A stretch of 64,000 nucleotides of DNA from Apostichopus japonicus. Taxonomy: Eukaryota; Echinodermata; Holothuroidea; Aspidochirotida; Stichopodidae. The notes below the pieces were generated by a model. The model had not been told where the DNA came from. It did no database searches and worked only from the letters and a program-made list of their open reading frames with translations. Positions 1 to 64,000 of this stretch are shown piece by piece. The stretch is taken from NCBI RefSeq assembly GCF_037975245.1, contig NC_092573.1, positions 18,114,265 to 18,178,264 on the forward strand. Reading direction: 5' to 3'. The position numbers were made by a program, and so were the translations under genes. The first letter of the stretch is position 1; every line of letters begins with the position of its first letter.

Positions 1-3000
1 GTCATTCCACTAGTTGAGTGGGAATGAGGGGTGGGGATGATTGGAAAGCCCTAATCAGAATATATATGCTGTTGCATGTGTTGTATTCATACAATTTGAT
101 ATATCATAGAGAAAATAGGGATGTACACTGTTATGGCTTTCTCCTATTGTTTGAGAAAGATTTTTTTTACCATTTCCAACAGCATAGATTAAGGTGATGT
201 ATATTAAATGTAAAGTAGAAGTGTTTTTTTTCCAACTATTAGGGTCCCCATAATGTGTGTGAGAATTTAATGACATTCTAATATTAATTTTTGACCATCT
301 TATTTTCACCGTTTCAAAGTTTTGATGTCATTCCAAATTGATGAACTGCTTAATCTCAAATGCATCAGTGTAGAAAATGATCTTGTCCAACTTTTACAGG
401 CTCCACCCATATGTGGAACCATAATGTTGGGCAAAAGGGGGGGGGGGGGATTGCTGAAGGGGGAAACTGGGAAAGCAGCTATATGTAGGTTAGAGCTATC
501 ATTAGGATCAAATATTTGAAAGCATAGGATTTTATGTGTATTCATCCTTGTTGAATGGGATGGAGGGTCGGGGAGGGGTGGTGGGTGTCCAATTGACTTG
601 GCTGCCCTATTGGTCGTCTATTTGCTTTTCTACCTGCTACGTAAAGTTTGATATGTCCTGAAAATTACAGTTTGTACACTATCACTCTATCTAGATCATT
701 GCATGTGGCAAGTGGTGTGGGTTACTATGGAATCAGGTACCGTATACAGGGTCAGACCTCCATAACGCCCTAATAATGTGATATTATGTATAAATAATGT
801 TTTGATGTCATTTCACTAGTTGAGTGGGAATGAGGGGTGGGGATGATTGGAAAGCCCTAATCAGAATATATATGCTGTTGCATGTGCTGTATTCATACAA
901 TTTGATATATTATAGAGAAAATAGGGATGTACACTGTTATGGCTTTCTCCTATTGTTTGAGAAAGATTTTTTTTACCATTTCCAACAGCATAGATTAAGG
1001 TGATGTATATTAGATGTAATGTCAAAGGTTTTTTTTTTCAACTATTAGGGTCCCAATGTGTGTGAGAATTAATGAACAGTCTAATATTAATTTTTGACCA
1101 TCTTATTTTCACCGTTTCAAAGTTTTGATGTCATTCCAAATTGATTAACTGCTTAATCTCAAATACATCAGTGTAGAAAATGATCTTGTCCAACTTTTAC
1201 AGGCTCCACCCATATGTGGAACCATAATGTTGGGCAAAAGGGGGGGGGGGGATTGCTGAAGGGGGAAACTGGGAAAGCAGCTATATGTAGGTTAGAGCTA
1301 TCATTAGGATCAAATATTTGAAAGCATAGGATTTTATGTGTATTCATCCTTGTTGAATGGGATGGAGGGTAGGGGAGGGGTGGGGGGTGTCCAATTGACT
1401 TGGCTGCCCTATTGGTCGCCTATTTGCTTTTCTACCTGCTACGTAAAGTTTGATATGTCCTGAAAATTACAGTTTGTACACTATCACTCTATCTAGATCA
1501 TTGCATGTGGCAAGTGGTGTGGGTTACTATGGAATCAGGTACCGTATACAGGGTCAGACCTCCATAACGCCCTAATAATGTGATATTATGTATAAATAAT
1601 GTTTTGATGTCATTTCACTAGTTGAGTGGGAATGAGGGGTGGGGATGATTGGAAAGCCCTAATCAGAATATATATGCTGTTGCATGTGCTGTATTCATAC
1701 AATTTGATATATCATAGAGAAAATAGGGATGTACACTGTTTGATGGCTTTCTCCTATTGTTTGAGAAAGATTTTTTTACCATTTCCAACAGCATAGATTA
1801 AGGTGATGTATATTAAATGTAAAGTAGAAGGTTTTTTTTTCCAACTATTAGGGTCCCCATAATGTGTGTGAGAATTTAATGAACATTCTAATGTTAATTT
1901 TTGACCATCTTATTTTCACCGTTTCAAAGTTTTGATGTCATTCCAAATTGATGAACTGCTTAATCTCAAATGCATCAGTGTAGAAAATGATCTTGTCCAA
2001 CTTTTACAGGCTCCACCCATATGTGGAACCATAATGTTGGGCAAAAGGGGGGGGGGGATTGCTGAAGGGGGAAACTGGGAAAGCAGCTATATGTAGGTTA
2101 GAGCTATCATTAGGATCAAATATTTGAAAGCATAGGATTTTATGTGTATTCATCCTTGTTGAATGGGATGGAGGGTCGGGGAGGGGTGGTGGGTGTCCAA
2201 TTGACTTGGCTGCCCTATTGGTCGTCTATTTGCTTTTCTACCTGCTACGTAAAGTTTGATATGTCCTGAAAATTACAGTTTGTACACTATCACTCTATCT
2301 AGATCATTGCATGTGGCAAGTGGTGTGGGTTACTATGGAATCAGGTACCGTATACAGGGTCAGACCTCCATAACGCCCTAATAATGTGATATTATGTATA
2401 AATAATGTTTTGATGTCATTTCACTAGTTGAGTGGGAATGAGGGGTGGGGATGATTGGAAAGCCCTAATCAGAATATATATGCTGTTGCATGTGCTGTAT
2501 TCATACAATTTGATATATCATAGAGAAAATAGGGATGTACACTGTTATGGCTTTCTCCTATTGTTTGAGAAAGATTTTTTTTACCATTTCCAACAGCATA
2601 GATTAAGGTGATGTATATTAAATGTAAAGTAGAAGTGTACCTGCTACGTAAAGTTTGATATGTCCTGAAAATTACAGTTTGTACACTATCACTCTATCTA
2701 GATCATTGCATGTGGCAAGTGGTGTGGGTTACTATGGAATCAGGTACCGTATACAGGGTCAGACCTCCATAACGCCCTAATAATGTGATATTATGTATAA
2801 ATAATGTTTTGATGTCATTTCACTAGTTGAGTGGGAATGAGGGGTGGGGATGATTGGAAAGCCCTAATCAGAATATATATGCTGTTGCATGTGCTGTATT
2901 CATACAATTTGATATATCATAGAGAAAATAGGGATGTACACTGTTATGGCTTTCTCCTATTGTTTGAGAAAGATTTTTTTTACCATTTCCAACAGCATAG

Positions 3001-6000
3001 ATTAAGGTGATGTATATTAAATGTAAAGTAGAAGGGTTTTTTTTCCATCTATTAGGGTCCCCATAATGTGTGTGAGAATTTAATGAACAGTCTAATATTA
3101 ATTTTTGACCATCTTATTTTCACCGTTTCAAAGTTTTGATGTCATTCCAAATTGATGAACTGCTTAATCTCAAATGCATCAGTGTAGAAAATGATCTTGT
3201 CCAACTTTTACAGGCTCGAGCCCACCCATATGTGCAACCATAATGTTGGGCAAAAGGGAGGGGGTTGCTGGAGGGGGAAACTGGGAAAGCAGCTATATGT
3301 AGGTTTGAGCCATCATTAGGATCAAATATTTGAAAGCATAGGATTTTATGTGTATTCATCCTTGTTGAATGGGATGGAGGGTAGGGGAGGGGTGGGGGTG
3401 TCCAATTGACTTGGCTGCCCTATTGGTCGTCTATTTGCTTTTCTACCTGCTACGTAAAGTTTGATATGTCCTGAAAATTACAGTTTGTACACTATCACTC
3501 TATCTAGATCATTGCATGGGGCAAGTGGTGTGAGTTACTATGGAATCAGGTACCGTATACAGGGTCAGACCTCCATAACGCCCTAATAATGTGATATTAT
3601 GTATAAATAATGTTTTGATGTCATTTCACTAGTTGAGTGGGAATGAGGGGTGGGGATGATTGGAAAGCCCTAATCAGAATATATATGCTGTTGCATGTGC
3701 TGTATTCATACAATTTGATATATCATAGAGAAAATAGGGATGCCTGTACACTGTTATGGCTTTCTCCTATTGTTTGAGAAAGATTTTTTTTACCATTTCC
3801 AACAGCATAGATTAAGGTGATGTATATTAAATGTATTGTCAAAGGTTTTTTTTTTCAACTATTAGGGTCCCAATGTGTGTGAGAATTAATGAACAGTCTA
3901 ATATTAATTTTGGACCATCTTATTTTCACCGTTTCAAAGTTTTGATGTCATTCCAAATTGATGAACTGCTTAATCTCAAATGCATCAGTGTAGAAAATAA
4001 TCTTGTCCAACTTTTACAGGCTCCACCCATATGTGGAACCATAATGTTGGGCAAAAGGGGGGGGGGGGATTGCTGAAGGGGGAAACTGGGAAAGCAGCTA
4101 TATGTAGGTTAGAGCTATCATTAGGATCAAATATTTGAAAGCATAGGATTTTATGTGTATTCATCCTTGTTGAATGGGATGGAGGGTCGGGGAGGGGTGG
4201 GGGGTGTCCAATTGACTTGGCTGCCCTATTGGTCATCTATTTGCTTTTCTACCTGCTACGTAAAGTTTGATATGTCCTGAAAATTACAGTTTGTACACTA
4301 TCACTCTATCTAGATCATTGCATGTGGCAAGTGGTGTGGGTTACTATGGAATCAGGTACTGTATACAGGGTCAGACCTCCATAACGCCCTAATAATGTGA
4401 TATTATGTATAAATAATGTTTTGATGTCATTTCACTAGTTGAGTGGGAATGAGGGGTGGGGATGATTGGAAAGCCCTAATCAGAATATATATGCTGTTGC
4501 ATGTGCTGTATTCATACAATTTGATATATCATAGAGAAAATAGGGATGTACACTGTTATGGCTTTCTCCTATTGTTTGAGAAAGATTTTTTTTACCATTT
4601 CCAACAGCATAGATTAAGGTGATGTATATTAAATGTAATGTCAAAGGTTTTTTTTTCAACTACAAGGGTTCCAATGTGTGTGAGAATTAATGAACAGTCT
4701 AATATTAATTTTTGACCATCTTATTTTCACCGTTTCAAAGTTTTGATGTCATTCCAAATTGATGAACTGCTTAATCTCAAATGCATCAGTGTAGAAAATG
4801 ATCTTGTCCAACTTTTACAGGCTCCACCCATATGTGGAACCATAATGTTGGGCAAAAGGGAGTGGGGGGGGGGAGGGTTGCTGGAGGGGGAAACTGGGAA
4901 AGCAGCTATATGTAGGTTAGAGCTATCATTAGGATCAAATATTTGAAAGCATAGGATTTTATGTGTATTCATCCTTGTTGAATGGGATGGAGGGTCGGGG
5001 AGGGGTGGGGGGTGTCCAATTGACTTGGCTGCCCTATTGGTCGTCTATTTGCTTTTCTACCTGCTACGTAAAGTTTCATATGTCCTGAAAATTACAGTTT
5101 GTACACTATCACTCTATCTAGATCATTGTATGTGGCAAGTGGTGTGGGTTACTATGGAATCAGGTACCGTATACAGGGTCAGACCTCCATAACGCCCTAA
5201 TAATGTGATATTATGTATAAATAATGTTTTGATGTCATTTCACTAGTTGAGTGGGAATGAGGGGTGGGGATGATTGGAAAGCCCTAATCAGAATATATAT
5301 GCTGTTGCATGTGCTGTATTCATACAATTTGATATATCATAGAGAAAATAGGGATGTACACTGTTATGGCTTTCTCCTATTGTTTGAGAAAGATTTTTTT
5401 TACCATTTCCAACAGCATAGATTAAGGTGATGTATATTAAATTTAAAGTAGAAGGTTTTTTTTTCAACTATTAGGGTCCCCATAATGTGTGTGAGAATTT
5501 AATGAACAGTCTAATATTAATTTTTGACCATCTTATTTTCACCGTTTCAAAGTATTGATGTCATTCCAAATTGATGAACTGCTTAATCTCAAATGCATCA
5601 GTGTAGAAAATGATCTTGTCCAACTTTTACAGGCTCCACCCATATGTGCAACCATAATGTTGGGCAAAAGGGAGGGGGTTGCTGGAGGGGGAAACTGGGA
5701 AAGCAGCTATATGTAGGTTAGAGCTATCACTAGGATCAAATATTTGAAAGCATAGGATTTTATGTGTATTCATCCTTGTTGAATGGGATGGAGGGTAGGG
5801 GAGGGGTGGGGGGTGTCCAATTGACTTGGCTGCCCTATTGGTCGTCTATTTGCTTTTCTACCTGCTACGTAAAGTTTGATATGTCCTGAAAATTACAGTT
5901 TGTACACTATCACTCTATCTAGATCATTGCATGTGGCAAGTGGTGTGAGTTACTATGGAATCAGGTACCGTATACAGGGTCAGACCTCCATAACGCCCTA

Positions 6001-7337
6001 ATAATGTGATATTATGTATAAATAATGTTTTGATGTCATTTCACTAGTTGAGTGGGAATGAGGGGTGGGGATGATTGGAAAGCCCTAATCAGAATATATA
6101 TGCTGTTGCATGTGCTGTATTCATACAATTTGATATATCATAGAGAAAATAGGGATGTACACTGTTATGGCTTTCTCCTATTGTTTGAGAAAGATTTTTT
6201 TTACCATTTCCAACAGCATAGATTAAGGTGATGTATATTAAATGTAAAGTAGAAGGGTTTTTTTTCCAACTATTAGGGTCCCCATAATGTGTGTGAGAAT
6301 TTAATGAACAGTCTAATATTAATTTTTGACCATCTTATTTTCACCGTTTCAAAGTTTTGATGTCATTCCAAATTGATGAACTGCTTAATCTCAAATGCAT
6401 CAGTGTAGAAAATGATCTTGTCCAACTTTTACAGGCTCCACCCATATGTGCAACCATAATGTTGGGCAAAAGGGAGGGGGTTGCTGGAGGGGGAAACTGG
6501 GAAAGCAGCTATATGTAGAGCTATCATTAGGATCAAATATTTGAAAGCATAGGATTTTATGTGTATTCATCCTTGTTGAATGGGATGGAGGGTAGGGGAG
6601 GGGTGGGGGGTGTCCAATTGACTTGGCTGCCCTATTGGTTGTCTATTTGCTTTTCTACCTGCTACGTAAAGTTTGATATGTCCTGAAAATTACAGTTTGT
6701 ACACTATCACTCTATCTAGATCATTGCATGTGGCAAGTGGTGTGGGTTACTATGGAATCAGGTACCGTATACAGGGTCAGACCTCCATAACGCCCTAATA
6801 ATGTGATATTATGTATAAATAATGTTTTGATGTCATTTCGCTAGTTGAGTGGGAATGAGGGGTGGGGATGATTGGAAAGCCCTAATCAGAATATATATGC
6901 TGTTGCATGTGCTGTATTCATACAATTTGATATATCATAGAGAAAATAGGGATGTACACTGTTATGGCTTTCTCCTATTGTTTGAGAAAGATTTTTTTAC
7001 CATTTCCAACAGCATAGATTAAGGTGATGTATATTAAATGTAAAGTAGAAGTTTTTTTTCCAACTATTAGGGTCCCCATAATGTGTGTGAGAATTTAATG
7101 AACATTCTAATATTAATTTTTGACCATCTTATTTTCACCGTTTCAAAGTTTTGATGTCATTCCAAATTGATGAACTGCTTAATCTCAAATACATCAGTGT
7201 AGAAAATGATCTTGTCCAACTTTTACAGGCTCCACCTATATGTGGGTGTAGCCATCATGTGGGGCAATAAGGGGGGGGGGTTGCTGGAGGGGGAAACTGG
7301 GAAAGCAGCTATATGTAGGTTAGAGCTATTGCTAGTA
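1..7337 (+). repeat. Satellite array 1, ~0.8 kb monomer, about nine copies
   Basis: Head-to-tail tandem array. The landmark GTCATTYCACTAGTTGAGTG recurs at 1, 807, 1609, 2415, 2814, 3620, 4426, 5234, 6035 and 6832, giving spacings of 797-808 bp plus one 399-bp partial copy (2415-2814). Copies look well over 90% identical by eye. Each full monomer has a length-variable G-run, a T-run and a run around GGTACCGTATACAGGGTCAG. The last copy breaks off near 7337, where unrelated sequence begins. No reading frame longer than about 85 codons is kept across copies, and frames are broken by the G-run, so the monomer is judged non-coding. The same monomer forms an array of opposite orientation at 17015-29835. 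Confidence 0.97.
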
Positions 7338-7640
7338 CCCCCACACACTATACTGTTTACCAAGATTTATGTAGGTTGACTAGTTTCTTGTCTGAGATAA
7401 GATGTAAAGGCTGAAAAATATTAATTCAAAGACTTGTTTTCAATAAAAAACACATATTCAAGTTCAGACATAGAAACTACCTTGAGTTGCCACTTCCAAT
7501 ATTCACATAAAAGGACTCCAAAGTTAAAACAATTCTCCAATATAAAAATCAGTGCCCCCACACACTATACTGTAGATCAAGATTGATATAAGGTGTGCTG
7601 TTTCTTGTCTGAAATATGAGGTAAAAGTCTGTGGGAACAG
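7338..7640 (+). repeat. ~206-bp direct repeat, two diverged copies
   Basis: CCCCACACACTATACTGT occurs at about 7350 and 7557, each followed by similar text (ATCAAGATT.., then TTTCTTGTCTGA). Related copies lie in the same orientation at 16170-16510, so this is a separate family that borders both satellite arrays. Nothing coding was seen. Confidence 0.75.
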
Positions 7641-7689
7641 GAACGCTTTTAAAACTATATTACTACTGGATCTAATTTAAGGATACAAT

Positions 7690-8535
7690 AACTTTTGCAT
7701 ATTGAAGGGTGCATCAAAGTATATACAAAGTTATCTCATGTACACATATCTTTGAATTCTTTCTGAAATTGTTTTTATCATATACCAGTACATTTGAGAG
7801 TTATTTTTGAAATTCATTGTATTCAAGCAATGCATACATATTACAGAAACACACATTAGTATTAGAACCAGTCCCCCTATTGAGGTATGTGTGCAGACAG
7901 CTCACAGTTTTAATCACTGACATGAATTTCTTATTTTGTCAAGATATCATGAAACCTATATAAACTGCATTACTACTGTGTCTATTTTAAAGGTACAATC
8001 ATAATTTTGAATAATGAAGGGTGCATTAAAGTATATGCTAAGTTATCTCATCCCTTTTGGAAAACACTGATGGAATTCTGAAAAAGTAAACGGTGAGGTT
8101 ACCTAGCTGGTCTTTTCAATGCGTGAGTAGGAAACTGGTCTTTAATTGGCATTACAACAAACTTGGTATACCTTGCAAAATACTGAAAAGTTAACATGTA
8201 CACATATCTTTGACTTCTTTCTGAAATTGTTTTTATCATATACCAGTTCATTTGAGAGTTATGTTTGAAATTCATTGTATTGAAGCAATGCATGTATATT
8301 ACAGGAACACACATTAGTATTAGAACCAGTTACACTGTTGAGTAATGTGTGCAGGGTGCATCAAAGTATATACAAAGTTATCTCATCCACTATTGGAAAA
8401 CACTGATGGAAATTCGGAAAAAGAAAACGTTGAGGGTACCTAGCTAGTCTTTTCAATGCGTGAGTAGGAAACTGGTCTTAAATTGGCATTACACAAACTT
8501 GGTATACCTTGCAAAATACTGAAAAGTTAAGGTCA
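7690..8535 (+). repeat. ~337-bp tandem duplication
   Basis: The block with GGTGCATYAAAGTATAT, TCTTTTCAATGCGTGAGTAG and TTGGTATACCTTGCAAAAT is present at 8017-8194 and again at 8354-8529. The intervening part (ACACATATCTTTGA to AGAACCAGT) is present at 7742-7875 and 8198-8330. The copies are clearly diverged. No gene was seen. Confidence 0.85.
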
Positions 8536-8925
8536 ATACTTGGGAAAACATGGGATGAGGTGGTCTATATCAGTGAGCTAAATGCGCGGCTAATTCCATG
8601 CTATCTTTGAATTATACTCTTTGAATTATAGTTGCATATATGTCATAAATGGGCGTAGGAATGATTTGTGTGCACCCTACTTGGCTTATAACTGCATTTG
8701 TGAAGATCGATGCTGTCATAGTGACTAAAACAGTCCATTTGAGTGCATTCAGGGTAGATGTACAGAGCTCCCAACTGACCCTCATTTCGCGGGTTGGACC
8801 CGCATTCTAACACCCAAACCCGCTGACCCGCGCAAGTGTCCGAAAAACCCGCATTGTCATTGTCAAGTATACATAAAAAAATTGCATCAAATTTTGACTT
8901 AGCAACCATCATTTCTTTAGCATTT
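8536..8925. other. Spacer without recognisable gene
   Basis: Single-copy sequence as far as can be seen. Several GGACCCGC/ACCCGC patches around 8795-8860 make it locally GC-rich. The only frames are short and show no domain. Confidence 0.5.
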
Positions 8926-8933
8926 AGCATAAT

Positions 8934-9657
8934 GGTTACATCTCTATGTTCCGACGTCTCTATGTTCCGACGTCTCTATGTTCCGACATCTCTATGTTCC
9001 GACATCTCTATGTTCCGACGTCTCTATGTTCCAACAATTTTTTTGGACTCTAATTTTTTTTACCCAAATTTTTTCGGACTCAATTTTTTGGACCAAAATT
9101 GTTGACCAACATGTTTTCGGACCAACTTTTTTCGGACCAAAATTATTTTAGACCAACATATTTTTATGACCAATTTTTTTTTGGACCAAAATTTTTGACA
9201 CCAACATGTTTTCGGACCAACTTTTTTCGGACCAAAATTTTTTTTGACCAAACTGATTTTGGTCCCAAAAAGTTTGAGTACAAACAATTAAATTTCGGGT
9301 CACAAGCAATTTTCGGTCACAAGCACTATTTGGGTCATAACAAACTTTGGGCCCTTTTTTTCCTGAAAAAAATTTGGTGCGTCCAAAAAATTGTGTCCCC
9401 AAAAAGGTAGGTCAGAAAAATTGTTGGTCCAAAAAAATTGAGTCCCCCCCAAAAAAATTGGGTCCCAAAAAATTTGGGGCCCAAAAAATTAAGTCCCCCC
9501 AAAAAATTTGGTCCGAAAAATGGGGGACAAAAAATATTGAGTCTCCCAAAAAAAATTGGGTCCGAAAAAATTTGGGTCAAAAAAATTAGAGTCCAAACAA
9601 TTTGTCGGAACATAGAGACGGCGGAACATAGAGACGTCGGAACATAGGGATGTCACC
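8934..9657. mobile_element. Fold-back (giant hairpin) DNA element, copy 1
   Basis: 724-bp element flanked by the perfect 8-bp direct repeat AGCATAAT (8926-8933 and 9658-9665). The left end reads GGTTACATCTCTATGTTCC; the right end is the inverse of GGTGACATCCCTATGTTCC. The 16-mer TCTCTATGTTCCGACG is tandemly repeated about six times inside the left end, and its inverse three times at the right end. The interior consists of short degenerate units: T-runs followed by GGACC or GACCAA in the left half, and GGTCC followed by A-runs in the right half. The whole element is therefore a long imperfect palindrome. It has no transposase, so it is non-autonomous. An 8-bp TSD fits hAT-, P- or Merlin-type transposition; the superfamily is not settled. 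Open frames here only translate the low-complexity repeat. Confidence 0.93.
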
Positions 9658-9665
9658 AGCATAAT

Positions 9666-10622
9666 AGAGTATAAAACCTCCTTTACAGCATCATTTGAAC
9701 CACAAATTAGCCTATATTTCTTTTCATTGGGGTGAGCAGCGAACATTTTCATGCCACGGGAAGAATGAATTATCACCTACTATTCAATTTATTGATGTTA
9801 CACACAAAAAAATGCATATTTCTCAGAAAATATTGGGTGACAAAAGAATTCAAAATGGGGGACACCCCCTCCCCTTATAACCCTCCCCCAGGACGGCGAT
9901 TCGTGGCATGGACCCGCATTTGCCTTCTCAAGAGTTGGGAGCTATGGGTGTATGTCTTCGAACACAAATAGGTTTCTCTCCATGCCATATGTAGCACAGA
10001 GAACATATCCCTGTAGAATCTTTGCCCTCTTTCAGCTGATCACTTAACTGACCTCCAAGGTAATAACACCTCTGCATTAGTATGACCTTGGCCATACTCA
10101 CAACACACTCAGTGACCATCAGCTACTTCAGGCCTTTTCATACAGTTTATATTCACACAGTGCAAACAATAACAATGTGTTAAGTCATCATATGCATGTG
10201 TATAGCCTATGCTTGCAGTGTGGCTATGTTATAACAGGTGAACATGTATTGCAGGGATGAAATGTTGAAATTAAGTTAATGGACCATGAACATTTCATTT
10301 TGTTTAAATTTCCAAGGAATAGGGATTGTAGTAGCTCTAGGCCTATAGTCAACCAGCTTAGCTTTGAGCAGAAGCAAAAAATGCAGGATTAACACATTTT
10401 TTTTATAAGTTTTAGCTGGTGAATGTGCCAAGCAAGTCTGTAGCAACTTCCCAGGCTAAGCAAACTGTATGTAATTATGTACTAAGCAAACTAGACATAG
10501 TATGGGAGCCTCTATGACCATATTGTGTGTTATACCAGTTAAGCAAGCTTTATCCTGTAGTTTGTCACATCAACTTCAGTTGTCGGGTTTGGACCCCAGA
10601 ATTCCCTGAAAGACCCCCAATA
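9666..10622. other. Spacer between the two fold-back elements
   Basis: About 950 bp of ordinary AT-rich sequence with a C-rich patch near 9865-9895 and one TAGGCCTA at 10338. No domain, splice-framed frame or repeat was recognised. Confidence 0.5.
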
Positions 10623-10630
10623 CAGGTGAC

Positions 10631-11289
10631 GGTTACATCTCTATGTTCCGACGTCTCTATGTTCCGACGTCTCTATGTTCCGACGTCTCTATGTTCCGAC
10701 GTCTCTATGTTCCGACAAATTGTTTGGACTCTAATTTTTTTGACCAAAATTTTTTTCGGACCCATTTTTTTGTGACCCATTTTTTGCCGGACCCTATTCT
10801 TTTTGGACCCAATATTTTCGGACCCATTATTTCGGGCTCATTTTTTTGGACCCAATTTTTTGGACCTAATTTTTGTGGACCCAATTTGTGGGGACCCATT
10901 TTTTCGGACTTAATTTTTTGGGACCCATTTTTTGGGGACCTAATTAGGGGTCAGGGAAAAAATTGGCCAGAAATCATGTTGGTGCAAAAGTTGGGTCCCA
11001 AAAAAATTTGGGTCCGAAAAATTTTGGTCCAAAATAGTTGGGGTCCCAAGAAACATTGGTCAGAAAGAAATTTGGTCGGAAAACATGTTGGTAAAAATTT
11101 TGCACAAAAAAATATGGGTCCAAAAAATTGTGTCCCAAAAATTGTGGTCCAAAAAAATGGGGTCCGAAAAAAAATTGGGTCACAAATAGGGTCCGACTAA
11201 AATTTGGTCAAAAAAAATTAGAGTCCAAACAATTTGTCGGAACATAGAGACGTCGGAACATAGAGACGTCGGAACATAGGGATGTCACC
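10631..11289. mobile_element. Fold-back (giant hairpin) DNA element, copy 2
   Basis: 659-bp second copy, flanked by a different perfect 8-bp repeat, CAGGTGAC (10623-10630 and 11290-11297), so it is an independent insertion. The end sequences match copy 1. Here the 16-mer TCTCTATGTTCCGACG occurs five times on the left and three times (inverted) on the right. Just inside, the left arm text CAAATTGTTTGGACTC is mirrored on the right as GAGTCCAAACAATTTG, so the paired arm extends well beyond 100 bp. The T-run/GGACC units of the left half switch to GGTCC/A-run units near 10935-10980. No transposase is encoded. Confidence 0.94.
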
Positions 11290-11297
11290 CAGGTGAC

Positions 11298-11918
11298 ACC
11301 TTATCTTGCACATGGACCAAACTGTGGCAAAAGGAAGTTATAAGAAGAGAAAAAGTTGCAATGTTCCTTGTCTGGAAGGGGCTGTTTAGTCACCACGCAG
11401 CTGATTCAGTTAGTTCAGTTACAGTAGTTCAGACAAACCATTAACCAAAATGCCTGTTCATGAGATTACAAAAAAAAAATGAATATAAAGGACAAGAGTA
11501 TGGTTGAATAGGTTTCATCATCAGGTTCCTTTCCCCCTTCCCTCTCATCATACATTGTACATTATTGAAACTTGGTCATAAGGAGCTGCTACTAGTGGGT
11601 CTTATGCAGCCTTGAGTGACCAAATCCACTTTTCACATCACATCACATTACCAGTGAGCTACTTTGGCTTCTACTGTACTATTTATCATACCCCTAACCT
11701 ATCTGTCTCTCAAGCTAACCTCAGAAACCAAAGCCTGGCAGTCATCTTACAGTAAAACTATAGGCTTTGGGTACATACATAGTCCATTTACAATCCACTA
11801 TACTCTCCTTGAAAATGAAAACAGCTAATGAAATATTTATGACCTCTGTTGTAAAGTATAACTGAGCTAGCTAGGTCTTTATGGTAGGCTCTCAGTATCA
11901 AATCGTGGGCAATTGACA
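11298..11918. other. Spacer without recognisable gene
   Basis: Ordinary non-repetitive sequence. No splice-framed coding region, RNA gene or repeat was recognised. Confidence 0.45.
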
Positions 11919-11962
11919 TACCAGGCGCGTATCCAGGGGGGGTGTGGGGGCACGTGCCCCCC

Positions 11963-12125
11963 AGGTAAGAAAAAGAAGAGAGAAAAAAAGAGAGAAGAAA
12001 AAAGGAAAAAAGAGGGGGAAAAAGAGGAGGAAGGAGAGGAAAGAAGGGAAAAGAAAGAGGAAAGAGAGAAAGGAGAAAAAGGAGAGAACAGAAGAAAAAC
12101 CCCAAGACACCAGGAAGAGAAAGAG
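11963..12125 (+). repeat. Long homopurine (GA-rich) tract
   Basis: About 160 bases almost without pyrimidines, made of GA, GGA and A-runs. It is part of the CAGG element; the equivalent tract appears as pyrimidines at 63470-63625. It could form triplex (H-DNA) structures (inference). The Lys/Glu/Arg-rich and Phe/Leu/Ser-rich open frames across it are composition artefacts. Confidence 0.85.
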
Positions 12126-12261
12126 GAACAGTGACATAATTACAGCACTGATCCCTATTATATACACAGGGTAGTCAGTGACGGATCGAGAAGGGGCGTC
12201 CACCTCAGACTACCCCTTACACCGACAACTCCATTTTTGACATTTCCATTTTCCTCTCACT

Positions 12262-12410
12262 AATGTTTATATATATATATATATTTATATATATATGCTA
12301 TATATGTATATATATATATATGCTATATATATATATATGCTATATATATATATATGCTATAGATATATATATGCTATATATATATATATATGCTATATAT
12401 AGTATATCAT
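12262..12410. repeat. TA microsatellite with interspersed GCTATA units
   Basis: ATATAT runs are broken regularly by TGCTATA. It lies inside the CAGG element; a much shorter TA patch sits at the corresponding place near 63284-63303. Confidence 0.9.
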
Positions 12411-12767
12411 GGCGCGTGTGTATGTATGGACGCCTTAAACAATTGTAAATTTGTGTTATGAAACCAATTGTGGCTGGTCTTGAACTCGACTTAGTCGTCG
12501 GGGAACATGACGCATTTCGGTATTAGCCCAGGATCTATATCCGAACTGCACTAGACATATGTCCTTCGATGCAACACTCATCCAGAGATAAAATGTTATA
12601 CAACGCGAACTTAATGCTAATTGTTACCCCACCCCTAGTACCGTAACTCATACAATGAATCTAAAAATAAAAAATTCCGCATGCGATTTGAGAATTGAGC
12701 ACATTTCCTGCTAATATCATGTAGTGGATCCAAAGGTGTATCATTGCCGGCGGGGGGGGGGGCGGAC

Positions 12768-13711
12768 CAGGGGCATATCCAGGATTTTCCAATAGGGGGG
12801 GGCGTCAGGCATGAATGATCGCCGTCCTGGGGGATGGGTCTAAGGGGAGGGGGTGGACAATTTTTGCTTTCGAAGAAGGGGTGAAATGCAAAATGGTGCC
12901 ATATGCATGGGCGGCGATCCGTATTTCCGAGTGGGGGGGGATATGACCTTGTTGACTATCTAAGCTTAGCGCCACCATGAGTTGGCGCGAAGCGTACAAG
13001 AAAATTTTGGGATTAACAAACCCTCTAGATGGCCAGAAACGGCACTTCCCGAGGGTGCATATATGTACTATATCAATACCGTGGGCGCAATAATACATTT
13101 TGTTGTTATAGGGCCAATGAAGCCTACAGTCAACTATTCTTGCTTTATAAAGACGCTTTATTTGAAAAGATCGCACTGCGTTTATGGTAGGCGAGATATG
13201 AAGCTAAAAAAGAGCCGTACATTAACAATGATGCATAAATGTAGGCATGAAAATATTCTTATCCCTGGCATTTGGTGGGGGGATATGGTGTATTACATCC
13301 CCTCCATCCATTTTCATGGGGGATATATCCCCCCTTCCCCCCCAGGATCGCCGCCCATGGCCATATGTGATCCATTTTTCGACCTTAATAATAAGCAACA
13401 TTTCCAGTAAATATGAACACAAAATGCACAATTTAGTATGGCTGGCATGTCACTTAGTGTTTATAGTGATAATACAAACACAATTACCATCTATGTTTCT
13501 AAAACTATTATGCCGCCGAACTTCGCCAGAACCTTTTTCTGGCAAACAAAATATAAAGCATACGGGAGGGGGGGGGGGGGTTGAGCGATCACCGACATCT
13601 CACTTAAAGGTCGTCATCAATTTTTTTATATTTTTGGCTAAACTTTTTTTTTTTGGTGACGGCCAATAGGGGGTGCGCACGCCTGTTGCGCCCCCCCTGG
13701 ATACGCCCCTG
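12768..13711. mobile_element. Nested TIR element with 8-bp target-site duplication
   Basis: It begins CAGGGGCATATCCAGGATTTT-like and ends in CCTGGATACGCCCCTG, a matching terminal inverted repeat. GGGCGGAC flanks both ends (12760-12767 and 13712-13719), an 8-bp TSD as expected of hAT elements. It carries the palindromic core seen in the CAGG family (CTATCTAAGC near 12957, GCGCCACCAT/GTTGGCGCGAAGCG). No transposase reading frame survives. Poly-G stretches near 12930, 13270 and 13565 inflate the short open frames. Confidence 0.82.
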
Positions 13712-14673
13712 GGGCGGACGAACACATTACTTCTTGAGATTGTTCCCACCTGCATGAAAACGCGTGCCCCACAACCCTACACCCGCCCCTCTAATCGCTT
13801 CCCGATGAGTTACGAAACCAGACCCATCGTATACAAAATTCTACTTGGATTATTTGTCCCCTGATTTTTTTCTGTTGATGCCCATGCATTTCCCCAAACT
13901 AAATTTCTAAGCCATGAGATCTAAAACTTAAGGAGGCTTGGGAGCATCATTGGGTCTGGGAAGTGTTATTTCCGGTGATCTGGGAGGTATATTTGCCAAA
14001 AATTTCTTGTACGCTACGTGCGAACCCATGGTCGCGCTTCGCTTAGATAGTATCAGAGAACAGACACGCGTCCCCACCATTATCCACGACTGATCTGCGC
14101 CCATGCACCAATAAATTAACTGTGTCTGAATTTTCGAAATTTCCCTGACCAACATTCCTAAACAATCTTCCATCTTCTCGCGCAATTTTGACCGGTCTGT
14201 TAGGGGTTGAAGGAGGTTTTTCTGTATTGGCTGTCCATAGATAAAATTTTGTGCAACATTTTGGGTATGTTTTGAAGTGAATTTATTTCATGAGAAGTGT
14301 GAATTTTCAAATTCTGAACGAATAATGGGCTTAAAACCTTGAAAAGTGGGACTGACAGGTATTGTGGGCCACGACGTAGAATCACCTACAAAAGCAATGA
14401 TCCACAGGAGATGCGATGTGGTCGAACATGATGTGTGACTGGTGACAATCTTCAAAAAGATTATGGATGGAAATTGGGAAAATACTTGATTTACTCAGGC
14501 AAAAGTGAACATCTAGTGGGTCATTTTCAAGCCCGAGATGTGCCATTTCCGGTAATCTGAGGGGTGTCAAAACGAGAAATATTCTTGTACGCTGCGCGCC
14601 AACCTATGGTGGCGCTCCGCTTAGATAGTCATTCGCGCCCCCGGGTTAGAAAATCCTGGATACGCCCCTGCAT

Positions 14674-15324
14674 CAAGGGCGGAGGAAGCACTTTTAATCT
14701 GGGGGGCACTGACATCAAAAGGCACTTTGCAGAAATTAGATTGGACTGATGCAGCCTTATATTTAGTACCCTTCATAACTCTTATTGTATTATCTTATTT
14801 GCGTATACACATCACTCCATCAACGCCCCCCCCCCCCCCTCAAGGAAAATATGCATACTAGCACTGCAATATCCAATGTGCAAATTGGGAAACAAGGAAC
14901 AAGTTTTCTTTTGAGACAAAATGAGGTGAAATCATGCTAGTTGCTAATTAATGTAGGAATCTTTCGAATTAGAGTTTATTTCTTGCTAATATCTTAACAA
15001 TTTTTTTTCCATTCAAAATAGTTTTGAGTTTGACCCACAGAAATTCATTAAAAGTCAAGGGCGCATCCAGGATTTGCAAAGTTGTATGCGCGACTATCTG
15101 AGCGGAGCGCCACCATTGGTTGGCGCAGAGCTTAGAAGAAAATTTTTGGTTTTACAAACCCCTCAGATGGCAAGAAACGGCCTTCCCGAGTGTTCATTCT
15201 GGTTCCCTGGCCTCTTGCTAACTTGAGACACCTCAATTTTTATGTAGAAAAGGGGCACATTTTTAACCTGAGGAAAAGTGGGGGGGCACGTGCCTCCTGT
15301 GCCCCCCCGGTTCCGCCGCCCTTG
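14674..15324. mobile_element. hAT-like non-autonomous element with 8-bp TSD
   Basis: Left end CAAGGGCGGAGGAAGCAC, right end (inverse) CAAGGGCGGCGGAACC. The perfect 8-bp flank CCCTGCAT occurs at 14666-14673 and 15325-15332. The TSD overlaps the last bases of the CAGG element copy A, so this insertion is younger than that element. Inside, 15056-15190 is a fragment of the CAGG-family head (GGGCGCATCCAGGATTTGC and the GAGCGCCACCATTGGTTGGCG core). It has no coding capacity. Confidence 0.85.
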
Positions 15325-15332
15325 CCCTGCAT

Positions 15333-16165
15333 ACTGATGTAAATCGACATATATGTATATGTAAGGTTGGAACATACTGTAGAGGTGTCAGAACAGATTA
15401 GAGATTATTGCATGCAGTTAGGTGTGTTTAACATCTATATGTAGCTTTAGAAATCAAGAGAACTTTAACCATAATTTTTTGCATTGGAGAGCTCTGCTGT
15501 AGTTCCTAGGCTGATAAATAAATGCTGTAGATATGATAGTGATTCTGAGTTTTGTAGGGCATTATTGATGTTAATTATAAAAAACACATACAACAGGCGT
15601 GTAGGCCTACAGTAGTTAAAGGGACATCAGATTTATGCCCGATGCTGAGATTGAAGACTGACAAACAGTGTATGGGAATATTTTGATTTTCAAAAACCAG
15701 GTTTATAGCTATGTGATAGGCCACATGCCGCTAAAGAGGGAATTTTGAAGTGAATCCCATAATCTTCAGTGGTCATGTTATCAAACTATATATATACTTT
15801 ATGTAGGCATTCATTGGTATGATACTATCCTTGTTATACGAGTGATTCATCACGGCACCTTCTATGTAACCTGCTAAACACTACACTGTGTAATAGGTTC
15901 AGGCTCATTCATGGTCGAAAATTTAAATAAAAAATAATGAGACATCCACGTGCAAAATAATCCCCAAATTATGATGGCATCCCTGGGTTCAAAAAGGAGG
16001 ATTAATGCTTTATTTTTGTATCCTTGATGGACAGAACATTCCCAGAGACACTACATGTGTACTAAAGTGGTATGTATAAATACAATTGAGATTGGTCAGT
16101 GTTTGGACTGTCATTAGGCCAAATATGAGCTCAAATATGTGTTTTTGTTTTTTTTTGGTTCAATA
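15333..16165. other. Spacer without recognisable gene
   Basis: AT-rich sequence with one TAGGCCTA at 15602. No frame with a domain or splice support was found. Confidence 0.45.
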
Positions 16166-16169
16166 CATA

Positions 16170-16510
16170 CAAAACACATGTTTGAGCTCAGACTTGTGCA
16201 AATTTTCCACAACCTAGTACTCCAAACTGAAAACAGTACCCCAAATTGTACCGTATATCAAGATAGTTGTGCTAGTTTTGTCTCTAAAATTAGAAGTTAA
16301 AGTTGGAAAAGTTTAGTTTAAAGATTTGTTAACAACAAAAAAAAACACATATTTGAGCTCAGTCATAGCAAGTAACTTGATTTTTCATTTCAGATTATCA
16401 CATACAAGGACTCCAAAGTTAAAACAGTACTCCAAAATAAAGTGCAGTACCCCCACACACTGTACTGTATATCAAGAGTTGTATAAGGTGCACTTGTTTT
16501 TTGTCTGAAA
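16170..16510 (+). repeat. ~210-bp direct repeat doublet related to 7338-7640
   Basis: The series ACTCCAAA..AAAACAGTACCCC..GTATATCAAGA..TTGTCTCTAAAAT is repeated at ~216-bp spacing (16245 and 16460). It matches the doublet beside array 1 in the same orientation. ACACATATTTGAGCTCA is a shared landmark. Confidence 0.7.
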
Positions 16511-18411
16511 TATGAAGTAAATATGCATATATTCACAGTCAATTTCAGTATATTAATTTGGCATGAGAATATTGAGGTATGCAATTGTTTGCACTGTTAG
16601 TTAGTTGGTAATATTCACAGTCAATTTCAATTTATTCAAGTTTTCATATTCTATAAATATTGGTTTTGTTTGAGGAGTGAATTATAAGAAAGAATTTTAC
16701 TGGCTTATACCACAATGGAACAGTAATATCTGAAATAAGGAAACACACAATATTCAGTGTACCAGACTCACTTTTGATGTACTTTTTATAATGTATAATT
16801 TTATTATGTTAAATTCAGATATAAATGATAAGAATATACATGTGGAAAATAGAACTGCCTGGTCAGTTTCCAGTTCATCACTATCATAGAACTTGTATTT
16901 TGAAGGTGCGTGACAGAAAGTCCCACTTATTGAGAGGACACAAATCAGTCCCCCAATGTACTGTTCAAAATGTGCCAACGTAATGGTCCCCCAAATGTAG
17001 AGAGGGTTTGTATGCATGGTCTAACCCTGTGTACGGTACTTGATTCCATAGTAACCCACACCAATTGCTGCGTGCAATGGGCTAGATAGTGTACAAACTG
17101 TAATTTTCAAGACATATCAAACTTTATTTAGCAGGGATAAAAGCAAATAGTCTCCTGCCCTGCCCAGCCCACCCCCTCCCCACCCTCCATCCCATTCAAC
17201 ACATAAAATCCTATGCTTTCAAATATTTGATATTAATGAGATCTCAAACCTATGTACCTGCATTCCTAGTTGCCCCCTGCAGCAACCCCCCCCCCCCCCC
17301 CGCACCCCTAACTGCACCACATGATGGATCCACATATGGGTGGAGCCTGTAAAAGTTGTACAAGGTAATTTTCTACACTGATGTATTTGAGATTAAGCAG
17401 TTCACCAATTTGGAATGACATTGAAACTCTGAATTGGTGGAAATAAGATGTTCAAAAGTTAATATTAGACTGTTCCTTAAATTCTCACACACATAATGGG
17501 GACCTAAAAGTTGAAAAAAAAAACTTTTACCTAGCATTTAATATACATCACCTCAATCTATACTGTTGAAAATGGTGAAAACAACCCAGCAACCCCCTTC
17601 CCCCCAACCCCTAACTGCCCCACATGATGGATCCACATATGTGTGGAGCCTGTAAAACTTGTACAAGGTAATTTTCTACACTGATATATTTGAGATTAAG
17701 CAGTTTCCCAATTTGGGATGACATGGAAACCTTGAAATGGTGGAAATAAGATGGTCAAAAATTAATGGTAGATGTTCATTAAATTCTCACATACATAATG
17801 GGACCCTAAAAGTTGAAAACAAAAATAAAATTACTTATCATTTAATGCACCTTAATCTGTGCTGTTGGAAATGGTAAAAAAAACTTTCTCAAACAATAGG
17901 AGAAAACCGTAACAGTGTACAACCCTATTTTCTCTGAGATATATCAAATTGTATGAATGTAGCATATGCAACAGTGTATTTTCTCAATAGCGCTTTCCAA
18001 TCATCTCCACCCCTCATTCCCACTCAACTAGTGGAATGATATGAAAACATTATTAAGACATAAATTCACAATATTAGGGCATTATGTAGGTCTAACCCTG
18101 TATACGGTACCTGATTCCATAGTAACTGACACCAACTGCCCCATGCACTGAGCTAGATAGTGTGATAGTGTACAATCTGTCATTTTCAAGACATATCAAA
18201 CTTTATGTAGCAGGGATAAAAGCAAATTATGTCCAAGAGGGCAGCCAAGTCACTTGGATCCACCCCCCCCCACTGACCCTCCATCCCATTCAACAAGGAT
18301 GAATACACATAAAATCCTATGCTTTCAAATATTTGATTTTAATGAGATCTCAAACCTATGTACCTGCATTCCCAGTTTCCTTCTACAGCAACCCCCGCCC
18401 CCCCACCCCCG

Positions 18412-20865
18412 CACCCCTAACTGCACCACATGATGGATCCACATATGGGTGGAGCCTGTAAAAGTTGTACAAGGTAATTTTCTACACTGATGTATTTGAG
18501 TCTAAGCAGTTTACCAATTTGGAATGACATCGAAACTTTGAAACGGTGGAAATAAGATGGTCAAAAATTAATATTAGACTTCATTAAATTCTCACACACA
18601 TTATGGGGACCCTAATAGTTGAAAAAAAAACATTCTACATTACATTTAATATACATCACCTTAATCTATGCTGTTGGAAATGGTAAAAAAATCTTTCTGG
18701 AACAATATGAGAAAATCAAAACAGTGTACAACCCTATTTTCTCTGAGATATATCAAATTGTATGAATGTAGCATATGCAACAGCGTATTTTCTTAATGGT
18801 GCTTTCCAATCGTAACCACCCCTCATTCCCACTCAACTAGTGGAATGATATGAAATCATTATTTAGACATATCACAATATTAGGGCATTATGGAGGTCTA
18901 ACCCTGTATATGGTACCTGATTCCATACTAACTGACACCAACTGCCCCATGCAATGAGCTAGATAGTGTACAATCTGTAATTTTCAAGACATATCAAACT
19001 TTATGTAGCAGGGATAAAAGCAAATTATGTCCAAGAGGGCAGCCAAGTCACTTGGATCCCCCCCCCCCCCGCACCGACCCTCCATCCCATTCAACAAGGA
19101 CGAATTCACATAAAATCCTATGCTTTCAAATATTTGATCTTAATGAGAGCTCAACCTGCTTTCCCAGTTGCTACCCTCCCCCTTTCTGCTCCACATGATG
19201 GTTCCATATATTGGTGGAGCCTGTAAAAGTTGTACAAGGTAATTTTCTACACTGATGTATTTGAGTCTAAGCAGTTTACCAATTTGGAATGACATCGAAA
19301 CTTTGAAACGGTGGAAATAAGATGGTCAAAAATTAATATTAGACTTCATTAAATTCTCACACACATTATGGGGACCCTAATAGTTGAAAAAAAAAAAACA
19401 TTCTACATTACATTTAATATACATCACCTTAATCTATGCTGTTGGAAATGGTAAAAAAAATCTTTCTGGAACAATATGAGAAAACCAAAACAGTGTACAA
19501 CCATATTTTCTCTGAGATATATCAAATTGTATGAATGTAGCATATGCAACAGCGTATTTTCTTAATGGCGCTTTCCAATCGTAACCACCCCTCATTCCCA
19601 CTCAACTAGTGGAATGATATGAAAACATTATTTAGACATAATATCACAATATTAGGGCATTATGGAGGTCTAACCCTGTGTATGGTACCTGATTCCATAC
19701 TAACTGACACCAACTGCCCCATGCAATGAGCTAGGTAGTGAGATAGTGTACAATCTGTCATTTTCAAGACATATCAAACTTTATGTAGCAGGGATAAAAG
19801 CAAGTTATGTCCAAGAGGGCAGCCAAGTCACTTGGATCCACCCCCCCCACTGACCCTCCATCCCATTCAACAAGGATGAATTCACATAAAATCCTATGCT
19901 TTCAAATATTTGATCCTAATGAGAGCTCAAACCTGCTTTCCCAGTTGCAGTAACAGTGTACAACCCTATTTTCTCTGAGATATATCAAATTGTATGAATG
20001 TAGCATATGCAACAGCTTATTTTCTCAATAGCGCTTTCCAATCACCTCCACCCCTCATTACCACTCAACTAGTGGAATGATATGACAACATTATTTAGAC
20101 ATAATATCACAATATTAGGGCATCATGGAGGTCTAACTCTGTATACGGTACCTGATTCCATAGTAACCCACACCAATTGCTCCGTGCAATGAGCTAGATA
20201 GTGAACAATCTGTAATTTTCAAGACATATCAAACTTTTAGCAGGGATAAAAGCAAATTATGCCCAAGAGGGCAGCCAAGTCACTTGGATCCCCCCCCCCC
20301 ACCCACCGACACTCCATCCCATTCAACAAGGATGAATTCGCATAAAATCCTATGCTTTCAAATATTTGATCCTAATGAGAGCTCTAACCTGCTTTCCCAG
20401 TTGCTACCCCCCCCTCCCCCTTTCTGCTCCACATGATGGTTCCACATATTGGTGGAGCCTGTAAAAGTTGTACAAGGTAATTTTCTACACTGATGTATTT
20501 GAGTCTAAGCAGTTTCCCAATTTGGGATGGCATGGAAACCTTGAAATGGTGGAAATAAGATGGTCAAAAATTAATGGTAGCGATGTTCATTAAATTCTCA
20601 CATACATAATGGGACCCTAAAAGTTGAAAACAAAAATAAAATTACCTATCATTTGATACACCTTAATCTGTGCTGTTGGAAATGGTAAATAAAATCTTCC
20701 TCAAACAATAGGAGAAAACCGTAACAGTGTACAACCATATTTTCTCTGAGATATATCAAATTGCATGAATGTAGCATATGCAACAGCGTATTTTCTCAAT
20801 AGCGCTTTCCAATCATCTCCACCCCTCATTCCCACTCAACTAGTGGAATGATATGAAAACATTAT
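18412..20865 (-). repeat. Higher-order satellite block, copy 1
   Basis: This 2.45 kb stretch, made of several monomers including a short one, matches 21660-24115 almost base for base at a shift of about 3.25 kb. Even the lengths of A- and C-runs are largely preserved. Identity stops at ATTATTAAGACATAAATT versus ATTATTTAGACATAATAT. Confidence 0.9.
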
Positions 20866-21659
20866 TAAGACATAAATTCACAATATTAGGGCATTATGGA
20901 GGTCTAACCCTGTATACGGTACCTGATTCCATACTAACTGACACCAACTGCCCCATGCAATGAGCTAGGTAGTGAGATAGTGTACAATCTGTCATTTTCA
21001 AGACATATCAAACTTTATGTAGCAGGGATAAAAGCAAATTATGTCCAAGAGGGCAGCCAAGTCACTTGGATCCATCCCCCCCCGCCACACTGACCCTCCA
21101 TCCCATTCAACAAGGATGAATTCGCATAAAATCCTATGCTTTCAAATATTTGATCCTAATGAGAGCTCAAACCTGCTTTCCCAGTTGCAGTAACAGTGTA
21201 CAACCCTATTTTCTCTGAGATATATCAAATTGTATGAATGTAGCATATGCAACAGCGTATTTTCTCAATAGCGCTTTCCAATCACCTCCGCCCCTCATTC
21301 CCACTCAACTAGTGGAATGATATGACAACATTATTTAGACATAATATCACAATATTAGGGCATCATGGAGGTCTAACCCTGTATGCGGTACCTGATTCCA
21401 TAGTAACCCACACCAATTGCTACGTGCAATGAGCTAGATAGTGAACAATCTGTAATTTTCAAGACATATCAAACTTTATTTAGCAGGGATAAAAGCAAAT
21501 AATCTCCTGCCAAGCCCCTTGGACCCACCCCCTCCCCACCCTCCATCCCATTCAACAAGGATGAATACACATAAAATCCTATGCTTTCAAATATTTGATA
21601 TTAATGAGATCTCAAACCTATGTACCTGCATTCCCAGTTGCCCTCTACAGCAACCCCCG

Positions 21660-24115
21660 CACCCCTAACTGCACCACATGATGGATCCACATATGGGTGG
21701 AGCCTGTAAAAGTTGTACAAGGTAATTTTCTACACTGATGTATTTGAGTCTAAGCAGTTTACCAATTTGGAATGACATCGAAACTTTGAAACGGTGGAAA
21801 TAAGATGGTCAAAAATTAATATTAGACTTCATTAAATTCTCACACACATTATGGGGACCCTAATAGTTGAAAAAAAAACATTCTACATTACATTTAATAT
21901 ACATCACCTTAATCTATGCTGTTGGAAATGGTAAAAAAATCTTTCTGGAACAATATGAGAAAATCAAAACAGTGTACAACCCTATTTTCTCTGAGATATA
22001 TCAAATTGTATGAATGTAGCATATGCAACAGCGTATTTTCTTAATGGTGCTTTCCAATCGTAACCACCCCTCATTCCCACTCAACTAGTGGAATGATATG
22101 AAATCATTATTTAGACATATCACAATATTAGGGCATTATGGAGGTCTAACCCTGTATATGGTACCTGATTCCATACTAACTGACACCAACTGCCCCATGC
22201 AATGAGCTAGATAGTGTACAATCTGTAATTTTCAAGACATATCAAACTTTATGTAGCAGGGATAAAAGCAAATTATGTCCAAGAGGGCAGCCAAGTCACT
22301 TGGATCCCCCCCCCCCCCCCGCACCGACCCTCCATCCCATTCAACAAGGACGAATTCACATAAAATCCTATGCTTTCAAATATTTGATCTTAATGAGAGC
22401 TCAACCTGCTTTCCCAGTTGCTACCCTCCCCCTTTCTGCTCCACATGATGGTTCCATATATTGGTGGAGCCTGTAAAAGTTGTACAAGGTAATTTTCTAC
22501 ACTGATGTATTTGAGTCTAAGCAGTTTACCAATTTGGAATGACATCGAAACTTTGAAACGGTGGAAATAAGATGGTCAAAAATTAATATTAGACTTCATT
22601 AAATTCTCACACACATTATGGGGACCCTAATAGTTGAAAAAAAAAAAACATTCTACATTACATTTAATATACATCACCTTAATCTATGCTGTTGGAAATG
22701 GTAAAAAAAATCTTTCTGGAACAATATGAGAAAACCAAAACAGTGTACAACCATATTTTCTCTGAGATATATCAAATTGTATGAATGTAGCATATGCAAC
22801 AGCGTATTTTCTTAATGGCGCTTTCCAATCGTAACCACCCCTCATTCCCACTCAACTAGTGGAATGATATGAAAACATTATTTAGACATAATATCACAAT
22901 ATTAGGGCATTATGGAGGTCTAACCCTGTGTATGGTACCTGATTCCATACTAACTGACACCAACTGCCCCATGCAATGAGCTAGGTAGTGAGATAGTGTA
23001 CAATCTGTCATTTTCAAGACATATCAAACTTTATGTAGCAGGGATAAAAGCAAGTTATGTCCAAGAGGGCAGCCAAGTCACTTGGATCCACCCCCCCCAC
23101 TGACCCTCCATCCCATTCAACAAGGATGAATTCACATAAAATCCTATGCTTTCAAATATTTGATCCTAATGAGAGCTCAAACCTGCTTTCCCAGTTGCAG
23201 TAACAGTGTACAACCCTATTTTCTCTGAGATATATCAAATTGTATGAATGTAGCATATGCAACAGCTTATTTTCTCAATAGCGCTTTCCAATCACCTCCA
23301 CCCCTCATTACCACTCAACTAGTGGAATGATATGACAACATTATTTAGACATAATATCACAATATTAGGGCATCATGGAGGTCTAACTCTGTATACGGTA
23401 CCTGATTCCATAGTAACCCACACCAATTGCTCCGTGCAATGAGCTAGATAGTGAACAATCTGTAATTTTCAAGACATATCAAACTTTTAGCAGGGATAAA
23501 AGCAAATTATGCCCAAGAGGGCAGCCAAGTCACTTGGATCCCCCCCCCCCACCCACCGACACTCCATCCCATTCAACAAGGATGAATTCGCATAAAATCC
23601 TATGCTTTCAAATATTTGATCCTAATGAGAGCTCTAACCTGCTTTCCCAGTTGCTACCCCCCCCTCCCCCTTTCTGCTCCACATGATGGTTCCACATATT
23701 GGTGGAGCCTGTAAAAGTTGTACAAGGTAATTTTCTACACTGATGTATTTGAGTCTAAGCAGTTTCCCAATTTGGGATGGCATGGAAACCTTGAAATGGT
23801 GGAAATAAGATGGTCAAAAATTAATGGTAGCGATGTTCATTAAATTCTCACATACATAATGGGACCCTAAAAGTTGAAAACAAAAATAAAATTACCTATC
23901 ATTTGATACACCTTAATCTGTGCTGTTGGAAATGGTAAATAAAATCTTCCTCAAACAATAGGAGAAAACCGTAACAGTGTACAACCATATTTTCTCTGAG
24001 ATATATCAAATTGCATGAATGTAGCATATGCAACAGCGTATTTTCTCAATAGCGCTTTCCAATCATCTCCACCCCTCATTCCCACTCAACTAGTGGAATG
24101 ATATGAAAACATTAT
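21660..24115 (-). repeat. Higher-order satellite block, copy 2
   Basis: Near-identical partner of 18412-20865. The ~790 bp between the blocks (20866-21659) completes a ~3.25 kb higher-order unit. Confidence 0.9.
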
Positions 24116-25539
24116 TTAGACATAATATCACAATATTAGGGCATTATGGAGGTCTAACCCTGTATACGGTACCTGATTCCATAGTAACCCACACCAATTG
24201 CTCCGTGCAATGAGCTAGATAGTGAACAATCTGTAATTTTCAAGACATATCAAACTTTATTTAGCAGGGATAAAAGCAAATAATCTCCTGCCAAGCCCCT
24301 TGGACCCACCCCCTCCCCACCCTCCATCCCATTCAACAAGGATGAATACACATAAAATCCTATGCTTTCAAATATTTGATATTAATGAGATCTCAAACCT
24401 ATGTACCTGCATTCCCAGTTGCCCTCTACAGCAATCCCCTCCCCCCTGCACCCCTAACTGCACCACATGATGGATCCACATATGGGTGGAGTTTGTAAAA
24501 GTTGTACAAGGTAATTTTCTACACTGATGTATTTGAGTCTAAGCAGGGCATGGAAACCTTGAAACGGTGGAAATAAGATGGTCAAAAATTAATGGCAGCG
24601 ATGTTCATTAAATTCTCACATACATAATGGGGACCCTAATAGTTGAAAAAAAAAACATTCTACATTACATTTAATATACATCACTTTAATCTATGCTGTT
24701 GGAAATGGTAAAAAAATCTTTCTGGAACAATATGAGAAAACCACAACAGTGTACAACCATATTTTCTCTGAGATATATCAAATTGTATGAATGTAGCATA
24801 TGCAACAGCGTATTTTCTTAATGGCGCTTTCCAATCATAACCACCCCTCATTCCCACTCAACTAGTGGAATGATATGAAAACATTATTAAGACATAATAT
24901 GACAATATTAGGGCATCATGGAGGTCTAACCCTGTATACGGTAACTGATTCCATAGTAACCCACACCTTGAACTGCCCCATGCAATGAGCTAGATAGTGT
25001 ACAATCTGTAATTTTCAAGACATATCAAACTTTATATAGCAGGGATAAAAGCAAATTATGTCCAAGAGGGCAGCCAAGTCACTTGGATCCACCCCCCCCC
25101 CCCACTGACCCTCCATCCCATTCAACAAAGATGAATTCACATAAAATCCTATGCTTTCAAATATTTGATCCTAATGAGAGCTCAAACCTGCTTTCCCAGT
25201 TGCAGTACAGTGTACAACCCTATTTTCTCTGAGATATATCAAATTGTGTGAATGTACAGTAGCATATGCAACAGTGTATATTCTTAATAGCGCTTTCCAA
25301 TCATAACCACCCCTCATTCCCACTCAACTAGTGGAATGATATGAAAACATTATTTAGACATAATATCACAATATTAGGGCATTATGGAGGTCTTATCCTG
25401 TATATGGTACCTGATTCCATAGTAACCGACACCAACTGCCCCATGCAATGAGCTAGATAGTGTACAATCTGTAATTTTCAAGACATATCAAACTTTATGT
25501 AGCAGGGATAAAAGCAAATTATGTCCAAGAGGGCAGCCA

Positions 25540-27130
25540 AGTCACTTGGATCCACCCCCCCCCCCCACCGACCCTCCATCCCATTCAACAAGGACGAATT
25601 CACATAAAATCCTATGCTTTCAAATATTTGATCCTAATGAGAGCTCTAACCTGCTTTCCCAGTTGCTAACCCCCCCCCCCCCTCCCCTCCCCCTTTCTGC
25701 TCCACATGATGGTTCCATATATTGGTGGAGCCTGTACAAGTTGTACAAGGTAATTTTCTACACTGATGTATTTGAGTCTAAGCAGTTTACCAATTTGGAA
25801 TGACAGCGAAACTTTGAAACGGTGGAAATAAGATGGTCAAAAATTAATATTAGACTTCATTAAATTCTCACACACATTATGGGGACCCTAATAGTTAAAA
25901 AAAAAAAAAAAAAAATTAACTATCATTTAATATACCTTAATCTGTGCTGTTGGAAATGGTAAAAAAATCTTTCTGGAACAATATGAGAAAACCACAACAG
26001 TGTACAACCATATTTTCTCTGAGATATATCAAATTGTGTGAATGTAGCATATGCAACAGTGTATATTCTTAACAGGGCTTTCCAATCATCTCCACCCCTC
26101 ATTCCCACTCAACTAGTGGAATGATATGAAAACATTATTTAGACATAATATCACAATATTAGGACATTATGGAGGTCTAACCCTGTCTACGGTACCTGAT
26201 TCCATAGTAACCCACACCTTGAACTGCCCCATGCAATGAGCTAGATAGTGTACAATCTGTAATTTTCAAGACATATCAAACTTTATGTAGCAGGGATAAA
26301 AGCAAATTATGTCCAAGAGGGCAGCCAAGTCACTTGGATCCACCCCCCCCCCCCCACCGACCCTCCATCCCATTCAACAAGTACGAATTCACATAAAATC
26401 CTATGCTTTCAAATATTTGATCCTAATGAGAGCTCTAACCTGCTTTCCCAGTTGCTAACCCCTCCCCCTCCCCTCCCCCTTTCTGCTCCACATGATGGTT
26501 CCATATATTGGTGGAGCCTGTACAAGTTGTACAAGGTAATTTTCTACACTGATGTATTTGAGTCTAAGCAGTTTACCAATTTGGAATGACATCGAAACTT
26601 TGAAACGGTGGAAATAAGATGGTCAAAAATTAATATAAGACTTTATTAAATTCTCACACACATTATGGGGACCCTAATAGTTAAAAAAAAAAAAAAAAAA
26701 TTAACTATCATTTAATATACCTTAATCTGTGCTGTTGGAAATGGTAAAAAAATCTTTCTGGAACAATATGAGAAAACCACAACAGTGTACAACCATATTT
26801 TCTCTGAGATATATCAAATTGTGTGAATGTAGCATATGCAACAGTGTATATTCTTAACAGGGCTTTCCAATCATCTCCACCCCTCATTCCCACTCAACTA
26901 GTGGAATGATATGAAAACATTATTTAGACATAATATCACAATATTAGGACATTATGGAGGTCTAACCCTGTCTACGGTACCTGATTCCATAGTAACCCAC
27001 ACCTTGAACTGCCCCATGCAATGAGCTAGATAGTGTACAATCTGTAATTTTCAAGACATATCAAACTTTATGTAGCAGGGATAAAAGCAAATTATGTCCA
27101 AGAGGGCAGCCAAGTCACTTGGATCCACCC
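25540..27130 (-). repeat. Near-identical adjacent satellite monomers, 785-bp period
   Basis: The monomer at about 25550-26340 and the one at 26341-27125 are almost identical, including a 16-19 A run after GACCCTAATAGTT (25898 and 26682). This is a second, independent recent amplification inside array 2. Confidence 0.85.
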
Positions 27131-29835
27131 CCCCCCCCCACTGACCCTCCATCCCATTCAAAAAGGATGAATTCATATAAAATCCTATGCTTTCAAATAT
27201 TTGATCCTAATGAGAGCTCTAACCTGCTTTCCCAGTTGCTACCCCCCTCCCCTCCCCCTTTCTGCTCCACATGATGGTTCCATATAAAACCTGCTTTCCC
27301 AGTTGCATATCAAACTTGCTTTCCCAGTTGCAGTACAGTGTACAACCCTATTTTCTCTGAGATATATCAAATTGTGTGAATGTAGCATATGCAACAGTGT
27401 ATATTCTTAACAGGGCTTTCCAATCATCTCCACCCCTCATTCCCACTCAACTAGTGGAATGATATGAAAACATTATTTAGACATAATATCACAATATTAG
27501 GGCATCATGGAGGTCTATAACCCTGAATACGGTACCTGATTCCATAGTAACCCACACCAATTGCTCCGTGCAATGAGCTAGATAGTGTACAATCTGTAAT
27601 TTTCAAGACATATCAAACTTTATTTAGCAGGGATAAAAGCAAATAGTCTCCTGCCAAGCCCCTTGGACCCACCCCCTCCCCACCCTCCATCCCATTCAAC
27701 AAGGATGAACACACATAAAATCCTATGCTTTCAAATATTTGATATAATGAGATCTCAAACCTATGTACCTGCATTCCCAGTTGCCCTCTACAGCAACCCC
27801 CGCCCCCCGCACCCCTAACTGCACCACATGATGGATCCACATATGGGTGGAGCCTGTAAAAGTTGTACAAGGTAATTTTCTACACTGATGTATTTGAGTC
27901 TAAGCAGTTTACCAATTTGGAATGACATCGAAACTTTGAAACGGTGGAAATAAGATGGTCAAAAATTAATATTAGACTTCATTCAATTCTCACACACATT
28001 ATGGGGACCCTAATAGTTGAATAAAAAAAACATTCTACATTACATTTAATATACATCACTTTAATCTATGCTGTTGGAAATGGTAAAAAAATCTTTCTGG
28101 AACAATATGAGAAAACCACAGCAGTGTACAACCATATTTTCTCTGAGATATATCAAATTGTGTGAATGTAGCATATGCAACAGCGTATTTTCTTAATGGC
28201 GCTTTCCAATCATAACCACCCCTCATTCCCACTCAACTAGTGGAATGATATGAAAACATTATTTAGACATAATATCACAATATTAGGGCATCATGGAGGT
28301 CTAACCCTGTATACGGTAACCTGATTCCATAGTAACCCACACCTTGAACTGCCCCATGCAATGAGCTAGATAGTGTACAATCTGTAATTTTCAAGACATA
28401 TCAAACTTTATGTAGCAGGGATAAAAGCAAATTAGGTCCAAGAGGGCAGCCAAGTCACTTGGATCCACCCCCCCCCCACCGACCCTCCATCCCATTCAAC
28501 AAAGATGAATTCACATAAAATCCTATGCTTTCAAATATTTGATCCTAATGAGAGCTCTAACCTGCTTTCGCAGTTGCTACCCTCCCCCCCCTCCCCTCCC
28601 CCTTCTGCTCCACATGATGGTTCCACATATTGGTGGAGCCTGTAAAAGTTGTACAAGGTAATTTTCTACACTGACGTATTTGAGTCTAAGCAATTTACCA
28701 ATTTGGAATGACATTGAAACTCTGAATTGGTGGAAATAAGATGTTCAAAAGTTAATATTAGACTGTTCCTTAAATTCTCACACACATTATGGGGACCCTA
28801 AAAGTTGGGGGAAAAGGCACCTTTTACCTAGCATTTAATATACATCACCTCAATCTATGCTGTTGGGAATGGTAAAAAAAAACCAGCAACCCCCCCCCCC
28901 AACCCCTAACTGCTCCACATGATGGATCCACATATGGGTGGAGCCTGTAAAAGTTGTACAAGGTAATTTTCTACACTGATGTATTTGAGTCTAAGCAGTT
29001 TACCAATTTGGAATGACATCGAAACTTTGAAACGGTGGAAATAAGATGGTCAAAAATTAATATTAGACTGTTCATTAAATTCTCACACACATTATGGGGA
29101 CCCTAATAGTTGAAAAAAAAAAAATTCTACATTACATTTAATATACATCACTTTAATCTATGCTGTTGGAAATGGTAAAAAAATCTTTCTGGAACAATAT
29201 GAGAAAACCACAACAGTGTTCAACCATATTTTCTCTGAGATATATCAAATTGTATGAATGTAGCATATGCAACAGTGTATTTTCTTAATGGCGCTTTCCA
29301 ATCGTAACCACCCCTCATTCCCACTCAACTAGTGGAATGATATGAAAACATTATTTAGACATAATATCACAACATTAGGGCATTATGGAGGTCTAACCCT
29401 GTATATGGTACCTGATTCCATAGTAACCGACACCAACTGCCCCATGCAATGAGCTAGATAGTGTGATAGGGTACAATCTGTAATTTTCAAGACATATCAA
29501 ACTTTATGTAGCAGGGATAAATGCAAATTATGTCCAAGAGGGCAGCCAAGTCACTTGGATCCACCCCTTCCCCCCCCCCACCGACCCTCCATCCCATTCA
29601 ACAAGGATGAATTCACATAAAATCCTATGCTTTCAAATATGCTATGCGAATGACAGCGCTAACATGCATACCTGCTTTCCCAGTTGCCCCCTCACCATCC
29701 CCCCTCCCCCCCCCATTGCCCAACATAATGGTTTCACATATGGGAGGTAGCGGGTAAAAGTTAGACAAGGTAATTTTCTACACTGACCTTATTCAAGATT
29801 AAACAGTTAACCATTTTAGAGTAACATCAAAGCTT

Positions 29836-31790
29836 TGAATTGTTTGATATTATTAAAGATGTTATACTCTCTGGGATATAAATGCATTACTTTGATGCAT
29901 ATTTACGGAGTAGTATGCATGCCCTGAACTTACCTGCTTCTTGCCTTAGCTATCTATAGTGAACAAAAAATTCCTTTTCCCTTGATGATGTGGAAGTTGT
30001 TTGATCTAAATATGAAGAAATAAAGAAAATGTCCATGTCAAGATATTACAAACTTTCTGTTGTACATTCCTTGTATCTCCATGAGGGCAATTAGGATTAA
30101 GATAAATAATACCACATTAATTAAACAATAGGAGTTGCAACTGCTGGAATGAAATCCAGGGTGAAGAGCAATCATCATAGCATATAACACTACTTGTCAT
30201 TAAAGTGTTACAGAAAACCGTATATATGGCACAATTTGAAGTGAAATAAAAACAAATTATCTCGGTTGGAAGGAATGCAATTTCTTCCCCAGTAGAGTGT
30301 CACAGAACCACCGAACCTCTTTTCTATTTTGTTGTATCTTATATTCCCATTGAGCCTATATGAATACAAAGCTTTTATGCCAATCATGTAAAGTATATAT
30401 CTGCCACCAATTGTAACTGCAGGTTTTACCAATTAGCATGAAGCCTGCATAAATAGCATAAACATGTTATTAGAAATAGTAGTCATCGTTGTGCAACTTC
30501 TAAAGTAATTTTAAATTGCTAAAAAGTAAACAGTGATTACAACAGCAACATTACTTGTACAGATATAGTTCTGAAGCAATAAAATTTATACTTACCAGTT
30601 TAGCATTGTGACAAGTTGACAGATCTTGATAGGAATCGCTAGATGGCTCAGGTGCCAAATTCCGTCCATACTCAAAATATGCTTTATCTGAATTCGTCAT
30701 ACATGAATACCTGGAACTTGTTTTCAATAAATTCTGTACTTGCATGTACAGAACTCTTAAGGAGTATGTCAAATTTAGGTGAAAGAGAGTATTTAAACTA
30801 TGAAAATCTCTTATATTATTACATAGGCTATTCTGTAACCTTGAAGAAAAAAAGAGTTCTAACAATTAATTTACGACAAAATCCCCCGTATGGATTACCT
30901 TCAGCATATACAGGCTATGGCTACTATTTCAGGAGGCTGTATCATGCTTTTGTATATTGATATTGACAAATGGTCAATTCACAATTATTACCTACTAGTA
31001 AGCCTAAGTGAAATCTTTTCAACTATTTATATTTGTTTATGGAGGTGTAAACTTCTAAAACATGAACTCCCAGACAAAAGAATGCATAGATGCAAACAAT
31101 GTTGGGAAGTACATACCATTTTCATGCAATCTGGGATCATATTTTAGCAACAGCCTTCTCCATACACTGCTTGCCAACCAAAAGTGGTGCTTGCATTATT
31201 GCCACCATGCCCCCTCCCCTCCCCACCCCACCCTGCACTAAAAATTTCTTATAAACCCCTAAAAAACTCCTTTTCATACTAAAAGCTCTATCCAACACTA
31301 AGCCGGTTATACAATTGATGGATCTAATGATGTGAGTAAATACATGAACTTGCTCTTTGAAACCGAGTTCCACTTTCCTGAAAAAAGGCATCCCCCCTCT
31401 TTGCCAGGCTAACACCAGCCTGCGCCCTTGAAATGTGGCTTTGGTAACCAGAGCCTGGCTTTTGAATTTTATGTATACTATTTGTACATAGAGTTACACA
31501 TTTTGGGGGGCGCTCTTCAAAAATACCATAGGTCCCCACAATGTGTGTTGAAAAATTTTCAAGAAAGAAGAAAAAATTAAAAAAAATTAAAAATCCCTAT
31601 TTTCATCTAAAACATGCAAAATAAGTTTTTTATTAGCAAAACATTATGGGGACCTGATACAGGTCCCCACAATGTTCACAGTCCCCATAGCGAAGGTGTG
31701 TTGTCACGTGCGGGTCCCCGTAAACCACCTTACGCAAACACACGCCAACCTGACTGCATAGGTTCCTTTTGCTAAAGCAAGGAACCAAAA
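29836..31790. other. Spacer without confident gene
   Basis: AT-rich sequence with scattered frames of up to 105 codons, none with a recognisable domain. A block rich in GGTCCCC/GGGGACC occurs at 31500-31730. The sequence near 31140-31440 looks like old repeat debris. Confidence 0.4.
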
Positions 31791-31799
31791 ATCAGCAAC

Positions 31800-32545
31800 G
31801 GCTATTCACAGCAACATGATAATAGTTTATAAATGTTACGAAACCTATTTAGAACCAAGGTTTGTTGGTTGGATGTTGTAAAGAAATGTCCTAAGAAAAC
31901 TTGAATAGTTGTTGGATGCTAAAACAGGTAATACTTTAAGAGTTAACAATAAACATATTACGTCACTGTTATAGGTTGGACGACAATTAAATCTCATGAG
32001 TTCCTTGTAACAGCAACATGAAAACGACATAATTTAAATGTTCTTGCACTTATTTAGAAACAGGATGTGTTGGTTGAAGGTAATGGAGGTATATATAATA
32101 ATATTTAAAGAATTGTTGGGTGCTAGGAGAGGTTATTTTACGAGTAAACAATATACATATGACGTCACTCTTATACGTTGTACGATAATGAAAATAGAGC
32201 ACATAATTTAAATGCTCTTGCACTAACAGTATTTAGGACCAGGTAATGTTGGTTGAAAGCTATATAGGAACGTCTGAAGAAAATTTTAACAGTTGTTGGG
32301 TGCTAAGAGAGGTGTTATGTAAAGAGTAAACAATAACAAATAACGTCAATCTTATACGTTGTACTGTACGACAAATTAAAAAGAGCAGTTCCTTGTCACA
32401 GCAAGATGATAACATCATTAAACACAGTATGAAGAACCAGGATGTGTTGGCTGAAGAACTAGAGGAATGTCCGAAGAATATTTTAAGAGTTGTTGGATTC
32501 TTAAAGCAGTGATATTTCGCGAAGAAAACAACACATTTGTGTTGT
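31800..32545. repeat. Degenerate ~180-205-bp tandem repeat, four copies
   Basis: GTTGGTTGGATG / GTTGGTTGAAGG / GTTGGTTGAAAG / GTTGGCTGAAGA occur at 31868, 32069, 32248 and 32447. Each is followed by a GTTGTTGG block, a TTAAGAGT/AACAATA block and, in three copies, a GACGTCA/AACGTCA..TTATAGGTTG or TTATACGTTG block. Copies are strongly diverged. No coding potential is seen. Confidence 0.75.
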
Positions 32546-34740
32546 GATACGCATAATTTGAATAAATGCATTTTTAACACACTGTCCGACTCCTAAAGTC
32601 TGCCTCAAGACCTTTAACGCAAATGTAGCTGGTCAAAAACGCAGTGACTGGGCAAAAATATATATTTTTAGGTTTGGGAAAATTACAAGTAGCACCTTCC
32701 CATGACGGTAGGGCCGGTAAACTCTGAGATCGTGGGGACAACTTGAAAAGGCGGAACGCTCACACACAAATAAACATATTAAGGCAAATGAGTTGCTAGG
32801 TTTACTTTGCACCTGAATCTTGTATTAAAACAATGGGGTCTCTTAATCTAAAAGAAAAATGTAAACAATATAAATGGGTAACTTACATATCTTATCAGAG
32901 CTGTTACGTCTAACACGAAATCGCCTGAATGTATTGGAAAGTAAAATGCTTAAAAGTCCTAACGAAATAAGAACACAATCGCGGTGAGGGTCGACCAAAT
33001 ACACAGTCGCGAAATATAATTGCTTCCACGGGTTACTTCCAGGGCAGGTTCACTCTGTTAGGGGACGTCTCTGGGGTAGGTTGGCTCTCTGGACGTCTCT
33101 AGACCAGCTTGCTCTTCACTCCCTGGTATCTGGGGTTCATTGACCTATTAGCTGTCAATTAAGTTACTAAATAATTACCAGCCACATTACTTAACCTCGA
33201 ATCATAAACTATAAATTGGTCTCATCAGTGTCCTTAAATAAATTTGAAGATGCACATCCATCACCAATATTCCTACCAAAACAAAATAGCTATTAAACTG
33301 TCTACTTCTCACACAGTTCTCAAAAGTTATAGAGGCTTGGAGCCAGTAGCACATGTATTCCTAGAAAACAAGGACCACACAAACAATTACTTTGTTTAAA
33401 AAAGACAAAGGTCACACAGAGCCACCTGACCACAAACTGTTGCCCTGTAGTAGTTAGGAAAAAAAGTGAAACTTTAGGGAACTCCTCAATCTACCAAAGT
33501 AAGTTATTTATTGTCAAATTAATAAAACAAACTAAGAAAATGAAAGGAAAAGATGAAATTAATAAAAAAAAGGGAAATTGAAAGAAAATGATAAATAAAA
33601 ACAACAACAAAAATTTACCAGGATATGCTTTGGTTACACAAACAATTCTTTCTGAGTTATACGACTTCCTCATAACTGGCAACATGACCAACACCCAAAG
33701 CCACTTGCTTAGGAAGAAGTAGTCTTCCTCCATGATGTGTAAACAGAATGTCTTTTCTTGAATAGCATATTCAACCATCATAACATCTCTGTGCAGCGGC
33801 TTCTTTTGAGCCGTTTTTCAGCATCTCGTGTTAGACACTGAGACAGCTGTTCTGTCTGCCAGCAACCAGATCTTTTTCCTTTCAAAAACTTGAGTCCTGA
33901 TTTTCCACAAGTTTTTGTTGTGCCAGAGAAACCTCTGGAGAGGAAGCATCGCAAATATCCCTTTCTTTGGCGCCGATGGGCCTGCACTTTCATCTGCAAA
34001 AATCAAAACCAAATTTGTTTGGTTGATACAGTATTTTGAATTGCCCTGTCGATCACATTGCGGCTCACATTAAATGTCTATACTGGAACTCAACTGACTA
34101 ATGAGCCATCTGATATTCCATTTATTTCAGTGTAAGCCTGGAGCCATGTGCCTGGTAGGGCATAGTTACAAACCCACACACTACAAAGGTTTGAGAACAC
34201 AGGCAACCCTATACTTGACATGTTTTTTCATCCTAAAAGAAGGCCTCACCATACATGCATCAAAATAAAATAATACAAGCAACATTCTTTGATATAAAAT
34301 ATTTTGTTCCACATTTTTAAAGAGTTGTAATATGACTAGGTGCTACTAAATCGAGTGCCATGCTCATGCTGAATACCTGGAAACTTACAAATGCCAACTC
34401 GCTTTGTTATGCGTACGAAATACACATAGGGATCTGCGACTAGTTAATACTGTAGCACTGCCTAGGCCTATAGTAAATTTCGATACACTTTCAGCCATCG
34501 TTCTCTTGTTATGCAGTACGTCATGCAGACGAGTTGTAAACACGTAGAAACGTTACACACAGTCTGTGCATGTACATCTTGCCGAGCCGAGCAGTTTCTG
34601 TATCAGCTGACATATCACATGACACACAATAAGGATTTTGATTAGCTCTTTACTGAAAAAAATCGCTGCGTCGGAGAAGTCGTAACAACGCAAAAGTGGA
34701 CTAAATGAGTCCGTGTTAAACTGCTGTTCATTCTTAAAAT
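32546..34740. other. Spacer with one interrupted minus-strand frame
   Basis: No confident gene. On the minus strand, from about 34001 down to 33600, one frame reads through a possible acceptor (TTTTTGCAG near 34000) to a possible donor (CCTG/GTAAAT near 33620) with a single TGA inside, just before 33830. The translation was not recognised. It could be a broken exon, an old transposon gene or chance. Confidence 0.3.
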
Positions 34741-34859
34741 ACAGGGGCGTCGGACCTGCCGGCGAACGCCGGACCAATATTCACGGCGCCAAAAAAAAAA
34801 TAGGACTAAGAAAAAAAGACGGCAAGTAGGCTAAATGTGACTACTCTGACATGGCAGGG

Positions 34860-34975
34860 GTCTTGTTTTCAAGCTCGGGAAGTGCCATTTTCTGCAATCT
34901 GGGAGGCATTTTTTCAAAATTTTCTCCATTACGCTACGCGCCAACCATGGTGGCGCGTAGCGTAGTTTGACCTAC
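34860..34975. mobile_element. Fragment of a CAGG-family element with a perfect palindrome
   Basis: The text GGGAAGTGCCATTTTCTGCAATCTGGGAGGC-like plus ACGCTACGCGCCA (34931-34943), a 7-base spacer and its exact inverse (34951-34963) is the same head region found in the CAGG elements (for example 14540-14640 and 62160-62260). Only the head is left, and no element ends could be set. Confidence 0.55.
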
Positions 34976-36987
34976 CAAACGTCCCCCCGATATGATAAAT
35001 GGCCATACTCTGATCTGCCGTACCAATCCAAAATAGCTTCCGACGCTCCTGAAATAACACTTCCCGAACCATCCAACATCGAAAATTGTAATCAGCATAT
35101 GAAAACACATATATGTGGTCAAACCTTGGTACTAAATATGTGCAACGACAGTGAACGATATCGAGCCTGCCTCGATGGACTATTAGTGATGTGAGAAAAA
35201 TGTCCATTCACCGAGTCTTTACAAATTGGGAAGACTGGCTTCAGCATCTCTGTATTTTAAAATCATCAAAACATTCCGAAAATTAGCCAAAAGTAAAACT
35301 TGAAAATCTGCAGATAACGGCTTGTTGAATTACTGGAGTTTGCTCTTCGTTACATTTTATTGTCGTCTTTGTTCGGTATCTCTTAAGAAGGACTTCAATC
35401 AAATGAATGTCACTCTGTGAAAGTCACTTAAAGAAGGGGGCTCTGAGGCCACGCTCAAAATCAACAAAGGGTGCTATCATATCGGTTTAATCTAGTTCCG
35501 CGAATCTTGATGTGCAGCAATCTCTGACTGCAGATCAGAATGGATACAATGGATATAATTTTGTTCGGAAGTAATGAAGGGGAGACCTTTCGAAAAATAT
35601 TGTCAAGTTTAAAATCCGACTATTATTTCTTTAAGCTCCTTAATGTGTGTTGAATAAACACTTTTTTTTTTAAATTCGGGCCCATGATTACACAAGTCTT
35701 AAACCTTGAACTAGTCAATCACCCATCGCGTCTGTATGCAAGTTCATCCGACGTGTGTTGCATGATTGTGAGTGCGTGATTCAGTGATCTGTAGACGCAG
35801 ATTACGCACATAAGAACCGATAAGACATTGCCCCAAGCAGAAATGCCTAGAAAGCCCTAGATTACTTTTGCTAATCTACACTCTCTACGATGACTTTCAC
35901 TAACTAAGGATAAATTAAGTGTCAATTCGGTCATAAAAGTTACCAATAACACATTGATTTATGAATCCCTATATATTACTCTCTACAACTAGTTTTCGGT
36001 GCTTCTCGTTAAACTTCATTGTAAGATCCCAACAGAATAAATTGTGTGTAATTTAGTCCCAATTGTCTTTGAAATTAAACACCTTTCATAAAAACAAGTG
36101 GTTTCCATTTGATTTGTGTTTGAGATCGAAAACCCGGCTTCAAATTAATGCTTTCCAAGTTAAATATGTTCATAGCCGCTTCAACTGGCAAACAAAAACG
36201 ACTCAAATGTTCAGTAATTTTCCAATTTCTTATCATAGTATGACATTTTTTTAATAAATAAAGTTTGTTGAAATTATTTCTTCTTTTTTTGTTCTTTCTT
36301 CTTCCTGGTTTGTTTTATGTTTACATATGATATTTATCTTTGCATACATTTGGCACAATGTTTTAAGCCATTTCGTTTTAAAAATTGGATCAATTTAAAC
36401 AATTGTTCTTAATAAGAAGTGATGCGAACGATTCAATGTACTCTGTTTCGTGTTTACTGTAAGATAGAAATTCAAGATGGCTTCCATGCACTTACAGGCA
36501 ACAACTGCTTTCAAGTTCATCTCATAACAGTTGAAAATGATGCTTTGTGCAGATAACGCGAAAACTTTAGTTTGGAAGGAGATAGCAATATAGTTTCCTA
36601 TTCCTTGTCTGTACCGTGAAACAGCTAGTCAGCGGGAATTTCTATCATTATTAAGACCACTTTTCATTACTTATAGCATATACATGCTATGTGTTTTGTA
36701 CTTCGCAATTAAAAGTTGAACGTATTTATACGTCAAAGTATATTAAACACCTGCTCCCCATTTACGTCTTTCATTTTAATGAAGTTGTCTCCAGTTTTAC
36801 AACTTGTAAATAAGAAATGTTTACCACGCTATGGCAAAATTATTCAAATACGTCATTGCCATGTGATTTATAGAAGCTTTCTGTTTGTCCTTCTTAGCTA
36901 CAATTTGAATCTCTTTATCTATATAGGCAATACTAAACCACTACATTGTAAATTATTGATAATCTTATCAATACTGATTAAAACACA
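34976..36987. other. Region upstream of the UGT gene, no gene recognised
   Basis: AT-rich non-repetitive DNA. A TATATAG lies at 36921 and could serve UGT, but nothing else supports a promoter call. Short frames at 36063 and 36716 show no domain. Confidence 0.35.
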
Positions 36988-37092
36988 ATGACAGACTTTG
37001 TCCCTTGCATAGATCGTCTTTTCAATACATGTTGTATTGGACAGCAACGGTTCAATATGACCAAGAAAGCATCTTGTACAAAAGATACAATC

Positions 37093-40000
37093 ATGCCTGG
37101 AGAAACTAGAAAGAAGATTCTGTTCTTGACATATCTTTCACTTTGGACAGTACACTGTTCTGGAAGTAACATCATTTTGTTAACAGCCAATTCGGTGTCA
37201 TCTCCGAGTCACTATATGGTACTATCTACTATAACTGGAGGTCTTGTTGCCAATGGTCATAACGTGACTATTGTAACAAATGACGCAAAGGGTACCTACG
37301 GATTTCCAAATGGAACATACAGTCAGGCTCTCACTTTCAAAGCTTCTTACACAAAAGAAGAAATGGAGGAAAAGCAACGAAGGTTATTCCAAGAGATCAC
37401 GTTTGAGTTGCAAGGAAAGATAGAGAAATTTAAGTGTATTGCTGATGGAATGAACTTGATATTCAATAGCTGCCTCGATTTCTGGAGAGATGTGCAACTT
37501 CTTGCAAAAGTTAAAAAATCAAGTTTCGATTTCGCCTTGGTCTTTCCTTTTTCATCCTGTGATATTTTAATGGTTCATTATATCAACATTCCATTCGCAG
37601 TTCTCTTTCCCAGCGTACGTGCCCCGACATTTCACGAAGGTTATATAGGTATGCCGTACCCTGCATCGTATGTTCCCTTTGATATACAGGGCATTCTCAC
37701 AGACGAAATGACATTTCTAGAAAGACTTCAGAACTTCGCGACTCCATTTATGTATGATGCAATGCAATATATTGCTAACTGGCCCTACCACCAAATTCAA
37801 ATTGAATTTGACATATCTCCAGAGAAATCAATCAAAGAACTCTACTCACATGCATCTCTATACCTGGCGCATGTAAGTCTTGGAAGTGACTTTCCACGGC
37901 CATACACACAAAACTTCATTCCTATCGGGGGCTTAATCACCCAACCAAGCAAGCGTTTGCCAAAGGTAAGTACAACAACTTTTGTTCATGATTTGTATCT
38001 GGCAACTGCATCTGCTTCATGAAGAATATTGCTGTGCTACCTTCAGTGAAACTGTTGAAAATAGGAATAAGGCTACATCTATTCTACAATAGTGTTCTGC
38101 GAAAAAAAAAGAGGATTTATTATTGAATTCATATTAATAGATATGATAGTAGCAGGCATTTCCCAGAAACCATATCTGGTCATTGTGAACCTGCCTGCAA
38201 TTTTATATTGTAACAACGCTATTCCGTTTCCTGTAACTCTGCCCAGCACCGACGTCTGTATCGTAATTCATCAGAATTCTTTAACCTGCTTACCTGAACT
38301 TTGATAACTATCTAACTGTGGAAAACGGCTTAACAGCACCAGTCTCGTACCAAGCGGCCGTACCAACCCCTAAACCACCGGACCCTACCAAAAGGAGGTA
38401 CCTCCGCGCGCGTTAACTTAAGCAATAAGTTTGTAAGTACCGGTACTTGTGTTTTTTGTATACTATCAAGTAATTACAAGGAAAGTGTTATCATATTTTT
38501 TTTATTACATTTAACTGCCCTTTCGTCAACTTTTGCGTCTGCCGATTCCTTTCCCACTCCGACAACAAAACCTAAAAAGAACTACAACATGTATCCGACT
38601 GCGTACACCATATATTCAGTTCCTCGTGTTTAAAGGAATTTAGGATTTCCAGTACTAGAATGGTTACCCGAGTTTTTTATTGAAGAACTCAGTTTACTAG
38701 TTACAAAAACTATGACTTCAGCAACTCCTCTTATGACACAGCTTTCTATGATCTTAAATTTGTTTTAAACGATATTTTATTCCTCTACCGTTACCTCAAT
38801 TTTGGATTCCCTTGTGTCTTCGAACATTAAGGAATCGTATCCAAATCAAACTACATCAATTAAGTACTTGATCATATAAAGACTTCCGAGGGGGGGGGGG
38901 GGAGTGGGTGGTGTATTTTATAGGCACTGATCACCCAATCCTTGACCAAGAGGTGTTCATCTGCCATCTGGATGCCCGACTGTTCTGAATCTGTGGATGC
39001 TTTCAGTTTAGGTCATGTTTAGTGCACACCTCCCACCGCACCGCTTATGTGTGTTTCTGGGGTGAGGGGCCAGCAACCCCCCACCCGTCAGTAGTTCCTA
39101 AGCTGCTGTGAACCACTGATTGGCCCATGTTGATTTATTTTATAGTGCCCCATAGCCTATATTAGCTCTTGACTTATGTCAATCTTCATGGGCTATTGTT
39201 CACTCTAGCTTTTATAAAAAAATATATATAAAAAACACAAATGTAGCTTAACTCAGTACCTAATGTGATTTGACATTCACAACTTGTGGTAGCATTAAGA
39301 GCACCATACATATATTACAAAAAAATTCAGTTGATGCGGTTGAGATGCCTACTATTCGTACGCTAATTTCTTTGTTTTGTTGGAACTATACGTATAAGCC
39401 GATTATTCTCCATTGTGCATTGTGTTATGCATTCTCCATTTTACTAAGAGCTCCCGTTTCCTATTTCATAGGAGTTGGAAGAATTTGTTGAAGGATCCGG
39501 TGACCATGGTGTTATTGTATTTACATTGGTAAGTGACATTAAATCCTGTTGGATAATATTCAAGTTCGTTACTATCCTTATCTTGGTGTGGTAATGTCTT
39601 TTCAGGCGGTAGTGAGGCAAATTAGAGACCACTAACCCCCATAGGAATGTTTTACTTTCCTTTGCAAATCAATGCCATTCATGATATACCTCCAGAGCAT
39701 ATTGATAATTGTCTTTATCTCAATCAAACTTTTGTAACTTTTCCACTGATGTTAATGACCCATTCAAAGCAAACCTTATGCAACACCACACAGCGAACGA
39801 TTATTGATGACCATTGGCGCAATTATTACTCTTCATGTATTAAATGAATACCACGCTTGGAGAGTCATTCTCCGCCTTACTATAACCACATATCTAATAT
39901 TTTAACTTTTTCTTCCCAAAAGGGTTCTGTTATTAAAAGTTTGCCAAACAACGATCTTGCCAATATTTTTGCACGTGTGTTCAGAAAGCTTCCACAGAGA

Positions 40001-41001
40001 GTTATATGGAGACACAATTCAGACCAACCAGAAAATTTAAGCAATAATACAAAACTACTAAAGTGGCTTCCACAAAATGATCTGTTAGGTAAGTAAGATG
40101 AGACGAAATCAATCTCACATGTTACGTTTAGCTACTTCAATCTTGGAATTACCAATAAACTAAAGACGAGGGTGGCTATATCACAATATACATAAACTAT
40201 AGTGGCCTTCGGTATAATAGTGATACCGAATGACCTTCTTGGCTATTCCTCGTTTTCCCCAGGTTCTCGGGTCTCCATAATCTTAGTTGCTTTTATGTCT
40301 TTATAATTAAAATTGACGGTCAAGTATGAGTCTGCTCACGTCTGGTGCTGCAACCGTTACAGGTAAAGAAAAAAAAACGCTTCTATCCTTCTATGTCATT
40401 ATTGCAGGTCATCCTAAGACGCGACTTCTAATTTATCATGGCGGTAGTAACGGTGTTTTGGAGGCCATCAGCCACGGCGTTCCCATGGTGATCATCCCTA
40501 TGTTCGTTGACCAATTTACCCACGCTGCCAGAGTCCAAAAGAAAGGGATGGGGCTTATGATAGACAAGGCCAATATCACGGAGGAAAGTGTGATGGCGGC
40601 TGTTCAGGAAGTATTGAATAATCCCAGGTACAATGATCTCTCCATTTTGATATGTTTATGTCACTTTGATGCAACTGTGAGCGAATTTAAAATTATCGTT
40701 TGTATCTTTCGTATCTTTCAGTTACAAAGAGCGAGCTCAGCTGTTTTCAGACATCCATAACGACTTGCCGATGAAACCTTTAGAGAGGGCGGTCTACTGG
40801 ATTGAACACGTCATGAAATTCGGCGGTGCCCATTTAAGACCACGATCTGCTGATATGAACTTTATAGAACTTTACATGATAGATGTTGCAGTTTTTCTTA
40901 TTATCGTTTCTGCCATTGGTCTTTATGTTGATTACCTTATTCTTAGCAAACTCTTCAGAATGTGTTGCAAAACGGATAAAGAAAAACAAAAGTCTGAATA
41001 G
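37093..41001 (+). CDS. UDP-glucuronosyl/glycosyltransferase (UGT), five exons, complete
   Basis: It transfers a sugar from a UDP-sugar to small lipophilic acceptors and is expected in the ER membrane facing the lumen. Exons: 37093-37965, 39472-39528, 39923-40088, 40408-40627 and 40722-41001. All introns are GT-AG; phases are 0, 0, 1 and 0 (after two bases of the codon at the last junction). The total is 531 codons, the usual UGT length. The start at 37093 is preferred over an in-frame ATG at 36988 because MPGETRKKILFLTYLSLW gives a signal peptide directly. Visible marks: SPSHYMV with the acceptor-site His; ELEEFVEGSGDHGVIVFTL then GS across the exon 2/3 join; the family signature from WLPQNDLLG to HGGSNGVLEAISHGVPM and MFVDQ, with the sugar-binding D-Q pair; then a C-terminal membrane helix around FLIIVSAIGLYVDYLIL and a Lys-rich tail. 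Oddity: the position of the catalytic Asp (usually FDxxxxD) reads FDFALVF. A possible AATAAA lies at 41699. Confidence 0.93.
37966..39471 (+). other. UGT intron 1
   Basis: A 1.5 kb intron with donor AG/GTAAGT and acceptor TTTCATAG/GAG. It holds a G-run near 38891 and no recognisable inserted gene. Its ORFs are not conserved-looking. Confidence 0.85.
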
Positions 41002-42550
41002 ATATATTTTCCGATATTAGTTGTATATCGATACTTTCCGAACCTTTACAAGCTTAATACTGAGGTTTAATCATGTGATGTAACGGCTCCCTACAGGTAT
41101 TCCATGTCTTTGGAGCCACCAACAAAATCACATACTGTTGATTTATACCTATTTAGCCTAACTTGGGCGTCTGCTCTTATTCACAGCCTGAGGAAGGTGG
41201 GTTCAATCAAGGAACACATTCTATCATTTAGTCATTTCATATGACGTCCAAGTTCAAGAGAGTAGCTACATGAAATGACAAAAAGTGAAATTGTTTTGAA
41301 TCGTTTTATTATGCTTTGCTCAGATTATGATTTCAGGTATTTAGCTTTCACAATTATATTTTCTGAAGGCTTGAAACTACATGACATAATGCTTAATATT
41401 CATTTAAATTGTAAGTATAATTAGTATTTAAAGATATGTACATCAAAGAAACCAGTCCCATTACACTTGCAGATGTGTTACTAAAGTATAATAAGTCACT
41501 TTCAACTCTATCCTTGGCTTCTTTTCTCGGTCACTGGCTAACATCAATTAGTAAATTTTGGACACTTAATGAGTAGTAATTTTTTGGCATTAACTAAAGC
41601 CCACGAACCAGGCGAATATATTCAGATGTTAAATACCGTAAAACACGTTTCTCCCTGTATCATTTAATGTTTTTCGCCACTGTGGATCTATATTACGTAA
41701 TAAAAAACCATTGCAGGGTGAATATTTTAAATATTAAAATGCCACGCTGGTGCAAACCGACCCATTTCAAGAAAAGCCCATCCGTGTTTGAAATCCAAAA
41801 AATGTGTTAGTGACCTGTTTACATATACCAACAGCAAAACCCGTGACATTGTTTGAATGTTAATTGGTTTCCGATTATATTTGTGACAGAATTTTAGTGC
41901 TCATATAATTTAATTCTTCAAAATGTACTCGCTTGTACTTGCTTTTTCGAAAGCAGTGTGAGTGAGTGTTGAAAACAACCGGATCATCGATCGATGTAAC
42001 TGTGCCAGTAATAAATTAAAGGCACAATTGACCAAACGTTTCCAGAGAAATGATAGTCTACATAAATTGTGACTTTCAATGGTTTTGAAAATGTAAAATA
42101 CATGTATTAGAATTACGTGTACGTTCGTTTGCTTAGCGTTCGAGCTAGCTATGTACAAGTGACAAATTCAATGGTAAGTCAAGTTGATATGTACACATTT
42201 GTAATAACTCCGTTTAATCAAAGCGCAGTACTAGGCGACCTAAATAGCTCAATGTGTAGCCTTCGTTCTTTGAAAAACGAGGACGTCTTAGGCCTACAAT
42301 TGATTGTAACTAAATAAGGCATACGGCGCTATCTCTATATAAGGAGATATGCTGCCTTTGCTCATTCTTGGTAAGCTTCATTGCAATCTCAATATTGCAG
42401 CTATTACATTTTCGCTTCGGCCATGAGTAAAATATAAAATGAGTTGAAACACTTCCATTGCTAAGTACAGGCAAAAGGACACGGCAAGTTATCTACAAGT
42501 AAGGAATAAACTTCAGGATGCAACAACCAATCATTCATATTCACTGAAAA
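41002..42550. other. Convergent spacer between UGT and the receptor
   Basis: 1.5 kb holding the 3' regions of two converging genes. AATAAA at 41699 may end UGT. One TAGGCCTA lies at 42289. No other feature was seen. Confidence 0.6.
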
Positions 42551-45114
42551 TCATTTGTTACTTGATGCCTTTAATACTGGTAGTTCTTCATAAGTACCAT
42601 CACTTTGAGACGACTCAACAATAGGTAGAAAGGTAAATGGGTCGCGTTGCTGTTTTCTTGTGTGCTGCCCAGTATGCCCAGAAGGAATAGCAGGAAGTGG
42701 GCTTCTTCTTGTCCCTTTCATAGCCCCACTCCTGCTCACTTTATTCTTAAAATTTTGCAAAATAGATGATTCCTTCTGCTTCCGGAATTTCGCTCGTTCC
42801 GCTGGGATTTCTTCATAGATGCTTTGCGACTCATCTTTGTAATTTTTGTGAGCTTTCTCAGGGACGGATGTTTCATCATAAGTGTCTTCGTCCACGGTGT
42901 TATATTTTATTTGCCTATGATCAGTACCACCGGAGAAAGAAGGCAACTCAATATTTTCATCAGCACTAAAGTAGATGTCTTCTTTGCCGTTCTCATTGGC
43001 ATCATTGCAAGAGGTAAAAATTGATTCATCGTATGAAGAGCCGCCTGGTTGGTGTAATCCTGTTTCAGGTTGCCTCAGATTACCGTTAAACATTGAGCTG
43101 TCGTCCACAATATTTTTATCAAATATATCATCTTTCAAACCAAATGATCCAGTTCGTTCGTATTTTCTGGTATTAACTACATCCGTAGCTTCATATGTCT
43201 CAGCTTCCAGCTTGGTAGTTCCTATCATTGAGTTGCCCTCGTTTGCAAATGTTTCATCATCAATAACACCAGCATAGATGTTTTCCTGTGTGTCAGCTTC
43301 GTCATAACTCTCCTCCGTGTTAAGATCTCTCGCATAGTTGGAGGTATCTTTGAAAGAGGCTAGAGCATTGATTCCTTCCTTTTCTATATCAGTGTACCCT
43401 TCTTTTGATGTGGTTAAAGAGGCATTCTTGTCCCTTGTTTTTGCGTCCTCATCAACTGTGAGTGGTGCTTTTGAAAACGTATCCTCAGTCATCGCTTCCT
43501 CATCTACCATAGAGTATGATGCTTTTGCATCATTCATCGTGTCATCATTGTCTCTTGTCATCGCTTCCTCATCTAAGACAATGTAAGATGATTTTGTAGA
43601 GTTCACCATGTCCTCCCTATCTCTTTTCATTGCTTCCGCATCGACCTCAGTGTAAGATGCTTTTGCAGCGTTCATCGTCTCCTCTCTGTCTTTCGTCATC
43701 GCTTCCTCATCTAGCGCAATGTAAGATGCTTTTGCAACGTTCACCCTGTCTACGCTGTCCCTCGTCATCGCTTCCTCGTCTAACGCAATGTAAGATGCTT
43801 TTGCACCGTTCATCGTGCCTTCACTGTCCCTCGTCATCGCGTCCTCATCTAGCGCTATGTAAGATGCTTTTGCACTGTTCATCGTGTTCACCCTGTCTCT
43901 TGTCATCCCTTCTTCATCCAGCTCAATGTAGGCGGCTTTTGGTATGCTAATGGTGCCATTTTGTTCCATTTTAACCCGCTCCACGTCTGGAATAAGGTAC
44001 GTTGGTCCCAAGAGTTGTGTTTGTAAGGAGTTGTCGTCTGCCCTACCCTGTTCTTTAATTTCCATGTATGATGTTGTAGTCTGCGTAGGATTGATGGGAG
44101 GTAATGGGAGATCTCTATCCTTATTCAGGAGAGGTTCAAATACTTTCATATAAGCAGTTCCAGCTCTTTCGATGTTTTCTTTGTTTGTACTAGGAGTACC
44201 CAGTAGACCAGGGCTAATATATTGAGGTGTACCAACTTCATTTACGTCAATATAAGAACCTCTTTGAGTCCCTCCGCTCTTTCCCATAGATGTTGTAGAC
44301 AACGTCCCAACATCCGGTTTATTTCTTTGCTCCGCGCAGCAAGTCTCTTCATCTGGTTCGATGTATGAACATGATAGCCGATGATTCCTAAGGTCGCCCT
44401 TACTTAACGTCACCTTTTTGCGCATTTTGACTGTTTGAGATTCATTGGTCACTATCACTTTATCATACGACTGTGTGATCATATTCCCGCAGCTAACGCT
44501 ACTATTGAGTCCATTGATGTCTTCGGAATGGTCCCTGTTCTTAACAGACTGGGAATTCATGATCTCTGCTGTACTAGACTGATCATAGATCTCTGACGAA
44601 TATACCTGTGGCATTGCAGATTTGAACTTCGCAACAGCTTTTTGCACTACTGCCTTGTTTCCTGCCGTTAAATGCCTTACGTCAGCCAGTGAACCCTCTC
44701 TTGTAGTAACATCGTTACTCCTCGTAACCATTTTGCTATGTTGCATATTATCAGCTGTCTCCGGCATGAGACCGTTAACAAGTACGTTTGCTGATGATGT
44801 TATGTCTGATTGAGAGCTACGTACATCTGTGTCTTCCTTCTCTACATTTCCATTTGACTCGGATGGATCAATTGATATTTCCTGTGACCCATTTTCGACC
44901 AGGGACTGACCAAATAAAATCAAGTCCAACGTCTTTGAATATGGTTCTCCCTCTCCATCTTCAGCAGGAGAGTTACCTGTCAGTTTGCTTAAAGAAGTAA
45001 CACTTGTTAATTTCTTTTCTGGTGGAGCTTTAATTTTCAATGGCATATAGCGGTCTAAAGATGATGTTTGCCGCTTCTCTAAGGCATGATAGTCGGAACC
45101 ATCTCTATCAACTT
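42551..45114 (-). CDS. Receptor exon L: tyrosine-rich cytoplasmic tail and stop codon
   Basis: 2564 nt in one exon, 853 codons plus stop. It opens EVDRDGSDYHALEKRQTSS, a typical juxtamembrane style, and runs on acidic, Ser/Thr/Tyr-rich and apparently disordered. Tyr motifs include CSYIEPDEE, QYISPG, AYMKV, SYMEIKE, TYLIPD, NIYAGV, SIYEEIP (YEEI, the classic Src-type SH2 optimum, 42806-42817) and TYEELP near the end. Pro-rich DLPLPPINP and SPLPAIP could bind SH3 domains. The central part is the 23-residue repeat at 43420-43940. No catalytic domain was found. Confidence 0.9.
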
Positions 45115-48100
45115 CTGTTGAATGTAAATATACAAAATATTGTCATAAAAAATGTGAAGAGTATAACATTCAAACGTTTCAGTCAAGAGAAATAAACATT
45201 ATGTTAACATGCTTACTGCCACAATACAATTGTAACTTAATTGTAATTTGACATGGTGTGAAAATATCTATCGACAAAAATTAAATGGGAAGTTTCCTAG
45301 TTATACGATCAACAGTTTTATACTTCTACTTTAGCCGAATGATATAATTTACTGTGAAATTTGATGAAAGAAAAATTACCTCAATGCTTAACGTAACTTG
45401 AATCGATTTTAGGCTTTTTGGCTTTTGAGTATAATTTATAACCCTTCTGTGGATATTTCGTTATTGCAGAAGTTTAAATGTCTCTACATATTTTTCAGAA
45501 TGAAACTTTTATGCCTTATATATGGTGTACGGGACATGTTCCATGACCGACATGTTACTTGTTTCAAAACATGTTTCCAATTAGTCTAGCTACATTCTAA
45601 TGTACCCCTCTTACGACTCAAGAAGCAATACATTGACTAAAAAAATTAAACCGAACAACCGGTAAAGTTGTACCTGCTCTTTTATAATTCCATCCGTCTT
45701 GACTGCACCTGTAAGCCATAATACTGAACAAAGGGAAATATTTTGATAAATAACCATATAAATATAGTATATATCAACAATAATATACATTTGCATAAGG
45801 TTTACAATGACTGCGGTTATAGTAAATGCTTAATGAAAATTTCCAATCGAATTGATTTTCTCTCTCAAAGTTATGAAATATTAACTTATATTGCACTTTT
45901 TACAAATAATGTGCCCCGCAACTTGATGTAGCCCATAAAGTAACAATGTATACCCCAAGCCACAGCTAGTAGACATGGAAGAGATTTAGCAAGTTTGAGT
46001 ATGATATAATACTCTCTCATGAATAAAATGTCTGATATAGGCCAGAAAACAGTAAAATTAAGTAACAAAATGAATATTTCATTTTAACAATAATAGGCTG
46101 TTGCAGTTAGTTGTCTAGGATATTCACATCGATATAACACTGATGTTAATACTTGCAGAATATAGTTGACTTCACCCTTTTACAATGCCATGTGATTAGT
46201 TAAGTAAGCAGCAGAAAGTGATTTTGTCTTCGGTGTAGTTTATGTTAAAGTAGTTTTACCTAAAATATTTCCTATCATTTGAGGCTAAAATTGTGGAAAT
46301 TGGTTGGAAAATGACCGAGATATAAGGATTGTCATAAGCACATAAATAAAAAATTATGTCCACAAATAGCTTATTTTGGAGTAAAATACTACCAAAAGTA
46401 TAAACGTTTGGTTTTTGGTGTATTTTATATTAAGATAGTATTACCAAAAATATTTCCTATCATTTGAGGCTAAAATTGTGGAAATTGGTTGTAAAATGAC
46501 CGAGATATAAAGATTGTCATAACAACTGTGGCTGCGCCCCCTCTACTAAGATATACGATATATAAACAATACACGTATATACAACACAGGTATATACACG
46601 CACATGTGCAGGTATCGCACCACAATTAGAGTAGTGCACGTCCGTCTGAGAGGTTCACCATTGACGGGAAAAAGCACTAAAGTGCCCTACTGTATTGATT
46701 CTTTTGGCATTTTCTGAATCATCACCATTCTTTTTGATGCTTCGATGTTGAAGAAGAGGATATCAACTACTGATGGTCTAAAAAAAATCTGGAGGATTGA
46801 ATGGGATTTAAGGTATTTAAAAAAAATCTTGGATGAAACAAGAAGATTCCGCAGCGACAGCTGGCAGATGGGAAGGGGAGCACTTTGATCAACTTTGAGC
46901 CGTTTAGCTCAAACTATAAACGGTCATGGTGGCAAAAGTTGAAAGTTTTATGATAGTCATTAGCTATCATATGGTGGGTAGAACTGTCAGTCTATCTATG
47001 CTCTATCGGACTTGGAATATGACGAGTTTAGTGTGTAAGTCAATGTGAGCAATTAGTGGTGGTGCGGTACCTGCAACGTACCCATTGTGGACAACAACAA
47101 CAATAAATTAGTGGCGCTATGGCGATATCCATTGCTTTCCTTTTGCAAGAACACAATATTTATTAGATTTTTGAAAAAGGGTGTAGGGTGCGCGAGATAA
47201 TACTTAGAAACAAGGAAGAGTTTTTCAACCGTTTCTCGGTTTTTAATGATAATTTAAATGTCCAATTCCCTATTGCCCTGATTTTTTTCAGGTAGTTTTT
47301 TTTTTAATATGGTGGGCTTGTTCTAGAACATTTGTGTGAGGTGCTGGCTTGTTTCTAAGTGGAGCCTTGATTTTTTTGATAATGACAAGCCAAAATCTTT
47401 TGAAACAAAACAAAAGTTTGAGCAAAAATTTGGGAAATGAAAATGGATAGCACCGACTAAAAATAGGCATTTTTGAATAGATCTGTATTTCAGCTTTATT
47501 CTAATACTCAAACCAAAGTGTTAGGTTTTTGGGCATATTCCGCCCAGTTAAAGGGCTACTTTAGGAAAAAGGTTATCTTGGTATGTAAGTTCAAGAAAGA
47601 GACTAACTTGAGTGATGGTATAACGTTTGTACATTTTACGCCGCTATTGAGATATTCAGCTTTAAATATTTGCTCAATTAATGTTCCGTTTTAGGCTGAA
47701 GTGCTTAATACGTCAGATCCTCAGTACAGTAAAATAAATGTTATTTTGGTCAGTTTTATAACTCAACCAAAAACCATGTTGTACTAACTTCATTTAAGCA
47801 AGAGCGCACATGTGGATCACATTCAACACCATTTGTTCTTGAAATTTGTTAAACGTTTTGGGAAAAATTTTATTTGTAGTTTATATGCTCCTATTTTGTT
47901 TGTGATTTAGAATAGGTGGTCCAGCCACTTCAATTGATGAGCCTCTGTTGTTTAAAACAGAGGCTCATCAAGCCTCTGTTTTGCATAACTTTGAATATAG
48001 GCCTATTGATACTTACCGAGTGTAATGAAACAAAAATGTTTACAAATTTGTAGTGCTTATTTCTCACCTCGTGAACGCGCTTAAGAGGATGATCACTGCA

Positions 48101-49136
48101 ATTGTTACACAGGAAACGATGGTAATGACAAACAAATCATTTGGAGACAATCGGACTGAAATCAAAATTAATGAACAAAAGGATAGTCAGAGCTTTTAAA
48201 ACTCTAAAAAGCTTTCGTGTTAGTATGAAGTTAGTAATATGCGTATTGCCTCCTCCCCCCCCCCCCTCTTTAAGAAAGACAATATCAACATTACGAGAGG
48301 AACGAAGGGGGGGGGGGGCAAATAAGTATGAACTACATATTACGCCGCAGAATCGTCTGATGTGTGTATTAAATGAAGTGTCTTTCAATGCCGCACTATT
48401 TGGACGCAAATCATGATGCGTGTCTATAATTAGGCGTAAACGCAAGAAGTGGTTTAATTGTGTCAGTATAGAATGTATATCCCCAACTGATCGTTACCAC
48501 ACCTCCTCCACCCCAACCCACACACACAAATGACGATAAAGGTGGGGGCCATGCTCACCTGGCCCAGTCTATATATAATTACTACATACGCTACCGTGGT
48601 ACTGACCTGGTATTTCTATAGCTTCACTCCATACAATTGTTGTGTTCTATATAAACAAAAAGCATGAATAAAGCTAATCCCATCTGTTTTGAACATAACA
48701 CTTAAACATTAGAACATTGAAAATGAAAGTCATTTTATATGGAGAAAACTTCATGCTATGAGTGCAGAAAGTAGTACATTCGGCATGCTTGATAGAAAGT
48801 ACCCACTGGAAATTGATTTTGAGCGTATCCATGGTGGTCAAAAGAATGGTCACAAACTAAGTACTGCCAAGTCTGACGACGGGGAGGGGGTTGGGCAGGG
48901 CATGGCAGCCTCGAGGCCCGGTTCAATTTCGGGGCCTGGGTGCAGAGAAAATATGGGCTGCATTAAGTGTGCAAGGGACATCTTTTATGATCTATATTTT
49001 CTGTTCTTATGATGTTGTTTTCTATGATACTTCTTAAAGAGTTTGATATATTTCAAATAAAGAAAAACGGAGAACAAAACCAAATTTAATATCTCTGTGG
49101 AATCATTTGAAGACCCTCTCATGCTTTCAGTTCTCA

Positions 49137-49189
<53 letters not shown>

Positions 49190-52100
49190 CATGTAAGGTA
49201 ATTGTTTTGCTGTAACATTTGCATTCGATTATCCTAACTTATCATACCTCTCCACAGTTGCTCTTCACACCAACAAATATGTTTGGATTTCGCGAATATT
49301 GAGTGTTGCGTATCATCTGCGTTAGGTTCCCAGCATTTAAAGAAAATGTAATTTCGACATCGGATTTGTTTAGGACACCCAAATTATGGTGAGTTGACGA
49401 ATTTCCCCCAGAAATACTACATACAATGACGTAGTTCCTGTATTGAATGAAAGAAATAGACTTATTGAAATGTGGTGATTTGATGATATTTTGTTTGGCT
49501 GAATTTCTTATAAGAGGTTCTTCAAAGTAATTGAATAAAAATAGAAAAACATTCAATTTCTACAAGTATACTAAGTACCTAAGAGTTCAACCTAGCCCAG
49601 AATATAAAATAACATTAAAGTAATAAACATGCATAAGAAAGAAAAGAAAAAGACATTACACGTGAAAGGATGTCATGTGTTAATACAAATACTAAGAAAC
49701 ACAATGAACATTTCGTGTAGTAAAAAAGACAACTTACGTAGCATATTTCTGTGTAAGTGGAGGCAGAGTAACAGTAAACCCCTCTTCCCCGGATGCTGAC
49801 TTTGAAGGCGAAACTTTCACATCTGTTACATCCAAGCGAGTAATATCTTATTGCGGAAGAAAGCATTAAGTTAGTACAAACACCTTTCCCAGAAGCTACG
49901 CTGGTATCGACTTCACTAAATAAATCAAAACGATCACTGCTTATAAGCACATCATAAATCAATTGTTTTAACTGGATAAAATGCTGTTGCCGTTTAAGAT
50001 TTGATTTAAATTTCTCATCAGATTGTGATATACTTTACAACCAAAAGGGAATAACGGTCTACCGTTGGTAATTATTATTATTTTTGTAAACAGCGACAAC
50101 AATATTATCTATTATATAGAGGGGCAATCTGTATCTTGCATATATATATTTATATACTACCATGACATGCCAACACTATACATACTACCGCAGGAGTTAT
50201 ATTTGTATCATATTTTCGTGATATTTAATTTACTGATTACCCCTCCGATCCCGGAACGAGACGCCGACACACATAGCTGCTGCTCTACAATAAAATAACC
50301 TGCAATATGTCAAAAAGTTAGTTAAAAGATTACCTGGCGTTACTTTTGTTGGGCCAGTGCAGTCATGATATCATATATGTTAGCGTTTTACCTGCTATGG
50401 TCGTGACATTAAGAACTTCACTTCCTATTTCTGTAAGTCCAGACTGTACATCCGAACCCTCAGAGTGCATACTATTCTCTCCAATGGATGCTGTTATGTT
50501 GACCTGATACTGATATGTAGTGCAAGCTCGAAGTCCTGTTTCTGGAATTAATGTTGGTATTGTATGGAAAGTTTTACGAAGTTCCCATGTAGCACTGTTC
50601 ATTTCTCTCCGATGCAAGCGTATCGTCCTGTTGGCACAGCTCCAGTCTTCATGACGAGGTACCTACAAAGGTCGAAGAAACAAACTCATTATTAGAGCTT
50701 GTAGTTAGTGTCACGAAGAACGACCCCCCCCCCCCCACCGCCCCAAACCAAGCAATCAACCCCCCCCCCCCCGACATACACACAGGTGTGTTTTGCATGT
50801 TCAATCCTAAATCGTAATACACAGCAAAACCACTTACACCCACACCCAAACACATACGTAAATAACTTTATCGTAATTCTACATCAAAGGTGGTCAGAAT
50901 ACGGGGCAGTCTTCGATCCATGGAGTAAATATTCATGGTAAACTTTAGGGCTGGATATCTGTTGCAAAAATGTTGTATTCTTGGATTTTACATACACTCT
51001 TAAAACATCCGGATCAAATTTGATTCATTCCGGATCAAATTTGATCCGGTTTCCGGATCCCAGGGGCACCGACCCCGTCCGGATCAAAATGATCCGGATT
51101 TCCGGATCAAAGAACAATGACCCCATTCCGGATCAAATTTGATCCGGCTTCCGGATCCCAGGGGCACCGACCCCGCCCGGATCAAAATGATCCGGATTTC
51201 CGGATAAAAAAAACAATGACCCCGTTCCGGATAAATTTGATCCGGTTTCCGTTTCAAGGGTACTTACGTTTTGGATATGTTATAAATAAGAAACAACATA
51301 CAAATCTGAAAATAACTTGGCCATGTCTTTATTCTTTTTAACAACTTCGTTAACAAACAACGTCAATTATTTCTACTTATAAAAAGAGGTTGATCTGGGT
51401 TACAATACTGATGAACAAAAGCGGAAATGGAAAAGTGGATGGAATGCGAGAGTTTTATCAAAGCAGCAAAAGTATACTATTCTTAGTTATATCCCTGTTA
51501 TATATGTAACTCGTGACTTGTTGTGGCAATTTATGTGTAACTTTTTGCTTTCAAAATCTTTATTTTCTAACTAGAAGCATATGTCTTATGCTTTAAAATC
51601 TCCACTAAAGATATCCTACAATAGGTACAAATGTTAGAATATGCTTAAAAGAGATCATCTCCTGCTAACTTCAACCTTTGAAATCTACATATTGCAGGAT
51701 AATGAAAAATTCTGAAAAATACTACTCCACCAGCCTCTCAACGAATGGTCTTACATTATTTACCAAATAATGATACTTTGATATATTTTGGTTTGTTACA
51801 AATAACTTAGTACTATAGAATGACACAACTTTGATATTGTACAACTTAACAATGGGAAAGACTTTAAATTGCATGCACAAAATCTTTGTTACATACAGCA
51901 GAAATGATAGAGATGTGATTTGTCATGGGAATAAGAAAATGTTTGTAAAAATAATTTCCTTACTATATTTACCTTTGCAAAATTTTATTAAATATTAATT
52001 GCATCGAATGTTCTATGTATTAAAATAAATGAAAATACTTTGAAAACTTAAGTATTTTACTGAACTACCAACATGTTTGGAAATGAACAAGTGCTTGAAT

Positions 52101-53670
52101 TATCACGTATGAATGCTTGATGATGTTTCTCTTGTTACTTTAAGTGGCATAAGCAGGTTTTAGTTGGAGGAGGTGGTGGGGGCAGGTTAAGTTACCAATG
52201 CATCACTCACTGTTTATGCTAGAAAAAACACCATCCCTCTATTCATCTTTAAAATCTGAACAGCTCACACATAACAATGAGGAATTTTTGCAATTAAATT
52301 ATGCAACCGGCTCCCCCGAACTATTCCAGTGCAATTTGACTTGTCAATATTGAACATGAGTGGACAAACTGAACTCAAACTATGATAAATTTGTTATCTA
52401 AGATAATGTGATATCCATTAATACCATGACGGGTAAAAAAAAGGGTGATGATTACTCAGTCTTCTGGTTTAGAAAGTTCTCAAAAAGTCCCAGGTGTTGT
52501 ATCATTCTATTTCTCATGTATAATTGAGTTCAAGTATTTTAAAACATATGTCAACTGTCTGCAGAAGTCATTGGCAAGGTAGCCCCCTTTTTCAACTCTA
52601 CTAAACACCTACTCTGGTTGCTCTCTTGGTCCTCATGCCAAAACGAAAGGCTGTGGCTGTTGAACTTTTTCAAGGACTGATGGTATGTTTGTGCCAATCT
52701 ATTGAAAAGATATTTGAAAGAGAAAGAGAAATTGAAAGAGAAATTACACATTTTTGTTTTCAAATTGCAACATTCTGACATACAAGGATACAACCATACA
52801 TTGCCACAATTTTAAAATTTTGCAACCAGCTCCTCCTCCTCATCATCACCATCATCACCACCATCATCATCACCAACACCTCCATCATCATCACCACCAC
52901 CACCATCTTTACTATCATCATCACCACCACCATCACCAACACCATGCATCATTATCATTGTGATACTCAATCATTTCATAACCGTTAGGTCATTCTCTCT
53001 GAGAAACATATATGATTTTAAGAATGTGAGGCAACCTTCGTTAACTTAAAGTACTAAAAATAGTAGAGTCATAAAACAAAAAGAAAAAGCAGATTTGCAT
53101 GATTTTGAAGCTCAGTAAAATTGCAATCAACCTAACAGGTACCCAAGGAAAGGCTAGAAAAGGACTAGCAAAACACTCATACCATACTCTTATGGCCCAA
53201 TTAACGTTGATATATAATGTGTAGCCTACAACATGGCATTATTCACTCTTCTTAAGTCTTACAGCAACAGTAAGCTTAGCGCACTTCAGTTTGGGTTCCT
53301 GTTCGCCAAGTGACTGAGCTAGAATAGCACATGTATTGAGTAAACCTCTTACCATGCCATCTGTTGTGTATTTTCTGAGAGAATATCTCCCACAGAACTC
53401 TTCTGTCTCTGATATTAAAGGCTCTGTGATACTCCAGTCTCCAGACACGTTACCATCGCTGAAATAACACACTCCTCTGCATCATCTGTGAAAACAATCA
53501 TTGATAACGTTTTAAGCGACAAAAGTCACTAGATGCAAAAACTACATGAATGGATGGATGGTAGGATGAATGAATGAATGAATGAATGAATGAATGAATG
53601 AATGAATAAATGAATAAATGAATAAATGAATAAATAAATAAATAAATAAATAAATAAATACATAAATACA

Positions 53671-53741
<71 letters not shown>

Positions 53742-56700
53742 ATTTTAATTTACCTGATGTCAATTCCAAATCTGTTGTGCCAACCAGCTTTGATGGTTTA
53801 TGAGGGTCGCGAACAGACTTCTTTGTCTTATTTTGGTCCTTTCTCCTCATGTATCGCAGTCGGTTTTCCGGGTAGCCTGTTGCTTCATGGCGACCTGTGC
53901 CAGCACAAAACTAGACTTCCTGAAATTTAGCAAAGAAAACATATGATAGAAAAATGTTACTTCTCTAAAAATTCATTGTAGTAATACCTCCATGAAAGTT
54001 CATTTCTGCCAATTCTTTTTTTTTTTTATCTGCAGACCTCATGCAATTAAGAGCCTATTCTTATCACAAGCTTACTGTACAGCACCCACTTTTGCACACA
54101 GTATGGTATATGAACACAATTTGAAAAGACCTGTATTTGGCCAATTTTTCCTTACCTTTTTTTGCATTTTAAACATATTGCCACAAATGAAGTTTACTGA
54201 ACGTTTCAATTGAGATCTCAGATCCTTATGATCTATTTCCATGAACAGTATAAGAATTCAGAGAAGTTTCTGCATACCATTTAGTGTGTTATTTTGCCCC
54301 TCTTTTTGCCATTACTAGGCAAGACCATAAGCAACTTTATGCTAAGGTGCATCGGTATAAGCATTAACATAAAGCGGCATACCTGCTCGGTATTACCGGG
54401 TATACCTGAAATATTCGCGGAACCGCTACTTCAAGCGTCGACTGTACTATTACATTATACCATGAACCTATGGACACTAGCCTACAAATGTATTTGCGAT
54501 TTAATGAAGACTTTACCATTTCTGTTTGTTTCTTTTGCAGAAACTTATTTAAATATTGATTAAAATAAAAAAGTAAGAAAAATCAGTGTTGTTTTCATTT
54601 CAACGCAAAAGTACAGTTCAGTACACTCCACTACTGGGCCCAGTCCAACCACAACACTACAGTAGCATATAGGTCTATGCCTTATTTGTAAATGATCACC
54701 TTAGGCCTATATACAGTAGAACATACAAGGGAAAGACTGATTCCCACTGTAGGCAAGTTTACCTAAATCTAAATTACCAGGAACCCTTATTAGGCCTTGC
54801 CTTCCTTACTTATGTCATTCAATTTATTTGGTTATCGAAAAATTACAATCCACTTTGTGGTGAAGTAGCAACCGAACATTAGAACCCACCATACAGTAAT
54901 ACTGTTTGCCCTGTAGCACCATAGAGGCTTCACAATAGTACTGCATACTGTTGTGTGTAGGCATGTACAGTACTGTAGTATACTGTACAGTACAGTCAAT
55001 CAAAAACCTAGCGTTTATATTTTTCACACCACACGCTACACACTATAGTGTACACTGTATAACGCTAGGCCAGAGTAAACCCGTGACGGAGTGAGCATAG
55101 CTTCTTCAAATCACTAACTTTATTGCGTATGATTAACACAACAAACGAAATGGAAAGTGCCTAATAACTCACCTTTGAAATTCTTGACGTACTTCTCCAA
55201 TCCCCATTGAAGTAATTTTGTTTCTACGAGATCCATAAGAGCATTTCGTGAGTGCAAAATTTCGAAAAGATGGCGTCTGTGTAAGACCGTGTAGCGTACG
55301 TTCGAGCGCTGCAGGTCACATGATGTACATCAGCCAATAGCATCAAGCTTTACGTTTTGATCAGGAACGGTACAATGAAATGATACCATGCCTAATGAAA
55401 TTGAATCGGGAATGGTTGAATTTTATCCGGGAATGGATTAAAATTATCCTGAAAAGGATGAAACTATTTTTATCAGGAATCCGGGTCACAAAAGTGACCC
55501 GGAAAAATTAAGAGTGTACATTTTAATAAAATGATAACTTTAATAAATGAAATGTGAGGGGAAGTGATTGAAGAGCCAAGTAAACTGTTTTAAATTCTTA
55601 CAGCGACGTTCAAGATTGCTGAGGAGTCATTCTGTGATGATATTCCCAAAGACGGTGCCGTTGGTACTGAAAATTAAATAGATTTATACCATATACTTAT
55701 CAGAATTTACATTCATGTGCAATTATAATTATTGTTACAGGTTTTAAATATCTTTTCCCTACTTCATCACTACAAAGCAAAACAAATTGTGAATGTGAAC
55801 GTTTAGAAAGTTTTAACAACGATATGGAAAGTTCAGTGCCATTGATTTTAACCGCTATTCCCAATGTTACAGAAAGTTATATTTAGACAATTAAGTGTAC
55901 ATTGTTATTATCAATATGCAAGTGCAGTAGTTTTAGTGCAGGGAGGTAATAAATGACGGCACATCACAGCGAAAATGGAGAAATGCAACCAATAGACTGA
56001 ACTGTCAAACGTCGTTATTTCACAAACTACTGAGACAATTATTAAGTACCGGTTACTTGGCACTTGTCAAACAGTAATGACAACTTCATCAGATTTGTCC
56101 ACTACATTGCTGAAGTAATATATGTGTAATGGAATAGCCCTATATAGAGTAAATAGAAAGGTCATAGGTTACATTTAATTATACATTAAGCGAAGGCCGA
56201 TATTTGCGCCCCTGCTTGATGCACACCTACTTGTATGTTTTTCATCTACAACGCAGTTTACCTGATGCACGTGACGTAAACGTCACTTCGTTACTGGCGA
56301 CTGAATCTCCGTCTGCTAAAATACTGATTCGATATGTGTATGTCGTACAAGACTTTAGTTCATTTTGTACAATTTTTGTATAGGATATATTCCAGGTTTG
56401 ATTGGTCCATCGTTCATTATCCAGCTTCTCTATATACATGACAGCTCCTTCACAACTCCAATCGGACACACTAGAAACCTGGAATAATAACATGTAAGAA
56501 CAAGTCTTGCATATCAATGTCATCATATCGCCCCCCCCCCCCCCCCGCCAAAAAAAAAAACACAGACACGGTTAAAATATGCTTTTGGAAAAACAGTGTG
56601 GCTGAAATTTGTTGAACGGGCGCACGTCCCTCTCTCACTCTACACGCCCATATTATATAAAACAATATATTATAACCACAATCTGAAGTAGTAGTCAAAT

Positions 56701-59700
56701 ATGTCACGAAATATCAGTGTCGTATAAACGGTATTGTCAGTATGATGAAATAATCCTAGAAAGAACATAACACTTTCAGAAGATGAAATCACAACTAACC
56801 TGTACATGAAAGATTGCGCTGTTAGCGTTGGTGCTGGTGACAGTTAACACAGGATTGGAAGGAACTGAGAAAAAACAAATATTCCAGTTTTGACTAAGTA
56901 ATATTTGGATCATCAAAACAATTATGGGTTAATATTATTCAAATGACTAAGTTGAGTTAGTTTTCAAAATTATGACGATTTAGTTTGCCCAGAATTACCA
57001 CCAGTTGCGTCATCAGTGACTGATAAAACTTAAATCGCCTCTTTGGGTAAATGATAAATATTGATCGGTCATCCTGAAATGCAACATATATAACATTTAT
57101 CACTTATCGCTTTTATTTATTTGATCACACGGTAGGAATAGATCATCAAAAGAATCAATACAGACGGGTTGAACTTCAATTTGGTTAACAACCTTATTGC
57201 TACCTAATTCGTCAAATAACAGAAATGAATTGTGAATAAATTAATAAATTAATGGTTTGTAAAATCCATACAAAGACAAAGTCACAAGCACTTATCAAAG
57301 TGTTGTCAATACGGTTTAACTAGTATGATGCGTTGTGCGAGAAGTAGGTTTTGTATGTGTGTAAACATGCATGTAAATTGTGCATGTTTTCAGACTCGCA
57401 GGGGCAGGTGTCGTCTGGAGTCAAATGAGTTGCAAACCCTAGTTTCATGTTTATTCATGAAGCTAATGGAAGTAGGTTAATTTGGCTGCATGCCGCCCGG
57501 CCTATGGTTTCCAGCCTAGACCAAGGCCCCGTGCCAATAAGCCCAACGTGAATCCCCCATACTCCATGGTCAGTCGGTAGTGGGGGAAGAACAGTTTGCT
57601 TTTTTTTTGCATTCGGAAAAAAATGAGACCACTCCTCCGGGCCCGGGACGCAAACAGACATGGATTCAGTCGCTGAATGGTGAACAGCCCTGTTCACATT
57701 CATAAAATACGTATTCAGTATTGATTAGCGAAACCTTGCGTTTAAACCGATAATTATAGATCTAATTTATAGTCTAAATATACTCCGAGTGCACCATTTG
57801 ACGTCTTAACTAGTCAGCCTCCGGATCTAAGGTCAACTATCTCTCTCTTCATAAAAATATACGATCCACACTAGCCCTTTCAACCCACCTAAAACAATTG
57901 GAGTAAAGTTAGAATTTCTCCTCGCCCCCCACTCCCCCACCCACCTTATGTGCATGCTGCATGCTGTGCATGCTACTGTATATGACCAGCCTAATCTTTC
58001 AAATAGGTTACATTTATGGAACAAGTAGTTTGAAACGGCAAACTCTTGAGACCAACATTTAATGACGTCACACTTGTTCTAAACCCCGTTAAACAGACAA
58101 TCCATAGGTTATAGTTAGTTTAAAATATTTCATGGACCATAACTAGTATAAGGTCAAATATTAACGTTTCCCTGAAACTTTGACTTAAGATATAGAACGG
58201 TCAGACAAAGCAAGACTATGAAGAATTGCATCTAACATGTGCAGCTATATATAGTGTAATTGTTCTGTCATGCATGCATGTTATATGTGACTGTATATGT
58301 TACTATTAACAATAAATATGGGGAATGTTCTCACCACCGCAGGGAATTCGTTTTGGGTAGATACCCGTTGGAGGGCCGTACCCGCTAAAGATTCCGTCAG
58401 CTGCAACGACCAGTCTAAATTCATACAGAGTACCACTGGCCAGTTCATTCACTTGATGGGATGTGATCTCCTTATCCAATCGGATTTCATGAAATCGTCC
58501 GCCTGCTTGACGATACTCAAGTTTGTATGCTGCCACAGGACCATAACCCAAATCCGTGCTTTCGTTCCACTCACGCCATGTAACTGTAACACTACTTGAA
58601 TTAATTCTTGAGAATTCCAAAATGGCCGACTTGCTCGGAGGGTAAGATGGAGGGTGATCTAACATTAGTTAGGAAAGAAAGAAAGAAAGAAATGCAGTTA
58701 AAGGATTCCTTTCTGTAATCCTTCAACACTCACACACGAATAAGGGCAAACACACATTGTCAACATGTCATTCCCACTGATTTCTGATTTCTATTGTCAT
58801 CAATACCAGACATTGTTTTTCTTTTGGTTATTCTTCTTTTTTCATTCTAATGAGAGTATGTCGCTTTCAAAAATATACGCGACCAAATAATCCCTAACAT
58901 ATACATATACTTAAGTTATTAGCAAATAAGAATCGGAAGTAAAATTTGTTAATATAAAATAATAAGATTTATCATATTGAACACACAATTATTTATTTCT
59001 CTGCATAAAGTTTCCTCCTTGTCCAAAAGGCACAGGGAGAGTATTCAATCGGTTGGGGAGGGGACACAAACTTTGAGGGACAGGAGGACATCATCTCATA
59101 ACCATCCGAAAAACTAAATTTGTTACCAAAAACTCAATAACGTGTTTTTAACAAACGGGCACTATTTAATTACTTCTTGATTTTTCAACAACTGGCGCAA
59201 TTATGTTATTTGTTCAACAAAATCGCACGGGGTACGGTATCTTGTAAACGACAATTGTATTTTATGTAAAGGCTCCAACCCAGACCCTCCCACCTTAGTC
59301 TTCGCTGCCAAGTTTAGAGAATCATGTGAGAATTGAAATATAAAAGTTATCAACCCGATAATCATTTATAAATATTAATTAGTATTATATATAGCGGTAT
59401 ATGTATATATAACTCTTCTTAAACTATATATATTATATTGAGAATTAGTTGAGACTAGTGAAACACTAGAAGGAAGTACGAACATTAAAATGATAATCTG
59501 GTGGCTAATTTGATTGCTTTTCAAAAAATGTGTTGTGGTTTGTGGCAACAGCGGCAGATTGGATGATGTCCTCAGGGCAAATCAGCTGAAAATGTCTGTG
59601 CTTTACCGTATAACTTATCTATCATTTATCCTTAGAACAAACTATATTTCTACAAAATGATACATACAGCTAAGAAAGCACTTTAAATGTATCAGGTTTC

Positions 59701-61004
59701 AAAGATAAATTAACTCGAATGTTAAAATTGCCTAAGTAAAGCTTTCGAAGAGCATTTGCCCAGATGACATCACATTCCTGCTACTGTGATCCAACCTCCT
59801 GGAGTAGGTTTTAAGGGTTAGCCAATTCAACGTTATGTTATGATAAGCCAGGGGCGTCGGAAACCAGGTCGAACCAGACCGGACAACTATATCTCACAGG
59901 ACAAATTTCCTTTTGATTCTTCATTTTCATTTCATCATATGAAATTGAGAATTTCATTTTTTTTGCCATATATGCCCGTGTCCTCTCCAAATTGTCATTG
60001 TCCCCCTAAATTATGTAGTGACTGTATACCACCTGACCCCTCCTCCCTCTCTCCCCAGGCCTGGTTCTCTGTCGCATATTTCTTTACGAGAAACGATGTC
60101 TTTGAGATTAGTTGTCAAATGTAATTGCCACAGATGGAGTATATACGCTTAAATGCTGTGGTTATGAAGGGAAAGGCGAATTGTAAACTAAAGAGTGTTA
60201 GTATAACACGAAGACTTGTCAAAACATAGGAATTTTGTCGAGTTGACAAATTATGGTAACATGCCAACTCGACACATTATATTTGTTTATGTTCGTGACA
60301 TCAAGTTACATGTTTAGATAATAATTAATCTGTTATATTTGATATTTGATGATTTATGGTGTCCTAATAAACGTGACTGCCTGATGCGGAGGTTACTGGA
60401 TAAGTTCATAAAATATCCTCCTTGGTCAATGACGTAGGCCTACGTCTCATTATACTATTTAAAACTAGAATATTGTGCAACCGTTGAAATAAATAGGTTC
60501 TGAAGAGACATGCAAGTTGGAGACTTATCGTGTTAGTATAACACGAAAAATACATACATCATTGTTGTAAAAACGCAACGCATCGACTTGACAAATTTGA
60601 TAGTTCTCATCAAAGTATAACGTTAACGTAACTTTTCATCTCTACAAATATCATATTTGCATTATAGTTTCGTAAAATGTAGATCTAGCTCGCTGCCAAC
60701 TTTGTAGCCAGTAATAACTTACGATTGTGTTATAAAAGGGGACGTCGTTACTTACAATCATGGTCGCAGGGTATCTGGCCGTCCAGGCATTGTTTTCCAT
60801 TTACTGGACAGACAAGATTGCGATCGGGTTCAATACACTTATCATTCTTTGACCGAAAGTAAAACGTTCCACTTGGTGCGCGTAACCGAGTTTGGACTGA
60901 TTTACGGGGCAACTTCATAAAGACCAGAGATGGAGTCGCTCCGCCCAAGTAATGGGATTTCAGCATCTGGAATCTGCCTCCCCATTTGATATTGGTTGGA
61001 AAAC
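42551..61004 (-). CDS. Type I membrane receptor: Cys-rich module, three FN3 domains, TM, tyrosine-repeat tail (5' end not found)
   Basis: Twelve exons joined by splice consensus, phase and domain continuity: 61004-60756, 58658-58335, 56864-56800, 56478-56262, 55666-55602, 50662-50392, 49846-49738, 49437-49248, 48646-48607, 48155-48068, 45708-45674 and 45114-42551. Together they give an unbroken 1404-residue frame plus a partial first codon. In order: a Cys-rich module, three fibronectin type III domains, a membrane-proximal region, one membrane helix, a short juxtamembrane segment, and an ~850-residue cytoplasmic tail with more than 30 Tyr. No kinase or phosphatase domain is present. It is expected at the cell surface, with the tail as a substrate and docking platform for SH2 proteins (inference). 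The signal peptide exon is missing. A 28-nt candidate upstream exon (61414-61387) joins in phase. The ectodomain style recalls Tie-type and receptor-phosphatase ectodomains, but orthology is not claimed. Confidence 0.85.
43420..43940 (-). repeat. Coding minisatellite: 69-bp unit encoding a 23-residue tyrosine repeat
   Basis: GTAAGATG recurs at 43583, 43652, 43721, 43790 and 43859, exactly 69 bp apart. The protein unit is close to AKASYIALDEEAMTRD plus seven variable residues, in about eight copies. Outer copies are diverged (AAYIELDEEG, ASYSMVDEEA, APLTVDEDAK). Y-I-x-L is kept in the central copies. The antisense frame is also open but is a shadow. Confidence 0.92.
45674..45708 (-). CDS. Receptor exon K: short juxtamembrane exon
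   Basis: 35 nt, phase 2-1 (acceptor GCTTACAG/G, donor GCAG/GTACAA), giving CSQDGWNYKRA after the membrane helix. It restores the phase required by exon L. A small exon found mainly by phase, so moderately sure. Confidence 0.6.
46205..46530. repeat. 182-bp tandem duplication in a receptor intron
   Basis: TATTTCCTATCATTTGAGGC and the following GTGGAAATTGGTTG..ATGACCGAGATATAA occur at 46267 and again at 46449. It lies in a part of the gene (48068-45708 intron) with no exon. Confidence 0.85.
47934..47971. repeat. Perfect 16-bp hairpin
   Basis: TTGATGAGCCTCTGTT, a six-base loop, then its exact inverse. It is followed at once by a third partial copy, GCCTCTGTT. It sits in the intron below the membrane exon. 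Confidence 0.9.
48068..48155 (-). CDS. Receptor exon J: transmembrane helix
   Basis: 88 nt, phase 1-2 (acceptor GATTTCAG/TC, donor CGAG/GTGAGA). It translates to RLSPND followed by the hydrophobic stretch LFVITIVSCVTIAVII and LLSAF, ending in TR. This is the only membrane helix found between ectodomain and tail, so the protein is type I with a cytoplasmic C terminus. Confidence 0.88.
48607..49846 (-). CDS. Receptor exons G, H, I: membrane-proximal extracellular region
   Basis: Exon G (49846-49738, 109 nt, phase 1-2) reads DITRLDVTDVKVSPSKSAS and continues to LPPLTQKYA. Exon H (49437-49248, 190 nt, phase 2-0) contains NYVIVCSISGGNSS and IFVGVKSNCGE. Exon I (48646-48607, 40 nt, phase 0-1) gives NTTIVWSEAIEIP. 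The first part looks like the start of another FN3-type fold; the whole resembles the membrane-proximal modules of receptor phosphatases only loosely. The phases join without conflict. The acceptor of exon G (CCGCAATAAG) is the weakest splice call. Confidence 0.7.
49137..49190. repeat. AT/AC dinucleotide microsatellite
   Basis: (TA)n and (CA)n runs just downstream of receptor exon H. Neutral repeat. Confidence 0.9.
50392..55666 (-). CDS. Receptor exons E+F: FN3 domain 3 split by a 4.9 kb intron
   Basis: Exon E (55666-55602, 65 nt) reads VPTAPSLGISSQNDSSAIL then NVA. Exon F (50662-50392, 271 nt) reads VPRHEDWSCANRTIRLHRR and later LRACTTYQYQVNITASIG. Lengths, phases (1-0, 0-1) and the motifs DWSC and CTTYxY match exons C+D, so the pair arose by tandem duplication. 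The intron between them contains the 4.5 kb transposable element at 50994-55517. Confidence 0.83.
51005..51260. repeat. Subterminal ~98-bp tandem repeats built of GGATCC-type palindromes
   Basis: CGGATCAAATTTGATCCGG starts at 51031 and 51129, and in a decayed form at 51228. The units also share CCAGGGGCACCGACCCCG and AACAATGACCCC. Such subterminal arrays often bind transposase (inference). Confidence 0.85.
52833..52951. repeat. CAT/CAC trinucleotide repeat
   Basis: Imperfect (CATCAC)n tract. The His-rich and Val/Met-rich open frames across it are artefacts. Confidence 0.95.
53549..53745. repeat. AATG/AAAT tetranucleotide microsatellite
   Basis: About 200 bp of (GAAT)n passing into (AAAT)n, next to exon 2 of the element-borne pseudogene. 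The long Phe/Ile/Tyr/Leu frame on the minus strand is a repeat artefact. Confidence 0.95.
56262..56864 (-). CDS. Receptor exons C+D: FN3 domain 2 split by an intron
   Basis: Exon C (56864-56800, 65 nt) gives VPSNPVLTVTSTNANSAIF then HVQ. Exon D (56478-56262, 217 nt) starts VSSVSDWSCEGAVMYIEKL and contains LKSCTTYTYRISILA. Phases are 1-0 and 0-1. The intron lies between strands B and C of the FN3 fold. The Trp of DWSC and the Tyr of TYTYRI fit FN3 core positions. The layout is the same as exons E+F. Confidence 0.85.
56865..58334 (-). other. Receptor intron B-C, no gene seen
   Basis: 1.5 kb. A GC-richer block at 57470-57700 (GCCGCCCGGCC, GGGCCCGGG) may be an old repeat; no tRNA-like folding or coding domain was recognised. 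Confidence 0.5.
58335..58658 (-). CDS. Receptor exon B: fibronectin type III domain 1
   Basis: 324 nt, 108 codons, phase 1-1 (acceptor GTTAG/AT, donor GGTG/GTGAGA). It holds a whole FN3 domain in one exon. The B-strand Trp in SSVTVTWREW, the C-strand Tyr in AAYKLEYRQAG, and the F-strand LASGTLYEFRLVVA are all present, followed by the G strand. It is the clearest domain of the gene. Confidence 0.9.
58659..60755 (-). other. Receptor intron A-B, no gene seen
   Basis: 2.1 kb of AT-rich DNA. GTGTTAGTATAACAC is repeated at 60195 and 60530 within loosely similar surroundings. CAGGGGCGTCGGAAACCAGG at 59850 looks like a lone transposon end. An AAAG microsatellite lies at 58671-58692. Confidence 0.5.
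60756..61004 (-). CDS. Receptor exon A: extracellular Cys-rich module
   Basis: 249 nt, phase 1 at both ends (acceptor CATATAG/GT, donor GATT/GTAAGT), so it is a symmetric module. The sequence begins FPTNIKWGGRFQMLKSHY and ends with a cluster of five Cys (NDKC, NLVC, KQC, IPC, DHDC). The first part could be the end of an Ig-like fold, the second an EGF-like or other disulfide knot; the family was not identified. It joins exon B in phase as DHD-Y. Confidence 0.75.
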
Positions 61005-61386
61005 CTATATGAAGAATGAGAGAAAAATAGCACATTTATGCAAAGTGCCTCATTTTGTGTTTAAACAAAATCATCATGAAGATATTTTTCGCGCATCAAT
61101 CTGCAGCTAAAAGACAGATAATTAATTGGAAATTGTACGAAGTCGCCGCTCTAATTAAGCAGCGGTTCAAAGTAGCAGTGGGGTACTGTATATGCTTAGG
61201 ACTCCCGCACACCAGTTTATGTAGAGTATATGCCTAGTAAAGTAGAGGAGCCCTAATGTAACAGAAGCCAAGCTATCTTCGTACGTATTTTTACAGATGT
61301 TGTATTTTTAATTGTTTGAGACACTACAGTAGGCCTAGCTGCTTATTTATGATTCTGGGTCATGTTTTACTTTGTTCAACACTTAC

Positions 61387-61414
61387 TTTTGGTGGAAAAA
61401 GTTTTAACTTCGTA
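61387..61414 (-). CDS. Candidate 28-nt upstream exon of the receptor
   Basis: Acceptor TTTCTTTGCAG/TAC and donor CAAAA/GTAAGTG bracket 28 nt that read YEVKTFSTK and end in phase 1, exactly what exon A needs (S-FPTNIKW). The splice signals are strong, but so short an exon can arise by chance. Confidence 0.35.
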
Positions 61415-62122
61415 CTGCAAAGAAACATGACTTTCTAATGCGCAATTACGTAGCACCATGCATCTGCCTAACTTTCTAACCTTTGTTCATATGGATATAT
61501 GGATTTATGGTACATGGATTTTCCATATTGAGTACAAGAATCCTATTGCTTGTGAGGTAAAATCTCCTATATGTCACCAGAGGTCAAACTCTGAAAAACC
61601 TTTTACATGATATGTAACGATGGAAATCGTGGATACCTCTAATACTTGGTGTGTGGATTCATAAAACTGAGTACAAGACCCCTATTGCTTTTGATTGAGG
61701 TGTGCATAGCCACGTACAGTAGACTGACCTGTGTTTATGATGCCGTAGTTTTATTGTATCAGCTAGTTCTGATTATACTAACAAGCAGAAGTCTAGTGCA
61801 TTGAAGTCATCGAAACCTCAATGCATTTTGCATTATGGGTCATCTTAGAACATGTCAGTTTCGCAGTGGCTTATCAAGAAATTGTTGAAAGAACATTAAA
61901 TTGTATAGAATTTAGAAGGTCGCCATGGCCGCAGGTCGTCGTTGCCTACAGTCCATTGTCTAGGCTCTTAAACGTTACGCTTTCACAGTGTAATTTGGCG
62001 GAGACATTTAACATTAGGCTTGACACTATGCACATTAGCACATTGGCTAGTTGTTTGGAGGTAAGACCTATGCCTAATGTTCGGTCTACGAGTAATGGGC
62101 CAGAAGTTAATGCAGCTAAGGT
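61415..62122. other. Unassigned region upstream of the receptor exons
   Basis: May be an intron of the receptor. No signal-peptide exon was recognised. Confidence 0.3.
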
Positions 62123-63663
62123 CAGGGGCGTATCCAGGATTTTGTAACCCGGAGGGCGCGAATTACTATCTAAGCGGAGCGCAACCATCGGTTGGCGCGC
62201 AGCGCACAAGAACATTTCTGGTTTTAATACCCCCCAGATCACCGGTAATGGCACTTCTTGGGCTTGAAAATGACCAACCAGATGTACACTTTTGCCTGAG
62301 AACCAAGTATTTCCCAATATTTTTTTCCCCCCATCCATAACCTTTTTGAAGATTGGCACCAGTCACACATCATGTTCGAGCTCATTGCATGTCCTGTGGA
62401 TCATTGCTTTGTAGGTGGTTCTACGTCGCGGCCCACAATACCCGACAGCCCCAATTTTCAAGGTTTTCAGCCCATTATTTGTTCAGAATTTGAAAATTTA
62501 CATTTCTCGTGAATAAACTCACTTCAAGACATACCCATAATGTTGCAAAAAATATCATCTATGGACAATCAATATAGAAAAACCTCATTGAACCCCTAAC
62601 AGACCGGTCAAAATTACACGAGTAGAGGGAAGTATGATAAAGAAGTAATGTTGGTAAGGAAATTTTCGAAAATTCAGACACAGTTAATTTATTGGTGTAC
62701 AAATATTAAACCCTCCTATAACGGCTATGATAAAACTTGGTTGAAGGAAATGAAAAATACCAGATATTTCCGAAACCGAACACTACACACATGCCTATGT
62801 GTAGGAGGCGGGGAGGGGGGGGGGGGCTCCTACTGAAAGAAAAATAAATTGCAATGATGTAGCTAAAGGAAATGAATAGTTTAAAAAATATCTCCTTGAT
62901 AATTTAAATAAAGTTCTAAGCTTGGCCGACTAATTCGCCATTACTAATGTAAAAGAGAATTTGACATAATAGGACCTCCATGCTTTTTCTCCATCTACAT
63001 AAGACATTTCGTTGTTTACATTAGCATCCCGCGGTATACTGCGCAACTTTCACGGACAGCACGGTACACGATGGCATGCGATGTAATAACCGATACTTGC
63101 TTACTTGCTTGAAATCACTAGCGATATCATAAAAAAATATGCTCGGGGGGGGGGGTGGGCGGTCGCCCCTTCCCGAAATGCGTCATGTTCCCCGACGACT
63201 CGGTCGAGTTCGAGACCAGCCACAGTTGGTTTCATAGCACAATTGTTTAAGGCGTCCATACACACACACGCGTTATGATTGACCATATATAGTATATATA
63301 TAGATACATTAGTGAGAGAGGAAAAATGGTCAAAAGTGGATTTGTCGGTGTAAAGGGTCGGGTGAGGCGCACGCCCCTTCCGAAATCCTCGATCCGTCAC
63401 TGGCTACCCGGCCATGTGTATACAATAGGGATCCGCGCTGTAATGATGTCACTGTTCCTCTTTTTCTTCCCGGTGTCTTGGCGTTTTTCTTTCACTCCCT
63501 CCTTTTCTCTTTTTTCTCTCCTTCTTCTTTTTCTTTTCCCTTCCTTCCTCTCCTTCTCCTCTTTCCCCCCTCTTTTTTCCCTTTTTTCTTCTCTTTTTTT
63601 TCTCTCCTCTTTTTCTTACCCGGGGGGCGCGCACCCCAACGCTCCCCTCTGGATACGCGCCTG
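62123..63663 (+). mobile_element. CAGG-ended terminal-inverted-repeat element (copy B)
   Basis: Left end CAGGGGCGTATCCAGGAT, right end CTGGATACGCGCCTG, with AAGGT immediately before and after (5-bp TSD). It is the inverted relative of the element at 11924-14670. 62123-62700 matches 14670-14110 in reverse, and 63176-63663 matches 12520-11924 in reverse, including the purine/pyrimidine tract (63470-63625) and the GATCCGTCACTG block. The centre (62700-63170) does not match copy A. There is no transposase. The shared sequence CTATCTAAGCGGAGCGCAACC begins at 62168. Confidence 0.78.
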
Positions 63664-64000
63664 AAGGTCCAAGAATTGTGTTTTCTTCATGAACATTTTC
63701 CTTTATGATTTTTTGTTATATCACGTATCAACATGGGACGTCACAAACTGAAACAGAGACAGCAGAGTGACTAATACCAGGTTGCTTTTGGATACATATT
63801 CACAGTTGGGAAATTCGAAATAAGGGGAAATTTCCTGAAAGAAAATTACAAAATAATAATAGTACAATCAACTTCGGACGACAAACAATTGCAATATTAA
63901 ATTATAACTTTCATGAATAGCAATACCAGATACTAGATATGTATGTCACTTTATGCAAAGTTCCATATTATATCAATTTAACTTCAATATACGGGAGAAC
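63664..64000. other. Window edge, nothing recognised
   Basis: AT-rich sequence without a visible exon or repeat. Further 5' exons of the minus-strand receptor may lie here or beyond the window. Confidence 0.35.

Follow-up and report, generated by a model that had tools for sequence, protein, structure and literature searches.

The window, i. e. the whole stretch of 64,000 nucleotides analysed here (C13:18114265-18178264 of the Apostichopus japonicus genome, an assembly of 671,581,487 bases or 671.6 Mb in 35 contigs), opens with a tandem array at 1-7335. Its unit measures ~806 bp, the copies are ~96-99% alike, and the array includes a perfect 399-bp duplication at 2239-3034. A repeat of ~165-215 bp is found at 7380-7595 and again at 16272-16490 (77% alike), with several more in another locus of the genome, L040. 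Further along the window, a UDP-glucuronosyltransferase-like gene (PF00201) extends over 36988-40760 in two pieces (36988-38022 and 40326-40760). On the minus strand, an 831-aa open frame at 42551-45046 contains 69-bp tandem repeats at 43488-43941; neither Pfam (at E 0.001) nor the solved structures (at E 0.01) yielded a match for it. A search of the window against Rfam returned no matches. Between the tandem array and the gene lies a larger dispersed repeat, referred to here as the carrier, which spans at least 7446..15000 (at least 7.5 kb, without assigned strand; these are the limits examined and not its true ends). The carrier holds the foldback element E1 and has been the host of a second one, E2.

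Architecture of the two elements

E1 occupies 8934..9657 on the plus strand (724 bp), as delimited by its ends, by the alignment of its two halves and by copies elsewhere in the genome, and is framed by two perfect copies of the 8-bp target-site duplication AGCATAAT at 8926..8933 and 9658..9665. E2, at 10631..11289 on the same strand (659 bp), lies between two perfect copies of a different 8-bp sequence, CAGGTGAC, at 10623..10630 and 11290..11297. The first-pass annotation had placed both pairs of ends and had described the perfect but different flanks, and its positions proved exact to the base. For a single copy with fixed ends, the chance of an exact 8-bp match is ~2.4e-5.

Each element had also been described as one imperfect palindrome over nearly its whole length, which is borne out by local alignment of the halves (216 of 274 columns identical in E1, 238 of 304 in E2). 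Both fold far better than 20 shuffled sequences, with z values of -13.1 for E1 and -21.9 for E2. The arms, as had so far gone undescribed, are tandem arrays with a period of 16 bp in the outer and ~15 bp in the inner domain. The outer unit, GACGTCTCTATGTTCC, forms a near-perfect array in each arm, with six units in the T-arm and three in the G-arm of E1, and five and three, respectively, in E2. In E1, the outer domain of the T-end arm (8934..9032, plus strand) consists of the terminal unit GGTTACATCTCTATGTTCC followed by five 16-bp units, and that of the G-end arm (9603..9657, minus strand) of three units including the terminal unit GGTGACATCCCTATGTTCC. The corresponding domains of E2 are found at 10631..10713 (plus strand) and 11239..11289 (minus strand). 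The inner domain of E1 (9033..9602, plus strand) is composed of degenerate ~15-bp TTTTTTGGACC-type repeats and then their inverse. Such inner arrays are loose, T-rich in the left half of an element and complementary in the right half, and the short middle of E1 (~9287-9380) is similar to sequence in the loci L040 and L042. Allowing for up to one mismatch, the window contains 17 occurrences of the 12-mer TCTCTATGTTCC, all of which fall within E1 or E2, where 0.26 are expected.

The terminal 19-bp motif begins with GGTTACATCTC at one element end and with GGTGACATCCC at the other. E1 and E2 agree in all of their first 54 bases and have a single difference in their last 79, while the alignment of the whole elements has 548 identical columns out of 744. 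Hence, the ends are conserved between two subfamilies that are otherwise rather dissimilar. The longest open frames within E1 and E2 (103 and 185 aa) run through the repeats, so that neither element codes for a transposase. With long inverted repeats that account for most of their length and are internally tandem, with unit numbers that differ between arms and between copies (up to 81), with target-site duplications and with dispersed copies, the elements show the features of the foldback class.

The carrier repeat and the origin of E1 and E2

At 14 loci read, including the window, E1 sits at the same position inside the larger repeat and is flanked by the same AGCATAAT duplication, one side of which is mutated to AGCATAGT in four of the 13 sister loci. 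The sister carrier copies are 96.0-99.6% alike, and across 11300-15000 five other copies match throughout at 98-99%, with many more matching in part. Among the sister copies of E1 itself, the outer arrays vary in length in steps of a full 16-bp unit. The inner domains carry 0-10 substitutions per ~570 columns, a level similar to that of the flanks or at most ~2x as high, and three copies show 34-39 gap columns there. Since 13 further loci have E1 at the same carrier site, the duplication around E1 records an older insertion into the carrier ancestor, and E1 was most likely carried to the window inside the larger repeat instead of jumping into this locus.

The history of E2 is a different one. 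All 13 sister carriers read are devoid of E2 and show the joined flanks with a single CAGGTGAC; over 80 bp, these empty sites are exact in 11 cases and have one difference in two. E2 is thus a clean insertion at this place that followed the spread of the carrier. The original proposal of real transposition as opposed to local duplication therefore holds for E2 and, in view of 34 distinct flanks in the genome (see below), for the family, but most likely not for E1 at this locus. Flanking duplications alone can hence mislead as to where a jump took place: that of E1 is genuine, yet most likely inherited with the carrier.

Since the carriers were found through E1, this set cannot reveal carriers without it. 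E1 may be missing from the carrier at C14:6.29 Mb and from that at C12:8.00 Mb, as no exact T-end is listed near either. Parts of the carrier within 11922-14674 also match separately, for example with 11922-12765 next to 13711-14670 at C16:23.86 Mb. As such separate matches occur in many places, the carrier is in turn a composite of nested repeats.

A dispersed family with 8-bp target-site duplications

Across the genome, the end motif is present 674 times within one mismatch, compared with 0 for the reversed control, and the exact T-ends add up to 221 (102 + 46 + 73). Copies are undercounted by the genome search with E1, because 40 of 522 candidate places were scored. For closer inspection, 79 loci that showed one end or both were fetched on the basis of either similarity to E1 or an exact end motif, and the uniformity of their ends is partly a result of this selection. 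Both ends together with an 8-bp duplication of at most two mismatches were found in 47 of the 79. With E1 (also present as L002) and E2 of the window added to these, the distinct duplications amount to 34 sites, 27 of them perfect, or to 33 if L051 and L052, two neighbours with almost the same flanking repeat, represent one insertion. Eight of the 55 both-end loci have no 8-bp repeat within two mismatches, although a perfect repeat of 9 bp is found in two of these eight (L032 and L036), and one of 7 bp in L038. A further 24 of the 79 loci have one end only in the fetched piece, often since the piece was short; L076, which belongs to these, turned out to be complete and perfectly duplicated once a longer piece was fetched. 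The eight both-end loci without such an 8-bp repeat speak against the reading of the family given below.

The duplications lean to GTnnnnAC, with G1 in 17, T2 in 18, A7 in 21 and C8 in 17 of 34, these positions having been chosen post hoc. T2 and A7 occur together in 13 of 34 duplications (nominal p 8e-6). The elements start with GG in nearly all both-end copies, which were found by that very motif. Odd interiors were noted in L042, L053, L059, L070, L071 and L075. Among these, L053 consists of an end motif on its own, with no units, L070 has an open frame ~4.3 kb inside that, read by eye, we take to resemble a reverse transcriptase, and L071 is a foldback interrupted by a P-type element that is nested in it. 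An apparent single element of 7.5 kb in L040 was rejected, as it contains two separate foldbacks.

Of the 219 typed T-ends, 30 map to C17. The region from ~16 to 25 Mb of C17 is crowded with T-ends and contains long 16-bp arrays, and the same chromosome bears Merlin, MULE and P-type genes.

Outer arrays: unit numbers and uniformity

Within the family, the number of 16-bp outer units per arm ranges from one to 81. Of the 26 elements counted, 22 comprise three to six units in the T-arm and 16 comprise three in the G-arm. The G-arms of L013, L028 and L035, however, comprise 55, 35 and 28 units, respectively, and the T-arm of L076 comprises 81 units with no mismatch. All four of these elements are flanked by perfect 8-bp duplications, and their units are identical apart from the terminal one. 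On C17, seven of 20 T-ends chosen open into arrays of at least 22 units, a share that applies to one region and not genome-wide. The ten long arrays examined share a common layout, with a terminal unit that retains its distinct sequence, followed by copies of one and the same unit. Most units of the L065 array (27 of 30) carry one changed letter, which indicates that arrays are renewed from single units. Presumably, they grow by slippage or by repair synthesis at the hairpin-prone ends. Arrays that stay uniform up to 81 units, in elements with intact duplications, render the question of how transposon ends lead to satellite DNA directly testable. A scan of viral contigs for two joined 16-bp units gave no match.

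Candidate transposases and rival readings

The family shows conflicting signs, namely a hAT- or P-like target, Merlin-like ends and a Tm1-like architecture, and tests for a partner were therefore carried out. Matches to PF12762, PF10551, PF05699 and PF21787 in the own genome were compared with 219 of the 221 exact T-ends (by eye for PF21787), so that the comparison covers exact T-ends and six-frame matches with a proximity limit of 12 kb. An autonomous element with the same terminal inverted repeats, which the first-pass annotation had named as worth looking for, did not emerge in convincing form: within this scope, no Merlin, MULE, hAT or P match proved to be a partner with the GGTTACAT/GGTGACAT ends, one broken hAT piece inside a T-end aside. 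The assembly may not contain the partner, or the partner may differ in its ends through divergence or belong to a kind outside those compared.

A reading that dispenses with a transposon altogether, and takes the copies for local or segmental duplications of a hairpin satellite, could draw on the spread of E1 within a larger repeat and on three T-ends on C1 that lie 5.3 kb apart, two of which share their flank in the manner of a tandem duplication (L041, L046). With different flanking repeats at 34 sites, it has next to no probability, and for E2 it is refuted by the 13 empty sites. As for the enzyme, a transposase of the hAT superfamily is a possible, albeit doubtful, mover of the family. A leaning similar to GTnnnnAC is known from hAT and P elements, and the hAT pattern nTnnnnAn is present here as a leaning, with both letters in the 13 duplications mentioned above. 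Moreover, a hAT dimerisation domain (PF05699, E 6e-6) lies inside the T-end L059 (C5:2210262) and points at the end, in the order T-end, three units, ~50 bp of foldback-type sequence and domain. Yet L059 has no second end within 7.2 kb, and this hAT fragment has 87 matches, whereby L059 is the only one of 71 rounded positions compared that falls within 12 kb of an exact T-end. Searched as such, PF05699 gave 150 matches (150 of 633 candidates scored), two of them within 12 kb, but both of these are in carriers, ~2.3 kb upstream of E1 and outside it. The GG ends also differ from those of hAT elements, which are known to start with CA or TA. Somewhat less probable, and on the whole rather unlikely, is a Mutator-like (MULE) foldback of the type represented by Tm1 and suggested for Tetris. 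Like Tm1, the present family has arms built from tandem units and terminal motifs that differ from one end to the other, the MULE Muta1 combines 8- or 9-bp duplications with subterminal tandem repeats, and two 9-bp duplications are known in the present family (L032, L036). The rule here is 8 bp, however, and not 9, and the papers on Tm1 and Muta1 give no target preference, whereas the E1/E2 family shows a leaning. Of 38 MULE matches, a single one (C7:11.257 Mb) is within 12 kb of an exact T-end, and it lies 11 kb from a carrier copy.

The terminal GG and the duplications of 8 or 9 bp are published features of Merlin elements that both recur in this family, and the genome contains 11 matches to Merlin genes. 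A Merlin (IS1016-like) transposase nevertheless appears unlikely, as the three of 11 loci read (L043-L045) are without the family ends that would enclose a DDE_Tnp_IS1595 gene, and 0 of the 11 is within 12 kb of an exact T-end. Still less probable is a partner from the P superfamily, as in the case of Galileo. It would be favoured by a P-type gene (PF21787, E 3.6e-9) and a PIF1 helicase gene at C17:22238191-22244416, where a T-end and a G-end enclose both and an 8-bp repeat with two mismatches flanks the segment. This P-type element is nested, though: its inverted repeats, 344 bp long and starting with TACAGGC/CACAGGC, are its own, and so is its 8-bp duplication, GTTCCGAC, which is made of the 16-bp unit itself. 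The 344-bp repeats in L071 were accordingly rejected as arms of the partner. By-eye comparison of all 45 PF21787 matches with the T-end lists revealed no other one near a T-end.

Two structures encountered in these searches deserve mention in their own right. A different large inverted-repeat structure is located near the Merlin transposase gene in L044 (L044:3259-4167). The nested P-type transposon (C17:22238229-22244052; L071, L085, L087) features convergent genes for a P-type transposase and a PIF1 helicase, a seemingly unusual pairing.

Proposed mechanism and history

Taken together, E1 and E2 are very probably members of a large non-autonomous foldback family that is mobilized in trans by cut and paste, with E1 as an old passenger and E2 as a later jump. 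The fixed length of the duplication, the exact empty site and the conserved ends point to cut-and-paste transposition by a transposase from elsewhere. This enzyme would bind the ends, probably via the repeated units; by analogy with Galileo, the 16-bp units are candidate binding sites. It would then pair the ends, excise the element and join it to an 8-bp staggered cut, which would leave the 8-bp duplication with its leaning to GTnnnnAC. The outer arrays gain and lose whole units, often in one arm only, presumably by slippage or during gap repair at an end that forms a hairpin, and remain uniform while the inner domains drift. In the order of events that we consider probable, E1 jumped into the carrier ancestor long ago and multiplied as its passenger, and E2 later jumped into the carrier copy of the window.

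A more far-reaching idea, to which a low probability is attached, is that of a foldback lineage with a transposase outside the tested groups, in which the 16-bp unit bound by the transposase can inflate in one arm to at least 81 identical copies while mobility is kept, so that minisatellite arrays would continually be seeded in new locations. Such a lineage would join GG ends like those of Merlin or MULE elements with a target preference like that of hAT or P. Within the echinoderm genome, the family is a well-defined and apparently recent one of the foldback type, whose insertions are clean, whose ends are sharp and for which the empty sites serve as a natural control.

Comparison with known foldback systems

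The first-pass annotation knew of no named family with this structure and regarded it as possibly undescribed. For the structure this has to be revised, since Tm1, Tetris and Galileo share it; for the sequence family the suggestion can be upheld within the literature searched. At the level of titles and abstract beginnings, the top-ranked papers listed contain no description of the family, and a search with a 15-letter piece of the 16-bp unit gave no hit. Provisionally, and judged from the literature alone, the sequence family thus appears to be unnamed and undescribed. Among echinoderms, the TU elements of sea urchins are foldbacks whose outer domain is made up of ~15-bp units and whose duplications measure 8 bp. 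In this general description, they resemble E1 and E2 in both respects.

Tm1 is a Mutator/Foldback family of root-knot nematodes for which paralogous empty sites likewise served as evidence (PMC3169594). Its arms of tandem units in variable number (13-15 bp in Tm1), its unlike terminal motifs at the two ends and its duplications of 8-10 bp agree with the present family (PMC3169594). In contrast, the sequences of units and ends differ, Tm1 duplications are most commonly 9 bp long and without consensus, as opposed to 8 bp with a leaning to GTnnnnAC and 9 bp in two loci here, and one Tm1 member codes for a 496-aa protein (PMC3169594). Galileo from the P superfamily also has long inverted repeats with tandem units, and its THAP domain binds sites in these units, which makes it the best experimental model for their role (PMC3688188). 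Unlike in Galileo, no P-type gene with the family ends was found among the matches tested, the sole one near a T-end belonging to the nested P element. Tetris of Drosophila virilis is a foldback as well, for which no transposase was found and whose duplications measure 8-10 bp; its tandem arm units gave rise to satellite DNA, and its authors suggest a Mutator-like (MULE) affinity (PMC4079207). The satellite-forming repeat of Tetris is TIR-220 instead of a 16-bp unit, and the host is a different one (PMC4079207).

In terms of structure, E1 and E2 hence represent a known kind, that of foldback transposons whose inverted repeats are built from tandem repeats. Arms of tandem units and short duplications are common to Tm1, Galileo, Tetris, TU as generally described and the E1/E2 family. 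The latter is set apart from these systems by sequences of its own, by duplications that are mostly 8 bp long and show a target preference, and by how large and uniform its arrays are.
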